Assembly: GCA_025174535.1 (NCBI GenBank)
Contig: JALBUN010000003.1
Location: 1,138,501 to 1,202,500 of the forward strand
DNA: 64,000 nt
Direction: 5' to 3'
Source of the DNA: Cantharellus purpuraceus
Lineage: Eukaryota > Basidiomycota > Agaricomycetes > Cantharellales > Hydnaceae
Shown here: piece by piece, positions 1 to 64,000 of the stretch
Layout of the letters: every line of letters begins with the position of its first letter
Position numbering within the stretch: position 1 is the stretch's first letter
Made by a program: the position numbers and the translations under genes
Notes under the pieces: model-generated
The model's input: only the letters and a program-made list of their open reading frames with translations
Databases searched by the model: none
Told to the model about the DNA's origin: nothing

Positions 1-147
1 CTACAAAGTTTGGGGCGGAGCGTGAGTTAGCCTGACCCGACTATCCATTCCTACTCAGCTTCAATCCCTCTAACCGAACATGCTCACCAGCTACCTGTCT
101 TTTGTGTATTCACGCCTTGAAAGTTTCCCTCCCAATCGCTAGAAACA

Positions 148-1642
148 ATGTCTGAAGTCGAGAGCAAATCGCCCGCACCACCCGTCGGCGACCCTCAATC
201 CAACCCTGAGCAGAGCAACGACACCAACAATGCAGAACCAGAGACCTCCCAGTTCCCTCCTCAAGGGCCCAGCGGACAGCCATTTCCGCCGCCCCATTTC
301 GCATTTTATAACTATCCCCCTAACCACCAGGGCCAGCCAGGTGACGGCAGCAACCCGGACCCCAATGCTACGCCCAACACCAACGGAGCAGGTTCTGTCC
401 CTTATCCACCACCTCCAGGCATGATGTACCCATATGCATATCCTCAACCTCCTCCTGGTACGCCTCTTTTCATGCGACTTCAGCCTATACTGACGGTGCT
501 GACGGTTCGGCGCAGGTTATATGCCTGTCCCAATGTCTGGAATGCCTCTTCCCGGAGCGCTTATAAAACCTAAACGCAAGCAAGTGAAAATGGCGGTGAG
601 GCGAACAAATTTCAGTTGTGTAATGCATGCGCTTATTAATCGCTCGGATTCAGTGTACCAACTGCGCATCGGCGTGCAAGCGCTGTGATGTCTCTCGTCC
701 ATGTGAACGGTGTATCAAATACGGTTTATCGGACACTTGTCGGGACGGGCAGCGCAAAGAAAGGAAAAAGGGTTTCAAGAGAGGTCCGTACAACAAACGC
801 AAACGCCAGGAGGAACGGGAAGCACATGAGTGGGAAGGTGCGCGTCCTGTTCCTCCGTCTTCCCAACCTGTATCTCAGCTGATTCAATAACACATGTTTT
901 AGCGGCTCAAAACAATCCGAATGGCGAGTGGACCCCAAATGGACCCAATGGTGCGCCCTTTCCAGGGCCTCCACAGCAGGCACAGTTCCCTCCCCACCCT
1001 GAAGGTTATTACCCGTTCTACGCTCTCGCCCCTCCCCCCCCTGGTCCAGGACCACAGCTTGTCCCCGTGACTCAGTCCGGCAATCCGACCGACCAACCTG
1101 TTGAGAGCCAGTCTGAAGGTGCCGTCGACCCGAATGCGAATGGTCAGAATGGTGAGAATACTCAGCCGCAAGGACCGCCAACATTTCCTCCACCTCACGG
1201 TCAATTTGTCTATCCTCCCCTGCCTCATGGATCTTATCCGCCCTTTGGCTATCCTTTCCCGGGTCCACCTCAGCAGCAGCAACCACAACCCGATGTGACA
1301 GCTGCTAGTAGTAAGAAGAAAGTTTCTGCAGAAAGCGAACCTAAAGACGAAGACGAAGACGAAGATCCACCTACTCCACCGCGTAAAAAGCGTGGACGAC
1401 GGAATTCAGATGGCGAGTGGCCTGGCGCAACGAAGCGTGTTGCTAAGGCCAAGGTGGAAAAGCCGGCTCCGACGAGGCGATCGACAAGAAGGCACCATCA
1501 TGCGCAGGATGGAGAGAATACGGGGTCTGGCGATGGGCACGATGAGGGGAACGCCGATCACACCGACACGGTCACTGAGACTGTAGCCCCGCAGAATCCG
1601 CAGTCCCTTGAAGACCCCGTGTTACAGTCTGAGACGGTCTAA
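148..1642 (+). CDS. Zn2Cys6 DNA-binding protein, proline-rich
   Basis: Likely nuclear transcription regulator. Exons 148-457, 516-595, 654-837 and 903-1642 join in frame to 437 aa. The Cys6 cluster runs across the second intron (about residues 130-160) with spacing C-x2-C-x6-C-x5-C-x2-C-x8-C, beginning MACTNCASACKRCD, and is followed by a basic tail RKERKKGFKRGPYNKRKR, typical of a fungal GAL4-type cluster. On both sides are long Pro/Gly/Tyr-rich low-complexity segments; the C-terminus has an acidic EDEDED run next to a basic PPRKKRGRR patch that could be a nuclear signal. All three introns are GT-AG, about 58-65 nt. The start is the first ATG in frame with exon 2. Fungal_trans middle homology is not visible, so targets cannot be inferred. 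Confidence 0.85.
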
Positions 1643-2199
1643 GCTATAGCCCTAACACGCTGTCGAAGTGCTTAATCAGTGAGATTTCAGGTGTTTAGAT
1701 CATGCGTAGCTGTCTGACATCATTTCTCCAGTTTATAAACTGGCTGTTCACGGTACGAAGGATGGGTTTTTCTTCGGTGATACGAACCTTCACCTGCTAC
1801 TTTCTTCCTCCGTTGGGAGGCGAGAGTACCTTTTCATGTGGCTGTTTATTCTTTTACCCTTGTAAGATTTACTGTCTGTCTCTGAGTCATTTTTCTGAGC
1901 CCTTAAAGCCTGGCATCGTTGGGTAGGACCACGATGGTTTGCGACGGTTTTGAAACTTCGAGTTTGTATCTCAATTAATGGAAGTTTAACCTGTTCACGT
2001 TGTCGAATTGATGAGGTTCTTGAAGCCTGAAGAAGTTCCGTGATAACTTGGCTAGACATGCGTGCGGTCAAGGTCTGGATATGAAGAATCCTTAAAGTGA
2101 AAGAACCTTCCCAGAACTTTCAAGATACACATCGTACTTTAGCTGTAGACAATGATGCAAGGCACATGAGAATCAGACTACATGAGACAGCGTGTGCCA
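1643..2199. other. Intergenic, no gene seen
   Basis: The 3' flank of the Zn2Cys6 gene. Short ORFs here have no recognisable domain and no supporting splice structure. Confidence 0.5.
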
Positions 2200-2760
2200 A
2201 TTAAGCGCAATTCTGCCTCAGTGTATGATACGACGCCTGGGTGCTGTCGGGTTTGCAGCTGCTACTTGAACAACCGCGCATAGACTGCTCCAGTAACGAT
2301 ATGTTTGTCCCTGGAGTCCTTGAACAGCCGCATCGTTGCCATGATGCCACGATGGCCCGCTAACAGCATGCCCACTACCGGCCTCCCCCGAGAGATGTTC
2401 GTACCCGTAGCTGTTCGACACGCAGAGAGAAACGCAAAATCCACGTGCGGGATCATCGAACTCTTGAAAGTTTGAACTGTCTGCCTTGAAGGAGGAATGC
2501 GTTGCTGGTGGGGTCGGCGATGTTATGTGTGCCGTGGCAGGCTAGGCGGAGCCTGGAGCAGTCTTTTCATACCTGAAGCTCACGAGGCGTCTGGTCGCTG
2601 TGGGTCCATTCAAGCATTCGACGTGTGAATCACTAATGTGCTTGTAAATCTGAACATTGATGCCTGACATTGAGGCGGCACGTATACTTCTAAGGTGATA
2701 TAGTTCATGATCTCGTGTTCCTCTTCGTCCTTACCATAAAGACTAGCGGTACGGATTGGA
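2200..2760 (-). pseudogene. Decayed CHAT-domain gene fragment
   Basis: On the minus strand, three different frames carry consecutive pieces of a CHAT (caspase-like) domain. One piece reads LACHGTHNIADPTSNAFLL. The next frame reads PHVDFAFLSACRTATG, then AGHRGIMATMRLF and YARLFK. A third frame resumes with PDSTQASYHTLRQN. The His (ACHG) and Cys (SACR) of the catalytic dyad are both recognisable, but frameshifts and a stop separate them. Upstream, YGKDEEEHEIMNYI followed by YVP resembles the segment before the dyad. CHAT proteins with TPR repeats are common in Agaricomycetes; no TPR remains here. I read this as a relic and not a working gene. An intron-rich functional gene is unlikely because the breaks lack GT/AG signals. 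Confidence 0.55.
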
Positions 2761-3081
2761 GATATCCTGCTGCAAACCAGCATGGCGGCGGTGGAGGGCT
2801 TCAAACCGGTAAGTTGGTGGCTCAGAATATCAATAAAAGTTGTGGGCCAAGAGTGTATCCTATGACAGTCCAAGTAATTGACTATTAAGCACTAGTGTCG
2901 AGGCGAGGTCTATCCAGTGAAATGAGTGCTTCATTTTACATAGTATACGACCCTCCCTGTCGGTTCACGCGTTGGTTTATAGCAGGTGGACATGCTTGTA
3001 GACCAGGCAAGACAACTATAGAGATATTAAGTAAGCAGCGGGGCTTCAATTGCCTGTCTGTTTTGCCGCTCACCATTATCC

Positions 3082-4062
3082 ATGCCTCCTCTTCGCTCTA
3101 CTACCTTTAACCGACTCAGTAAGCCATACGACGTGTGTATGCAGAATTGTAAGGGATGTGCAACGCCTTAAATTTTGCACAGCGACCGATACCAACTGCT
3201 CCTCGAAATGGGCCGTGGGTGCATGACCGAGCCCCAGGGGCAGTGCACCCAGCAGCGACGAACACACGCCTCATCGTGTCTAACCTTCACTGGGAGGTTA
3301 CTGTTAAGGATCTTGTAGTGCGTTTTATCCGTCACACTGTGTTCAATGACTTTGAATTATTTTATAGAGCATATTCAGCACAATTGGGATGCTGGCGCGC
3401 GAGCCAGTTATTAGGGTACGAAACCACACTTCGGGGACACAGAGAGACGCACGAGTTTACGAAAATCCCTGCTATCGCCTGGATCTGTGACTGGCGCACT
3501 ACTACTAGTTTGATCGTAGCGGCCGCTCGACCGGCGTCGCCTCCATCACTTATATAACCCCAGCCGAGGCGACAAGAGCCAAAAACCAACTCGATGGAAA
3601 AATTGCAAAGAGTATGATACAAGTACCCTTGCCTTGTTTTATCTATTGATCTTTTTGTAGCCCAAGCGATGGCGATTGCTTACGACACATCGACCCCTCG
3701 AATTCCTCCTGGCGTCAAGGCAGCACGCCATGGAGCACCTGACTCCCTTCTTAACAGGGTCTCAAATCCGCCCCTTCTTGCTCGACTCTCTTCAGGAGAC
3801 ACCCCAGAAGCACCCGCGGCAATGTAAAACACACCTGACGCTAATACCTCTTGTTAGCTAACCCATTTGCCATAGGGGAAGCTCAAAGTCCATTCGTGCA
3901 CATCCTGCCGCTCACGGAGCGAGACGAGGGCGAGGCGCACGGCCCAGTGCACCGCGAGTTCGAGGACCTAGGAAAGATAAAACGGCAGAAGAGTTGGATA
4001 AAGAGTTGGAGACGTTTATGGGTAATGACGGCAAGGAGAATGGCGATGTGGAGATGTCATGA
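3082..4062 (+). CDS. YRA1: ALYREF/Yra1-type mRNA export adaptor
   Basis: RNA-binding adaptor that couples mRNA to the UAP56 helicase and the export receptor. Exons 3082-3132, 3183-3317, 3368-3415, 3509-3611, 3661-3823 and 3876-4062 give 228 aa. The RRM is clear: TRLIVSNLHWEVTVKDLV (RNP2), then SIFSTIGMLAREPVIR, FDRSGRSTGVASITY (RNP1) and ITPAEATRAKNQLDGKIAK, followed by the family's AMAIAYD. The C-terminus is Arg/Gly-rich (GARRGRGARPSAPRVRGPRK) and ends in AEELDKELETFMG, the UAP56-binding motif. The usual N-terminal UAP56-binding motif is not seen; the first 17 residues come from a short exon that is the least certain part. Conserved RRM residues fix introns 2-5. Confidence 0.88.
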
Positions 4063-4257
4063 GTCATTGTACCACCCAAAGTCCTGTATTTCTTCATTCT
4101 TAGGTTGCTGCTATCTCCTTGTTATCCCAAACGGTATCTCTTGTCTAGTACAGTTCAAAATCCACTTTGATAATTGAGGGTTACGTGACAAGGAGGGACT
4201 GTCTTATGTGGGTTGCTCATTGGGTCTTCCGATTTACCGGCACATTCAAGTGCCACC

Positions 4258-4870
4258 ATGTCTTTCCGTGCCTCTCGATTGGTAGGACGCGCCCGTCTTC
4301 CGCGCAGTATCGCCTATGGCAGTCAACGAGCCCAGTCAACTAATCCGCCATCTCGCTCTCAATCTCAACGTGACGATAACGGCGACGGCGACAAAGTACC
4401 CAGTTTCTCCGACCCATACCCACTCCCCCTCTCCACTCCAGCGTTGGCTACTCACACGTCTGAAACACTAGATCCGCTTCCTCCTCCTATTGAGAGAGGC
4501 CATGAGAGTATCCAGACATTACGGGCGCGACTCGTATATCAGTCTCGCAAGCGCGGCACCCTCGAGGCCGATCTGCTATTGAGCACATTTGCAGGCGAAC
4601 ATTTGCGTCACATGGACGGGGCAGAGCTACGTGAATTTGACAAGGTACGCTTGTAATGCTAAATTCCTAAACAATGACGTTCCAACCGTTTTGTCTCATG
4701 ATCAGCTCGTGGACGAGCCAGACTGGGACATTTACTATTGGGCAATTGGGAAATGTGAGCCTCCACCGCGGTGGAAAGAGTCATCGCTCCTTGCCAAACT
4801 TCGAACACATGCTGCCAACGAGGGTAAAGTCGTTAGACGCATGCCGGATCTTTCTACATCTCCAAGGTAG
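4258..4870 (+). CDS. SDH5: Succinate dehydrogenase assembly factor 2 (SDHAF2/SDH5/EMI5)
   Basis: Mitochondrial matrix factor needed for flavinylation of the succinate dehydrogenase flavoprotein. Exons 4258-4644 and 4706-4870 give 183 aa, split by one 61-nt GT-AG intron. The N-terminus (MSFRASRLVGRARLPRS) is Arg-rich without acidic residues, as expected for a presequence. The family core is present: RLVYQSRKRGTLEADLLLSTFA, AELREFDKLVDEPDWDIYYW, LLAKLRTHAANEG. The RG-LE-D core around the Arg-Gly pair, which the family needs for activity, is intact. The start lies in a good context (gccaccATG). Neighbouring genes are unrelated. Confidence 0.93.
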
Positions 4871-5198
4871 CTGGCGAGGCGAGGGTCGTGGTGTTAGAGG
4901 CATTCTGTCTGTATACACGTGCCCCAAAAACCAATGACTATTATCCTGTGTCGGATATGTACCTTGCTCGCAAAGTCTGCCCCCACCCCCAAAATGTGCC
5001 AGAATTCGTACAGGCAGATCATCATCGATTATCCTCGGATTTCTCTACCTGCTATGTATCTGGGTGTTTGTTTATTTCTCCTAGGCTTGAACCTAGAGCC
5101 GAGTAAGGCATCTGCGGACGTCCGCACTGATTAATAGCTACAAGGGGTAAAGTGAGATGCTCTGGTTCAAGAAAGACGAAAAGTAGGCACACACACAC
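4871..5198. other. Convergent intergenic region
   Basis: Separates the convergent SDH5 and glycosyltransferase genes. No conserved ORF is visible, and it probably contains both 3' UTRs. Confidence 0.5.
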
Positions 5199-6642
5199 CT
5201 ACTGTAGTGCCTTGTCATACTTGGTCAACAAGTATCTCTCCACCCATCCATCCGGAGGAAACACCTTTTGCCATTGGTTATGTAAATGTATGGCAAAGAC
5301 CTTCTCTAGTGTCTTCTGCAACGGACTATTCTCGCCTTGTAGTCCTAACCCATCCGCCCATGTCCGTCTATCCTTCGTGAACGGATCAGGTATTCTGTTG
5401 TCCATCCGACACGAGCGCCCATCTGAGAAGCAGAAGGGGAGAATTTTAAACGGTGGAATGCCATTTACCACGAGCCGTCGCCATAACTTCAAGTAGAGCA
5501 ATGACCCCCAGTCAGTGGTACCTGCCTGTGGGGGTGGAGATGTTGCCATAATATGGAAGAACTCGCAAAGGTAAGGCGAGTGCTTTAAAAAGTGCATTAA
5601 TGCGCCGTTAAGAGGTGTGTACTTTTTATCTAAGAAGGAGCCAGTTAGTATGTAGACACATGTATGGAAGCAACACACCATAGCAATCCCATTGTGTGAC
5701 AAACTCGTGTTCTAATAACGGTGCGAGGTCTCGCGTGAGTAACGAGTCCATGTCGACCCAAACACCTCCATAATTCCATAATAATAGAAGCCGTATAAGG
5801 TCTCCATCGACCCAAGCCTTCGCGTCATTCGTTTTCAGAAAATGACTCCCTTCCATAGCAGTTCCACGAGCCAGAGCCTCAATTTCCACTACCCTCAACT
5901 CGAATGAATCCGGATACCGCTGCAACCACGTGCGCAGCAAATTATTGTGAGAAAGATCACCGTTACTCCATAAAATTAACGTCGTCGATGTCATGTCCTG
6001 AGTCGCAAAAAAAGATTTGATCATCCACTCCTGGCGTGCTTCGAATGGTGCTAGGTCAACGCGCCAATAAGTGTGAAATATTCGTCTCTCGGTTGGTCGG
6101 GGACTGTTTGGATCTGGCTGTATCGTGCTAGCGAATTCATAGCAGTCCATTCCCAACTGCAATGGCAGTCCAGCATGTACCTCCGTGCGCTTGGGTCCCA
6201 TGGCAGCCGTCACATTATATGCGCTTGAAATGCGCTGCTTATAGAAGCAGCCTGAGAGAGGGTGCAAAGTATTGACCTCCTTCTGAATCCAATGCCGCGA
6301 GTACCACTTGATTTCAACGTGTATCTCCCATAGAAAGAAAATAACGATCCCCACAACCACAGCAAGCGGGATGAACCACTTGAGGAGGATGAATACTACG
6401 CGCGGTCGGATGCAGAGCTCCTGGAGGTATGCAAGAGATGCAATGGGGTATCGTCGACGCGATTTATGGTGCTGAACAGCCCGAAACCGTCCGGGTGCAG
6501 AGTTCGGGTCGAACATAGGCAGCGCGCTCGCTCGCCGCCGTTGCATCTCAAGCTCGGAGTCTGCCAGACTGTCCAACGATGTCCGCGTTTGAAGGTCGTG
6601 ACTACTACGTGGGCTGGCTCGGTGCAGAGCAGCATAGGACAT
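5199..6642 (-). CDS. Type II membrane glycosyltransferase with DXD motif (GT32-like)
   Basis: Probable Golgi sugar transferase. Exons (minus) 6642-5679 and 5629-5199, with one 49-nt intron, give 464 aa. After a ~100-residue basic cytosolic N-terminus there is a single membrane segment, FIPLAVVVGIVIFFLWEI. The lumenal part has IFHTYWRVDL, then AKAWVDGDLIRLLLLWNYGG, then VWVDMDSLLTRDL. The DMD triad there is the metal/nucleotide-sugar-binding DXD motif typical of the Gly_transf_sug (GT32, Och1-like) group. A conserved C-terminal part (GALMHFLKHSPYL to YLLTKYDKAL) follows the intron. Substrate and linkage cannot be told from sequence. Confidence 0.8.
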
Positions 6643-7119
6643 GAACGTGGTGAATTTACTGTAACACTGCGCCTAGTACTGCGCTTTTAACGTGGACGAT
6701 CATTTAAGGCAATGAGCCAATTTTGGGTCCGCGGCACCACACAATGTCACAAGTAGAATTAAACTACTTGGTGCAAGTAGCACCTACGCTTAGCTAGCCA
6801 CACCAGTACCAAGGGGTTGGAAGGGATAAAACAATAGAAACAAGGAAAATGAAACCGAACGCAAGGAATGAGGAAGAAGGGAGGGACGAGCGGCGCTATA
6901 GATATAGTAGTAACACACTCGAGCAGAGGAGAAAAAGGGGCAGGAAACAGGAACGATAGAGAGACAAGCAGTATGGTACGAGAGAAACCCTTGGCGTGGT
7001 CAGCGGCGGCGGCGCAAGTCCTGGTGTCGATATGGTTAGAGCATGATAACAGCCTCAATAACTTCAACGATGATCATCTCCGTGCTCCCACAAACAGCTC
7101 CTCCTTGATCTTTCGCCAC
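6643..7119. other. Intergenic (glycosyltransferase promoter / DHH1 3' flank)
   Basis: No coding sequence recognised. It holds the upstream region of the glycosyltransferase and the 3' flank of DHH1, both on the minus strand. Confidence 0.5.
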
Positions 7120-8982
7120 TCATCGACTAGGACCCCTCCCATATGCCATCGGGCCTGACGCCACTGGCACACCATTGGGTCTTATCGCACCCGCAGCCAC
7201 CCCATTACTTTGGCCTGCTCGCGGCTGAGTCTGAAGCTGCGGAACCTGAAGTTGTTGAACCTGGAGCTGCTGAGCTTGAAGCTGCTGAGCCTGGAGCTGC
7301 TGGACTTGAAGCAACTGTTGGGCTTGAAGCTGTTGGGCCTGGAACTGTTGGGCCTGGAGCTGCTGGCCCTGAGCTCGTGATTGAGGCTGCGCCTGACCTT
7401 GCACCTGTCTCTGTCTCTCCTCCTCTTGTTGTCGTCGTGTCGGTGGTGTGGGGATGGGATCATCAATAATTGTAGGTGCAACGTAGAGGTTCTTATCAAT
7501 TTGCGCTGGTATCGGCTGGATTTCCGTACCCAACTCCTGCTCGATACGATAGAGGTTGAATCGATCTTCATAAGTGATCAGATTAATGGCCAAGCCCAAG
7601 TGTCCGAATCTCCCAGAACGTCCAATACGATGCAGGTATGTTTCACTGTTTTTCGGGAAGTCGAAGTTGATCACGACGTTGACAGCTTGTATATCGATAC
7701 CGCGGGTAAGCAAGTCTGTCAGAGTGCCAAAGATGAGAGTGAAGCTTTTCACAAGGTTCTAAGACACCCACCCGAGCAGACAAGGTTACGGCATACGCCA
7801 TTGCGGAAATCATGAAAAACGCGGTTACGGTGGGATTGAAGCATTTTGGCATGCGAGTAGAAACACGAGTATCCTAGTTCTGTCACCTTTTTGGCTAGCA
7901 GCTCTACTCGGTTCGTCGAGTTACAAAATATGATTGACTGGTTGATTTGAAGCTGTAGGCTGCTCAGCATCAGGTCAATTTAAAGGGTGACTAGTAAACA
8001 CACTTTGGAGAAAAGTGTATTCAAGCAATGGACCTTCTGTCGTTCCTCAACAAATGCATAAAACTGAGTCACACCTCGTAAAGTCAGTTCATCCATTAGA
8101 TTGATTTCGTATGGTGATTTCATATGTTTATCCTGCCGTGATATAGGTTAACAATGAACATGCTAGACAAAGAGGCATCTGACCTTGAAATCTTTGACGA
8201 TCATTGGGAATGTCGCACTGAAAAGCATAACCTGCCGGGTGGTAGGAAGAAAGGATAATAGTTGTTCCATGACAGGCGCAAATTCGGGGCTCAACAGCTT
8301 ATCGGCTTCGTCCATCACAAATACAGGACACTCGCTCAAATCTGCGACGCCTTTGCCGGCCAAATCGAGGATACGACCCGGTGTACCCGCGAGGACGTGC
8401 ACCGACTCCGACAAGCGCAAAATATCGTCTTTGAGGGTTGTACCGCCGGTAGTTACCATGACCTGCACGCCCATATGTTTTCCCAGAGTCTTGCATACCT
8501 GGGACGTCTGTAGCGCAAGCTCGCGCGTGGGGACGAGGAGTAAAGCTTGGATTTTATTCTTTGAGACGTCAATCCCTTGCAATGCGGGAATGACGAAAGC
8601 AGCAGTCTTTCCAGTGCCATTCTTTGCACGAGCAAGAATATCGCGTTTGTTAAGGGCTATAGGGATTGCATCTTCCTGGATGGGAGAAGGGCGGTCGAAG
8701 CCAGCCTCGAATATCCCCATCAACAACTCTCGCTTGAGGCTCATTTGTTCAAAGTCAATGCCCCTGACCGCCGTCACATCCTGGTAATACAGTGATGTTA
8801 GAATGGCTCACACGGTTGGAAAGTAATTCACGCACTTCGGTTTGGGGGCGGTTGTCTTTTGGTGGCGCACGGAGACCAGACTTCCACGACTCGTTGCTGC
8901 TCGACGGTAAGCGTGACAGGCTCATGGACATATAGCCCCAAACTCACTTCGAAGAGGAGGCCTGTGGTTGTGGTTGTGCCAT
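7120..8982 (-). CDS. DHH1: DEAD-box RNA helicase DHH1 (DDX6 family)
   Basis: Cytoplasmic ATP-dependent RNA helicase that promotes decapping and translational repression in P-bodies. Exons (minus) 8982-8948, 8896-8836, 8780-8184, 8132-8004, 7952-7772 and 7715-7120 give 532 aa. Motifs in order: DWKSGLR-like region, PSPIQE (Q motif), AKNGTGKT (Walker A), [19 protein letters not shown] (DEAD), FSATFP (SAT), then domain 2 with [17 protein letters not shown] and [12 protein letters not shown]. The domain-2 stretch [18 protein letters not shown] is diagnostic of DHH1 and separates it from eIF4A. After ~430 residues of core, the C-terminus is a Gln/Leu tract and a short Gly/Arg end. All five introns are GT-AG, 51-56 nt. 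The first exon codes only [11 protein letters not shown] plus two bases. Confidence 0.96.
7213..7380 (-). repeat. Gln/Leu-rich tandem codon repeat inside DHH1
   Basis: Imperfect 15-30-nt repeats code for iterations of QLQAQQ and QVQQLQ in the DHH1 tail. Yeast DHH1 also has a Q/P-rich tail that supports condensate formation. The reverse strand yields a Glu/Ala ORF, which is a shadow. Confidence 0.75.
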
Positions 8983-9636
8983 GGTGTCGGATGTTAGGAG
9001 GATTGGTACGAAGGTTGTGTACTTGTTCCAGTAGCTCGTAGAGTGGAAGAAATCCGCGGATCTGCAGTCTTGAAGACAAAGTCAACGGGGATTATTGTCT
9101 ATAACCGAGGTGGTATGGAGAAAAGTTGAGCGTATTTTGGGAAACCAGAGCAAGAAGGTAAGTGTTTGTCGAGAAAAGGAAAGGTCGTCGACGCGATTCA
9201 AGCTCCGCACGCGTGTATAGGAACATGTAACATATGTTCAAAGGTTAGTGAACAAGTTTTAAAAGGTGGTACAGAAAGGAGTAACTACATGGTGACGGTA
9301 GGATGGCTTAAAGAACTGTGGCGAGACGAGAGCGAGGATGGTAAGTGAAGGAAGTGATGAAGGTATAGATAGATGGTCAGGTGTAGACAAAGAAAAGTGA
9401 GTCAGACGTCCATTATGTTCGCCCCCCACAGTCCTTCCGTCTGCTCGCTCCGTTTCGTTGACATTCCACCAAAACATCCCGATACGCGCCATAAGCAACC
9501 CCTGCGCACCCTATCATCTGCAGCTGCACCTTGCCGCAAGAAGAAGGACCGGAGAGTAATCGAACAGACGGACAAATAGACAGACGAAGAGGAAGTGAGG
9601 AGAAGGCGCAGCCCAGTAAGTTATGATGTCCACTCT
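8983..9636. other. DHH1 promoter / PP1 3' flank
   Basis: About 650 bp without a recognisable gene. Both flanking genes are on the minus strand, so it should hold the PP1 terminator and the DHH1 promoter; no clear TATA or poly(A) signal stands out. Confidence 0.5.
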
Positions 9637-11084
<1,448 letters not shown>

Positions 11085-12253
11085 TATTCACACTGTTGGT
11101 GACTGTCCCAGGGTGGGGTGAGAAAGAAAGGGTAGAGATAGGGATATGTAACGAGAAGGAAGTGCTGCGCGGCGCGAGGGCGACTTTTGTTTCGGGTGAG
11201 CGGGGGACTTGTTCTAGAGGATAAACGAAGGAGAGAGGTTAGATTTAGAATCCACGCCATTATAAACAGCGAGAAGGTGGGTTGAAAGCGTAGATGAGGC
11301 CGGGAAGAGGCAAAATCGACCGCGACGGGGACGGATGGCAGCTGGGGAAAAGAGAGGAAGAATTAGGGGAATACTTGCCTGGAATTGCGATGGAGAGTGA
11401 GAAAGGAGATTGCTACGAATACTGATACAACCGAGGGAGAGCGTTGTGGAGTACGAGGAGGAAAGGTGTTGGCGGGAGGTTGTGCGATGAAAAAGTCGGA
11501 GTATGCTGGTTGGGGGCGTTTGCCGAACCCGGGTTATGATAAGGGTCCGCTATTCTTCTCTCCTCAACACGACGACGCTCGCCATTCGACGGCGCTCAGG
11601 GCAACGCACAAGAGCCGTCACCACTTCTCTTCCCATTCTACTCCACCACCAGGGTCTATCTCATCCATTTCAGCTACCTCTCTTTCCTCTCTCAGGCGTA
11701 CGTCTACAGGAACACGAGCTACCCCATACCAGGAACAAAACCAGTGAGTAGTGTTTGCTCCTTGTGTGCAGCACGACTGGCTTCCTTTACGCTGCACGAA
11801 GGTGCCCCATTTCTATCGCCAAAATCACGGACTCACTCAGCTTTTGTCCTCAAAGGGGTAACCTTCTCATGCTGGTCTTCTAATAGTCCCTAATACAAGT
11901 GACTCATTTCTGAACGTGCCGTCTACTGTCGTGAATGAATATCTCAGACGCCATGTCTATTCCCTTCGCTTGCGTCTGACAAGCAAACGAGTCTTATCAC
12001 CCAGTCACACGCAAAGAATATAATTTCAATCCGAGATTTTAGCTACAGAAACACGAGGTGGAAGGAAGAAACACTATACGACTGCGACAGGAAACGACAA
12101 GCGACCTTGAATGTGTGTTGAATAAATGGGCTGGTGGAACAATGATAGCAAGTGAGAGTGTAATGCGAGCGAGAATGATTCGTGTGCGGTGTTTGCACAA
12201 GAACATGAGGGATAGTGATACAAGAGGAAGAGTAACTGTGACAAAGGCGAAGT
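11085..12253. other. Intergenic, 1.17 kb, no gene seen
   Basis: PP1 promoter side and 3' flank of the PH-domain gene. An ORF at 11385-11747 has no domain and unremarkable composition, so I do not call it. Confidence 0.5.
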
Positions 12254-15200
12254 TCAAGCTAATGCAAGGGCCGGGTTTGTGGCTGCTCCATCCGCACCCG
12301 TCGCAAGTGTCCGCGGCCGACGTCTTCGCCTTCGACGTGGAAATAACGGGCCCCGAGGCATAGTCCGTTCATCAAGGTCCAACGCAATATTAGCAGCCGC
12401 CTGCAAACCCTGTAGACACAAGAACAGGAACTGTCAGTTGAACACGCCACAAACGCCCTCGCAGACGCCCAACGCACCTCGATCCACTCCACAACATCCT
12501 CCACATCTTTAGCCTGCAGCAAAAACTGCTCACCCTCCATCCGCACGCGGATCACATTCTTCCGTTTTGTATAGTCTGTCCCGAGACCAGACTCGGCGTG
12601 CTGGAGCGTGTACTCCCGGATGAGGAGCGACGAGTCCGGTCGTTCAGAAGTCGGACTCGAAGATGATGTCGAGCCAGAACGCCGTCGCCCTGTGGAGGGA
12701 GTAGACGATATGTTGCTGGAAGAGGCATACCGCGACAAGGGCGGCGAGCTCGGATACGGTAAGAGCAACGACGACGGCTCGGGTGGCCAATCACTTTCCA
12801 ACTGCCCCTCCAATAAAGCGTTTCTTCGCCTCTCCGCTTCCGCCTTCCTCGCTCTCCCCATCTCCGCCTCCATCTCTTCAGTCGCCCTTGGTAGCCGCGA
12901 GTTCGTCTTCCCCGCTCGAGACACCGTCCCATCCCCTGCACCCATAACGCCCTCCCAAACGCTCTTCACCCCCGTTACACGATACACCCCAAACTTTGTC
13001 CCCTCCAACACGCACCACACCCTCCGCCACTTCCGATCGCGGCTCATAACCCCTGGCTGCGTGAACTCGACCTTGCGCGGCATCTGCGCAACGAGTAGAA
13101 TATCGTTACTGTACTGCGGGAGCGGCTCTCTGCCTTCTTCATCGCGTGCATGCACATTGCTATATGCCGGAGGCTGCACAGCCATACTCGGCATTGATTG
13201 ACGTCGTTTTGTTGGTTTGGTTGCAGCATATGTCTGTGGCAGCGGCGCAGAGGAAGTGTGAACCTCGAGCGCCTTGCCTTTTCCCTTGGCAGAGGCCGTA
13301 GGTGGTTCCTTAGCCTTGAACGGCACCATCGCTGGCGCGGTGACTAGGCTGAGGTTGATCATGCTGTGCGAGGGCTGGTGGTGGAATGGTTTCCTAACTT
13401 CAACCTGGACAGGAAGCGAGCCATTGGCCATATCAGTTCGATTCCCAATGTCAAAACTGGCATTTGATGCAGGGTGCTGTAATCCAGAAGTCCCTTCGTG
13501 TGATGCAGGAGTCATTAGCGCCGGATGAGTGCCTGTTGCTGGACGAGGCATCATTACGGAATCTGACCCAGAATCAGCCACAGAAGCCACTGTCGTGTTT
13601 ATCACAGAACAGGAAAGTCCTGTTCCTGATCGTTCCGGTGCAGAAGCTGAGGGAAGCGGAAGCCCTGTCCCTGAACCTGAATCTGACAATTTTAAAGTGG
13701 ACTCCACCCGCAAAGCATCCGCTTGAGCCTCAAGAGGGGCCGTTTCATGTGCTCGAGGGACACCGTTCTGTGCATTCACTCTTCCATGTCCACTTTCTCG
13801 TGACGTCGGCCCCCGATGATCTCCCGCTGCCACCAATCGACCCGCCGCCATTGCAGCCAATCCGTCCTGAACAATTGCATCACCCCTCACTACTCCACCG
13901 ATCTCCGACCCACCGTTTGACAGTACTTGCATCAAGGCACCCGCCCCGAACCCGGAATTCCCCGCATCCGGACATGCACTGGAGCTTGGACCTGCATGTG
14001 TAGACGTAGGGGCTGATATAGCATGTGGATTCGAAGCACTTAATCCCAGACGTGCCGTCTCGGCGCTGGCGCGTGAACGTGACATGTGAGCACTAGATCC
14101 CGAGCGTGACGTCTCCGCGCTGGAGCGTACACATGGATCTTGTGCGCCAAAGACTGATTGCGTTGTTCGTGAGCTAGATCCCGGACGCGTCGTCTCCACG
14201 CTCAGACGTGCACGTGAATTTCGCGCACTGGATCCGGCTTCCCCTATACCAGAACTCGATGCCGGACGTGCATGCGCAATCGACCCTCCCGGGGCTGGAG
14301 ATGGTGCATGAGATGGTCGTGGCGTTGGAAAAGCAGATCCAGAGACCAGCTGGGATGTGTGTAAATCAGCGCTGGCGCCTAACCACAGTGATCCCGCGCT
14401 CGAGTCCGACGCCGTGCGTTCATGAGCATGAGGCTCGAGATTGAAGTAGGAGGAAGAGACGGGTGCACCAGTCGGTGCGGGTATGAACGTGGATGTGGAG
14501 GTAGAAGAAGAGGATGATGGTGCAGCAGAGCCAGACCCAAACCCAGGGGTCGACGCAGAGGGCCCAACAGGCATCAACATTGTGTCCAAAGCAACGGCTT
14601 GGACATCCCATGTTGAGGGAGTGACCGATTTCGAACTCGTAGCCGGCGTACGATTCGATGACGTAGCCGATATCGAGTTCGATGCCAAATCCGAGCCGAT
14701 TGTGGCGGGAAACGTTGATGCCATATTGGTCCCCCATGGCGTCCCCAATACCGATTGTCCTATCTCCCTCCACAAGCCCGCCAAGGACTCAGACGACCCC
14801 CCTGACACAGATGCAGACGTCGATCCCGATGACGCACCCAAAGGCGTCCGCGAGCGCGAAGGAAACGACGAGCTCATCGGTGACGGAGAGGGCGAAGGCG
14901 TCCATCTACCGTCCTCATCAATACTATCCATGGATGGACGACCCCCCACCTCCATCCCGACGTCCTCCCAGACATTCCTAGCGTCTATACTCCCAGCATT
15001 ACTCCTCCCAGAATATCCCGTTTCGCCATTATCGTTGTCGTCGTCCATCTCGTCGTCATCCATTTCGTGTGCTAGCTCGTGCCCCTCGTGATCGTTCCCG
15101 TTCTGAGGCGGCAGCGTGCGTATTTGAGGACGCTCGCTCCCACTCATGGGGAGGGTCGGCATTGTGCTCAGCCTGCTCGGGTTGGGGCGACGCGCGGACG

Positions 15201-15999
15201 GAGACGTGGGAGAGGGCGTAAGAATGAGACCTGGACTGGCTCGACGGGCTTGGAAGATGCTAGAAGTGGGTCGGGATGTAGCAGTGGGCGTCGACGCGGA
15301 TGAAGGCGAGGTGGGGGAGAGCGATAATCCCTGGAATATAGGGAGCGCAGGAAGACTCATGATAGGCCATGGCGGAACACGATGTATAATGGCAGGAGAA
15401 AGGCGGAGTGGTTGGCCCTGTTCATCCACAGGTGTGAGACGAGGAGATTGTGGAACACTTTTGGAGGTAGCGGCGACCGCGCCTGTGGCTTGGGTGCGGA
15501 AGACTGGTGGCGCAGTTGCTGTTGACGCTTCCCGAGAACTCGAGATGCCGGGGGGGGGAGAGGATGGGGCAGCCGGAGATCCGAGTGCCATTGGCGATAT
15601 GAGACGGCTTGGAATGTGGTCTGGAGTTGTAATAGGGAGATCGGAAGGGGACCAGGCCGAGAGCTGAGGAGTTGCCGCCGTTGGCATTTTAAGCGAGAGA
15701 GAGGACCCAGGGAACGCAGAGACTTTTGGAGGGTGAGGTGGTGTATTATGTTGGGTGACTACAATACCAGGCAAGGAATTAGCAGAATTGGGGGGTAGTG
15801 GCGCAGGCATGCTTTCGCCCTTCTTATGGTAAGGATGGTGATTGAGGAGAGTATCTGTACGAATGCTGGCACAGGATGAGGCTTGACGATCCATTTCTGG
15901 GCGACGGGGAGTCTGAGAGAGAGCAGGCTGAGAGTCGTATACCGACGGCTTGCGCGGAATGTCCATGGAGGAGGCACGCAACCGAGATTTCAGCCCCAT
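12254..15999 (-). CDS. Large disordered protein with C-terminal PH domain
   Basis: Exons (minus) 15999-12478 and 12409-12254, joined by a 68-nt GT-AG intron, give 1225 aa. Residues 1 to about 1000 are Ser/Pro/Thr-rich and probably disordered, with an acidic run [15 protein letters not shown] and short degenerate repeats ([16 protein letters not shown] and relatives). The last ~200 residues form a split PH fold: [27 protein letters not shown], then a long basic/Ser insertion, then [43 protein letters not shown] with a basic tail of five or more Arg. PH domains usually bind phosphoinositides, so a membrane-associated scaffold is an inference. The start is MGLKSRL; in-frame sequence continues upstream to 16242 but has intron-like content. 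A short spliced reading at 16197-16151 and 16098 onward runs out of frame and could be a separate small ORF. Confidence 0.75.
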
Positions 16000-16583
16000 G
16001 CGGGAAACACTGCGCTGGGGCTCATCGGCGTGCTCATTGGGCTGTATACGCGCTCCGAGAGCCAGCGATATTTTTTTGACAAAATGGGAAGCTCTCGCCT
16101 GAAGAGGAGCTGAACAAGAACAGGAGAACAACAAAAACGGAGGAAAGTACCTGTATTGTCGGACGAAGCCTTGTGTCGTCCATGCTCGTGATGGCATGTA
16201 GTTGTGGTCAGGAAAGAAGAGCAATTGAATTGAAGAAATCATTGCAATTGCTACGTCGGAGCCCTACACAGCCAAAACTAACGACGCCTAGCACTTTGGT
16301 CATTCAAACCGTCATCGGATCTTTGTTATCCCACACTTCATACTTTGACGCTGCAGGGCTCACTCAGTCCGCTGCCGAGCTCGGTTCTACGCACCCGTAA
16401 TATACACCCTCAAAAGCACAATAACACAATAAACTACGAAAAAATATAACACCATAACAAATCGTCATCCAACACACCTACTTTCTATGCACGAGGGCTG
16501 TCACACATTTCACACCTTTCTCCACTACCATTTTCGCTATCGACATGAGTCAGCTCACAATCCTTCTCAGGCGCTTGAACAAC
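16000..16583. other. Region upstream of the PH gene, structure unresolved
   Basis: A spliced minus-strand reading (exon 16197-16151, GT-AG intron 16150-16099, then exon 2) gives MPSRAWTTQGFVRQYR followed by RELPILSKKYRWLSE, which ends at a stop that overlaps the PH start. It may be an uORF, a 5' exon, or a small LYR-like gene. I cannot decide. Confidence 0.35.
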
Positions 16584-18982
16584 CTACAATGTGCACCTCA
16601 AACATGCCCATTGCCTTGACCCATCACACATTGCACAGGCTGCCTGATCTGTATGATTGACACTATTCACCAGTGATATGTCAACCACACCCATTCATCA
16701 GAGCGAGAACCGTAAAAGACTCACAACGTGCATCGACTGCATGTCCACCTGTAATTGACATTGCCAGATACGGGTTGACTGGCATCGCCACGCATCGCCC
16801 GAGTCGGGGACGATGTTTGATGAGACGCAGTGCCAGCGATACCATCCAACCTGCTCCCTAACTTCCTCCCTCGATCCATCCCCAACGCTTCCCTCTTCCG
16901 CTGCCGCATCTCTGCGTCTACCATAGCTCCCATCCCAGCCCCAGAAGCGAGAGATTGAGCTGTTGATCCAGAACTGCCCTCCACTGTGCTAGCCATGGCC
17001 CCATCCACAAAGCGTCGCTTCTCGCCTGACGGCCCTGAGGCTGGTCCGTCTTCTCCATATGCAAGCCCGGGCCCACATCCGAGCCGGCGTTTCGCTCTGT
17101 GAGCGGGTCGGCTTTCTTCCCCATCGGCATGTGACCGAGTCCTTTCTTCGAGTCGTGTATGGCTTGACCCATGTGAGGATGGAGAAACATCTGCACCGCC
17201 GGTATTCTGTACAGTGTATGGTTGTCAACATTATCCGTTTTTTTGCCAGGACGTAAACGTACCACGATGGACGGAGAAGGCATGGTTCGAGACGGGCCTG
17301 CAATTTGCTGTCCGCTAGCGCGTCCTAGTCCAGGTCTTGTACCTCTCCCTCCCGAAGGATTTGTGAACGTCCTGCTAGCATCTGAAACCAACACGACGTC
17401 GTCATCGTCGTCGTCCACATCCTTTAATCCAATTTGCTGTCCATTAGCATGTCCCGGTCCAAATCGTGTACCTCTCCCTCCCGAAGGATCTGTGAATGTC
17501 CTGCTAGTATCTGAGACCACCACGACATCGTCATCGTCCTCATCCTTTAATGCCCCCAAGTCCTCCCCACCCATCAAGTCCCGCATCATTTTCAACCGCT
17601 CCACGTCTGTCTCTGAAGCGCACCGCTCATCAAAACTGTCACCTTCACCGTCGCTTCCAGAATCTGCGCTGCCTTCCCCCTGCTGCGCTGGTGCAGCTTG
17701 TGGTTCTGGAACGAGTTTGCCTGTGTGATATGAATGCCGATGTAGAGAGAAGAGACAAGGAACAGACCTTGCATTTGCAACAATCGTCTCTCCGCAGCAA
17801 GTGCACGCTCCTCCCGCGCTCGCCGGCTACGCATAAAACTCTCAAAACCAACCAGATTATGAACTAGAAACCCGACCCACCTCCCAGCCTGCTTCCCAAA
17901 TCCACTCCCCTTCCCTCCCTTTTCAACACGCTCGTCAAGCACACTCCCTCCACCAGCACCCTCAAAAACCGACTGAGTCACGCGCGACCCGGCTTTGCGC
18001 CGTTTCGTGGTCTGCGCGCCAGTGGAGAGCGAGGGGCCGACGCGTACACGCCGGCGACGGCGGGAGGGTAATACCGAGCTGCGGGATTGTGCATGAGCAC
18101 CACCACACTGGAAATTATGCATAACTCAGTCGTACACATTATGACAAGGTATGTTGGTACCCACGGTGTACTCAGGGAGTTCCTGTACGCTCTGAGCGTC
18201 CCCTGAAATCCGCTGCGAGTCTGCCAGTCGTGTTCCAGCAGACCAATACCCTGTCATGCAGAAGCAAAATAGTCAAAATAGGGCTCAGATCAGAAAGGGA
18301 TGAAGGAAGTTTCACCATCCCCATAGTAGCCTTTTCGTTGCTGCGCGGCAACTTCTGCAGAGAGCTGGCGGCGCAGTGTGTGGAATGCTGTGGAGTGATT
18401 CATGTGCTGTGACAAGTTTGTTAGATGAGGCTATTGTAATTTGGTGAATTAGATATCCTGCCTTGATATGTGCAAGCTGATAACCGCGAAGCAAAACAGA
18501 TCAATGGTTCGCTCAAGTTGGCTGTTATGGTGCCCATGGTTCACCTCGTGACAAAATACGCTCAACAGCATGGAAATTGGATAAAACCGTCCACTGCCAT
18601 CTCTCAACACCAGCTCTAAGGAAGCCATCCAATCAGTGTCTTACGAAAGTACGCGCAAATACTCACCAACAGTTTCGCCATTATTCCAATTCCGTCCCAG
18701 AAACACCTTATTGCTCTCATACTAATTCTCGAGTCATGAATGAATCTCGTGTGCCGAGGGCACCAGTGGAGGGTGACAACATATACATACCTCTTCAAAG
18801 CTGTTCACGGTGAATCCGTGCGCTTTCATTACTGGTTTCAATTGCGCAGCTAGGGCACGCATGAGCTCTGTTGCCTCTGGGTCATTGGAGTTGCTACTAT
18901 TGCGGCCGGAAGGAAGGGGTGAGATAAAGTTGATGTAAGGATTGGGGTTTGTACTGCGTTCATTTATGCGCGTGTGCACCAT
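16584..18982 (-). CDS. WSS1: WSS1-type WLM metalloprotease with SIMs and RanBP2 zinc finger
   Basis: DNA-dependent metalloprotease that clears DNA-protein crosslinks and sumoylated proteins. Exons (minus) 18982-18791, 18721-18667, 18615-18545, 18476-18462, 18406-18316, 18250-18165, 18107-17768, 17720-17263, 17206-16725 and 16662-16584 give 622 aa. The WLM domain starts NPNPYINFISPLP and has GFTVNSFEEYESNKVFLGRN, then FCHE-LAHIK-HMNH, the zinc ligands H-E-x-x-H-x5-H. A basic linker (RRRRRVR, TKRRK) precedes two acidic SUMO-interacting motifs, VVVVSD (about residue 347) and VVLVSD (about 392). The C-terminus WTCSRCTFVNHTDQAACAMC is a RanBP2/NZF finger. The active site is split over three exons, one of them 15 nt long and followed by a GC-AG intron (18407-18461). 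Confidence 0.9.
17380..17545 (-). repeat. Tandem duplicated SIM module in WSS1
   Basis: Two copies of a ~35-residue unit: an acidic run, VV-x-VSD, SRTFT-PSGGRGTR and GQQI. DNA identity between the two copies is high, so this is a recent internal duplication that doubled the SUMO-binding motif. Confidence 0.75.
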
Positions 18983-20088
18983 GTTTAGCGCGTGCGCAGA
19001 TGCTGGTGTCACTCAAGAGCTGTGGCGGAGAACGCATTCCAGACTCCGACGAGACCTTGCATCAACAGTTACTTTTGCTACCAGTTGACCCAGCCTGAGT
19101 GTCTGGATTCCAGTGCAACACAGATCTATGATGCTCAGCCTCAGTGAAGGCGATTATTAGAACCATGCTGTTTTCTCGTCCCCTATTCTATTGGTCTTGT
19201 CGTTAGCTAGGACTTGGCTCAGAGAGGAGCAAATGATCAAGACACTATTGATCCACTAGGTCGTCCGTGTGAATAACATGACGTGCCGCCCAACACATCA
19301 ACACATGCGCCGGGGCGAGTCTTTTATGCTTGGACTTTATGTGGATGGGACGTGGGAGGAATTTCGGGAGGTATGGCAAGTATGGGGGTTCAGTCCCCGC
19401 TCAACGGATCAAGCCGACAGTCAGGGTGCATTGAAACTGGACCTCGTCATCGTCCACGGAAAGTTCTGGTAAGTTTCATGTTTGAGATGCTGCGTTAAAA
19501 GGCTGTTCATGGTTTGGCGTTGCTCCTGAAGGCGGAAGCATGCTGCATCATGCCACAAAGCATGGACGATGACTGGAGAACGGAAGGTTCACTATCGCGA
19601 CAAGGACTTCTTCAGGTGAGAGAGGACGTGGAAAGCGAAGACGAACAATGGCCCGACAGAGAGTTCCGTCCGTAAGGTGTCAGGTCTGTATTCCACATGG
19701 TTCCTTTCTCTGCGGTTGTACTGTGTTTGCTTCTCTCCCGCTGTCGCGTATTCGTAACAATGAATTATGACACGATGACTTCAAACGAGCCGATGACAAG
19801 GCAAGACCCAAACTTGAGAGTTTAACAAGGCAAAAAAAGAGGACGCATGGGATAGTAGCCTTCACGCTGGTTAATTTCCAGGATAGATAAGGATACACCG
19901 AACAATGGGTTCAAGTTGCACAGTGCCCCAAGCACTCGAGATTTAATTCCAGAGTATACGTATTATGGTTCACTGATTATCTTTCAGGCATACAACCATA
20001 CTTTTGATACTCGACTACATCAGGTCAACCGTGATTCTTAGACGGATACTTTTGAGATATCGCTTGACGTCCCTCTTGAAGAATGTTT
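18983..20088. other. Gene-poor region, no gene seen
   Basis: About 1.1 kb upstream of WSS1. No ORF here shows a family motif or a plausible exon chain. Confidence 0.5.
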
Positions 20089-20214
20089 GGGATCTGACGG
20101 GAATCGAACCTGAGGTCCCTTGCACTCGTAGCCGAAGAAGCGTGGTTTGTGCTGTCAACCAATTACAGCCCAACGATCCTTAAGCGACGCCTTAACCAAC
20201 TAAGCCATGCGCCC
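20089..20214 (-). tRNA. tRNA-like gene or pseudogene with intron (degenerate)
   Basis: On the minus strand the A box TGGCTTAGTTGG (20196-20207) fits TRGYNNARNNGG, and the B box GGTTCGATTCC (20100-20110) fits its consensus exactly. TTAAGG after the D arm could be a Leu AAG anticodon loop followed by an intron. However, the 5' end GGGCGCA does not pair with the 3' end CAGATCCC, the T stem has mismatches and no T-run follows. It looks like a pseudogene or a chimera of two tRNA halves. Confidence 0.4.
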
Positions 20215-21898
20215 GTTGTTGTTCACCCTCCCGGATATTCATGATATTGACAGCGGTGACACTCAACGCCAATAGCTACAACTCTAGAGTGCGTGCGTGC
20301 GCATTCCCTCTGAGTTTGCCGACAATCACGGCAGTGACGAGCAGCTTCCTTGTTGCGGCATTTTGGGAGATGAAACCGACGGATACAGCAACGAGAGAGC
20401 GAGGAAGACACCATGTTAGGAGCACGGAGTGAGCTAGTGGTTGCAATAAACTTAGGACTCTACATGTTCATTGTCGACGGGCGGAACAAGGTTCGAGCCG
20501 ACATACTGATAATAGTACCTGGGCAATCTATGTCATTAAATAGGATATACCCAAAGTACTGGGGTGAAGACGCACACATCTACTATAAAGACCTTGTTCT
20601 GAAATCAAAAATGATAAAAATGGCATGGTACGCATGATCTGCATGCGTAGGGACCTCACTGCACATTACTTGCTTACACCTCGCTTGTACGAATGTACAG
20701 ATTACCAGTAGAGCCATGAGCAGGGCTGCGACTGCTTCTCAGTGATAAACGAAAAATCCCGAAGGCAATCAAGCCTGGGTTGATCTTCGCAGGACCCATA
20801 CGGCCTACCGTTGGCCAACATCATACTTTCCACAAGTTATTTAGAACCCGACGCTCAGGACTTGAAGCAGAGATATGGAGGAGGACACCCCCACTACATT
20901 TGGTCGGAGACTTTGTTCAGAGGTAAGGGATAGAAACCTTAGGAACTCACTCGCGCAACCTGGACGATTTCCACCTGCTAAACGATGCGCGGACATGAAT
21001 CGTATGACTATCGTAACTTCTCTGAAGATGCAAACGTCGTCGTTATCCGAGCACGCTGAGAGATCACCTCTGCTACACAGCTGCATGCTGCGCAGGGTGC
21101 AACTCCACGGATCTGCACAATGTTACACCTGGGCATATTACCGTCCTAGAGATCATGTACTTGACCGTAGAATATTCATCGCTTCTTATGTGTAATCTTG
21201 CGCTCCATGCAACGCCTTTGTGACGTATGGACACTGGCAGACCACACTCCTCTCGTTCTGCGATGCGTGATGAAATTCTGCGGTATATAAGTTTGGATAA
21301 CCACGTGTCCAATATTAATTCTTGTCCCTCCACCTACAGTCGGCAGTAGTGACGAGTCGGTTTCTGGGTAATATGATTGGACTTGACCGAGGTGGAGGCT
21401 GTAGCCCACTCGAAGGAGATATTCGTGGAGCGAGATTCACATTGCAGTAGTGGATCTAACCCCCACAAAAGACAAGTTGAAATGACCTCTGCATTTCAAC
21501 TTGGCTTATGAGGGTGCTATTTCTATCGTTGCATATCTGGGATTCGTGGCAATAGTCCGTCAGAACGAGCCCACGACAACTCCGGTCAAATTTAATGGTT
21601 CATCGTAACGCGGAAACCAGCATGTTATCGTTAAGAGTGGGGTACGTACAGATTGATTAAGAACTTGTACGAGCGGTCGGAAAAACGAGTTGGATTGCGA
21701 GGGTTCAGACGGGAGGAGGCAAAGAGACGCGAGGTGGAATGGAGTGAGAAACATGGTATATTTATAAGAGGGAGCAACTACGTGGCGGTACACGTGCCCT
21801 CCCCAGAGAAGCCGACCAACTCGTGCATCTCGTGCGCTGTTTGCGTATGTTTGGCTCTGTGGGTTCAGAAGTACATTATATACTGTTTGTCGTCAACT
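20215..21898. other. Gene-poor region, no gene seen
   Basis: About 1.7 kb before the HMG-box gene. ORFs at 20413-20637 and 21073-21333 lack any recognisable family and are not called. Confidence 0.5.
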
Positions 21899-23030
21899 AT
21901 GTTAACTGCAACTATGCTAGCTTTGACACGATCCATCGTGCTTCGCGTCCCTCGATTTGCATTTAAATCCACTGCTCCTGTTGTAATCCAGCGATCCCCT
22001 TTCGTGTCTGGTTCGTTGACATATCGCGCTCTCTCTACTTCCCCCTCTCTTTTCGTTGTTGGGAGGGCGAAAGTCAAAGCTGCGTCTTCCAAGACTACCG
22101 GCCGTAGCAAGGCAGTGCCAAAAACAAAAGCGAAAGCCAACCCCAGGACAAAAGCCAAGGCAAAACCAAAGGTCAAGGCAAAGCCAAAGCGCAAGAAGGC
22201 TGTCCCCAAACCCAAAGTGTCAACTCGTGCGTATCTCAACCATCCGTCGATGGTAGTACTTCCTTATTCATGTCTTCTCTTTTTTTTTTTTTCTTTCCGC
22301 GTGTTTCTCCCTCGCGTTTGTTCCAATAAACGCGTCCTCACTCGTAGAGGTTCCTTTGGTATTGCGACCGCCAAAACGGTCACCGACACCGTTTATACTC
22401 TTTTACAAGCGCGCTTTTCCCTCTCCGGCATCACGACCCGGTGGCATCACGACCACTACAAGGGAAGCTGGTGCAGCTTGGCGTAATTTAACAGATGCAG
22501 AGAAGAAGGTCTTTCACGTCGTCCCCTATTCCCTCTTATATGCAAACTAACCATGGTGACATGACGTTAGCCATTCCAAGACGAGTCCAAAGTTCTCCTG
22601 GAAAAGTATATTGTCCAACGTGATCAATGGCATAAGAAACCCGAGAACGCTCAGGTGCTTAAGACTCTCAACAAGGATCGCAAGAAGCGCGGCAAGAACC
22701 GAATTCACGTCCCTGCAACCGATGCTCTGAAGAGGCCCATGCCTGCTTTCATAAGGTGCGACATTGTGGTACATATATACTGGAGATGTGTTTCAGCTAA
22801 CCCATTGCCCTGTGTATGATGTCAGGTTCTCCCAGGAGCTCAGAACGTCGAACAAGGTGTCTCCCGACGACGCCCCTGAAGGGAACCATGTATCCAAATT
22901 GGTCTGGGTCGCACGCGAGTCTAGTGCTAGGTGGAAAGCGCTCCCCCCCTCTGAGAAGGAGAAGTACACAAAGGCATATATTTCAGACCTTGCAAAGTGG
23001 AAGGAGGCTGCTGCCAATGCTAGTGTATGA
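21899..23030 (+). CDS. Two-HMG-box protein, likely mitochondrial (Abf2/TFAM-like)
   Basis: Probable mtDNA-packaging HMG protein. Exons 21899-22226, 22348-22508, 22571-22755 and 22826-23030 give 292 aa. The N-terminus (MLTATMLALTRSIVLRVPRFAF) is hydrophobic and Arg-containing, as for a mitochondrial presequence. A Lys/Ala/Pro-rich linker (KAKAKPKVKAKPKRKK) follows. HMG box 1 begins RPPKRSPTPFILFYKRAF and continues AWRNLTDAEKKPFQDESKVLLEKY; box 2 begins ALKRPMPAFIRFSQELR and contains ARWKALPPSEKEKYTKAY. Two boxes after a targeting signal match Abf2/TFAM architecture, though a nuclear HMG protein is possible. The first intron is 121 nt with a long T-run; the others are 62-70 nt. Confidence 0.85.
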
Positions 23031-23364
23031 ATTCCAGGTTAATGCTGACAGCATAAAGAGTCGGTGAATCCGTCGCACCATTGTCTGCTTTCTCGTAGCG
23101 TTTGAAGCTTTGAGCAGGAACATGGATGTTTTTGCACACATCTCCAAGCTCGTTCAACGAATTTTATTTTTTTTCGATTTTCCGCTATTCGTGTCGTTCT
23201 CTTGCTTTATTCACGCACGGGCTGTATTACAATAGATCTGTGCAGATAGTCACCTGTTTTGTACTATACAATTGTCTTATAATTATAAGGACTGCACATG
23301 TATGCGAGTGACGTGACGTAGGAGTCACCAGAACGGCGCGGAGCATTTCACTCATTGCACTTGT
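23031..23364. other. Short intergenic region between HMG gene and FYV10
   Basis: 3' flank of the HMG gene and FYV10 promoter. T-rich, with no ORF of note. Confidence 0.5.
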
Positions 23365-25034
23365 ATGTCGACGAACAAGCTCAATGTGGAGGGTATCCTC
23401 CTTCTAGAGCAACCTTTCGCGAAGGTCAGTGGACAGTCTCTTGATTAATGTAGTTTCATCTCACTCGCTCTCGAAGGTGCCATATGAGAACCTCCGGAAA
23501 ATATTCCGGACATCTCAGAAATATATCGAACGGGAAATGACAGCGGTGCAGAGTGCCTCAGCTGAGCTTGAGAAGAAGACTGCACAGCAGAAGTATGAGC
23601 CGTCAGAGGCATTAAAGACCATAGACGGTATGATAGGTCGCGTGGAAGGATTGAAGCGCAAGGTTCGCATCTTGTCCTTATGCATCTTGCGCATTCGTTT
23701 AGACTAACTATTTACTAGCTTTCAGATCTTAGCGAAAGGTCGACCACCCCCACGCACGCCGTCATGCGGAAGCGTTTGCAGCATCTGAATTCATTAGAAA
23801 CCATGTCCGGGAGGGATGATGTAGAATTCAACCGATGGGCAGACTCAAGACTGGATCGATGGCTTGTTGATTGGGCACTCCGCACTGGGAAAGAGAAGAC
23901 AGCAAGGAAAATTGCTCACGACCGGGGCATCGAGGCGAGCTACTATGACACCGTCCCTTGACACATGTCATGGCTGATTACTTCCCTAGGCACTTGTCGA
24001 CATTGAACTGTTCTCAGAAATTCATCGTATAGAAGATGCCCTCCGTAGTCATAGTTGTGCGGAGGCTCTGGCGTGGTGCAGTGAACACAAGTCTGCACTG
24101 CGGAAGATCAAGGTGGGGATATTTGTTGATCCTGCCTTACCACCACACTTATGGTCCCCGGGACACAGAGCACTCTTGAGTTTGACCTTCGACTGCAAGA
24201 GTACATCGAGCTCGCGAGAGCGAGGAAGAATGAGGAAGCCATTACTTACTCCAAGAAATATCTAACAGCATGGTACGAAATACACGAAGCACAACTCCGA
24301 CAGGCATTCGGTCTACTAGCGTTCCCTCCCAACACAAATTGCCTACCATACAAGGTATAGCATGCCCAACTATAGCAGTCATACTTAACATAGCAACGGC
24401 TTGTAGCGTTTATATGATACAGAGCGATGGTCTGCCCTCACCCAAACATTCCGTCTTGCGGCGTATAATCTGTCAACACTTCCCACCGAGCCACTTTTGC
24501 ATCTTGCACTGTATGGAGGCCTTGCATCACTGAAACTTCCAGCATGTTACCCTTCCTCCCCACCCACTTCCGCCGCTCCCTCGCCTGGTCAGTTTTCTAC
24601 ATCATCCCCCTCTTTGCCGTTCAATCCTTCGAGCTGGTCCTCGCTGGAGGGAAATGTGGTTGGCACAATCCCGTTTTATCCATTGACTTCATCACAGGGG
24701 AGTTCTAAAAACATCGACTGCCCCACTTGCGATATCGACTGTTTGGGCCAGCTGGCACTGGAGGTGCCCTGGAGCCATCACGTGAATTCGACGATTGTGT
24801 GTCGCATCAGTGGAAATATCATGCACGAGGACAATATGCCTCTTTGCTTTCCGAATGGATACGTGTATTCGCGAGAGGTACGAATATATCATTCGACACG
24901 TAGACTTATTTTGACATACACCTTGTGCTTAGGCCCTGCAGGAAATGGCGACCAAGCACGACGGTCAGGTCACCTGCCCGAGAACCGGACACACTTGCGC
25001 TTTCTCTGAGTTGAAAAAGGTGTTTATATCATAG
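23365..25034 (+). CDS. FYV10: GID/CTLH ubiquitin ligase subunit FYV10/GID9 (MAEA homolog)
   Basis: RING-like subunit of the GID E3 ligase that degrades gluconeogenic enzymes. Exons 23365-23424, 23477-23662, 23719-23934, 23990-24112, 24169-24354, 24407-24877 and 24933-25034 give 447 aa. Order: N-terminal helical region (VPYENLRKIFRTSQKYIERE), RWADSRLDRWLVDWALR with LisH-like KTARKIAHDRGIEALVDIELF, CTLH segment EIHRIEDALRSHSCAEALAWC, CRA region LEFDLRLQEYIELAR, then the degenerate RING: CPTCDIDCLGQLALEVPWSHH, CRISGNIMHEDN, NGYVYS, and CPRTGHTC. Intron 3 (23935-23989) starts with GC; the only GT alternative would leave a 37-nt intron and add non-conserved residues. It converges with STR2, leaving 138 bp between stops. 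Confidence 0.93.
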
Positions 25035-25172
25035 CTGCTTTCAAACAATCTTCTTTCATACTACGCACTTCGACATCTCTTTTCTCGTGAATGTATTGTC
25101 CCTGTATGTCTAGGTTGTAATAGATCATATTTACATTTGAAGACTCCATTGTTGCAATGTGGTCGGAGTGGG

Positions 25173-27259
25173 CTAGTTTGATCTCACAACTGCCCCTTCT
25201 GCATGGCGAAGTGAGGTAGAAAACCAGGCGAGAAGCACTTGTTGGTCTTCTAGCCCCACACTGACGCGAACAAGGCCCTCCTCAACACCATGGCTCGCTG
25301 CCCACTCCAGTTCGAGGAAATGGGCAAGGATAGTATATGGACAGGCTAGCGTGAAGTTGGTCCCTAAGCTAGGACCTTTAGCGCACGGCAGGACGTCAAA
25401 GAAAGCCTCCGCCGCCGCTTTGGAAGTAAACGTAATGGAGAATAGGCCTCCGAAATTACCTTCTTCCTTCCCATCGGGATCAACTGGAGGAGTGATTCGG
25501 CAGACGTCGTAGTTTGACCGTGTCTCCCACTTTGGATAGTAGACCTTCTTTATAATGGGGTTCGCGACAGTGATATGAGAGTGCAACAAGTCGCACACAA
25601 CCTCCGCGTTTTGGTTGATAACACGGACACGTTTGACGAAATCGCGCGAATTCCGCTCCATGTAAATGGCGTCCTCATCCCAATATGAATCTTCGTATGT
25701 TTGATTGAGGGTCGTCTTTAGCACCGAAAAGTATCGCGAGTTGGGGTTGAGTATTAAGCTATAACAGACGGCCAAGATGACAAAGCATCAAGTAAACAGG
25801 TAAGAGTTTTGGATATGACCACATACCTGCCACCCATGACATTGGTTTCACCACTAAACACTTTTGTAAGGCTGCTGACCAGGATGTCAGCGTAGGGTAA
25901 TATTTCAACGTTGACAAAATTGCCAATTGTCTCATCAACGACAATCACAAACTCATAACGGTTTGCCAGCTCTCTCAGTCGCATGAGATCTACAGACCGC
26001 AAGAGTGGATTAGATGGAAATTCACAAAACAAGGCAAGGATCTTGGTGGGGGTTTCTGTGGAGGAGAGAAGCGACTCCAGACGTTCAATATCCGCATGGT
26101 CGCCGCTACCAAAGAAATGACAACCGGGACCCCATTTTTGCAGAATCTTCAATGTATCGGTATATGGAAAGCTAGAGGGGGAGTGTGAAGCAGCCACTTC
26201 AGTCTCGGCAAGCTGAAATGAGAGATATGACACACCCAAAGCAGACACTTTTTTCTGGGGGGAAGGCATTGAGACACAGTTGATGCGCATTCCAAATCGC
26301 CGACATCCCGGATGGGTAAAGATACACGTTGTGCTCCGTGACACCTTCCACTCCACGGGTGCTTGGCCGAAGAGCATCTGTACCTGTGGGGGAAGAATCT
26401 TCCTCGTGGGCCAAAACGCCAGCGATACGTCGCCGAAGTGTCCTCTTGGCAATTGCGGCGTCAGTCAAGGGCATATTGCGGCCGTATCGTTCTTCCAAGT
26501 ACGTTGCTTGCTCAGTGCTGAAGCTATCTGGGTCTTGCTGTAATGTCTCATTTGTAGGAGACACAAATCCGCCTCTTGTTGAGCTCGCTTTAGTAGCATA
26601 ATGTTTGTTCCTGGACATGAGCCTGGTGGGAGATCTTGGTGGCTGGTTTGCAGTTTGTTCCGAGGGAGGTGTTATATTGCTTTCCAGCAAGGCTAGACAT
26701 CGCTCAGCCATACGACTAGAAATACCAAGTCCCGTGTGTTGCCAAAACTGTCGGGCAACAGGGAACACCTCGGCGGGGAATAGTACAATGTGCAGGGCTA
26801 TTTCACCATTTGATATCGAAGAGGATGTGAATACCGGATCTGAGTGGATCAGGAATTGTACCAAGCGCACGGTAGGAGAAGCGCCTCGATCTAAGCACTG
26901 TGCCACGAGAAAATCGCGGCAATGACTGGCAATTGACGCTTTTGAAAAAGGGATGCATTGTTCGCTTTGCAAACCAAACTTGCTTTTACAAATTTCAGAT
27001 AACTGGTTCAGTGTACAAAGGTAAGACATAGTCGCGATAACGATTACAGACTAAAGCACCAGAACAAAGCACTCACTTTCTGTATACTCTTATGAATGAA
27101 AAATCGTGGGTAGCCAGTGCTCATAGCGTCGAGGACTCTCCTTTCCCCCGCTTCATATCCCACGGTATCTCGCCAAGTAGGTAGAGAGACCGATATTGCA
27201 TGAGGAAGAGCAGACGGTATCGAATCCCCCAAAGGAGGACATGTAACGTCGCTAATCAT
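25173..27259 (-). CDS. STR2: Cystathionine gamma-synthase
   Basis: PLP enzyme making cystathionine from cysteine and an O-acyl-homoserine in transsulfuration. Exons (minus) 27259-27077, 27002-26236, 26171-25827 and 25758-25173 give 626 aa, close to yeast STR2 (639). The long N-terminal extension ([26 protein letters not shown]) is that of the fungal STR2/met-7 type. The PLP domain shows [62 protein letters not shown] and SSLTKVFSG, where the Lys is the predicted PLP Schiff-base residue. The C-terminal domain contains GGLFSITF and ends with [14 protein letters not shown]. All introns are GT-AG, 64-74 nt. Confidence 0.94.
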
Positions 27260-27556
27260 GGTGATAGTGCTCGATATGTTTACGCCTTAAAACTTCACTG
27301 TGGTGGTTCAGAACGGAACGCCGTGGCCGGATCACCAGCCAAGCATCATAACTTAACTGATCTCATTAGGCTAAAAAAATGTAAATCGTCTCCGGGTCAC
27401 GGATAGTAGTCACGTGAGCTCAGGAGCCAATAATATTACAGCCTACTTCTCACCCTAGGTTCGACTGCATGGACTATAAGAAAATATACAGTGAGATAAG
27501 GCCACGACAAGTATGATGGGTAATAGCCAGAAAGGTAGAATGTCAGCAGGTACTTT
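27260..27556. other. STR2 promoter / SDS23 3' flank
   Basis: About 300 bp between two minus-strand genes; no coding sequence. Confidence 0.5.
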
Positions 27557-29509
27557 TCAATGTTTTCTCTCTAGATGTCGACCTTCCCGCTCCACGTTAC
27601 TTGCGCCACGACTAGAGTGCATGCTCGACCGGCGACTAACGCGACTGCCACTAGTGGACCTGGGACTATCATCAGGAGACGACAAAGCTAGGGAATGCAT
27701 GATATAGCCCACCTGCTTGAAGAGGATGACGCCGAGGAGGCCCTTCGATGTCTTTGCATTCGTGTAGGATCGACGTTGGGTATTCTCGCAACACGAGCAA
27801 AGACCGACAAGACTGCACGCGAATAAGTGCGATTAGAGTAGCTTTGGAAGCCTCGGGAAGAATTATACCCACTATCAACGACAGAGACAACACCACGAAG
27901 ATTGCCTTGCAGAGGACTACTAGGTTCAGATGGATCATCCGTTATAAACACCCTGTGCGCATTCGCTATATAATTATTGTTAATGATAATGATGGGGCGA
28001 GAACGCTTGATGTGTGGGGTGAGAGTAGGGTCGATTTACGAAGTACATACTGGCAAGCAACTTCTGAATCACGTGGGTCAGAGTCGAGTTTGGCGACACA
28101 CTGAACACTTTTTGATGATCTAAGCTTCAAAACTTCAGAGCAGGACAGCCTGAAAAGTCACCTGGGTATCTATCGGCTCCATCTTGTGAACCTCCCGGAG
28201 CCTTAAAGTGCCGACATCCGCACATAGTTCACGACAATTTAACAGTCAGACAAACCTTAATCAAAGCTATGAACTGCCCCAGCGGCATGGAAAGTATCTT
28301 TTTGCTTTGACTAGGCGCTACGAGCTGCAAAGTGAGGTAAGTACATAGCCTGTAAGACAAGAAAAATGCGCGAACTCGAGCGATATCAGTCACGCTGACT
28401 GCAGACAGCAAGTCGCCCCCCTCAATATCCGTGACAGCCACGGAACTCAGGCCTTGCTCAGACATGAGTTTCATGGCAGAAAGAACAGTATCGGACGAAG
28501 GGCATGAGATCACATCACGAGAACCTATACCCAAAGCTGGTAACGGCTGCGCTAATATGGAAGTAATCGACGAATTTGTTGCTGCCTGTGGTATGTCAAG
28601 CTTTAAAATGATGACAGGAACCTGTTTTTCTTTGGACATACGTGCGCCATGAACCAGCCAAGGAGTCCTATGTCTGATACAAAATCACCAGCGCCATCGA
28701 CTTCATTGATGATTACTGAAAACTGGGTTCAGACCACGCTAGATAAGTATGTATGTATGAATTTCAAACCTCGATGAGTGCCTCGCGAGAACAGCTCCAA
28801 CAATGACAAAATAGTTGCCGTTGAAGGCAATGTGAGTAGGGGGTTCTTCTCTGAAAGATCTAATTTTCCTTCAGACTCAGTACCATTGACCAGGCGTTAT
28901 AATTAACTCACCTGTGCAGAGCTGAACAGAGACGCTTCCGGTGCCGCTTCTAGCCGCTTCTAATATCTGTGACGCTCGCTCGTCCATATCTTCGTCGCTG
29001 AGGAGGTGCGAGGTTGCCGCGAGAGTAAGAAACGCATTGACATCTGCACACTTTGACCAATACAATCAAGTACAAGGAACCAAGCATACAGCAGTGCAAA
29101 TCAAGTACTTACATCAAATAAACCTACATGTTCATACTTCTGTGAGACAGGGGCTCGTACGGCAAGACAAGGTATTGCATGCTCGATGAGGGACTAGAAT
29201 ATCAAGATATTAATTGTTTGCCGTACGTCACCTCCGAACATACTTCACAAGCTGCATCAACTGAAATATCCGAATCAACTTCAAGCACCTTTCCGTCCGC
29301 CAGATCTGGTATAAATTGGCAACCAATATTCAAGAGTTACATCGAAGAGGTGTAGATGAGGTTTCAGCCTGACCCTTTGCCGGTGTTAAACATAATCCCA
29401 AAAACTCGCTCGAGTCTTGTGCCGATATGAGAGGATTGAGCAAGTTGCTTGGACTGGTGGAGGGAGACACCAGAGTATACGATACAGAGACACGTCGTGA
29501 AAGGGACAT
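27557..29509 (-). CDS. SDS23: SDS23-type four-CBS-domain protein
   Basis: Regulator linked to PP2A/PP1 and nutrient-dependent cell-cycle control. Thirteen exons (minus) join in frame to 417 aa: 29509-29374, 29305-29244, 29193-29113, 29050-28912, 28859-28770, 28715-28642, 28585-28376, 28324-28256, 28201-28162, 28107-28051, 27965-27873, 27812-27713 and 27659-27557. CBS modules are visible as VLEVDSDISVDAACESLIEHAIPCLAVRA with GLFDCADVNAFLTLAA, NPLLTLPSTATILSLLELFSRGTHRV, DVISCPSSDTVLSAMKLMSEQGLSSVAV with AVSVTDIARL, and VFSVSPNSTLTHVIQKLLATNAHRVFI with GVVSVVDILSVF. The Ser/Arg-rich tail is likely phosphorylated. N-terminal exon choice is the least certain part. Confidence 0.88.
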
Positions 29510-30139
29510 AAGACAGGAAATAGATGGTCAGGAACAACTATATGATATGTCTCCACTACAGTACTTCCTTTGACAATGACCTCCACCGATTACTTGGCGC
29601 CACCCGCCCTCCACCTGAGAAAATTATTGAATTTTGACATTCATATTACACCAGACAGACGGGCTGCTACGACGGCCCGCCCTGAACGACAGCTCAGCAT
29701 CATCTAGCAGCAGCTACATTTTGGCGTTTCAATGCATGCAAGCATCGAGCAAGCAATGTCAGTTCGTACGCGAAAAAGTGACAGGCAGCGTACAAACCGA
29801 CGTTAACGCTGGTCTAAGTCACCTTTTCGGATGCTCTGGGCTATTGACTTCTATGAATATTCAAAAGGATTGTGACTTGAAGACTGGTCTCAATATCTTC
29901 CGAAGAGAAGAAAAAATGATCCGATCCGAGCACCTTAATGGAGACACAACTGGCTATAGTACACTACTCTGTTGCCTTGAAAGTCTGGTGGTATTAGGAG
30001 CAAGAGATTGTGCTGACGATCGCGAGTTAGAGTTTCTCTAATGTGTGTTGATTGCCTCACATGTACTGCCTAGGTTATCAGGTATAGCGACCAAATAGCT
30101 ATACAGAGTACCCACCAAATATATATAACGTCCTTCAGC
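29510..30139. other. SDS23 promoter / NDUFS5 3' flank
   Basis: A 135-aa plus-strand ORF at 29634-30041 has no domain and sits in promoter space, so it is not called as a gene. Confidence 0.5.
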
Positions 30140-30673
30140 TTAATGCTTTTCTCCGCTGTCCGTCTTTTCTGGCTTTTTCCTTGATATCAATCCCACTCCG
30201 ATGATCACACCGTCAGCCAAAGCATCCGCAGCATTCCGACCGTCCTTGGCTTTCTGCTGAGCATTCTTCAAGAATTGAGCTTTGATCATTTTCCCGCGAG
30301 CGATCTAATGGATTCAACGTGTGTCACTACTCATGGTAACTGTGGAATTGACAGAGATAAACACACACTTCTTTCCGGTGGTGAAGACATTCAATGTAAT
30401 CTTCCGCGGGGAGCTTGCACTCAATAGGACTATCTGCCTGAGCATAACACTAACGGAGAATTGGTTTTCATGTTTGACAGCATCGAATTCAACTACATAC
30501 TTTTGCGAATTCCTGCCAGTGGGCAAAACACCTCGAACGACCTGTTGAGGATTCAATGAGCATGAAATGACCTTGTGAACCAGAGGATCACACCTCCACT
30601 GTACCCAAATCCAGACTAATGAAGCAGGCGTCAGATATTTGCAGAAGCGAACACGAAGCTTGCTCACCGCCAT
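30140..30673 (-). CDS. NDUFS5: Complex I subunit NDUFS5 (15 kDa, twin CX9C)
   Basis: Accessory subunit of NADH:ubiquinone oxidoreductase in the intermembrane space. Exons (minus) 30673-30668, 30615-30594, 30541-30501, 30449-30369 and 30304-30140 give 104 aa. The protein begins MASGFGYSGGRSRCFAHWQEF. The twin CX9C motifs are exact: CFAHWQEFAKC and CKLPAEDYIEC, followed by LHHRKEIARGKMIKAQF. These cysteines form the two disulfides typical of MIA40 substrates. The first coding exon is only ATGGCG, and the second is 22 nt. Homology to the GGRSRC start fixes these small exons. Divergently paired with the GET5-like gene 70 bp away. Confidence 0.92.
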
Positions 30674-30743
30674 GGTATACTTGTGCCAGTCCGATGTGAC
30701 TTGTATGTGTGTCACGCCGCAGCGTGACTATAGTGCCGACGTC
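30674..30743. promoter_or_regulatory. 70-bp bidirectional promoter/5' region
   Basis: Only 70 bp separate the start codons of NDUFS5 (minus) and the Ubl gene (plus), so the two must share regulatory DNA or overlap in their 5' UTRs. No TATA box is visible in it. Confidence 0.6.
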
Positions 30744-31690
30744 ATGTCTCCGTTTCCCAACGAAGTTTCCTTCATCAAAGGACAGCTTGATACTCTCGCC
30801 TCTCTCCCAATAATATACCCAGATGACTACCAGCCCTCACTTGACCAGTACTCTAGGAAAATAAATATATTCCCGGTGAGTTGATCCACACACCGCCTCA
30901 TTGTCTTTGCTCATCTTCTTCAGGCAGATTTGCCCCCACCTCCTGAACGCAAATCAGAAGCTTCCTCATCTCTACCGGAAGGTGTGGCGTCTGCAACTCC
31001 CGGGTGTAATATGTCTAACGTGCATTGATAGCCCCAACAGACAAAGTAACCATTACATTTAAGTCGGCAAAGCCCCCTCTTTCCTTCCCGCTTACCGTAT
31101 CGACCACGGACACGATCAGCACCATTAAAAAGCAGCTTGCTTCACAGCCTCGTGCACCACCGGCTGATATTCAGCGGCTACTGCTTAAGGGCAAAGCACT
31201 CGCTGACGCAAAACTACTCAAGGAATACGGCATCTCAGATGGGGCCACCGTGAATTTGATGACCAAACCAGGGTCGCATTGGGATGGCACTCAGACAGCA
31301 CCCTCTGCTACGGCCACTGCTACAGCCACTGCATCTCCACCTCGATCTTCAGAACCGCCAGCGGGTATCATTCCATCACTCGTGATTTCTTCTCTTCCTT
31401 CCTCAAGTAGCTCCCCAGCTCCACGACCTTCCCCTATTCCACTCGAGTTAGATACGACATTTCCGCAAGTACCGCAAGCTGCGCCCGAAGCATCAACATT
31501 CCACACCACAATAGCGTCGCCGGGATTTTGGGACCGATTGCATTTGTTCCTGAGAACAGAATTTGCGAGCAAAGATGATGCAGGAGCTGCATTTGAGCAA
31601 TTCCTGATTGCGAGCAAGGGGTTATTAACAGCGGGGGAGATTGCGAAAATCAGGGATCAGGTCGGGGTTGTTGGCATGGCTGGGACGTGA
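30744..31690 (+). CDS. Ubiquitin-like-domain protein, GET5/MDY2-UBL4A-like
   Basis: Candidate member of the GET pathway that delivers tail-anchored proteins to the ER. Exons 30744-30875, 30924-30981 and 31032-31690 give 282 aa. The central Ubl domain (about residues 64-145) reads DKVTITFKSAKPPLSFPL, TISTIKKQLASQPRAPPADIQRLLLKGKAL and LLKEYGISDGATVNLM; it ends without a GG processing site. A Pro/Ser/Ala linker leads to a conserved C-terminal helix pair, FWDRLHLFLRTEF and FEQFLIASKGLLTAGEIAKIRDQVG. N-terminal region plus internal Ubl plus C-terminal dimer-like segment matches GET5, but other Ubl adaptors are possible. Confidence 0.78.
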
Positions 31691-32180
31691 TTTGCCCTAT
31701 GAAGCTCTCTCTAGTGGTTGGCTTGTACCCGGTGTTGTGTTTGCTCTCTCGTCCATTTTAGAGCTTAGGAAGAATTACAGCTTCGACTGTTCATTGGGAC
31801 CAGCAGATTCGGAGTTGGTCACGTGAGAAACATGTGATCTTGAAGCAGACTTTGCACCACGCGTACGACATTAGAATGCAAGATCCAAAGCTCTCCAATC
31901 TGGCTACAGTGATTCCCCCAGGCTTGTACCAGACCATATAGTCATGACAGAGTATCTGGGAAGAATATGACCAACATGTCAACGGAGAGGGAGCGTCAGT
32001 GCCGCCGTAGAGTTGTCTCTATGCTTTCGGAGTTACAAGCTATGTCAAGACTATACCATAACGCAAGAATACGATTCAACAGTTCTGGCATATTCCTCCC
32101 CCGTGACACAAGCTTCCGTACTTGAGCTTTAGTCCTTCAGTCTCCAAGTTTCTTTTGCAGTCCCCCCTCTTGTCGCCACC
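31691..32180. other. Intergenic, no gene seen
   Basis: 3' flank of the Ubl gene and lipase promoter; no recognisable ORF. Confidence 0.5.
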
Positions 32181-34992
32181 ATGGACACAAAGTATACCTC
32201 CCTTATAGACCGGCTGAGATTGATACACTCAGCCGAGGTCACTCAGCTCTCGGCGAGTGTTTCTGGAGAGCCGGCGCATCCACCTAGAATAATCAGCATG
32301 GTATTCCAGTGGAGTATCAGTTGTTCTGTTCTCTGAATTGCCAGTTCTCAAGACAGCGTAACAGATATGGGAAACACATCTATTCTTCCTGGATAGACGG
32401 CCTCAACAACATTGTTTTCTTCAGCTATAGTGCGTGTGCGTAATATTGACGACAGCGTCGTATGACTAGACACAACTATTGCAGGTCCAGTCGACCTGAT
32501 TGTATACTGCTGCTTTGCCTTTGGATCTTCAACGATACTTGCAGCGCTACTCATATGCTGTATCATTTGTAATGTCCCCGAAGTCAAGGAAAAGATTGAA
32601 GAATGGTCGCAGAGGTACGGCAGTGGTTTGAGTCCTGTTAATGCACGTGCGTTCCTCTACGCACGACTGGCTTCCTTGGTGCTTGCAGTTGATTTTGCCA
32701 TACATAGCGAGCAATATCTTCCGCGAGATCACCGAACCACAGGTTAATGCTGCTAAGAAAGCCCTAGAGCAGTCACCTGTCGAGCCTAAGGTTGCGGGGC
32801 AACGCACTTTCAACCTGGATATCGCAAGGCTCTTGTGTGTATCCAACGTATAATTTGTTTCTGATTGAGTTACATGGGCGCATTCTCGCTGTCACTTCCT
32901 CATGACCCTTTCATGCAGGTTACAACTCGCCGCATTGATGTACGAACGTGGTACGGAGCCCATCAATGCCGCACTCACTGAGGGACGCGCACGTGGCATC
33001 TCCCCCTCTGTCAAAGTCAAAGATAGAGACCTAAAGTTTCTTTCACGAATGGCTTCTTTGCGACAGGATGGTTCTTCGATCTGGCCTAGTAATTCTAATT
33101 CCACCACCGCTATCGCTCTACAGGCAATCGATGAAAAGTTGCATCACAACAATAGTGTATGTAGTTTATACTCGTTCAATTCTAACAACAATGCAAATAC
33201 TGTCATGTCATGGCTGTAGGATGGAGCTATTCTGAAATTCTGTCATACTTTCAACCTCAACTATGCTGCCGTGTCTGACCTCAACACGTGTAACTCGGCG
33301 TACGCTGCTCTTTTCTGGGATCCGTCTTCCAATTGGATTGTTTTGGCTTTCAAAGGAACGTCCCCAACCGAATTTACTGGCGAGTAACACTTTTCTAGTA
33401 CAAATTAGTCATTATCTGACTATGGAAAGGAACCTGTAGAGTGGGTTACAGACTTTCATTATCCATTCGTCGAAGCGGGAGACTGGCTGCCAGGGTTCTG
33501 CCAAGGTGCGCATATAATACCGTAACTGGATCCTTGCAACTCATCTATTCTAGTTCATGGTATCTGCTTCATTACCTTTGCTTCTTGACCTGAAGTTTCC
33601 CCTAGGCGGGTTTATGGAGAGAATCTTTCCCTCCGACGTTTCGAAGACGCGAGGAGTCAGGCCTTGGGGTGCCTCTCTTGGTATATTTCTAAGCATTACT
33701 CCAAACTTACCATGATGGATATTTGTAGACACTATAATGTCAGGTATCAAATCGGTTGCTGAGGATTTACACAACAAAAAACCTGACCATAAGGCGAAAA
33801 TCTATCTCTATGTAAGTCATATGCCATGAACTCTCTCTGCACGTCGCGTTTTGGATTGACTTCACTAGCTTACTGGTCCGTAGTCTTTCTTGCGAAACAC
33901 ACGGAGTGTATTTATGAAACTTGTCAGGCCATTCCCTCGGTTGTGCGATTGCAAGTCTCGCTTTTGCGTAAGCCGCTATGTTGATCAGGGAAATGGGCTC
34001 ACGGGAGCGACCATTTCTGTACACCTAGCCGCCTGGTCCTGGTGGAGAAAGACCTTGGCGAGCACATCGTGTTGCGGGATGGCTATATGTTTGCTGCGCC
34101 AATTGTTTGCGACGCCGCGTCTGTGAGAGGTCAATAACTTTGCAGTCAACCATTGGAATTATTACTGATTTAACTTACAGCTTTCAATGGGGAGATAAAC
34201 AAGGACTATGCCATGCCAAAAACGTTGTGGAGAGTTACCAACGTGCACCCCCGCAATGAATTCCATGATTTGTCTCTAATATATGTCGACAATAGATGGA
34301 GGATATTGTAGCGACTGGGCTTCCCGACTTTGGAGACAACCCAAATAGTCGCTTCTCATCTAGTATGTACACATCAAGGATGGCTACGAGACCACTTTCT
34401 GACATGGTATACAGATTCTCTCCTGAATTTCGCACATCTGTATGTTAATCTGCTCTTTGCAAATGGTGGTGCTTAATAGGGTGGTATCTTCAGTGGAGCA
34501 GAGATCAAGTTGCGAAGCAAACCTGAGCCGTGTCAGGTTGAAGGAGAGCCACATATCACACGTAAGTTTCCCGCCATATGATATCAGACATATTGGAGAG
34601 TTGCTAATTGTTTTTGTTAGGAGGTATTCCTGTGTTCATTAACAGTAGCCTCTCTTCTTCAGGCATGGTTGTCACGGTATGTATACTTGCCTGAGGGACC
34701 ATGGTATACGTTGATATCAATGACTGGCAAGTCCACTGCCAATGAAGGGTTTCCAGAGATATTGTCGAGAATGGAGAGGTATGTTTCCCAGGCTATGAAC
34801 AACCGAGCTGCTCTTGATGCTGCTCCACACAGAATTCCGTTCTTTGGGAGATTAGTTCAGCATGCAGCCTTTTGCTACTGGGATCAACTTCAGAGGTGGG
34901 TACATATCATAATCCACGTCTATCAATCAGTTAAGTCTGGGATCCAATGTAGAGTAGGAACAGGGTTTTGTCAATGGTGCAAGAAAGACTAA
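32181..34992 (+). CDS. Membrane-anchored class 3 lipase, 20 exons
   Basis: Serine lipase of the Lipase_3 (DAG lipase-like) family. Exons: 32181-32308, 32365-32429, 32485-32636, 32689-32834, 32919-33156, 33220-33379, 33440-33505, 33554-33559, 33606-33680, 33729-33811, 33869-33875, 33928-33967, 34029-34129, 34181-34242, 34296-34362, 34415-34439, 34494-34561, 34621-34676, 34732-34895, 34953-34992; the sum is 582 aa in frame. An N-terminal membrane segment, LIVYCCFAFGSSTILAALL, precedes NWIVLAFKGTSPTEFTEWVTDF, VHGGFMERIFP, LTGHSLGCAIASLAFA (nucleophile Ser in GHSLG), ATGLPDFGDNPN and SLLNFAHLGAEIKL. Two exons are 6 and 7 nt. Intron 6 has a GC donor. The exon 3/4 junction and the last exon are least certain; a hydrophobic segment at 35108-35240 might be an alternative C-terminus. 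Confidence 0.8.
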
Positions 34993-35306
34993 TATGCTTG
35001 CAATGCGGATGTAGTCAAGGGAGTATTACTTATTGGGTACCTTAGACTCGGACAATTATTGAGTACGGCAACTTGTGTATGGCGTCAAGCGTGTATCAAT
35101 ATATCTCTCTAGGTCTCCACTTCCTTTCCCTTATGTTGCAGCGTTCGGCTACGGCACTCTACTGCTTAGCGTGTCTTTGGCGTTGTGGCCGATTGCCCTG
35201 CGCTACTGGGACATGGGATACCTATGGGACTCTCATGGGGTATATAGTTGTGCTCATAAAAATGGGAGGGTTGGGTTGTACAGTGTGGTTGTGGCATCTA
35301 GGAACA
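34993..35306 (+). other. Lipase 3' flank with a possible membrane-segment exon
   Basis: An open frame contains FGYGTLLLSVSLALWPIAL and RYWDMGYLWDSHG, preceded by an AG acceptor at about 35113. It may be an alternative last exon of the lipase. Open sequence then runs into the repeat cluster. Confidence 0.35.
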
Positions 35307-35386
35307 ATGGCTCAGCTGTTCATTCACGGAATTGTGGTGATTTAGAGTTTGCCCTAACACCATAATTTTGCAGGTTCCAAAACAGA
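35307..35386 (-). repeat. Fragment of the ~1.4-kb LTR-A repeat (5' end, inverted)
   Basis: Reverse complement of the start of the repeat that begins TGTTTTGGAACC. It faces the direct copy at 35955, with a pol fragment between them. Confidence 0.7.
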
Positions 35387-35507
35387 TACTTAGCATGGGT
35401 AGAAGATATGATGCTTGAGAGCAGGTTAATGTATCCTAGCAGTAAAGCAATGAATAAAGCAGTGACGTGCATCCAAATTTCTGTGGTGGCAACCCAAAAA
35501 GTGTGGT

Positions 35508-35954
35508 TTGCAATGGGTGTGCACTATAGCTGGAGGTGTGACTCAAAGGTGCTTTATGGGTGGCACATCACAGATTGTACAAGGCACATATAGAAAGGAT
35601 ACTGTCCTTTCTAAGGTGCTGGGGGCACCTAAAGAGCATGCACAATTTGGCATGTATGATGGTCTAATATGGACCAAAAATATATACAGGCATGATGTCA
35701 TCTGTATACCCCACTCAGCGTTTCTGAAGGGGAGGAGGCTGGCCAAGATAATAATCTACCATGCGCACCAAGTAGTTGGCCATTTTGGTCAACTAAAGAC
35801 TGCAAATTACATTCAACAGTAGTACTGGTGGCCAGGCATGGCCACCGATGTCAAGTCATTCTGCACTTCATGTGTGAAGTGCCAAATGAATAAAGACAGT
35901 ACAAAGAAACCCACAGGGCTTCTTCATAGCTTGCCAGTACTGGAATGGCCCTGG
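35508..35954 (+). pseudogene. Ty3-type integrase zinc-finger fragment, hairpin-dense
   Basis: Encodes the H2C2 domain of a retroviral-type integrase: KIIIYHAHQVVGHFGQLKTANYI, one TAG stop, then YWWPGMATDVKSFCTSCVKCQMNK and GLLHSLPVLEWPW. The HHCC zinc ligands are all there. Sequence is lost on both sides where LTR-A fragments begin. The DNA contains a chain of perfect hairpins described under findings. Confidence 0.75.
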
Positions 35955-36268
35955 CTGTTTTGGAACCCGTATAATTATGGTGTTAGGGAAAACTCTAAAT
36001 CACCACAATTCCGTGAATGAACAGCTGAGAAGAATATCAAACCCTGCTGCAAACAACCCCAGAAATGATTTAACATTTGGACTTTGATTACAATCCCTTG
36101 TATTGGTCAATACAGACTATATGTAGAAAAGTAATACATTTTTTAGCAGCAAGAAATGAATAAGACTTCCAGAGTCTAGAGTTCATGGATGCTTAGGGGT
36201 CCATATATTCCAAAATGAGGGGAATGCACTTAGAGGCTAAAGGAAGTAGGTGGATGAATCTGACCATC
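35955..36268 (+). repeat. LTR-A fragment (5' part)
   Basis: Starts TGTTTTGGAACCCG and follows the LTR-A consensus through the region ending in the 'gaatctgaccatccaac' motif, then breaks off. Confidence 0.75.
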
Positions 36269-36289
36269 CAACTGTTAAGCTCTGGGACA

Positions 36290-36825
36290 AACTCTGGGTT
36301 CAATGGGAAAAGGCCAGAGTATGGCTGCTAGTAAAGAGGGAGATGGGACTTTACTGTTCCAGTCCAACCAGAGACAGCATGGAAGCAATACTATTGAGTC
36401 AGATCAAGTGGACTTGGCTTCAACTTGTGTGTTGCACCCCCTCGGATCGTTGGTCCAATATTTTGGAGTTCAGAGTATGGAGTTGGATCAGGGATCTGGA
36501 GTTCAACTTGTCAAGAAAATACTTGTCAAGAAGCTAGCAACCAAGAAGTTAATGGGCAAATCTTAGTCGATATATGAACTACTGTAATAGACAGAGAGTA
36601 GCCCATATAAGTATGTGGAGAATTGAATGCTGAAACTAAAATGATAAGGCAATAAGATGGATATGGAGCATAACATAGAAAGGGGTTTGGAGTTTGGATC
36701 CCAGTCCAAACTGAAACTAAACAATATAAAAGAAGGAGGTTTGTTGTAACCCATAAGAGGAAACTACTTATAAAGAGAACAATAATGGAGTTTGGGGGCA
36801 ACACTGCCCTCTGATGCCAATTTTA
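36290..36825 (+). repeat. Second LTR-type repeat (LTR-C) fragment
   Basis: Closely resembles 39120-39600, and the reverse of 55910-56100. Contains 'aaacaatataaaagaagg' (TATA-like) and ends near 'gggggcaaca'. It probably belongs to a relative of the Ty3 element family in this cluster. Confidence 0.6.
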
Positions 36826-37130
36826 CATTGGTCTTCCATCCTGCATTAAGGATGAGATATCACATGTCAGTAAGCTGGATACCCTGGTTAACCTTTGCAA
36901 GCTCACCCAATCCATTGACATCCATTACTGGGAATGTCAATCTGAGGTCTCCCATGAAAATTTGACTAACAACAAGTTGGACAAAATGTCAGACAAGACC
37001 TCCAAGTCCAACAAGAGATTCAATAAGAACACCACCAGCAACTCCAGCCAGAACAAGCCAAGGATTGCAACAAGGCAATCTCATCCACTGCAAAAGCAAA
37101 GGGCCATGCAGCCAATGCTATGATGGACTC
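36826..37130 (+). pseudogene. gag fragment of the local Ty3 family
   Basis: Plus-strand frame gives LPSCIKDEISHVSKLDTLVNL and IDIHYWECQSEVSHEN, matching the gag at 49540-50682; it ends in an A-rich stop near KAMQPML. The zinc knuckle is deleted. Confidence 0.7.
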
Positions 37131-37189
37131 AAAAAAATAGTAAGCAGTCCTCTAGCCTCCATATGGGCTGAGGGCTGCATTGTGGACCT

Positions 37190-38993
37190 TCAGAGCTAGG
37201 TGCTGGAAACTCACAATGTATTTTGTGATTTTGTGATTTTCCTTCATCTGAAGTCAATCGAGTTCATTCTCAGCATCAGCCTTGGGGTTGTAAGGGCCAA
37301 AATTGGTCCAGAGTTCAGAGATAAAGTCAGAGTAATCCTCTGACCATATTGGGTCATTGGAGTTGTCCATGAGTGCTGTCCAGTGTTTTGGAACCTGCAA
37401 AATTATGGTGCTAGGGCAAACTCTAAATCACCACAATTCCATGAAGGAACAGCTGAGAAGAATATCAAATCCCACTGCAGCACAACTCCAGAAACAATTT
37501 AACATTTGTACTTTGGTTACAATCCATTGTAATGGTCAATGCAGATGATACACAGGAAGGTAATACATTTCTTAACAGTAGAGAATGAATATGACATCCA
37601 GAGTCTAGAGTTCACAGATGCTTAGTGGTCCAGATATTCTGAAAAGAGGGGAATGCACTTAGAGGCTAGAGGAAGTAGGTGAATCTGACTGTCCACCCAG
37701 TGACACTCTGAAGCGGGTAACAGCAATGTGTGAAGTAGTCTAGCAACTGCTTCACATGAGTTCAAGATCCTAATGCTCTGCAAAGGCAGTACACACTAGT
37801 AACTTAAACAAGAGTACTAATGGTAGGACTACCGACAGACAATCTCACCCTGTAGATTCATAGTCATGTGAGGCAGATACTACACTCACGCCCGAAGCAG
37901 GACAATCACTACTTTGAGTGCAATCAAGTACAGTTACACAACTGTAAGCGACCCTTGAACTGGACAATCAACAGTTACTGAGATATAGAGGATGACACTA
38001 TATGTCACTCTAGTCACACTGATGTGCAAATGATGGGGTAGAATGGTTATTTATTCAGAGGCAAAATGGCCTCCTTATATACTATATCTACAGGAGCTGA
38101 CTAATCCTTCTACCTATTAATAGATATAAGCCATGGCAGGAGTCATAGCCTGAGTCACTATTACTCAAATAACTCAGGAAATATTCCATTTCCTGGGCTG
38201 ATCAGCACAGCTATGGGTAGGCACAGCTTTGATTGAAAGCTCCACCAAACATGGAGTCAGGAGGAGCTGTGGTTGCCAAGATATTGAGCATTTACTGGCA
38301 GTGGTGATCAGATTGGGTCAGAGATTGAAATGAGTCATGTGATTGAAAATGAGTCAGTAGATCAGGTGACTCTGCTGACATCTGCAAAGTTTTGTGGGTC
38401 CAAAACTTTGCCCAGCAGGACAATAAATTTGTGAACTCATTTCTGCATGGAAAATTCCCAAAAAAAAATATGAAAAAATAGAGAATATTTGAATGACTCT
38501 AAATCAAGAGAAAGAAGCATGTATATGCTGATATTTTAAGGCCATGAAATGAAAATATACAATTTTGGGACCATAAACAAAATCTTTACAGGGAAAACCA
38601 GTTCCCATACAGAAGTAGTTCAGCATGGTGCCCTTGAGATAGAACATGGTGAAAGTGACCTTTTCCTGATCAGATGTAAAGGCATTGGGGTGGTCACAGA
38701 AGTTCAACCGGCATTGCACCAGGAACAGTTGGAGTTTGCATGGATTGAAGCCATTGAAGAGATCAGGTTCCCAGACCAAGGTCTGGGATTTAGGAGCTTG
38801 TGGGATACAGATACTGCTGGTGAGCAGAGAGATGGCTTGTGCCAGATTTGGGGAGGGCAGGGTGTCATCCTTTTTGTTGACAGCCTCTATGTGGCCCATC
38901 AGCTCTTCAACAACCTCAGGGATGGTGTTGATGCTGGGAGCAGGCACCTCAACAGTTTGTGCATGTTCAGAATTGGCAGTGGATTGTGGCATT
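37190..38993 (-). pseudogene. gag gene copy interrupted by an LTR-A insertion
   Basis: The minus-strand pieces 38993-38604 and 37380-37190 correspond to one continuous gag (compare 50682-50100). The N-terminus MPQSTANSEHAQTVEVPAP is intact here, unlike the main element, where this stretch has a TGA. The break is filled by the solo LTR-A copy at 37382-38603. The gag continues toward its LTR at 39027. Confidence 0.72.
37382..38603 (+). mobile_element. Solo LTR-A copy inside gag
   Basis: Begins TGTTTTGGAACC and ends TTCCCATACA, giving TG...CA ends, ~1.22 kb. Shorter than copies at 40043 and 51954 because part of the TGACTC array is missing. No clean target duplication is visible. Confidence 0.72.
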
Positions 38994-39026
38994 GGGGTAG
39001 AAGTGAGTATGGCAGTTTGAATATAC

Positions 39027-39630
39027 TGTTATGCACTAGGTCTGATGGGGGGTTGAACCTGGATTTTGATTGAAGTTTGGGGTTGTGTTAAGGGCTGATA
39101 CTAAGGGTTCAATGGAGTAACCGGAGTTCAGATGCTAGTGAGGAAAGGGAGGGGACTTCACTGTTCCAGTTCAACTGGAGACAGAGTGGGGGCAATAACT
39201 ATTGAGTTGGATCAAGTGGACTTGGCTTCAACTTGTGTGTTGTACCCCCTCAGATTGTCAGTCCAATATTTTGGAGTTTTGGAGTATGGAGTAGGATCAG
39301 GGATCCCAAGTTCAACTTGTCAAGAAGATACTTTGTCAAGAACCTAGCAACCAAGAAGTTGATGGGGCAAAACTTAGTCAATATATGAACTACTGTAGCA
39401 TACAGAGAGTAGCCTGTATAAGTATGTGAAGAATTGAATGATAAACTAAAAGCGATAGGACAATAAGACAGATGTGGAATACAACATGGAAAGGAGTTTG
39501 GAGTTTGGACTCAAGTCTGAACTAATACTAAGCAATATAAAAGATAAAGGTTTGTTGTAACTCATAAGAGAAAAGCTACTTATATGGAGAAGTTCAGGGT
39601 TAATGGAGGTAGAGTTGATGGAGGTGGAGT
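39027..39630 (+). repeat. LTR-type repeat next to the 38.5-39.0 kb gag
   Basis: Starts TGTTATGCACTAGG like the LTR of the main element, but its body matches LTR-C at 36290-36825. It lies directly upstream (in minus sense) of the gag start, as a 5' LTR would. Confidence 0.6.
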
Positions 39631-39740
39631 AGAAGGAGATGGAGATGGAGTCCAGAGATTGGACTTGGTGTGTAACAGTATCTTCCTTCTAGATCAAGCC
39701 CATGAGATCTTAGTCAGCATCATGGGAAAAATGTTGGTAT

Positions 39741-40042
39741 ATGCATTTGAATTGGCACACAAGTCTGGGCCAAAAACACATGTTGTTCCCTCCCTGTCTC
39801 TTACCACCATCTGCTGTGCCTTCTGTGGATAAACTTTGCCAGCAACATGCTGAGTTGGACAAGTTGATTGCGGAGGCTGATGCCACAGAGAAAAAGAAGG
39901 TGGAAGAGGAGAAGAGGATAAAGAGGGAGGAGATGGCTCATGTGAGGGCCACTGAAGTTGCCCAAGTCAGGGCAGAGGCTGCAAAGAAAAGGGCCTTGAT
40001 GAAGGCAGCCATGAAAGGCAAGGATGTCGTCTGGGACCTGGA
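39741..40042 (+). pseudogene. Coiled-coil ORF fragment, retroelement-associated
   Basis: Frame gives KLCQQHAELDKLIAEADATE, then KKKVEEEKRIKREE and RAEAAKKRALMKAAMKGK, a charged coiled coil resembling the N-terminal half of the antisense ORF at 43502-45154. Cut at 40043 by the inverted LTR-A copy. Confidence 0.5.
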
Positions 40043-41471
40043 TGTATGGGAACTGGTTTTCCCTTAAAAGATCTTGTTTAAAGTCCCGAAACTGTACAAT
40101 TTCGCTTCATGGCCTTAAAATATCAGCATATATTTGCTGCTTTCTCTTGATTCAGGGCCATTCAAATATTCTCTATTTTTTCATATTTTTTTTGGGAATT
40201 TTCCATGCAGAAATGAGTCTACAAACTTATTGTTCTGCTGGGCAAAGTTTTGGGACCCACATGGACCCACAAACCTTCGCAGATGTCAGCAGCCCCAAAG
40301 TCAGCCGGAGTTACCTGGACAACTGACTCATTTTCAATCACATGACTCATTTCAATCTCTGACTCAATCTGGTCACCACTGCCAGTAAATGCTCAATATC
40401 TTCACAACCACTGCACCTCCTGACTCCATTTTCAGTGGAGAGTTCAATAGAAGCTGTGCCTACCCATAGCTGTGCCAATCAGCCCAGGAAACGAAGTATT
40501 GACCGAGTTATTTGAGTAATGGTGACTCATGCAATGACTCCTGCCATGACTCATGCTATGACTCCTGTGATTCCTCATACTATGACTCCTGCTCTGAGTC
40601 ACACTATGACTCCATCCATGACTCATGCCATGAGTCAGAGCAAATCCAAGCAGCTCATTGGCTAGGAAACTTCCACCCCCTTCTCACATATTCCACTAGC
40701 TTCCAGTAGTTTCCATCTATTAATAGGTAGAAGTTTCCAGTAGTATTAGTCAGCTCCTGTAAATACAATATAAAAGGAGCCCATTCTGCCTCTGAATAAA
40801 TAACCATTTCTACCCCATCATTTGCACATCAGTGTGACTAGAGTGACATACAGTGTCATCCTCTATATCTCAGTAACTGTTGATTGTCCAGTTCAAGGGT
40901 CGCTTACAGTTGTGTAACTGTATTTGATTGCACTCAAAGTAGTGATTGTCCTGCTTTGGGCGTGAGTGTAGTATCTACCTCGCATGACTACGAATCTACA
41001 GGGTGAGATTGTCTGTTGATAGTCCTGCCATTAGTGCTCTTGTTTAAGTTACTAGTGTGTACTGCCTTTGCAGAGCATTAGGATCTTGAACTCGTGTGAA
41101 GCAGTTGCTAGACTACTTCACACATCGCTGTTACCTGCTTCAGAGTGTCACTGGTTGGATGGTCGGATTCATCCACCTACTTCCTCTAGCCTCTAAGTGC
41201 ATTCCCCTCTTTTTGGAATATCTGGACCCCTAAGCGTCCATGAACTCTAGACTCTGGAAGTCTTATTCATTCCCTACTGCTAAGAAACGTATTACCTTCC
41301 TGCGTATCGTCTGCATTGACCATTACAACGGATTGTAACCAAAGTACAAACATTAGATCGTTTCTGGAGTTGTGCTGCAGTAGGATTTGATATTCTTCTC
41401 AGCTGTTCATTCACGGAATTGTGGTGATTTAGAGTTTGCCCTAACACCATAATTTTGTGGGTTCCAAAACA
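40043..41471 (-). mobile_element. LTR-A copy, full length, inverted
   Basis: Minus-strand reading starts TGTTTTGGAACCC at 41471 and ends CCCATACA at 40043 (1429 bp). It is the reverse complement of the copy at 51954-54826 over its length. Confidence 0.75.
40512..40640 (+). repeat. TGACTC tandem array inside LTR-A
   Basis: About a dozen near-10-bp units, alternating ATGACTCATG and ATGACTCCTG. TGACTCA is the bZIP (Gcn4/AP-1) core. The same array recurs at 54200-54350, with shorter remains at 38140-38350. Confidence 0.75.
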
Positions 41472-42090
41472 AAATACAATATATAAGGAGGTCATTCTGC
41501 CTCTGAAATAGTAACATATTCAACCTATTCTACCCATCTTCTGCACACCAGTGTGACTAGAGTGACATACAGTGTCATCCTCTATCTCAGTAACTGTTGA
41601 TTACCAGTTCAAGGATCTTTTACAGTTGTGTAACTGTACTTGATTGCACTCAAAGTAGTGATATTCCTGCTTTGGGCATGAGTGTAGTATCTGCCTCACG
41701 TGACTACAAATCTACAGGGTGAGATTGTCTGTTGATAGTCCTGCCATTAGTGCTCTTGTTTAAGTTACTATTGTGCACTGCCTTTGCAGAGCATTAGAAG
41801 CAGTTGCTAGACTACTCCACACATTGCTGTTACCTGCTTCAGAGTGTCACTGGTTGGACGGTTGGATTCATCCACCTACTTCCTTTAGCCTCTAAGTGCA
41901 TTCCCCTCATTTTGGAATATCTGGACCCCTAAGTGTCCGTGAACTCTAGACTCTGGAAGTCTTATTCATTTCTTACTGCTAAGAAATGTGTTACTTTTCT
42001 GTGTAGTCTGCATTGACCAATACAAAGGATTGTAGCCAAAGTACAAATGTTAAATTGTTTCTGGAGTTGTGCTGCAGCAGGATTTGATAT
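41472..42090 (-). repeat. LTR-A fragment, inverted
   Basis: A second minus-strand LTR-A segment lying back-to-back with the full copy and missing its 3' part. Confidence 0.65.
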
Positions 42091-42416
42091 AATCATCATT
42101 CAATGATTCTGTTTGAACATTGAGTGCTTCAGCTTCTAGCACTCTGTTTTCTTTTCTTGAGCAGTTGCCTTCAGGTGACTGCTGCTGTCCTGATCTCAAT
42201 GAACCATTCTGTGGGGAGCAGTTCTCCTTCAGGGTCAGGATATACATCTGCATTTACATAGATGTAGTTGGGATGACTCTCTGTTGGGGAGTCATCAGCA
42301 TAGTAGCACGATACGGAGGTGGAGTTGATGGAGGTGGAGTTGATGGGGATGGAGATGAAGGAGATGGAGGTCCAGAGTTTGGACTTGGTGTTACAGGATG
42401 TAACACCAACCAGTGA
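42091..42416 (-). pseudogene. Retroelement coding fragment, hairpin-dense
   Basis: Minus-strand frame includes STSVSCYYADDSPTESHPNY and YPDPEGELLPTEWFIEIR, which looks like a decayed retroelement polyprotein, but I cannot assign the family firmly. Bounded by LTR-A pieces. Contains several 6-8-bp perfect hairpins. Confidence 0.4.
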
Positions 42417-42845
42417 CACTCTGAAGCAGGTAACAGCAATGTGTGAAGTAGTCTAGCAACTGCTTCACACAAGTTCAAGCTTCTAATGCTCTGCAAAGGC
42501 AGTACACACTAGTAACTTAAACAAGAGCACTAATGGCAGGACTATCAACAGACAATCTCACCCTGTAGATTCATAGTCATGTGAGGCAGATACTACACTC
42601 ACACCCAAACAGGAATATCACTACTTTGAGTGCAATCAAGTACAGTTACACAACTGTAAAAGATCCTTGAACTGGTAATCAACAGTTACTGAGATATAGA
42701 GGATGACACTGTATGTCACTCTAGTCACACTGGTGTGCAGAAGATGGGTAGAAGTGGTAGAATATGTTGAATATATTAGAGGCAGAATGACCTCCTTATA
42801 TATTGTATTTACAGGGGCTGACTAATGCTTCTGGAATATTCTACC
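42417..42845 (+). repeat. LTR-A fragment (middle part)
   Basis: Direct-orientation copy from the 'cagtgacactctgaagcagg' region to 'gaatattctacc', broken by the main Ty3 element at 42846. Confidence 0.65.
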
Positions 42846-43360
42846 TGTTACGCACTAGGTCTGATTGGGAGTCGGAGATTAGGTCAGAGGTTTGGTTGGA
42901 GTCGGAGTACATTGTAGGGGTCAGAACGGACTTGGCTTCAGCTTATGTGCTGCGCCCTCACTAATACTGGTGTCTGAGATTTCGGAGACAGAGTACAATT
43001 TAGAGAGTTAGGATCGGACTTAGGAACTAGGCATGATTCGATATTCAAACTGGGGGATGAAGTCCCCAGTCGGGCAACTTAAATACATATTTTGAAATCT
43101 AATAATAATTACTCCAGTGATGGGTCTCCGAGGCCGATGGCCTTACATGAGTATATCTGAGTCCGATGGGGACAGATGTCCGGGTTCCTATGGTGATGCT
43201 GATGCGTCAATCGGAACTGGAGACAGATGGGTGGAATTGGCGGTGACAATTGGACAGGTAGATGGAGACGGCAGTTTCCAAATGGAGTATAGATTTCATA
43301 TGTGTGGGGATCTGAGTGGATTGGATGGGGATCTGGACGTTAATGAATATAGTCATAACA
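42846..43360 (-). repeat. 3' LTR of the Ty3 element
   Basis: 515 bp, TG...CA. The adjoining purine-rich AAATGGAGAGATAC (minus strand, 43374-43361) may be the polypurine tract. Confidence 0.85.
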
Positions 43361-43501
43361 GTATCTCTCCATTTAAGGCCGAGCCCCTGAGGCCTCATGT
43401 CCGTGGATTGAATAGGTGAGATGGTTGGGCACAGTCGGAGTTATACTGGGGGTCTGGAGACATATAAAAGGAGGGGCATGATTGAGGTCTTATCCTCAAC
43501 G

Positions 43502-45154
43502 ATGTCAAACCCTTTGGCAAGCATGAGCATGGCCGAGCTTGAGCAGTTGCTCTTGGCCTGATGGAAGGAAGAGGAAGAGGAGCAGAAATGGAAAGAGGAG
43601 GAGGAAGCAGAACAGAGATGGAAGGAGGAGGAGGAGGAGGAGGAGGTGGAATGGAGATGGAAGGAGGAGGAGGAGGTGGAACGGAGATGGAAGGAGGAGG
43701 AAGAGCAGAGACGGAAAGAGGCGGCAAAGACAGAACAGAGAAGGAAAGAGGAGGAAGTGAAGGCCGAGAGGGCCCACAGGGTCAAGGAACTTGCGGCCGC
43801 GATGGAGGCTGCAAGACTGAAGGAAGTGGAGGAGCAGGCACACAAGCTAGAAGCCACCATGGAGGTAGAGGAGGAGGTGACTGGGGCAGGGGTGACCAGT
43901 CCAGAAAGCCCAAGTGTGCCTATACGGACAGGGACCCCTGAAGTCGCCATCATCTCCATTACACGGACAGAGACAACTCATCCAAAAACTGTCACTGCGG
44001 AGGACTTGCTGTTACGTCTGCTGGCATGGCCATTATTTGGGTTGGGTGCAGCTGAGGAAGATGAAGGGGCAGAGGTGGAGAGGGCGGAGGTGGAGGTGGA
44101 TCCCGATGCCAATATGGAGCTTGACACAAATGCGGAACCCGAGGCAGGTGTGGATGTCAGGATGGATGCAGAGCCGGATCCAACTTCAAATTGTTATGAG
44201 GAGATGGCTTGGGTAGCTGCGGTCGAGGCTCGCAAAAGAGCGGAGCTCTATGCCACTACCACTAAGAAGAATCTCAACATCGCGGTCTTTTCATTGAAGG
44301 CATACCCGAGTGCTGATATGGAGAAGTGGGAGGCAGATCGGAGGGTCATATGGTGCAAGGCGGAGAGTCACGTGTTGGCGACCCGTAAGAAGGAGCTGCG
44401 TGTTGTGAGGTCGGCGATCCAGCTTCGCAAGCGTGAGATGGAGAAGGTGGCGGCAGAACAGCAGGACAAGGAGGAGGAGAGGGAACACTTGGAGGCTGCA
44501 TTGAGAAGGGGGGGACCACCCAAGCCTCTGGCTCCAACGGGGCCATTTGGTGGGCCCGGCGTAACTTGCGACTTGTGTCGTGATGTGGGCATGGAGTGCA
44601 TGTGGCCTACCGGCCCAACTCACCGCCTTTGGTCCTGCGATCGTTGTTGGGGTCGGAAAGGAGGGTGTAGGATCGATGGAAAGTTTGATCCCCGGAGTTG
44701 GAGCGTCAAGCCCCGACTAGTGGTACAAGGAGGGGCAGAGAAAGAATCGGAAGGTCGTCCGACCAAAAAGCGGCAGACAGAGACAGGTGCTGTGGCAGCC
44801 AGGGGTAGCGGTGTCGGATCAGAAGGGGCAACGACCGGTGCAGGTACGGGGCGCGTCTCTGTGCCCCATAGTACTGTGGGCCAGCTTATCTGGCTGGTTA
44901 ACCTTCAGTTGGAGCACCTCCAGCAGATGGAGGGGTTACTAGTGGACTTGGTGAAGATGATGAAATGGAAGGAGGTTCTGGAGGGTCAGCGGACAGCTGA
45001 GTTACGTCGGTTGTGGAAGTTCATGGCCCCTTTGGACGAGGATTTGGACATGGGGGATGAGAAAGATTGGGTGTTGGATGTAGAGAGTGATGATGAGTTG
45101 GAGATGGAGCCTGAGGTAGATAAGGGGAAGGGAAAAAGGAAACGCGATGTATGA
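43502..45154 (+). pseudogene. Antisense ORF in the Ty3 element: coiled coil plus Cys cluster
   Basis: Opposite in strand to gag-pol. The frame starts MSNPLASMSMAELEQLLLA, meets an in-frame TGA at 43559-43561, then is open for 531 codons. The N-terminal half is an extreme Glu/Lys/Arg coiled coil (repeats of WKEEEE). The C-terminal half has CDLCRDVGMEC and then WSCDRCWGRKGGC, a six-Cys cluster reminiscent of a degenerate Zn2Cys6 domain, followed by a helical HSTVGQLIWLVNLQLEHL and an acidic end with a basic tail KGKGKRKRDV. A possible DNA- or chromatin-binding accessory protein. It could have been captured from a host gene; function unknown. Confidence 0.65.
43560..43750 (+). repeat. GGA/GAG-rich low-complexity tract
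   Basis: Purine-only codon repeats encoding the WKEEEE units of the antisense ORF; open in several frames and prone to slippage. Confidence 0.7.
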
Positions 45155-45305
45155 AAATAAATGAAAATGATTATAAATTTTGGAGTGGAGAAAAATGAGT
45201 TGGAGTGATATTCCTTCAGAGTTTTTTGGGCAGGCTGGTAATTTCCCTTGTGACTTGTAATAAAATGATGATGCGAAATAATAGAATTAGCATTAGTAAT
45301 CAAAC

Positions 45306-48300
45306 TTAAAGATTCATAAGAGGGCCAGGTTTGTCTGGATAAGTGGAGTGAAAGTCGGAGACGGATTCGGATGCATGATCGAGTTTGGACGCAGAGATCC
45401 ATGAAGACTCTTCATCGGTGCCTTCGTATCCAGTCCATTTGACTAAGTACTGGAGCTTGCACTTGTATCGACGGTCGATCTTTGAGTCCAGGATCTCAGT
45501 TATCTCATATTCATTGTCTCCTTTGATGATGATCAGGGGAGGTGGAGGTTGCGTGTGACCGGAGATCTCGTTTGTAGTAGCGGGTTCGAGCATTGATATA
45601 TGGAAGACTGGATGAACTGCTCAGAAGTGGTCTGGGAGGCAGAGGGTGAAGGACCTGCTGCCTGTGCGAGCAATGACCTCATAAGGACCTAAGTATTTCT
45701 CGGAGAGTTTCTTCGATGGGTGGGTGGTCCGGAAGTGTTCAGCCTTAACGAATACTTTGTCTCCGATTTGCAGGTCCGGAGCCGGAATGTGGCGTCGGTC
45801 TGTGGAGACTTGATATTGTTTCTGGGCATCGGAGATGGTTTCTTGGAGATGTTGGTGTAGTTGATTGAGGTTGGTTATGAATTGGCAGGCTTTGGTGGAG
45901 GCAAGTTCTTTCTCAGGGTGGACAGAGATATTTGGATGATAGCCTTTATTAGCAAAGAACAGAGAGATGCCAGTAGTTGCGTTCGGAGCATTGTTATATG
46001 CAAACTCTGCTATCGGAAGTAGGTCAGCCCAGTTGTCTTGTTGATAGTTACAATAGATTTGGAGATATTGTTCCAGGGACTGATTCATTCGTTCCATTTG
46101 TCTGTCTCCTTCCAGATAGTATCCAGAGGTGAAGTGAAGTTTCATGTTGAGAGCCTTTCCTAGTGTGCAGAAGGAGGAGGACACAAACTCCGAGCCCCGA
46201 TCGGATGTGACATGCGATGGGACTCCGTGTTTAGAGAATATGTGGAGAATGAACAATTTAGCTAGTGAGGTGGAGGTGATGGTGTCATGCGTTGGAATGA
46301 ATAGTGACTGTTTAGTGAACCTGTTGACAATCACGAGTATGGTGTTGTATCTGAGCGATGGGGGAAGCTTCTCTATGAAATCCATGGAGATGGAGTTCCA
46401 TGGTTGCTCTGGGACTGGAAGTTGCTTAAGCATTCCATAGGGTTTGTGCCTTTGCGATTTTGAGCGCATACACGTGGTGCAGGAGTTACAGTAGTGTTGA
46501 ATGTATTCTCACATTTTAGGCCATACATAGTCCCGTTGGATTAATCCTTGTGTGTGATTTTGCCCAAAGTGGCCAGAGATCGGGTGATCATGGTAATACT
46601 GCAAAACTCGGAGTCGGAGACTGTTGGTGTCGGGGACGTATATCCAGTTGTTGTGTCGGAGGTGTCCTTTGGGGTCAAGTGACCATTTTGGATCAGAAGG
46701 GTTGTCCAAGTGTTTAACTGCAACAGGATCGGATTGGAGTGATGAGCGGATGTCGGAGTGGAGTTGGTTGATGTCCATAATGGTGACAGCTCGGAGAGTG
46801 GGAGTCATGAGGGTGGATGCTTGTAGGGACGATGCCAGCTGCTTGTTAGTAAACACAGGACGAAAGTTGTGTGGGTTTACAGTGGCATAGTCGCTATTCC
46901 CCTCTTTAGGGTAGACGTCCATCATCTAGTTAAAGTGTCAGGCTTTGCTCTGAGTTGACCTGGGCGGAAATGGATAATGAGATTGAACTGAGATAGGTAT
47001 TCGGACCATCGGACTTGTCTCCAGGTGAGCAGTTTTGTTGTGGAGAAGTATTTCAAGTTCTTGTGGTCCGTTATGACGTCCACCGGATCGGAGGGGCCTT
47101 CAAGGTAGTGTCTCCATATCTGAAAGGCTTCATATATGGCAAGGAGCTCTTTGTCATGGACGTCATAGTTCAGTTTGGGGGGCGTAAATGTATGCGAGTG
47201 AAAAGCAATCGGATGGACTTGTCTGTTGTCCGGAGAGATGATGGACAGGATTGCGGCAAGTGCATAGTCAGAGGCATTGGTCTCTAATAGGATAGAAATA
47301 TCTGGAACCCAATGAGTCAGTATTGGAGTGGAAGTGAAGGCCTTTTTCAAGGTCTCAAAGCTCTGTCTACATTCATCAGTGAAATCCCATTCCTAGTGAG
47401 TTGGGTGAGCGGAACGGTGATATCGGAGTAGCCGTGAATGAAGCGGCGGTAGAAGTTGGCGAACCCTAGGAAGGACTGTATGTCCTTGACTTTCTGGGGT
47501 TCTGGCCATTCCTGTATGGCTTTGATTTTGTCATCAGACATTGTCAATCCTGCTGGGGAGAGGATATAGCCTAGGTATTTGACCGAGTCGGAGTGGAATT
47601 CACATTTGTCAGTGCGGGTGAAGAGGCCATGTTTTCGGAGACATCGGAGTACCTCTCGGACATGTGTCTGATGTTGTTCTTCATTGTCCAAATATACCAA
47701 AATGCCGTCTAAGTAAACGAGGACAGTCACATTGAGGAGGTCAGCGAAGGTATCATTCATGAACCTCTGGAAGGCAGCCAGCGCATTGGTTAGTCTGAAG
47801 GGCATGATGCACCACTCGAAAGATCCATATCGTGTGCGGAAGGTCATTTTCCATTTGTTGCCTTCTTGGATGCAGACTAGATGGTAGGCATGTCGAAGAT
47901 CTATTTTGGAATAGATCTTAGCCTTTCGAGGACTCTTGAGTAGGTCTGCGGTGCGGGGTATCGGGTATTGGTCTTTCTTGGTGATCTTGTTGAGTCCACG
48001 GAAGTCGACACATAGATGGAGTGATCCATCCTTTTTGTGGACAAATAGGACCTGAGCTCCATGGGGAGATAGGGATGGGTGGATGAAGCCTGTGGCCAAG
48101 TTCTCATCTATGAATGTTTGGAGAGCCAGTAGCTCTTTTTGGGATAGTGAGTAGATTGGGCCAAGCGGAGGGGTGGAGTTGTCATCCAGTTCAATCTTGA
48201 GATCGTATGGTCGGTGTTCTGCTAGGGAGTCAGCTTTAGACTTGCTGAACACGTCGGCAAACTCATGATACTCCTTAGGAACCATAGATAGGTCCGGTGG
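45306..48300 (-). pseudogene. pol: RT, RNase H, integrase, chromodomain
   Basis: Minus strand. RT (48285-47400): GLNKITKKDQYPIPR, FRTRYGSFEWCIMPF, VLVYLDGILVYLD, where the second catalytic Asp of YLDD is Gly; then YLGYILSPAGL and FLGFANFYRRF. RNase H (47400-46922): LETNASDYALAAIL, ITDHKNLKYF. Integrase (46925-45621): SMDFIEKLP, VTSDRGSEFVSSSF, MERMNQSLEQYL, then the GPYEVIARTG SH3-like part. Chromodomain (45593-45306): EYEITEILDSKI, YLVKWTGYEGTDEESSWI, ending DFHSTYPDKPGP. Frameshifts near 47395 and 46925 and TGA codons at about 46508 and 45620 break the frame. Confidence 0.85.
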
Positions 48301-48419
48301 AGTTGATCAGGTGGAACAAGCGGCAAGGAATATCGGATCGGAGAGGTGAACCTGGAATGTGTGAGAACCACCCAGTTTGCTTAGTCTGGCAAAGACCATA
48401 GCATCCACCATTGATGCTT

Positions 48420-48960
48420 ATTCGGAATCATGTCAGTATACAATATTCTGATGTATATCTCATATACATCAGAATTTCAATGATACATAAAGCCAGGGAG
48501 TTACAATTTGGATATCTTAAAAGATTTTGGATGTGTGAAATTTTCATAAATATAAACATATATTCTATATTTTAATAAACTTTAAAAGATAAGATATTTG
48601 GTTGGGATGGACATAATCATTTACATGGATATAATATGTATGTATTAATATAATTGGTATTATATAGGGTATTTAGATATACAAATACCAGGTGGGGATT
48701 AAAGATAGTTCAAATTATGTTACAAGTATTGTATAAGAAAGAATCAATGATATTTGGATGTTCCCTCAAGAGAGTTGCCACCACTAAATGGGGAAAAAAA
48801 GAATTATTTTTGAGAATTATGCCAAAATATCACAATATGTTTTAATCTAGTATATTGTGTAAAATTTGAGAATCATGTTGAAATATGAAAATAAGTTTGA
48901 ATTGAAGTGTATTGTGTAAAATTTGAGGAAAATAGGTTGTATATACGTATTTGTTGTATT
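48420..48960. other. Very AT-rich insertion in pol
   Basis: About 540 bp of strikingly AT-rich DNA splits the protease from the RT part of pol, whose own base composition is balanced. It has a 14-bp perfect hairpin near one edge (48445-48475) and no long ORF with a recognisable domain. Likely a small inserted element; the exact ends are unclear. Confidence 0.55.
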
Positions 48961-49400
48961 TCTGACCAAGCGTCATTGATATAAACGGCGGGGTAGATGG
49001 AGTATCTATCAGAGCAGAGTCAGCAGAGGCAGAAGATAGTTTCGCACCTAAAGTTGCTGGTGATGTCGGGAATGACACAGCCTGTACTGGAGAATGGAAT
49101 GTGATATGGCCCAATGCCCAGTCAATCAATGGATTGTAGCGGGTGAGCCAGTTATGTCTGAGAACCACAGAACAGCTGGAGTCAAGCGGAGTAACATAGA
49201 ATGTAAGCTTCTGGATTTCTCTAACAGAAAAACGGATAGACAGATCTATAGCTCGTGAAATAACAGCATTAGTAGTGCCATCAAATAATCGGAGCAATAT
49301 CGGAGTTATGGTGTATGTATGGAGTTTATGTAAATTGGAAAAAGAGGAATTGAGGAAACAATGAGTAGAACCGGAGTCAATTAATGCTTGAATAGCGGTA
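48961..49400 (-). pseudogene. Retropepsin-like protease fragment
   Basis: Minus strand frame: ALIDSGSTHCFLN with the active-site DSG, then ITPILLRLFDGTTNAVISRA and SSCSVVLRHNWLTRYNPLIDW, typical of Ty3 proteases. The C-terminal end runs into the AT-rich insertion. Confidence 0.75.
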
Positions 49401-49539
49401 TCGGGAATGGAGTCGGAGTAGACGAGGAGGGTAAGGGAGTCGGAGTGGGAAAGAGTGGATGCGTTCAGGCAGACCTCATTTGTTGTACGGGGAGTACCAA
49501 CGCAGCCCTCAGCCCGTACGGAGGCTATAGGACTGCTTA

Positions 49540-50682
49540 CTATTTTTTTGGGTCCGTCGCTATTGTGTTGGACTTGTCCGTTGTGGCGTTGGTGGCACGG
49601 CCCTTTGCCTTTGCTGCAGACAAGGTTGCCTTATTGCAATCCTTGGCTTGGTGACCAGGCTTTTCGCAGAACAGACAGAGGTTGTTGTTCATGCGGCGCT
49701 GACGTTCCTGCTGGGTAAGTTTTCCATCCTTCCCCAGCTTGGTGGAGAGGTCCGGAGTACTCTTGTGAGCTCTGGAGTTATTGCTGGTGCTGGAATTGTT
49801 CTGACCAGAACTGGAAGCAGCAGTGTTACCAGTGTTTGACTTCTGGCCTGAGTTGGCAGTGGTCCTCTTATTGGACCCCTTGTTGGACTTTGGGGTCTTG
49901 TCCAATGATTTGTCTGATTTGTTGTTGGCCGAATTTTTGCAGGAGACCTCGGATTGACATTCCCAATAACGGGTGTCGATGGATTGGGCGAGCTTGCGAA
50001 GGGTAACCAAAGTATCCAGCTTACTGACACGTGATATCTCGTCCTTGATGCAGGATGGGAGTCCAATGTACAATTGGCATCGGAGTGCAGTGTCGCCCCA
50101 TTGGACTTTTGGGGCTAGCTGCTGGAAACTCACAATGTATTTCATGATTTTGTGATTTTCCTTCATCTGAAGTCGATCAAGTTTGTTCTCGGCATCAGCC
50201 TTGGGGTTGTAAGGACCGAAATTGGTCTGAAGTTCGGAGATGAAATCGGAGTAGTCTTCTGACCATATCGGGTCATCGGAGTTGTCCATGAGTGCTGGCT
50301 CAAAGGAGTCCAGTGCGGTGCCCTTGAGATAGGACATGGCGAAGGTGACCTTCGCCTGATCGGATGTGAACACATCAGGGCGGTCGTGGAAATTCAACCG
50401 GCATTGCACCAAGAACGGCTGGAGCTTTCGTGGATCGGAGCCATCGAAGGGGTCAGGTTCTTGGACCTTGGTCCAGGACTTAGGAGCTTGTGGGTTACGG
50501 ATGCTGCTGGCGAGCAGGGAGATGGCTTGCGCCAGATTTGGAGAGGGCAGGGTGTCGTCTTCTTTATTGATGGCCTCTATGTGGTCCGTTGGTTCTTCGA
50601 CAACCTCAGGGATGGTGTCAATGCTGGGAGTGGGCACCTCGACGGTTCATGCATGTTCGGAATTGGCAGTGGATTGTGGCAT
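49540..50682 (-). pseudogene. gag with CCHC zinc knuckle
   Basis: Starts MPQSTANSEHA, then a TGA (50647-50649), then is open to the end. Contains the capsid region (PFDGSDPRKLQPFLVQCRLNF, FAMSYLKGTALDSFEP, LPSCIKDEISRVSKLDTLVTL), a Ser/Asn/Lys-rich linker and the knuckle CLFCEKPGHQAKDC. Apart from the early TGA it is intact over 366 codons. The 38.9-kb copy has Gln at the TGA position. Confidence 0.82.
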
Positions 50683-50714
50683 TGGTAGGAGTGAGTATGG
50701 CAGTTTGAATATAC

Positions 50715-51231
50715 TGTTACGCACTAGGTCCGATTGGGAGTTGGAGATTGGGTCAGAGGTTTTGTCAGAGTTGGAGCATGTCGTGGGGGTTGGAACGAGC
50801 TTGGCTTCAGCTTATGTGCTGCGCCCTCACTAATACCAGTGTCTGAGATTTCGGAGACAGAGTACAACTTAGAGAGTTAGGATCGGACTTAGGAACTAGG
50901 CGTGATTTAATATTTGAACTGGGGAATGAAGTCCCCAGTCAGGCAACTTAAATACATATTTTGAAATCTAATAATAATTACTCCGGTGATGGGTCTCCGA
51001 GGCCGACGGCCTTACATGAGTATGTCCGAGTCCGATGGGGATGGATGTCTGGGTTCCTATGGTGATGCTGATGCATCAATCAGAACCAGAGACGGATGGG
51101 AGGAATTGGCGGTGACAATCGGACAGGTAGATGGAGATGTGGTGGTTTCCAAATGGAGTATAGATTTCATATGTGTGGGGATCTGAGTGGATTGGATGGG
51201 GATCTGGACGTTAATGAATATAGTCATAACA
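50715..51231 (-). repeat. 5' LTR of the Ty3 element
   Basis: 517 bp, highly similar to the 3' LTR with scattered transitions. No obvious tRNA primer-binding site next to it. Confidence 0.85.
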
Positions 51232-51238
51232 TGTAGCC

Positions 51239-51890
51239 GATACCCACCATTCAGCAGTGGTGTGTCGTAGAACTTTCTCTGAAAGTTCTGCTCAGTAGTG
51301 CTCTGGACACTGAGGCAAGCTTAATCTTGTGGTTAACTTCCTTAAATAGGGGAAGTTCTAAGAGTATGCTGCCAAATAGGTCAGCATACCTTTCTTTCCA
51401 TTGGTCCCTCAACTGAGGGATCTGATCAGCCATATAAGTGGTTGATCCTTCACAAGACAAAGCTATTTGTGTCATGCTCTTATTTGGATCCTCCATTGGG
51501 GGATCCTTTACTGAGTCTAGTCCTTTTTTTAGGAAGGACTGTGTTGTGGGTAACTCATGTTTAGAGTTACCCCCTTGGCATCATTTATTCATGCCAATAC
51601 TCCTTCTTTGTATTGAGTTTATACCCCATGATGGGGTACGAAGAGTATCGGTATTATGCTCTTCATTGGTGGGGACTTCTTCAGTTCCCATCATGATTTG
51701 GCCTGGGCCATTAAAGTCCAGGCATATTCCTAGCTTTCATAGGAATGGAATACCAAGTATTACATTCTAATACTCAATGTTGGTGACATCAAAATATTCT
51801 TCAATGTCCTGACTACCAAGCTTTATGGTAGTGTGAGTACCATAATTTATGGTACTCCTGCTCCCAACACATGCTAATTGCAGTGGATGG
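51239..51890 (-). pseudogene. Fragment of a different Ty3-type pol, hairpin array
   Basis: One minus-strand frame across the whole segment, with three in-frame TGA and one TAG stop. It runs from the protease C-terminus (GSRSTINYGTHTTIKLG, DIEEYFDVTNIEY, NVILGIPFL, KLGICLDFNGPGQIMMG) to the linker before RT (IPQLRDQWKERYADLFG and LPLFKEVNHKIKLA). The alignment to the protease-RT junction is colinear, so only point lesions have occurred. The DNA consists almost entirely of successive perfect hairpins (see findings). Confidence 0.72.
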
Positions 51891-52393
51891 GTTGCTCTAG
51901 CACGAAGGTTTTCATACCTGTCATGCACGTGAATTCAGGGACATCATTATCCCTGTTTTGGAACCCGCAAAATTATGGTGTTAGGGCAAACTCTAAATCA
52001 CCACAATTCCGTGAATGAACAGCTGAGAAGAATATCAAATCCTACTGCAGCACAACTCCAGAAATGATTTAACGTTTGTACTTTGGTTACAATCCGTTGT
52101 AATGGTCAATGCAGACGATACGCAGGAAGGTAATACGTTTCTTAGCAGTAGGGAAAGAATAAGACTTCCAGAGTCTAGAGTTCACGGTGACGAGCCAGGA
52201 CGCATCGAGGATGCATATCGAACCACTCTGACCATCCAACTCCGCCAGCGTCTTTTTGTATCAACTTTTAAATAGCGCCGCAACTCCCTATCCACCTCAG
52301 TCTCTAATTCGAGCCATCGATCGTCACTCGTGTTTCATCGCCATCGATCATTATCAGCCTTCTATTCACACCGATCCTTTCATCATCATTCAC

Positions 52394-52828
52394 ATGGCTT
52401 CCCATTCTATTCCCCTCTCCAACATCACTTCTAATAATACGTCACACTGGTCTCTGGACACAGAGGACTATCAAAAATACGCTGAGCTCCACGGGCATGT
52501 TAAGCCACCTCCACGTGTCAAAATACTTCCAAAACTCTTTCAACGTCCAAGATCCCCACCATGTCTCTCTTATGCCATTGGCGATCCCATATTCTTTCAC
52601 AATTCCATTGAACCATATACATTCCTCGACATTTCACCTCTATATCGTAACACGGATAGAAGAGTCGAACGTGAGGTAGAATTTCAGTCGCCATCGCTGA
52701 CCTATCCTCCCACTTCAATCCGACTCAGGTTACATCGTGTCAGGCAAAGGGACCGAATACTCTTGGAACGGGATACCATATGGAGATGGATCACTAAGAC
52801 AATAAGGAGTATTTGTTGTGGATGCTGA
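52394..52828 (+). CDS. Hypothetical protein inside the nested LTR
   Basis: 144-aa ORF from MASHSIPLSN to ITKTIRSICCGC. Arg-rich C-terminal half (RLRLHRVRQRDRILLERD). No family recognised. An ORF of this length within U3 of an LTR is unusual, but it may be chance; no intron is needed. Confidence 0.35.
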   Translation: MASHSIPLSNITSNNTSHWSLDTEDYQKYAELHGHVKPPPRVKILPKLFQRPRSPPCLSYAIGDPIFFHNSIEPYTFLDISPLYRNTDRRVEREVEFQSPSLTYPPTSIRLRLHRVRQRDRILLERDTIWRWITKTIRSICCGC

Positions 52829-53166
52829 CGGAAGTCCTCATGTGACTCAGGGTCAATTAACCTTTGGAGCCGTAGGGAAGATGGTATTGGTGGACGTTTA
52901 TATTGTTCTTTTATATGACTCACCCCTGTTTCATCTTTTAATTCATTCATACACGACTTACTCATCCTTGTTCTATTTTTGGTTCTTTTATTACTCATCA
53001 CCCCCTATTCTTACAAAGATTACCCCTATCTGTCGTTTCATTTCTCCATGATTACCCCCTTTAGTAGTTCAACTTCACACGCTTCGTCAGCTGGCTTGAT
53101 CAGCATTTCTTGCATCATATCGCATCATTTGCTCCTCATATTGTGTCGTTGTGCCCTGGGGATTTG

Positions 53167-53176
53167 TATATAAAAG
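53167..53176 (+). promoter_or_regulatory. TATA box of the nested LTR
   Basis: TATATAAAAG about 430 bp before the LTR 3' end, in the expected place for a U3 promoter. Confidence 0.5.
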
Positions 53177-54199
53177 GGCGCTAGTTTTCGCCTTTGGAAT
53201 CAATCAACAAGTTTTCAGCCAACGCTCTAAAGTCAAAGTCCACGCTCTAAGTCTACGCTCTACGCTCTACATCACAATCCATCATCTCTACACTGAGGTA
53301 AAACACCTTGGTTCAACGATCAGATTTCCCTCCGCCACCGAGAGGTTGATTCTCCTGAAACCAGCTTTCGCGTACCTCCCAACCGGGCTCCGCATTGTCA
53401 TCCAGTCACAGAGCACGATCAGCCATCGGGACCGACCTTTTGCTCCCATCCTCATCCAACCACAGAGCACTATCCCACTTCCCTGTTACGTATCCCTCGC
53501 CCTGATTGATCTTTGGAGTGCTGAACAACTGCGTTACACACCGTCTGCTTGCTAGGACCGTTGCGCGCAGGTTTATAGGATCTATTCCTTAAGCGAACCG
53601 ACAACGGACGCTTAGGGGTCCAGATATTCCAAAAAGAGGGGAATGCACTTAGAGGCTAGAGGAAGTAGGTGGATGAATCCGACCATCCAACCAGTGACAC
53701 TCTGAAGCAGGTAACAGCGATGTGTGAAGTAGTCTAGCAACTGCTTCACACAAGTTCAAGATCCTAATGCTCTGCAAAGGCAGTACACACTAGTAACTTA
53801 AACAAGAGCACTAATGGCAGGACTATCAACAGACAATCTCACCCTGTAGATTCGTAGTCATGCGAGGTAGATACTACACTCACGCCCAAAGCAGGACAAT
53901 CACTACTTTGAGTGCAATCAAATACAGTTACACAACTGTAAGCGACCCTTGAACTGGACAATCAACAGTTACTGAGATATAGAGGATGACACTGTATGTC
54001 ACTCTAGTCACACTGATGTGCAAATGATGGGGTAGAAAATGGTTATTTATTTCAGAGGCAGAATGGGCTCCTTTTATATTGTATTTACAGGAGCTGACTA
54101 ATACTACTGGAAACTTCTACCTATTAATAGATGGAAACTACTGGAAGCTAGTGGAATATGTGAGAAGGGGTGGAAGTTTCCTAGCCAATGAGCTGCTTG

Positions 54200-54350
54200 A
54201 TTTGCTCTGACTCATGGCATGAGTCATGGATGGAGTCATAGTGTGACTCAGAGCAGGAGTCATAGTATGAGTAATCACAGGAGTCATGGTATGAGTCATG
54301 GAAGGAGTCATAGCATGAGTCATGGCAGGAGTCATTGCATGAGTCACCAT
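54200..54350 (-). repeat. TGACTC tandem array, second copy
   Basis: Reverse orientation of the array at 40512-40640; units of GAGTCATGGC/GAGTCATAGT and similar. Confidence 0.72.
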
Positions 54351-54934
54351 TACTCAAATAACTCGGTCAATACTTCGTTTCCCAGGCTGATTAGCACAGC
54401 TATGGGTAGGCACAGCTTCTATTGAACTCTCCACTGAAAATGGAGTCAGGAGGTGCAGTGGTGGCAAAGATATTGAGCATTTACTGGCAGTGATGACCAG
54501 ATTGAGTCGGAGATTGAAATGAGTCATGTGATCGAAAATGAGTCAGTTGTCCAGGTGACTCCGGCTGACTTTGGGGCTGCTGACATCTGCGAAGGTTTGT
54601 GGGTCCATGTGGGTCCCAAAACTTTGCCCAGCAGAACAATAAGTTTGTAGACTCATTTCTGCATGGAAAATTCCTGAAAAAATATGAAAAAAATAGAGAA
54701 TATTTGAATGGCCCTGAATCAAGAGAAAGCAGCAGATATATGCTGATATTTTAAGGTCATCAAGTGGAATTGTACAGTTTCGGGACTTTAAACAAGATCT
54801 TTTAAGGGAAAACCAGTTCCCATACATATTTACAGGAGCTGACTAATGCTTCTGGAATATTCTACCTATTAATAGATGGAAACTACTGGAAGGTTGTGGA
54901 AGGTGGAAGAAAGGGGTAGAAGATTCCATCACGA

Positions 54935-55137
54935 ATGGCAACACCACGTACCTAATGCCAGCAGCAACTATGCACTGGTAAGTGTGACCCTCGAGGATAA
55001 CCCACAGTCCATGCAAGAAGTGCAGACATGTCCAGACTGGCCAGAATGGTGCAAATCAATGGACAGGGAGATCCAACAGCACCTAGACCTTGGGACCTAC
55101 ATTCTAGTGAACCTCCCACTGAACAGAACTGCGATTG
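54935..55137 (+). pseudogene. Ty1/copia-type RT fragment
   Basis: Frame gives NYALVSVTLEDNPQSMQEV, then CPDWPEWCKSMDREIQQHLDLGTYILVNLP, matching the start of copia RT (sample pattern: W..A...E...L...T..LV.LP). Truncated by the LTR at 55138. Confidence 0.65.
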
Positions 55138-55633
55138 TGTTATGCACTAGGTCTGATTGGGAGTCAGAGATTGGGTCAGAGTCGGAGCGGGAATCAGGGT
55201 GTGTCATGGAGGTTGGAACAGACTTGGCTTCAGCTTATGTGCTGCACCCTCACTACTACCAGTGTCCGAGATTTCAGAGATGGAGTATGACTTAGATAGT
55301 TAGGATCGGACTTAGGAACTAGGCATGATTTGATATTTGAACTGGGGAATGAAGTCCCCAGTTGGGCAACTTAAATACATATTTGAAATCTAATAATAAT
55401 TACTCTGGTGATGGGTCTCTGAGGCTGATGGCCTTACATGAGTATGTCCGAGTCCAACGGGGATGGATGTCCAGGTTCCTATGGTGATGCTGATGCATCA
55501 ATCAGAACCGGAGATGGATGAGTGAGATTCAGCGGTGACAATCAGACAGATAAATGGAGACGTGATGGTTTCCAAATGGAGTATAGATTTCATATGCATG
55601 GGGATCTGGGCATTAATGAATATAGTCATAACA
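55138..55633 (+). mobile_element. Solo LTR of the main Ty3 family
   Basis: TGTTATGCACTAGG to CATAACA, ~496 bp, with a short internal deletion near its 3' end. No flanking duplication. Confidence 0.72.
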
Positions 55634-55649
55634 CCTCAGAGATTCCTCA

Positions 55650-55909
55650 CTGGAGTAATTATTATTAGATTTCAAATATGTATTTAAGTCATACTGCTGG
55701 GGACTTCATTCCCTAGTTTGAATATCAAATCACATCTAGATCCTAAGTCCAATCTGAAACCAGTTAAAGTCCTACTCCATCTCCAAAATCTCAGACTAGT
55801 GAGGGCACAGCACATAAGTCTGCTCTGATCACCACAACCCACTCTGACTCCAACTCCATCCTGATTCCAACCCAAAACTCCAACCCCCCATTGGACCTAG
55901 TGTGTAACA
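55650..55909 (-). repeat. Inverted fragment of the same LTR
   Basis: Reverse complement of the first half of the neighbouring solo LTR, ending in the inverted TG terminus (gtgtaaca). Together they make a ~260-bp-armed palindrome. Confidence 0.65.
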
Positions 55910-56100
55910 GTACCTCCAAACTCTGAAATATTGGACAGACAATCTGAGGGGGTGCAACACATAAGTTGAAGCCAAGTCCACTTGATCTGACCCCATAGCA
56001 TGAGAGTCTCTCTGTCCTGGTTGAACTGGAACAGTAAAGCCCTTTCTCATCCTCCACTAGCACCAACTCTGGTTATACCCATTGAACTCCGTTTTTTTGC
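55910..56100 (-). repeat. LTR-C fragment, inverted
   Basis: Reverse of 36290-36480 / 39090-39290, ending near a T-run. Confidence 0.55.
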
Positions 56101-56533
56101 AACCCTTAACAGTTGTAAACATTAAGTACTGGGCAAGCAGCATGGCATCACTGTTTTTACCCCATCACTAAGCCCTTATTGGTAGCTTGCTCACACACTG
56201 AACATGGCACAGGAAGCATTCATGTATACTATGGATGATCAGCACCTCACAGATTTCCTGATATGGAATCAATCATTCTTATGCTTTTTCATCAAGGGGT
56301 GACAAAGCAATAGCTAATGGTGTCAATGTAGACTCATGGACACTTAGTGACAAGCTAAAGCTCAGTACCATAGTCTGCATCTTGCTCAGATAGTTCAAAG
56401 GCAGCCCCAGTCCACTCATTCAATTGTGTTCCATTGAGGGTACCTTGTTGGTCATCTTCTCTTCTTTCTCCTTTCTTCTTTCCATAAGAACCTAGACATT
56501 CAGCAGATAACATATCATCAAAGCATTATCCAT
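56101..56533. other. Edge of the repeat cluster, no gene seen
   Basis: No ORF or known repeat recognised between the last LTR piece and the RnpA-like gene. Confidence 0.5.
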
Positions 56534-57655
56534 CTACTTTCGCACATTTGATTTTGAGTTCAAGCTAGCTTTGCGCCGTGGACAATTTCCCGCATCGCGA
56601 TGTTGATGCGACATCACGTCCCTAGCCGTCCATTTGGCTTCCAATTCCATGGCAAGGGTGCGGGTCTGTGACAGGGCTTCTCGGAGGTGCTGCAGGAGCG
56701 ACGGCCATGCACAACGATAGACCTCGAGTGACGGCCGGATAATATACGTCCAACCTTGACAGTAGTAGTCGTCAGCCACACAAGGTTTCGCCCCATTAGG
56801 CCGGGACGCAAATAACTAGGATCAGCACTTGCCTTGTAGAATACCACTCGTTTCAGTGTGGTCTCTTTGTAGACCCTCCAGCGTCCGAAACATGATCCTA
56901 CCGTCCTTGTCTTTGTAATCGGCTTTAGACTCATCATCACTCTCACGAGGACCCGCGCCCCGAATCGCGACGAGGCTCAGCGCTTCCTTCAACCGCCGTT
57001 TAATCCTTGTCCGCACGATGCCCGCCTTATGCAGCGACTTTTTCGGGGTGACGACCATCAGTGACATGGGCACCGTATGTGCCGCACGACGGCGATCCCC
57101 AACGTGCCCAGCACCTGCACCTGCACCTGCTCGCACAGAGTCAGAGTTAGATTGAGAATGTTTTCCAGCCTGGCGTGGGCCCGAGACGAGCGCTGCAAGT
57201 TCATCACTAGCTGCTTTACCCTTAAGTTGAACCATCAACTCCGGCACCGCGAATCTTCGCAACACCGCGTGCGGGAAGACATGCGCCTCGAATAGCGGGC
57301 AGTGATACTGTGGCACGACACGTAGGAGCTGGCGCAGACTCGGATGCGTCCGTACGAGGGGATGTGTGGGATCGAGCACGGGAGTGGACGGTGGGGCGAA
57401 GGTGAGATGCGATACTGTACCTGGGTTCGTGCGTTTGAACTGCATATTGGGAGCAGACGTCAGGATGGAATGGCGAAATGGGATGAAGAGTGTGAGGAGA
57501 CATACGCGAATGCTTCGGATGGAGGGTGCTTTGGGGAGACAACTTAGCTCTAGGTGTTTTAGTTTGGAGACTCGGGCTGGACTTGAGCCTGATGAATCCG
57601 GCACGGTTTGTTTAGATGCACGAGCTGGCGTGGAGAGACGGCGGGGCCATGTCAT
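56534..57655 (-). CDS. Probable mitochondrial protein resembling bacterial RNase P protein (RnpA)
   Basis: Exons (minus) 57655-57506, 57439-56833 and 56754-56534 give 325 aa. The N-terminus MTWPRRLSTPARASKQ is Arg/Ser-rich, as a mitochondrial presequence. After FKRTNPGTVSHLTF and a middle region rich in Leu/Pro, the C-terminal third has VTPKKSLHKAGIVRTRIKRRLKEAL, close in spacing to the RnpA core (K-x-A-V-x-R-N-R-x-K-R-x-L-R-E), then GWTYIIRPSLEVYRCAWPSLLQHLREAL, like the end of that fold. The second intron (56755-56832) has a canonical GC donor (AAG|gcaagt). The function is inference; a mitochondrial ribosomal or RNA-processing role is equally possible. Confidence 0.6.
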
Positions 57656-58312
57656 AAAGCACGAGATTCACTAATGTATGGTAGTAGATGAAAGTATGAT
57701 GAGTGAGCAATTATCTAGAGAAACATATCCAGCAAAAAGTGATCATAAAAACTGTTACATAGATAGGCAAAGTATCAACGCGATTTTCCTTGGAACAATA
57801 ACTTGGTACAGAAGGTTGCTAATGTTACTTACCTTGTGTACACGTATGGCAATGGTTCGTGAGGGTCGAATCTACAGTAGTAGTAAGCAGTATTCGAAGC
57901 CTTATGTAATGTAAGGATTACATAATAACTCCGCACGTGGGTATTACATACCGAGTCCAGGAGGATAGCCAACCATCTCGAACTCGAATGAAGCTGAAAG
58001 TTGTTGGAAATTTGGTTCTAAGGATTGGGATGGGAGTTGAGAGCAAGTTTGTGTCACAATGTAACTACAATTTCGACTATTTAAGGGAATATCAATATTA
58101 GCTACTACTCTTGGTTAATCAGTCTAGTTGCATGCGCTTTGATTCTCAAGTTCACTCGGCGTTACATATGCAACTGAGTAAAAGACTACTAGTCTTGATG
58201 ACCCTCGAGGCACTGTTTCTAATATACGCTGGTTCATCCCACTGCGCCAGTCATCAATTATAATTCAGCAGTCTCAGGACAACCAACAGAGGCCAATAAG
58301 ATAGTGTTAGTC
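57656..58312. other. Intergenic, no gene seen
   Basis: Divergent spacer between the RnpA-like gene and the GHR pseudogene. Confidence 0.5.
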
Positions 58313-59863
58313 ATGGCTGTCTTGAAATTAGCCTGAGCATGCGCCTCAGTAGCATGACGACTCCTACCACTGTAATTTAAAACTACCACATCTTTTCTTT
58401 TCTTCGCTCAACCATTCTCAGACCAACCGACTTAAGCTTTTCCATGTCTACCATGTCACGCGACACAACGCTCCAATCTGATTAGCAAAGCCAATGCTAT
58501 AGACAAAGATGAGTCATTCAAACGTCCGGACTCGGCTTTCCGGAGCCAAGTCTCGAAAGGCGGCGAATTTACACCAGAGAATGGTACGATGGACTCTTCA
58601 GGGCATTTGGCATGACGATCAACGGAGTTAACGAACATCATACCCAGACAGATATCATCTCTACGTTTCCTATGCTTGTCGTTAGTTTGGTCACCTTGTC
58701 GTGCAGATTCTGAATTAAGGTCGATTCAGCTGGGCCCATAGGACATTGATTTAAGGGACTGCAGGATATCATCTGTAAGTTGCTATGTCACGTTCTTGCG
58801 CTTGCTCCTGAATTAGCCTTCATACAGCGGTCAGTGTCGTTTCCCCTCGAATGGGCACCCATGGATGGCCTTCAACGCTGATCCGTTCCCGGGAGCCACC
58901 ACCGACCCCATCAATCACGCTGACCACGTCAAGGATTTCTATCTGAAAGTGGCCCCAAATTACGGAGGACGGTAAGCAGACGTAAACTTATGTCGCCAAA
59001 TAGCTTTATCTGATAATAACGCAAATTTGTAGATTTACAGTGCCTGTCCTCTGGGATAAAAAGACAGGAACAATCGTGAACAATGAAAGCTCGGAGATCA
59101 TACGTATATTCAATAGAGAATTCAACGATCTCCTTTCCCCTGAGAAGGCCAAGCTTGACTACTACCCTCGGGATCTAAGGAAAGATATTGATGAGATGAA
59201 TGCCTGGATATATGACACAGTAAACAGTGATTATCCCATCAACTATGGCTTGTCTCGGAGATTAGTTATTGTGCTGCTCCAGATGGCGTCTACAAGTCCG
59301 GTGTTGCAACTACCCAAATAGCGTATGACAATGCTGTGAAGTCTCTGTTTGACTCCCTTGATCGCCTGGAGAAGATTTTGGAAGGTAAAGATTATCTTAT
59401 TGGTAACCAAGTCACAGAGGCCGATGTCAGACTTTACCCTACCATTGTCAGTGCTCCTAGCCTTCGTATACAACCAAAGCATTCATCACACGTACCTTTG
59501 CGTACCTTTGCATCTGCGGATCCGCTTTGATCCCGTGTATCACGGTCATTTCAAGTGCAACTTGCGCACCATATGTGGTGGTTACCCTGATTAAACAGGT
59601 ATGTATGGATTTACTGACCAATTTCTTTTTGAACGATTTCGACCTGGCTTTCGTAGGTGGTGCAAGATTTGTATTAGAATAACGATGCATTTAAGTCGAC
59701 CACCGATTTCGATCACATCAAGACGCATTAATACTGGTCACATACATCGGTTGGTTGCCCCCAGCTTCATGTGTGCTACAAACAGGTTGATTTGTTTGTG
59801 ATAGATCAATCAACTCGCGTCGTACCTCTCGGCCCTATTCCTGCCATCGAGCCGCTCAATTAA
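58313..59863 (+). pseudogene. Glutathionyl-hydroquinone reductase pseudogene
   Basis: Tandem copy of the gene at 60217. Lesions: stop at codon 8 (ATG GCT GTC TTG AAA TTA GCC TGA), a deletion giving TGATTAG near 58482, loss of 12 nt after GATTTA (near 58752), and a 4-nt deletion in the TTTTTT run (near 58870). From about 58785 to 59262 it is nearly identical to 60670-61143, including introns; outside that tract the copies are clearly diverged. The 3' half (AYDNAVKSLFDSLDRLEK) is still open. Confidence 0.85.
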
Positions 59864-60216
59864 ACCTGAAGGAAGCAATCATATGCATGTATAGCAATTT
59901 CTTATGTATGAATGAAACCCCCACCAGTGTAATTATAGCTTAGCAATAATCAACAAGCTTACGATAGTTTTTCTGGCACAGTCTAATCACTTCTTTGAAA
60001 TCTCTTCAGGGGTTTCCCTATGAAAACTTTCTTGTGCCTCCAGTAACTGCATCTAACATATGCGGGTCGCAGCAGCATGGCCAATCATGGATGCATCTTC
60101 GAATACTGCTACACCTCTTATACAGCGCTCCGCTGCCTTCGGAAGTAGGGCATGATATTATAAATGTCGTAGTGCCGGCAGACCTTCCATGCAGGAGCGA
60201 ATAAGACAGGTTAGTC

Positions 60217-61751
60217 ATGGCCGCCTCGAAATTGGCAGCACGCTCCCTGGCTCTCTCTAGAACCACTACATCCCCCTTCGTTTCTCTTCGAATAGCCCTT
60301 CGTAGACCAACAGGCTTTTCTACTTCAACTATGTCACGCGATACAACGCTTCAATCTGACATTGGCAAAGCTAATGCTGTAGACAAGGATGGATCATTCA
60401 AACGCGCAGACGCCTCTTTCCGGAGCCATGTGTTGAAAGGTGGCGAGTTTGCACCGGAGAAAGGTTCGATGGTCTCTGAGGAAACCTAACATGCCGATTC
60501 ACGAATAATACACAGGGAGATATCATCTTTACGTTTCCTATGCTTGCCGTTAGTTTGGTCTTGTCGTGGAGAACCTATCATATGTTAATGGCGATTCAGC
60601 TTGGGCCCATAGGACATTGATTTACCGTGAACTCAAGGGACTACAGGATATCATCTGTAAGTTGCTATGTCACGTTCTTGCGCTTGCTCCTGAATTAGCC
60701 TTCATACAGCGGTCAGTGTCGTTTCCCCTCGAATGGGCACCCATGGATGGCCTTTTTTCAACGCTGATCCGTTCCCGGGAGCCACCACCGACCCCATCAA
60801 TCACGCTGACCACGTCAAGGATTTCTATCTGAAAGTGGCCCCAAATTACGGAGGACGGTAAGCAGACGTAAACTTATGTCGCCAAATAGCTTTATCTGAT
60901 AATAACGCAAATTTGTAGATTTACAGTGCCTGTCCTCTGGGATAAAAAGACAGGAACAATCGTGAACAATGAAAGCTCGGAGATCATACGTATATTCAAT
61001 AGAGAATTCAACGATCTCCTTTCCCCTGAGAAGGCCAAGCTTGACTACTACCCTCGGGATCTAAGGAAAGATATTGATGAGATGAATGCCTGGATATATG
61101 ACACAGTAAACAGTGATTATCCCATCAACTATGGCTTGTCTCAGAGATTGATTATTGTGCTGTTCCAGATGGCGTCTATAAGTCTGGATTTGCGACGACG
61201 CAAACAGCATACGAGGCCGCTGTGAAGCCTCTGTTTGACTCCCTTGATCGCTTGGAGAAGATTTTGGAAGGCAAAGATTATCTCATTGGGAACCAAGTCA
61301 CAGAGGCTGATATTAGACTGTTCACTACCATTGTCAGTGCATCTAGCCTTCTTATATAATCAAGGTATTCGTTCCACTCACCTTACGTGTAGGTCCGATT
61401 TGATCCCGTGTATCATGGTCATTTCAAGTGCAACTTGCGCACCATACGTGGTGGTTATCCTAATATAAACAGGTATGCATTGGATTCATGCCGCGATCCA
61501 TTCTTCACGTCTTCTTCCCTGCGGTTTTGAACTGATTTTTGTAGGTGGTGCAAGAATTTGTATTGGAACTACGATGCATTCAAGTCGACCACTAATTTTG
61601 ATCACATTAAGACGCATTACTACTGGTCACATACATCGGTTAGTTGCCCCAAGTTTCATGTGCTACAAACAGGTTGATTGAATTGTGACAGATCAATCCA
61701 ACTCGCGTCGTACCTTTCGGTCCCGTTCCTGTCATCGAGTTGCTCAATTAA
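60217..61751 (+). CDS. ECM4: Glutathionyl-hydroquinone reductase (Xi-class GST, ECM4/GTO-like)
   Basis: Reduces glutathionylated quinones with GSH; in white- and brown-rot fungi this family acts on lignin- and pollutant-derived quinones. Exons 60217-60463, 60516-60548, 60600-60656, 60710-60857, 60919-61112, 61169-61332, 61393-61472, 61545-61638 and 61692-61751 give 358 aa. Catalytic motif SYACPWAHR (Cys of CPWA) lies at about residue 90; then GWPFFNADPFPGAT, FTVPVLWDKKTGTIVNNESSEIIRIFN, EKILEGKDYLIGNQVTEADIRLF, VYHGHFKCN and HIKTHYYWSH, all diagnostic for GHRs. The Arg-rich N-terminus with MAASKLAARSLALSR may be a mitochondrial signal, with an internal MSRDTTLQ start for a cytosolic form. Confidence 0.92.
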
Positions 61752-61996
61752 ACCTGAAGGAAACACATCCTTATATGTATAGTATCTCATGTATGAATGA
61801 AACCTCATCGTGAATCTTAGCAATGTTTTCGTGGCCATAATGGCATTCAATTAAGAAAATCGTCCCAATCATATTCAAAGGATGTTTATAGATAAAAAGG
61901 GTGTAATCAATGGGCTTGACCGCCGCCCATAAGGGCAGGAATGGAATAAGTTAGTGTGGCCTACCATTTGAGCTCACCTAGAACAAAACCACCCGC

Positions 61997-63458
61997 TCAC
62001 CCCGCACTGTTTAAATCTTCATCATCGTTTGATATCACGATGTAAAGAGGAAATTCGGTTTCTGGCCATTTGAACGTCAACATACATTTCTCCGGAGGGG
62101 ATGTCATCGATGTTATGACGGGGCTCGACCTCAGAGCATCCAACTGTCTCTTGATATTGCTCGTGAGCTGTGTGATCAACCTGTAGTCATTGTAAATGAG
62201 ACCAGGGCGACAAGTGTCCAAATCAAAAGAGGCAAGGGTGAATGGATATAAGGAATGGATGGAACGAACTTGTTGCGTTCAGTAACAGTTTTCATCAGGG
62301 CCAGCTTCTGCTCTTTGTTTCTTTGTGTACCCAATTGCGCCAAGGCGGCCTTATTTTCTGCGATAGCCTGGTCGAGACGATTTTGCTTGGAAGCAATTGA
62401 ATCGTCAGAAGAGACTTCGGAGGTGGTGGAATTCGACGTCTCAAGCAATGGTGCTGGAGGTAGACTGTCAGCCTCACTTGCCAGTCGTTGCTGTTCAATC
62501 AACAGCGCCATTCGTTCCTTGATTTTAAGATTGAGAGAGGAGGAGCCTCTGGACGCTGGCTTAAAAGCTATAGTGTTGAGGGTATCCAGAGTAAGAATAG
62601 GTAGCGCAAGCTAGCAGTTCAAATTGTAGACAAAAAGAAACACACCTTGATTGATAATGGGCACCCGATTGACCCGTGGCAATTTATCTGGTATGCCGAG
62701 ATTGACATTAGACGGTAGAGGTTGTTGAACTGATACCAAAGGGATAGATGTAGGTAGAGGGAAGTAGGGAGAAGGGCGAAGTCGACGTTGCTCATTTAAC
62801 TCCAGTTCACTTTGCGCTTCTTGGGAATGGGACCGACGAGATGAGATATCCGTGGGAGACTTCGGAGGGAAGTTCTCAGATTGGAGTAATAAAACGCCTG
62901 GTAGGAAAGGTCGGGATGATGACAATTCCGAAGGGCCAGGTACAAGATCGAAATTCAAGTGAATGTTGGGAGAACGTTGAGAGGCTACCTTGTTGCAAAG
63001 CTGAGCCATGCGAGCTGCGCGTCTTTCCCTTTTACGACGTTTCTTCTCGGACTTCCTGGACCTTTTGGCCTGCTCCAGATCTGGTTCTTGTTCTGCATCG
63101 ATTCGTTTTCGCTTTAGCAACTGTACAGTTTCTGACAGAAGTGCATTCAACAACACCGATCCTTTTGGGCGAGAAACTGCAAACCTTGACTGTGTGCGAC
63201 CATAGGTGCTGCAACGAGTGACTCGTTGCGTATTCTTGGAGTGACAACTGATGACAACACCGTCTTTCCCTTCCCAGAAGACATGTTTTGTGCTTGTGAG
63301 CTTAGAGGAACATGCGTGGTCCGTGGTCGTTGTGGAAGCGACACTGATGTGGAAGCGACAGGACGCTCAGGAGGTCGAGATGGACCATGGTGGTTCAGCT
63401 CATCCGAGGCAAAGTCGAGGCGAATGGGTCGATCTCTAGTGCCCAAAGTTAGTGCCAT
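61997..63458 (-). CDS. Unrecognised basic nuclear-type protein with coiled coil
   Basis: Exons (minus) 63458-63256, 63208-62646, 62567-62270 and 62180-61997 give 415 aa. No family recognised. Features seen: a strong basic stretch KRSRKSEKKRRKRERRAAR (NLS-like), Ser/Pro-rich middle, LNLKIKERMALLIEQQRLA with following LDQAIAENKAALAQLG as a coiled coil, and a conserved-looking end CMLTFKWPETEFPLYIVISNDDEDL. Exons join only with GT-AG sites. An in-frame ATG lies 27 nt upstream. Divergent from the right-edge gene, with 100 bp between starts. Confidence 0.65.
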
Positions 63459-63558
63459 GGTGTTGGTAGCCTGATGCAAAAGCATCCTTAGTTGAGGCTG
63501 AAGCGGACAAGAGAGGATATATATGTCCGTTAGCGCCCATCTCCGGTACCTAACATCA

Positions 63559-64000
63559 ATGTCAGGCCACAGCAGGCCTCCAGAGCCAATTCACGACAAG
63601 CGGACTATTATAGCGGACTCTGTTCATGTCCCATCAAAGCGTCGTAAACTACAGCACGTAGAGGACACTCAAGAGGAAATTCAACGTTCACCGACACACA
63701 TTTTAGTCAAGCAAGAGCCCAGTCCAAGTCCTCCTCCTTCCCTTGCATTGCGTACATCAGGAACGATTCGCATTGATATCCCTCCCGATTGTCGTAAATC
63801 CCAAGTTGGATGGAAGGAAAGGCGTGACAAATGGGTCGCACAGGAGATCTCGAAACTCAAATCTCTTGGGTTGAAAGTGCCCAAGATTGTTGTCCGGTAA
63901 GTTTATTTCAAGGTACAATGGCATAGCCTTGACCTACTCGTAGGGAAGATGGCCTGGCGTTAGACTGGTCAGTACACAATCTGATATGCCTAGAACTCGT
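63559..64000 (+). CDS. Unrecognised protein, cut by the window edge
   Basis: Exon 63559-63896, GT-AG intron 63897-63943, exon 63944-63967, then a GT donor; it continues past 64000. Begins MSGHSRPPEPIHDKR, with an NLS-like PSKRRK, then GTIRIDIPPDC and GWKERRDKWVAQEISKLKSLGLKVPKIVVREDGLALDW. Domain not recognised. An upstream ATG at 63523 is in frame. Confidence 0.6.

Follow-up and report, generated by a model that had tools for sequence, protein, structure and literature searches.

The window analysed herein, a stretch of 64,000 nt from contig JALBUN010000003.1 of Cantharellus purpuraceus, harbours at positions 51232–51953 a fragment of a Ty3/gypsy element (sense on the minus strand) that is packed with short hairpins. 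The fragment corresponds to positions 2987–3742 of a longer copy elsewhere in the genome, L016, and runs from the middle of the protease to the start of the reverse transcriptase (RT). Two further pieces of the same family lie at 35571–35955 (plus strand, 89 % identity to the L016 element) and 42088–42313 (minus strand, 90 % identity), and together contain 7 stems in 611 bp. The window also contains an ordinary Ty3 element at 45621–50646 and, at 43562–45154, a 530-aa open frame with a long, charged, low-complexity start and a cysteine-rich part.

The original prediction had placed an array of about 20 hairpins at 51245–51945. Such an array is real, as this interval contains 20 stems of at least 5 bp, 16 of at least 6 bp, 12 of at least 7 bp and 5 of at least 8 bp (all perfect and non-overlapping, with loops of at most 20 nt). 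The bounds are those of neither the fragment nor the pattern, which runs through the whole element as far as it was read. Perfect stems with arms of 7 bp occur at 51405–51420 (2-nt loop), 51519–51540 (8 nt), 51575–51597 (9 nt), 51726–51746 (7 nt), 51756–51774 (5 nt) and 51812–51832 (7 nt). Longer perfect arms are found at 51269–51289 (9 bp, 3-nt loop), 51364–51389 (8 bp, 10 nt), 51548–51572 (9 bp, 7 nt), 51622–51638 (8 bp, 1 nt) and 51835–51857 (11 bp, 1 nt). All 11 of these had been listed beforehand, as had a twelfth hairpin (arms 51424–51432/51439–51447), which, when checked by eye on the sequence, carries the single G-U pair ascribed to it; a hairpin at 51335–51357 (7-bp arms 51335–51341/51351–51357, 9-nt loop) had not been listed.

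Dinucleotide shuffles of the same interval contain a mean of 0.82 stems of at least 7 bp and a maximum of 4, with the observed 12 reached in none of 1000, and so the estimate that chance predicts fewer than one such hairpin against at least twelve present withstands the shuffled control proposed for it. When the 701 nt are folded as RNA (minus strand) or as DNA (plus strand), z-scores of −14.0 and −12.5 are obtained, respectively, with 0 of 20 shuffles as low in either case, and the predicted folds are mostly strings of local hairpins. No Rfam match occurs within 50900–52200. The hairpins are thus confirmed, and they extend further than first described.

A DNA search of the 40-Mb genome (50 contigs) with the segment, in which 40 of 150 candidates were scored, returned at least 44 matches at 40 or more places, its own included, and the 39 other places were fetched for comparison. 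The main pieces of these copies are 84–92 % identical to the segment, with one extra piece at 78 %. By hand tally, the match starts at 51232 in 30 of the 39 other copies and ends at 51952–51953 in 35. The copies match one another far beyond the window fragment: L016, L020 and L022 have 5.4 kb in common, and in some copies the matches extend a further ~0.5 kb upstream and ~0.7 kb downstream of this 5.4-kb reference. Four copies (L027, L037, L039 and L041) have matches interrupted at 51316–51328, where other sequence intervenes for about 27 to 790 bp, and in four others (L033, L034, L040 and L045) the match begins there. L016 and L017 (G000 C23:2880584-2899190) lie ~12 kb apart in opposite orientation, are 95 % identical and have identical RNase H protein pieces.

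On the sense strand of L016, Pfam searches of its pieces reveal, in order, a Ty3 capsid (PF19259, 1.4e-4), an aspartic protease (RVP_2, 1.7e-4), an RT (RVT_1, 3.6e-6) and an RNase H (RT_RNaseH_2, 2.1e-14), with the protease and RNase H above the curated cut-off and the capsid and RT below it. Open frames continue after RNase H, and three such pieces have no Pfam match; on our reading of the sequence these frames appear integrase-like. No flanking direct repeats (LTRs) are present around the element in five 6.7-kb loci, the element itself extending beyond the reference used. This is a dispersed Ty3/gypsy retrotransposon family present in at least 40 places, of which the window piece is a decayed fragment. 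Minus-strand frame 1 of the window copy is full of stops, and only two open pieces of at least 80 aa (109 and 87 aa) are present, neither with a relevant Pfam match. The proposal that hairpins and protein coding coexist in a Ty3 protease–RT segment consequently holds for the element, but not for the window copy, which is no longer open.

With regard to the extent of the pattern, the 5419 bp of L016 contain 70 stems (~13 per kb) against 7.2 in shuffles, L020 contains 60 against 7.0 and L021 contains 43 against 4.5, with 0 of 100 shuffles reaching the observed count in each. The ordinary Ty3 element within the window, in contrast, has 8 stems against 4.5, a number reached by 8 of 100 shuffles. 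Folding of both as RNA yields a mean z of −3.34 for L016 (36 windows of 150 nt, 78 % of them below −2) and −0.63 for the ordinary Ty3 (33 windows). An excess of structure over composition-matched shuffles on the scale of the genome is therefore present along L016, the element termini lying outside the sequence read. Across the fetched loci L009–L050, family DNA contains 11.9 stems per kb and other DNA 3.0, the latter including element parts beyond the reference. Hairpin packing hence extends through all of the element that was read (more than 5.4 kb), at approximately 10-fold the chance level.

The remainder of the window is less uniform. Whilst its first 35 kb display 38 stems against 34.6 expected, windows with at least 4 stems per 600 nt start not only at 51 kb but also at 5.0, 35.4–35.8, 41.8–42.2 and 48.2–48.4 kb. 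Two of these four extra peaks overlap the family pieces at 35571–35955 and 42088–42313. Between 35000 and 43500 there are 32 stems against 11.2 expected, only 8 of which lie inside recognised family DNA; the other 24 fall within 7346 bp, for which ~10 would be expected in proportion. Tandem repeats account for little of this milder excess, and the hairpin trait may thus not be wholly private to the family. The ~570-bp unit at 48408–48976 is a local hairpin peak, with 4 in one 500-nt bin, and is found again, at about 93–97 % identity, in different surroundings in several of the fetched loci.

Protein searches with pieces of the element return 209 relatives for RNase H, 178 for the protease and 242 for the capsid. 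Amongst the matches listed (120 per search), the only named species are Ramaria rubella and Gautieria morchelliformis, both in the protease search, with three relatives named as Ramaria/Gautieria. These two species are mushrooms of the Gomphales. DNA of such relatives was sought in viral contigs, genome contigs and plasmids, and none was found. Within the genome itself, amongst the best 150 of 679 candidates, pieces of at least 57 % identity are followed only by matches of 27–29 %, with no sister family between them. The most diverged copies fetched, L048–L050, display 75–83 % DNA identity, and L050, the sole long match of the three, is equally hairpin-rich. In L049, positions 900–1315 consist of thirteen 8-bp hairpins at an exact spacing of 34 nt, a tandem array flanked on either side by a decayed piece of the family.

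Seven open frames of L016 were permuted by swapping codons amongst positions encoding the same amino acid, with a 71-base overlap between two of the frames. Their 42 stems fall to a mean of 5.4 (sd 2.2, maximum 12, n=300), and the observed count is reached by 0 of 300 permutations in six of the seven frames. The arm residues, meanwhile, match those of relatives about as well as other residues do. Amino-acid identity for stem codons versus others is 0.692 versus 0.604 in the protease, 0.673 versus 0.657 in RNase H and 0.650 versus 0.583 in the capsid; for codons wholly within stems it is 0.725 versus 0.599 in the protease and 0.599 versus 0.655 in RNase H, the lower value inside stems in the latter coming from 11 codons. 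Furthermore, no L016 residue in the three pieces is absent from most relatives, and the arms are thus not insertions. There is accordingly no sign in these alignments that hairpin arms have overwritten protein, and the proposed process that rewrites sequence is not supported in that form; rather, the hairpins reside in codon choice. The codon register of the stems (22:10:10) does not separate the candidate causes. Covariation between arms at the protein level, assessed in relatives for 16 of 17 hairpins, is mostly unremarkable, with one hairpin beyond all 200 shuffles, one matched by 8 of 200 and one by 16 of 200.

Variation amongst the copies is dominated by decay. In L009–L047, CpG sites differ at 41 % of columns and other sites at 4.8 %, which suggests cytosine methylation and silencing of the family. 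On a first count, 117 of 120 double changes in the arms stay paired, as compensatory substitution, the check suggested in the original prediction, would produce. Two paired types occur in 38 of 703 pairs, however, and their states, apart from a few odd cells, are CG/TG/CA/TA-type transitions; in 30 of the 38, CpG occurs in some copy at both columns, and the paired cells number 512 against 518 expected for independent arms. Independent CpG-type decay in both arms hence explains the count, and compensatory substitution within the family was set aside as evidence. The lower divergence of stems (5.5 % versus 10 %) was likewise discarded as evidence, being an artefact of picking stems that are perfect in L016. 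Of 309 private stem variants, 305 are unpaired, which, alongside paired cells at the chance level, indicates that decay is unconstrained in inserted copies.

Variants shared by at least three copies probably mostly predate insertion. Amongst non-CpG variants, the shared to private ratio is 28:258 in stems and 116:590 elsewhere (odds ratio 0.55, p 0.007), and pseudo-stems chosen in the same manner lead one to expect a ratio of 0.166 (sd 0.033) where 0.111 is seen, with only 1 of 60 as low. This is weak evidence that stems were maintained in the lineage that was active, whatever the cause. The 28 shared stem variants comprise 10 of the G.T type and 13 of the A.C type (hand tally), and none clearly belongs to a fully compensated non-CpG pair. 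Of 1412 stems in the copies, 1036 are also perfect in the column majority, and 3 were gained by at least two non-CpG changes, making these weak candidates for homogenisation of one arm to the other.

As the element is packed whereas the window's ordinary Ty3 is not, and as host replication should affect both, the cause appears intrinsic to the element. We tentatively favour, as the leading account though somewhat short of a probable one, homogenisation of the arms whilst the element is reverse-transcribed by its own enzyme, with selection on the protein as a filter; its margin over selection for a folded genome is small. Under this account, the coding sequence would already have consisted of short perfect inverted repeats, one after another, by the time the copies spread. 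Whilst the RNA or single-stranded cDNA was being copied, a nascent strand would fold back on itself where a short, imperfect inverted repeat occurred; the RT of the element would then use one arm to copy the other and go back to its template, with perfect arms as the outcome. Selection on Gag-Pol would retain only those changes that spare the protein, and arms hit by point mutation would be repaired in later cycles, such that arrays stay near perfect until silencing, after which CpG sites would decay in the copies. In its broadest form, wherein the element's own replication drives an entire retrotransposon genome to perfect short inverted repeats, with the bias choosing codons over more than 5 kb and checked only by the proteins, the account is possible but held with greater reserve.

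A local fold-back process is suggested by the shape of the hairpins. In L016, stems of at least 7 bp number 12 against 1.6 expected for loops of 0–3 nt, 33 against 1.1 for 4–7 nt, 22 against 1.7 for 8–11 nt and 6 against 1.2 for 12–15 nt, with the excess peaking at 4–7 nt and no clear excess beyond 16 nt, and direct repeats show no excess comparable to that of inverted ones. Arm lengths fall from 34 stems of 7 bp to 1 of 12 bp. In fixed non-CpG columns, stems of at least 8 with one inner mismatch comprise 7 G.T, 10 A.C, 3 C.T, 4 identical and 0 A.G cases, where unfiltered shuffles contain 1.5, 2.2, 1.8, 4.0 and 2.2, respectively; the classes are those that point mutation of perfect duplexes would be expected to yield.

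Template switching between short inverted repeats has been described in yeast coding genes, with inversion of the spacer and homogenisation of the arms as its marks (PMC8604942). One spacer inversion between perfect arms is present here. The loop of the 51269–51289 hairpin reads AGA (sense strand) in 24 of the 27 copies that have the motif, TTT in L021, AAA in L030 and TCT in L014, the last being an inversion equivalent to three transversions and flanked by arms of 11 bp. The template-switch process suggested by the original prediction thus gains one event, although not the rewriting of sequence claimed for it. Against the copying account, the inversion scan finds this event only, with control scans returning 0 (reverse) and 1 (complement), and recent arm gains are few. 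Loops show no enrichment of complementary transversions, which make up 23 of 57 transversions within them and 112 of 267 outside (p 0.88). Against it, too, no relative displays an arm before and after homogenisation, and the milder excess at 36–43 kb outside family DNA tells a little against a cause confined to this element. Selection might equally explain the stems, shared variants being scarcer within them.

Such selection, for a locally folded genome (RNA, or RNA and single-stranded cDNA) in which synonymous codons are chosen to pair, is a serious possibility, if one that we place behind arm homogenisation. Gains could include, for example, compaction in the particle, concealment from antisense RNA or Dicer, or avoidance of annealing between sense and antisense strands. 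The genome-scale ordered RNA structure (GORS) of some RNA viruses would be a parallel. The abolition of the pattern by synonymous permutation is in keeping with this, as are the low fold scores of the element and segment and the scarcity of shared variants in stems. The favoured loop length agrees also, as loops of 4–7 nt are near the thermodynamic optimum for hairpins, and on the sense strand loops contain slightly more A (0.381) than the sequence outside (0.337). Selection acting on RNA would leave tolerance of G.U pairs on the sense strand, and here the evidence is divided. The strictest mismatch set, with at least 4 paired bases per side, contains 3 G.T and 0 A.C, a matter of few cases, but the larger and looser sets display no such preference, at 5 G.T versus 8 A.C with 3 paired bases per side, 7 versus 10 in the fixed columns and 10 versus 13 amongst shared variants. 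Stems extended by one G.T (26 against 4.5) or by one A.C (31 against 5.1) are in similar excess. With G.T and A.C mismatches behaving alike, there is no clear signature of sense RNA. Neither G.U tolerance nor compensatory change, the two signs of pairing upkeep at the RNA level that were sought, is found (7 G.T versus 10 A.C; 512 cells versus 518), and this, alongside the lack of a fully compensated non-CpG pair or clear arm covariation at the protein level, counts against folding selection, as does the G+C content of stems, which at 44.5 % barely exceeds the 43.6 % of the element. The two strands are closely similar, with fold z of −3.34 (sense) and −3.29 (antisense) and G.U shares of predicted pairs of 8.5 and 10.8 %, respectively, a symmetry that fits exact copying or selection on both strands.

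It is rather unlikely that the hairpins are a relic of a finished episode, of either cause, that became frozen in the one lineage that spread and has no present function. The stems are indeed common to the copies and their differences amount to decay, as seen in the unpaired private variants, the divergence at CpG sites and the 28 shared stem changes with no clear compensated one amongst them. Nonetheless, the near perfection of most stems in the copies suggests upkeep until the family spread, and the depletion of shared variants from stems points the same way. Chance or composition, for which only the RNase H frame speaks (its 3 stems are matched or exceeded in 10 of 300 codon permutations), is refuted by the dinucleotide shuffles of the segment and by the codon permutations in the other six frames, and its probability is negligible.

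Whether through folding selection or arm homogenisation, the family represents a retroelement genome that either is folded lengthwise into hairpins or has had inverted repeats imposed on it by its copying enzyme, and either cause would reveal an influence exerted on synonymous sites throughout an element. As relatives at 53–83 % protein identity are plentiful in public sequence, the family is also a ready test bed.

In its gene order of capsid, aspartic protease, RT and RNase H, the element resembles yeast Ty3 and the Metaviridae, and its sense strand is A-rich (0.329), as is that of yeast Ty3 at about 36 % (PMC11381356). The RNAs of yeast Ty1, Ty3 and HIV-1 are reported therein as mosaics of stable and flexible regions, with highly structured RNA making up as much as 30 % in Ty and about 40 % in HIV-1 (PMC11381356); here 78 % of windows have z below −2, although the measures are not the same. 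Amongst the papers listed for GORS together with retrotransposons, no title describes such an element, and amongst the titles and abstract openings listed, from a search covering little of the subscription literature, no hairpin-rich, inverted-repeat-rich or pervasively structured retrotransposon is described.

Local structure across a coding genome is known from RNA viruses, some of which display GORS, and from the hairpin-packed ssRNA phages. The element shares with these its local structure over coding sequence, but differs in having no clear G.U bias on the sense strand, in stems that are not G+C-rich and in being a retroelement. The double-hairpin and multiple-hairpin elements of mitochondria form similar clusters of hairpins; these are non-coding insertions, whereas here no insertion relative to relatives is present in the three pieces tested. 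The element also resembles the yeast genes with template switches, in that both feature arms of at least 7 bp, short spacers and, in the present case once, a spacer inversion beside perfect arms; the yeast report, however, concerns 39 genes in a species (PMC8604942), whilst here ~13 stems per kb are strung along a single element.
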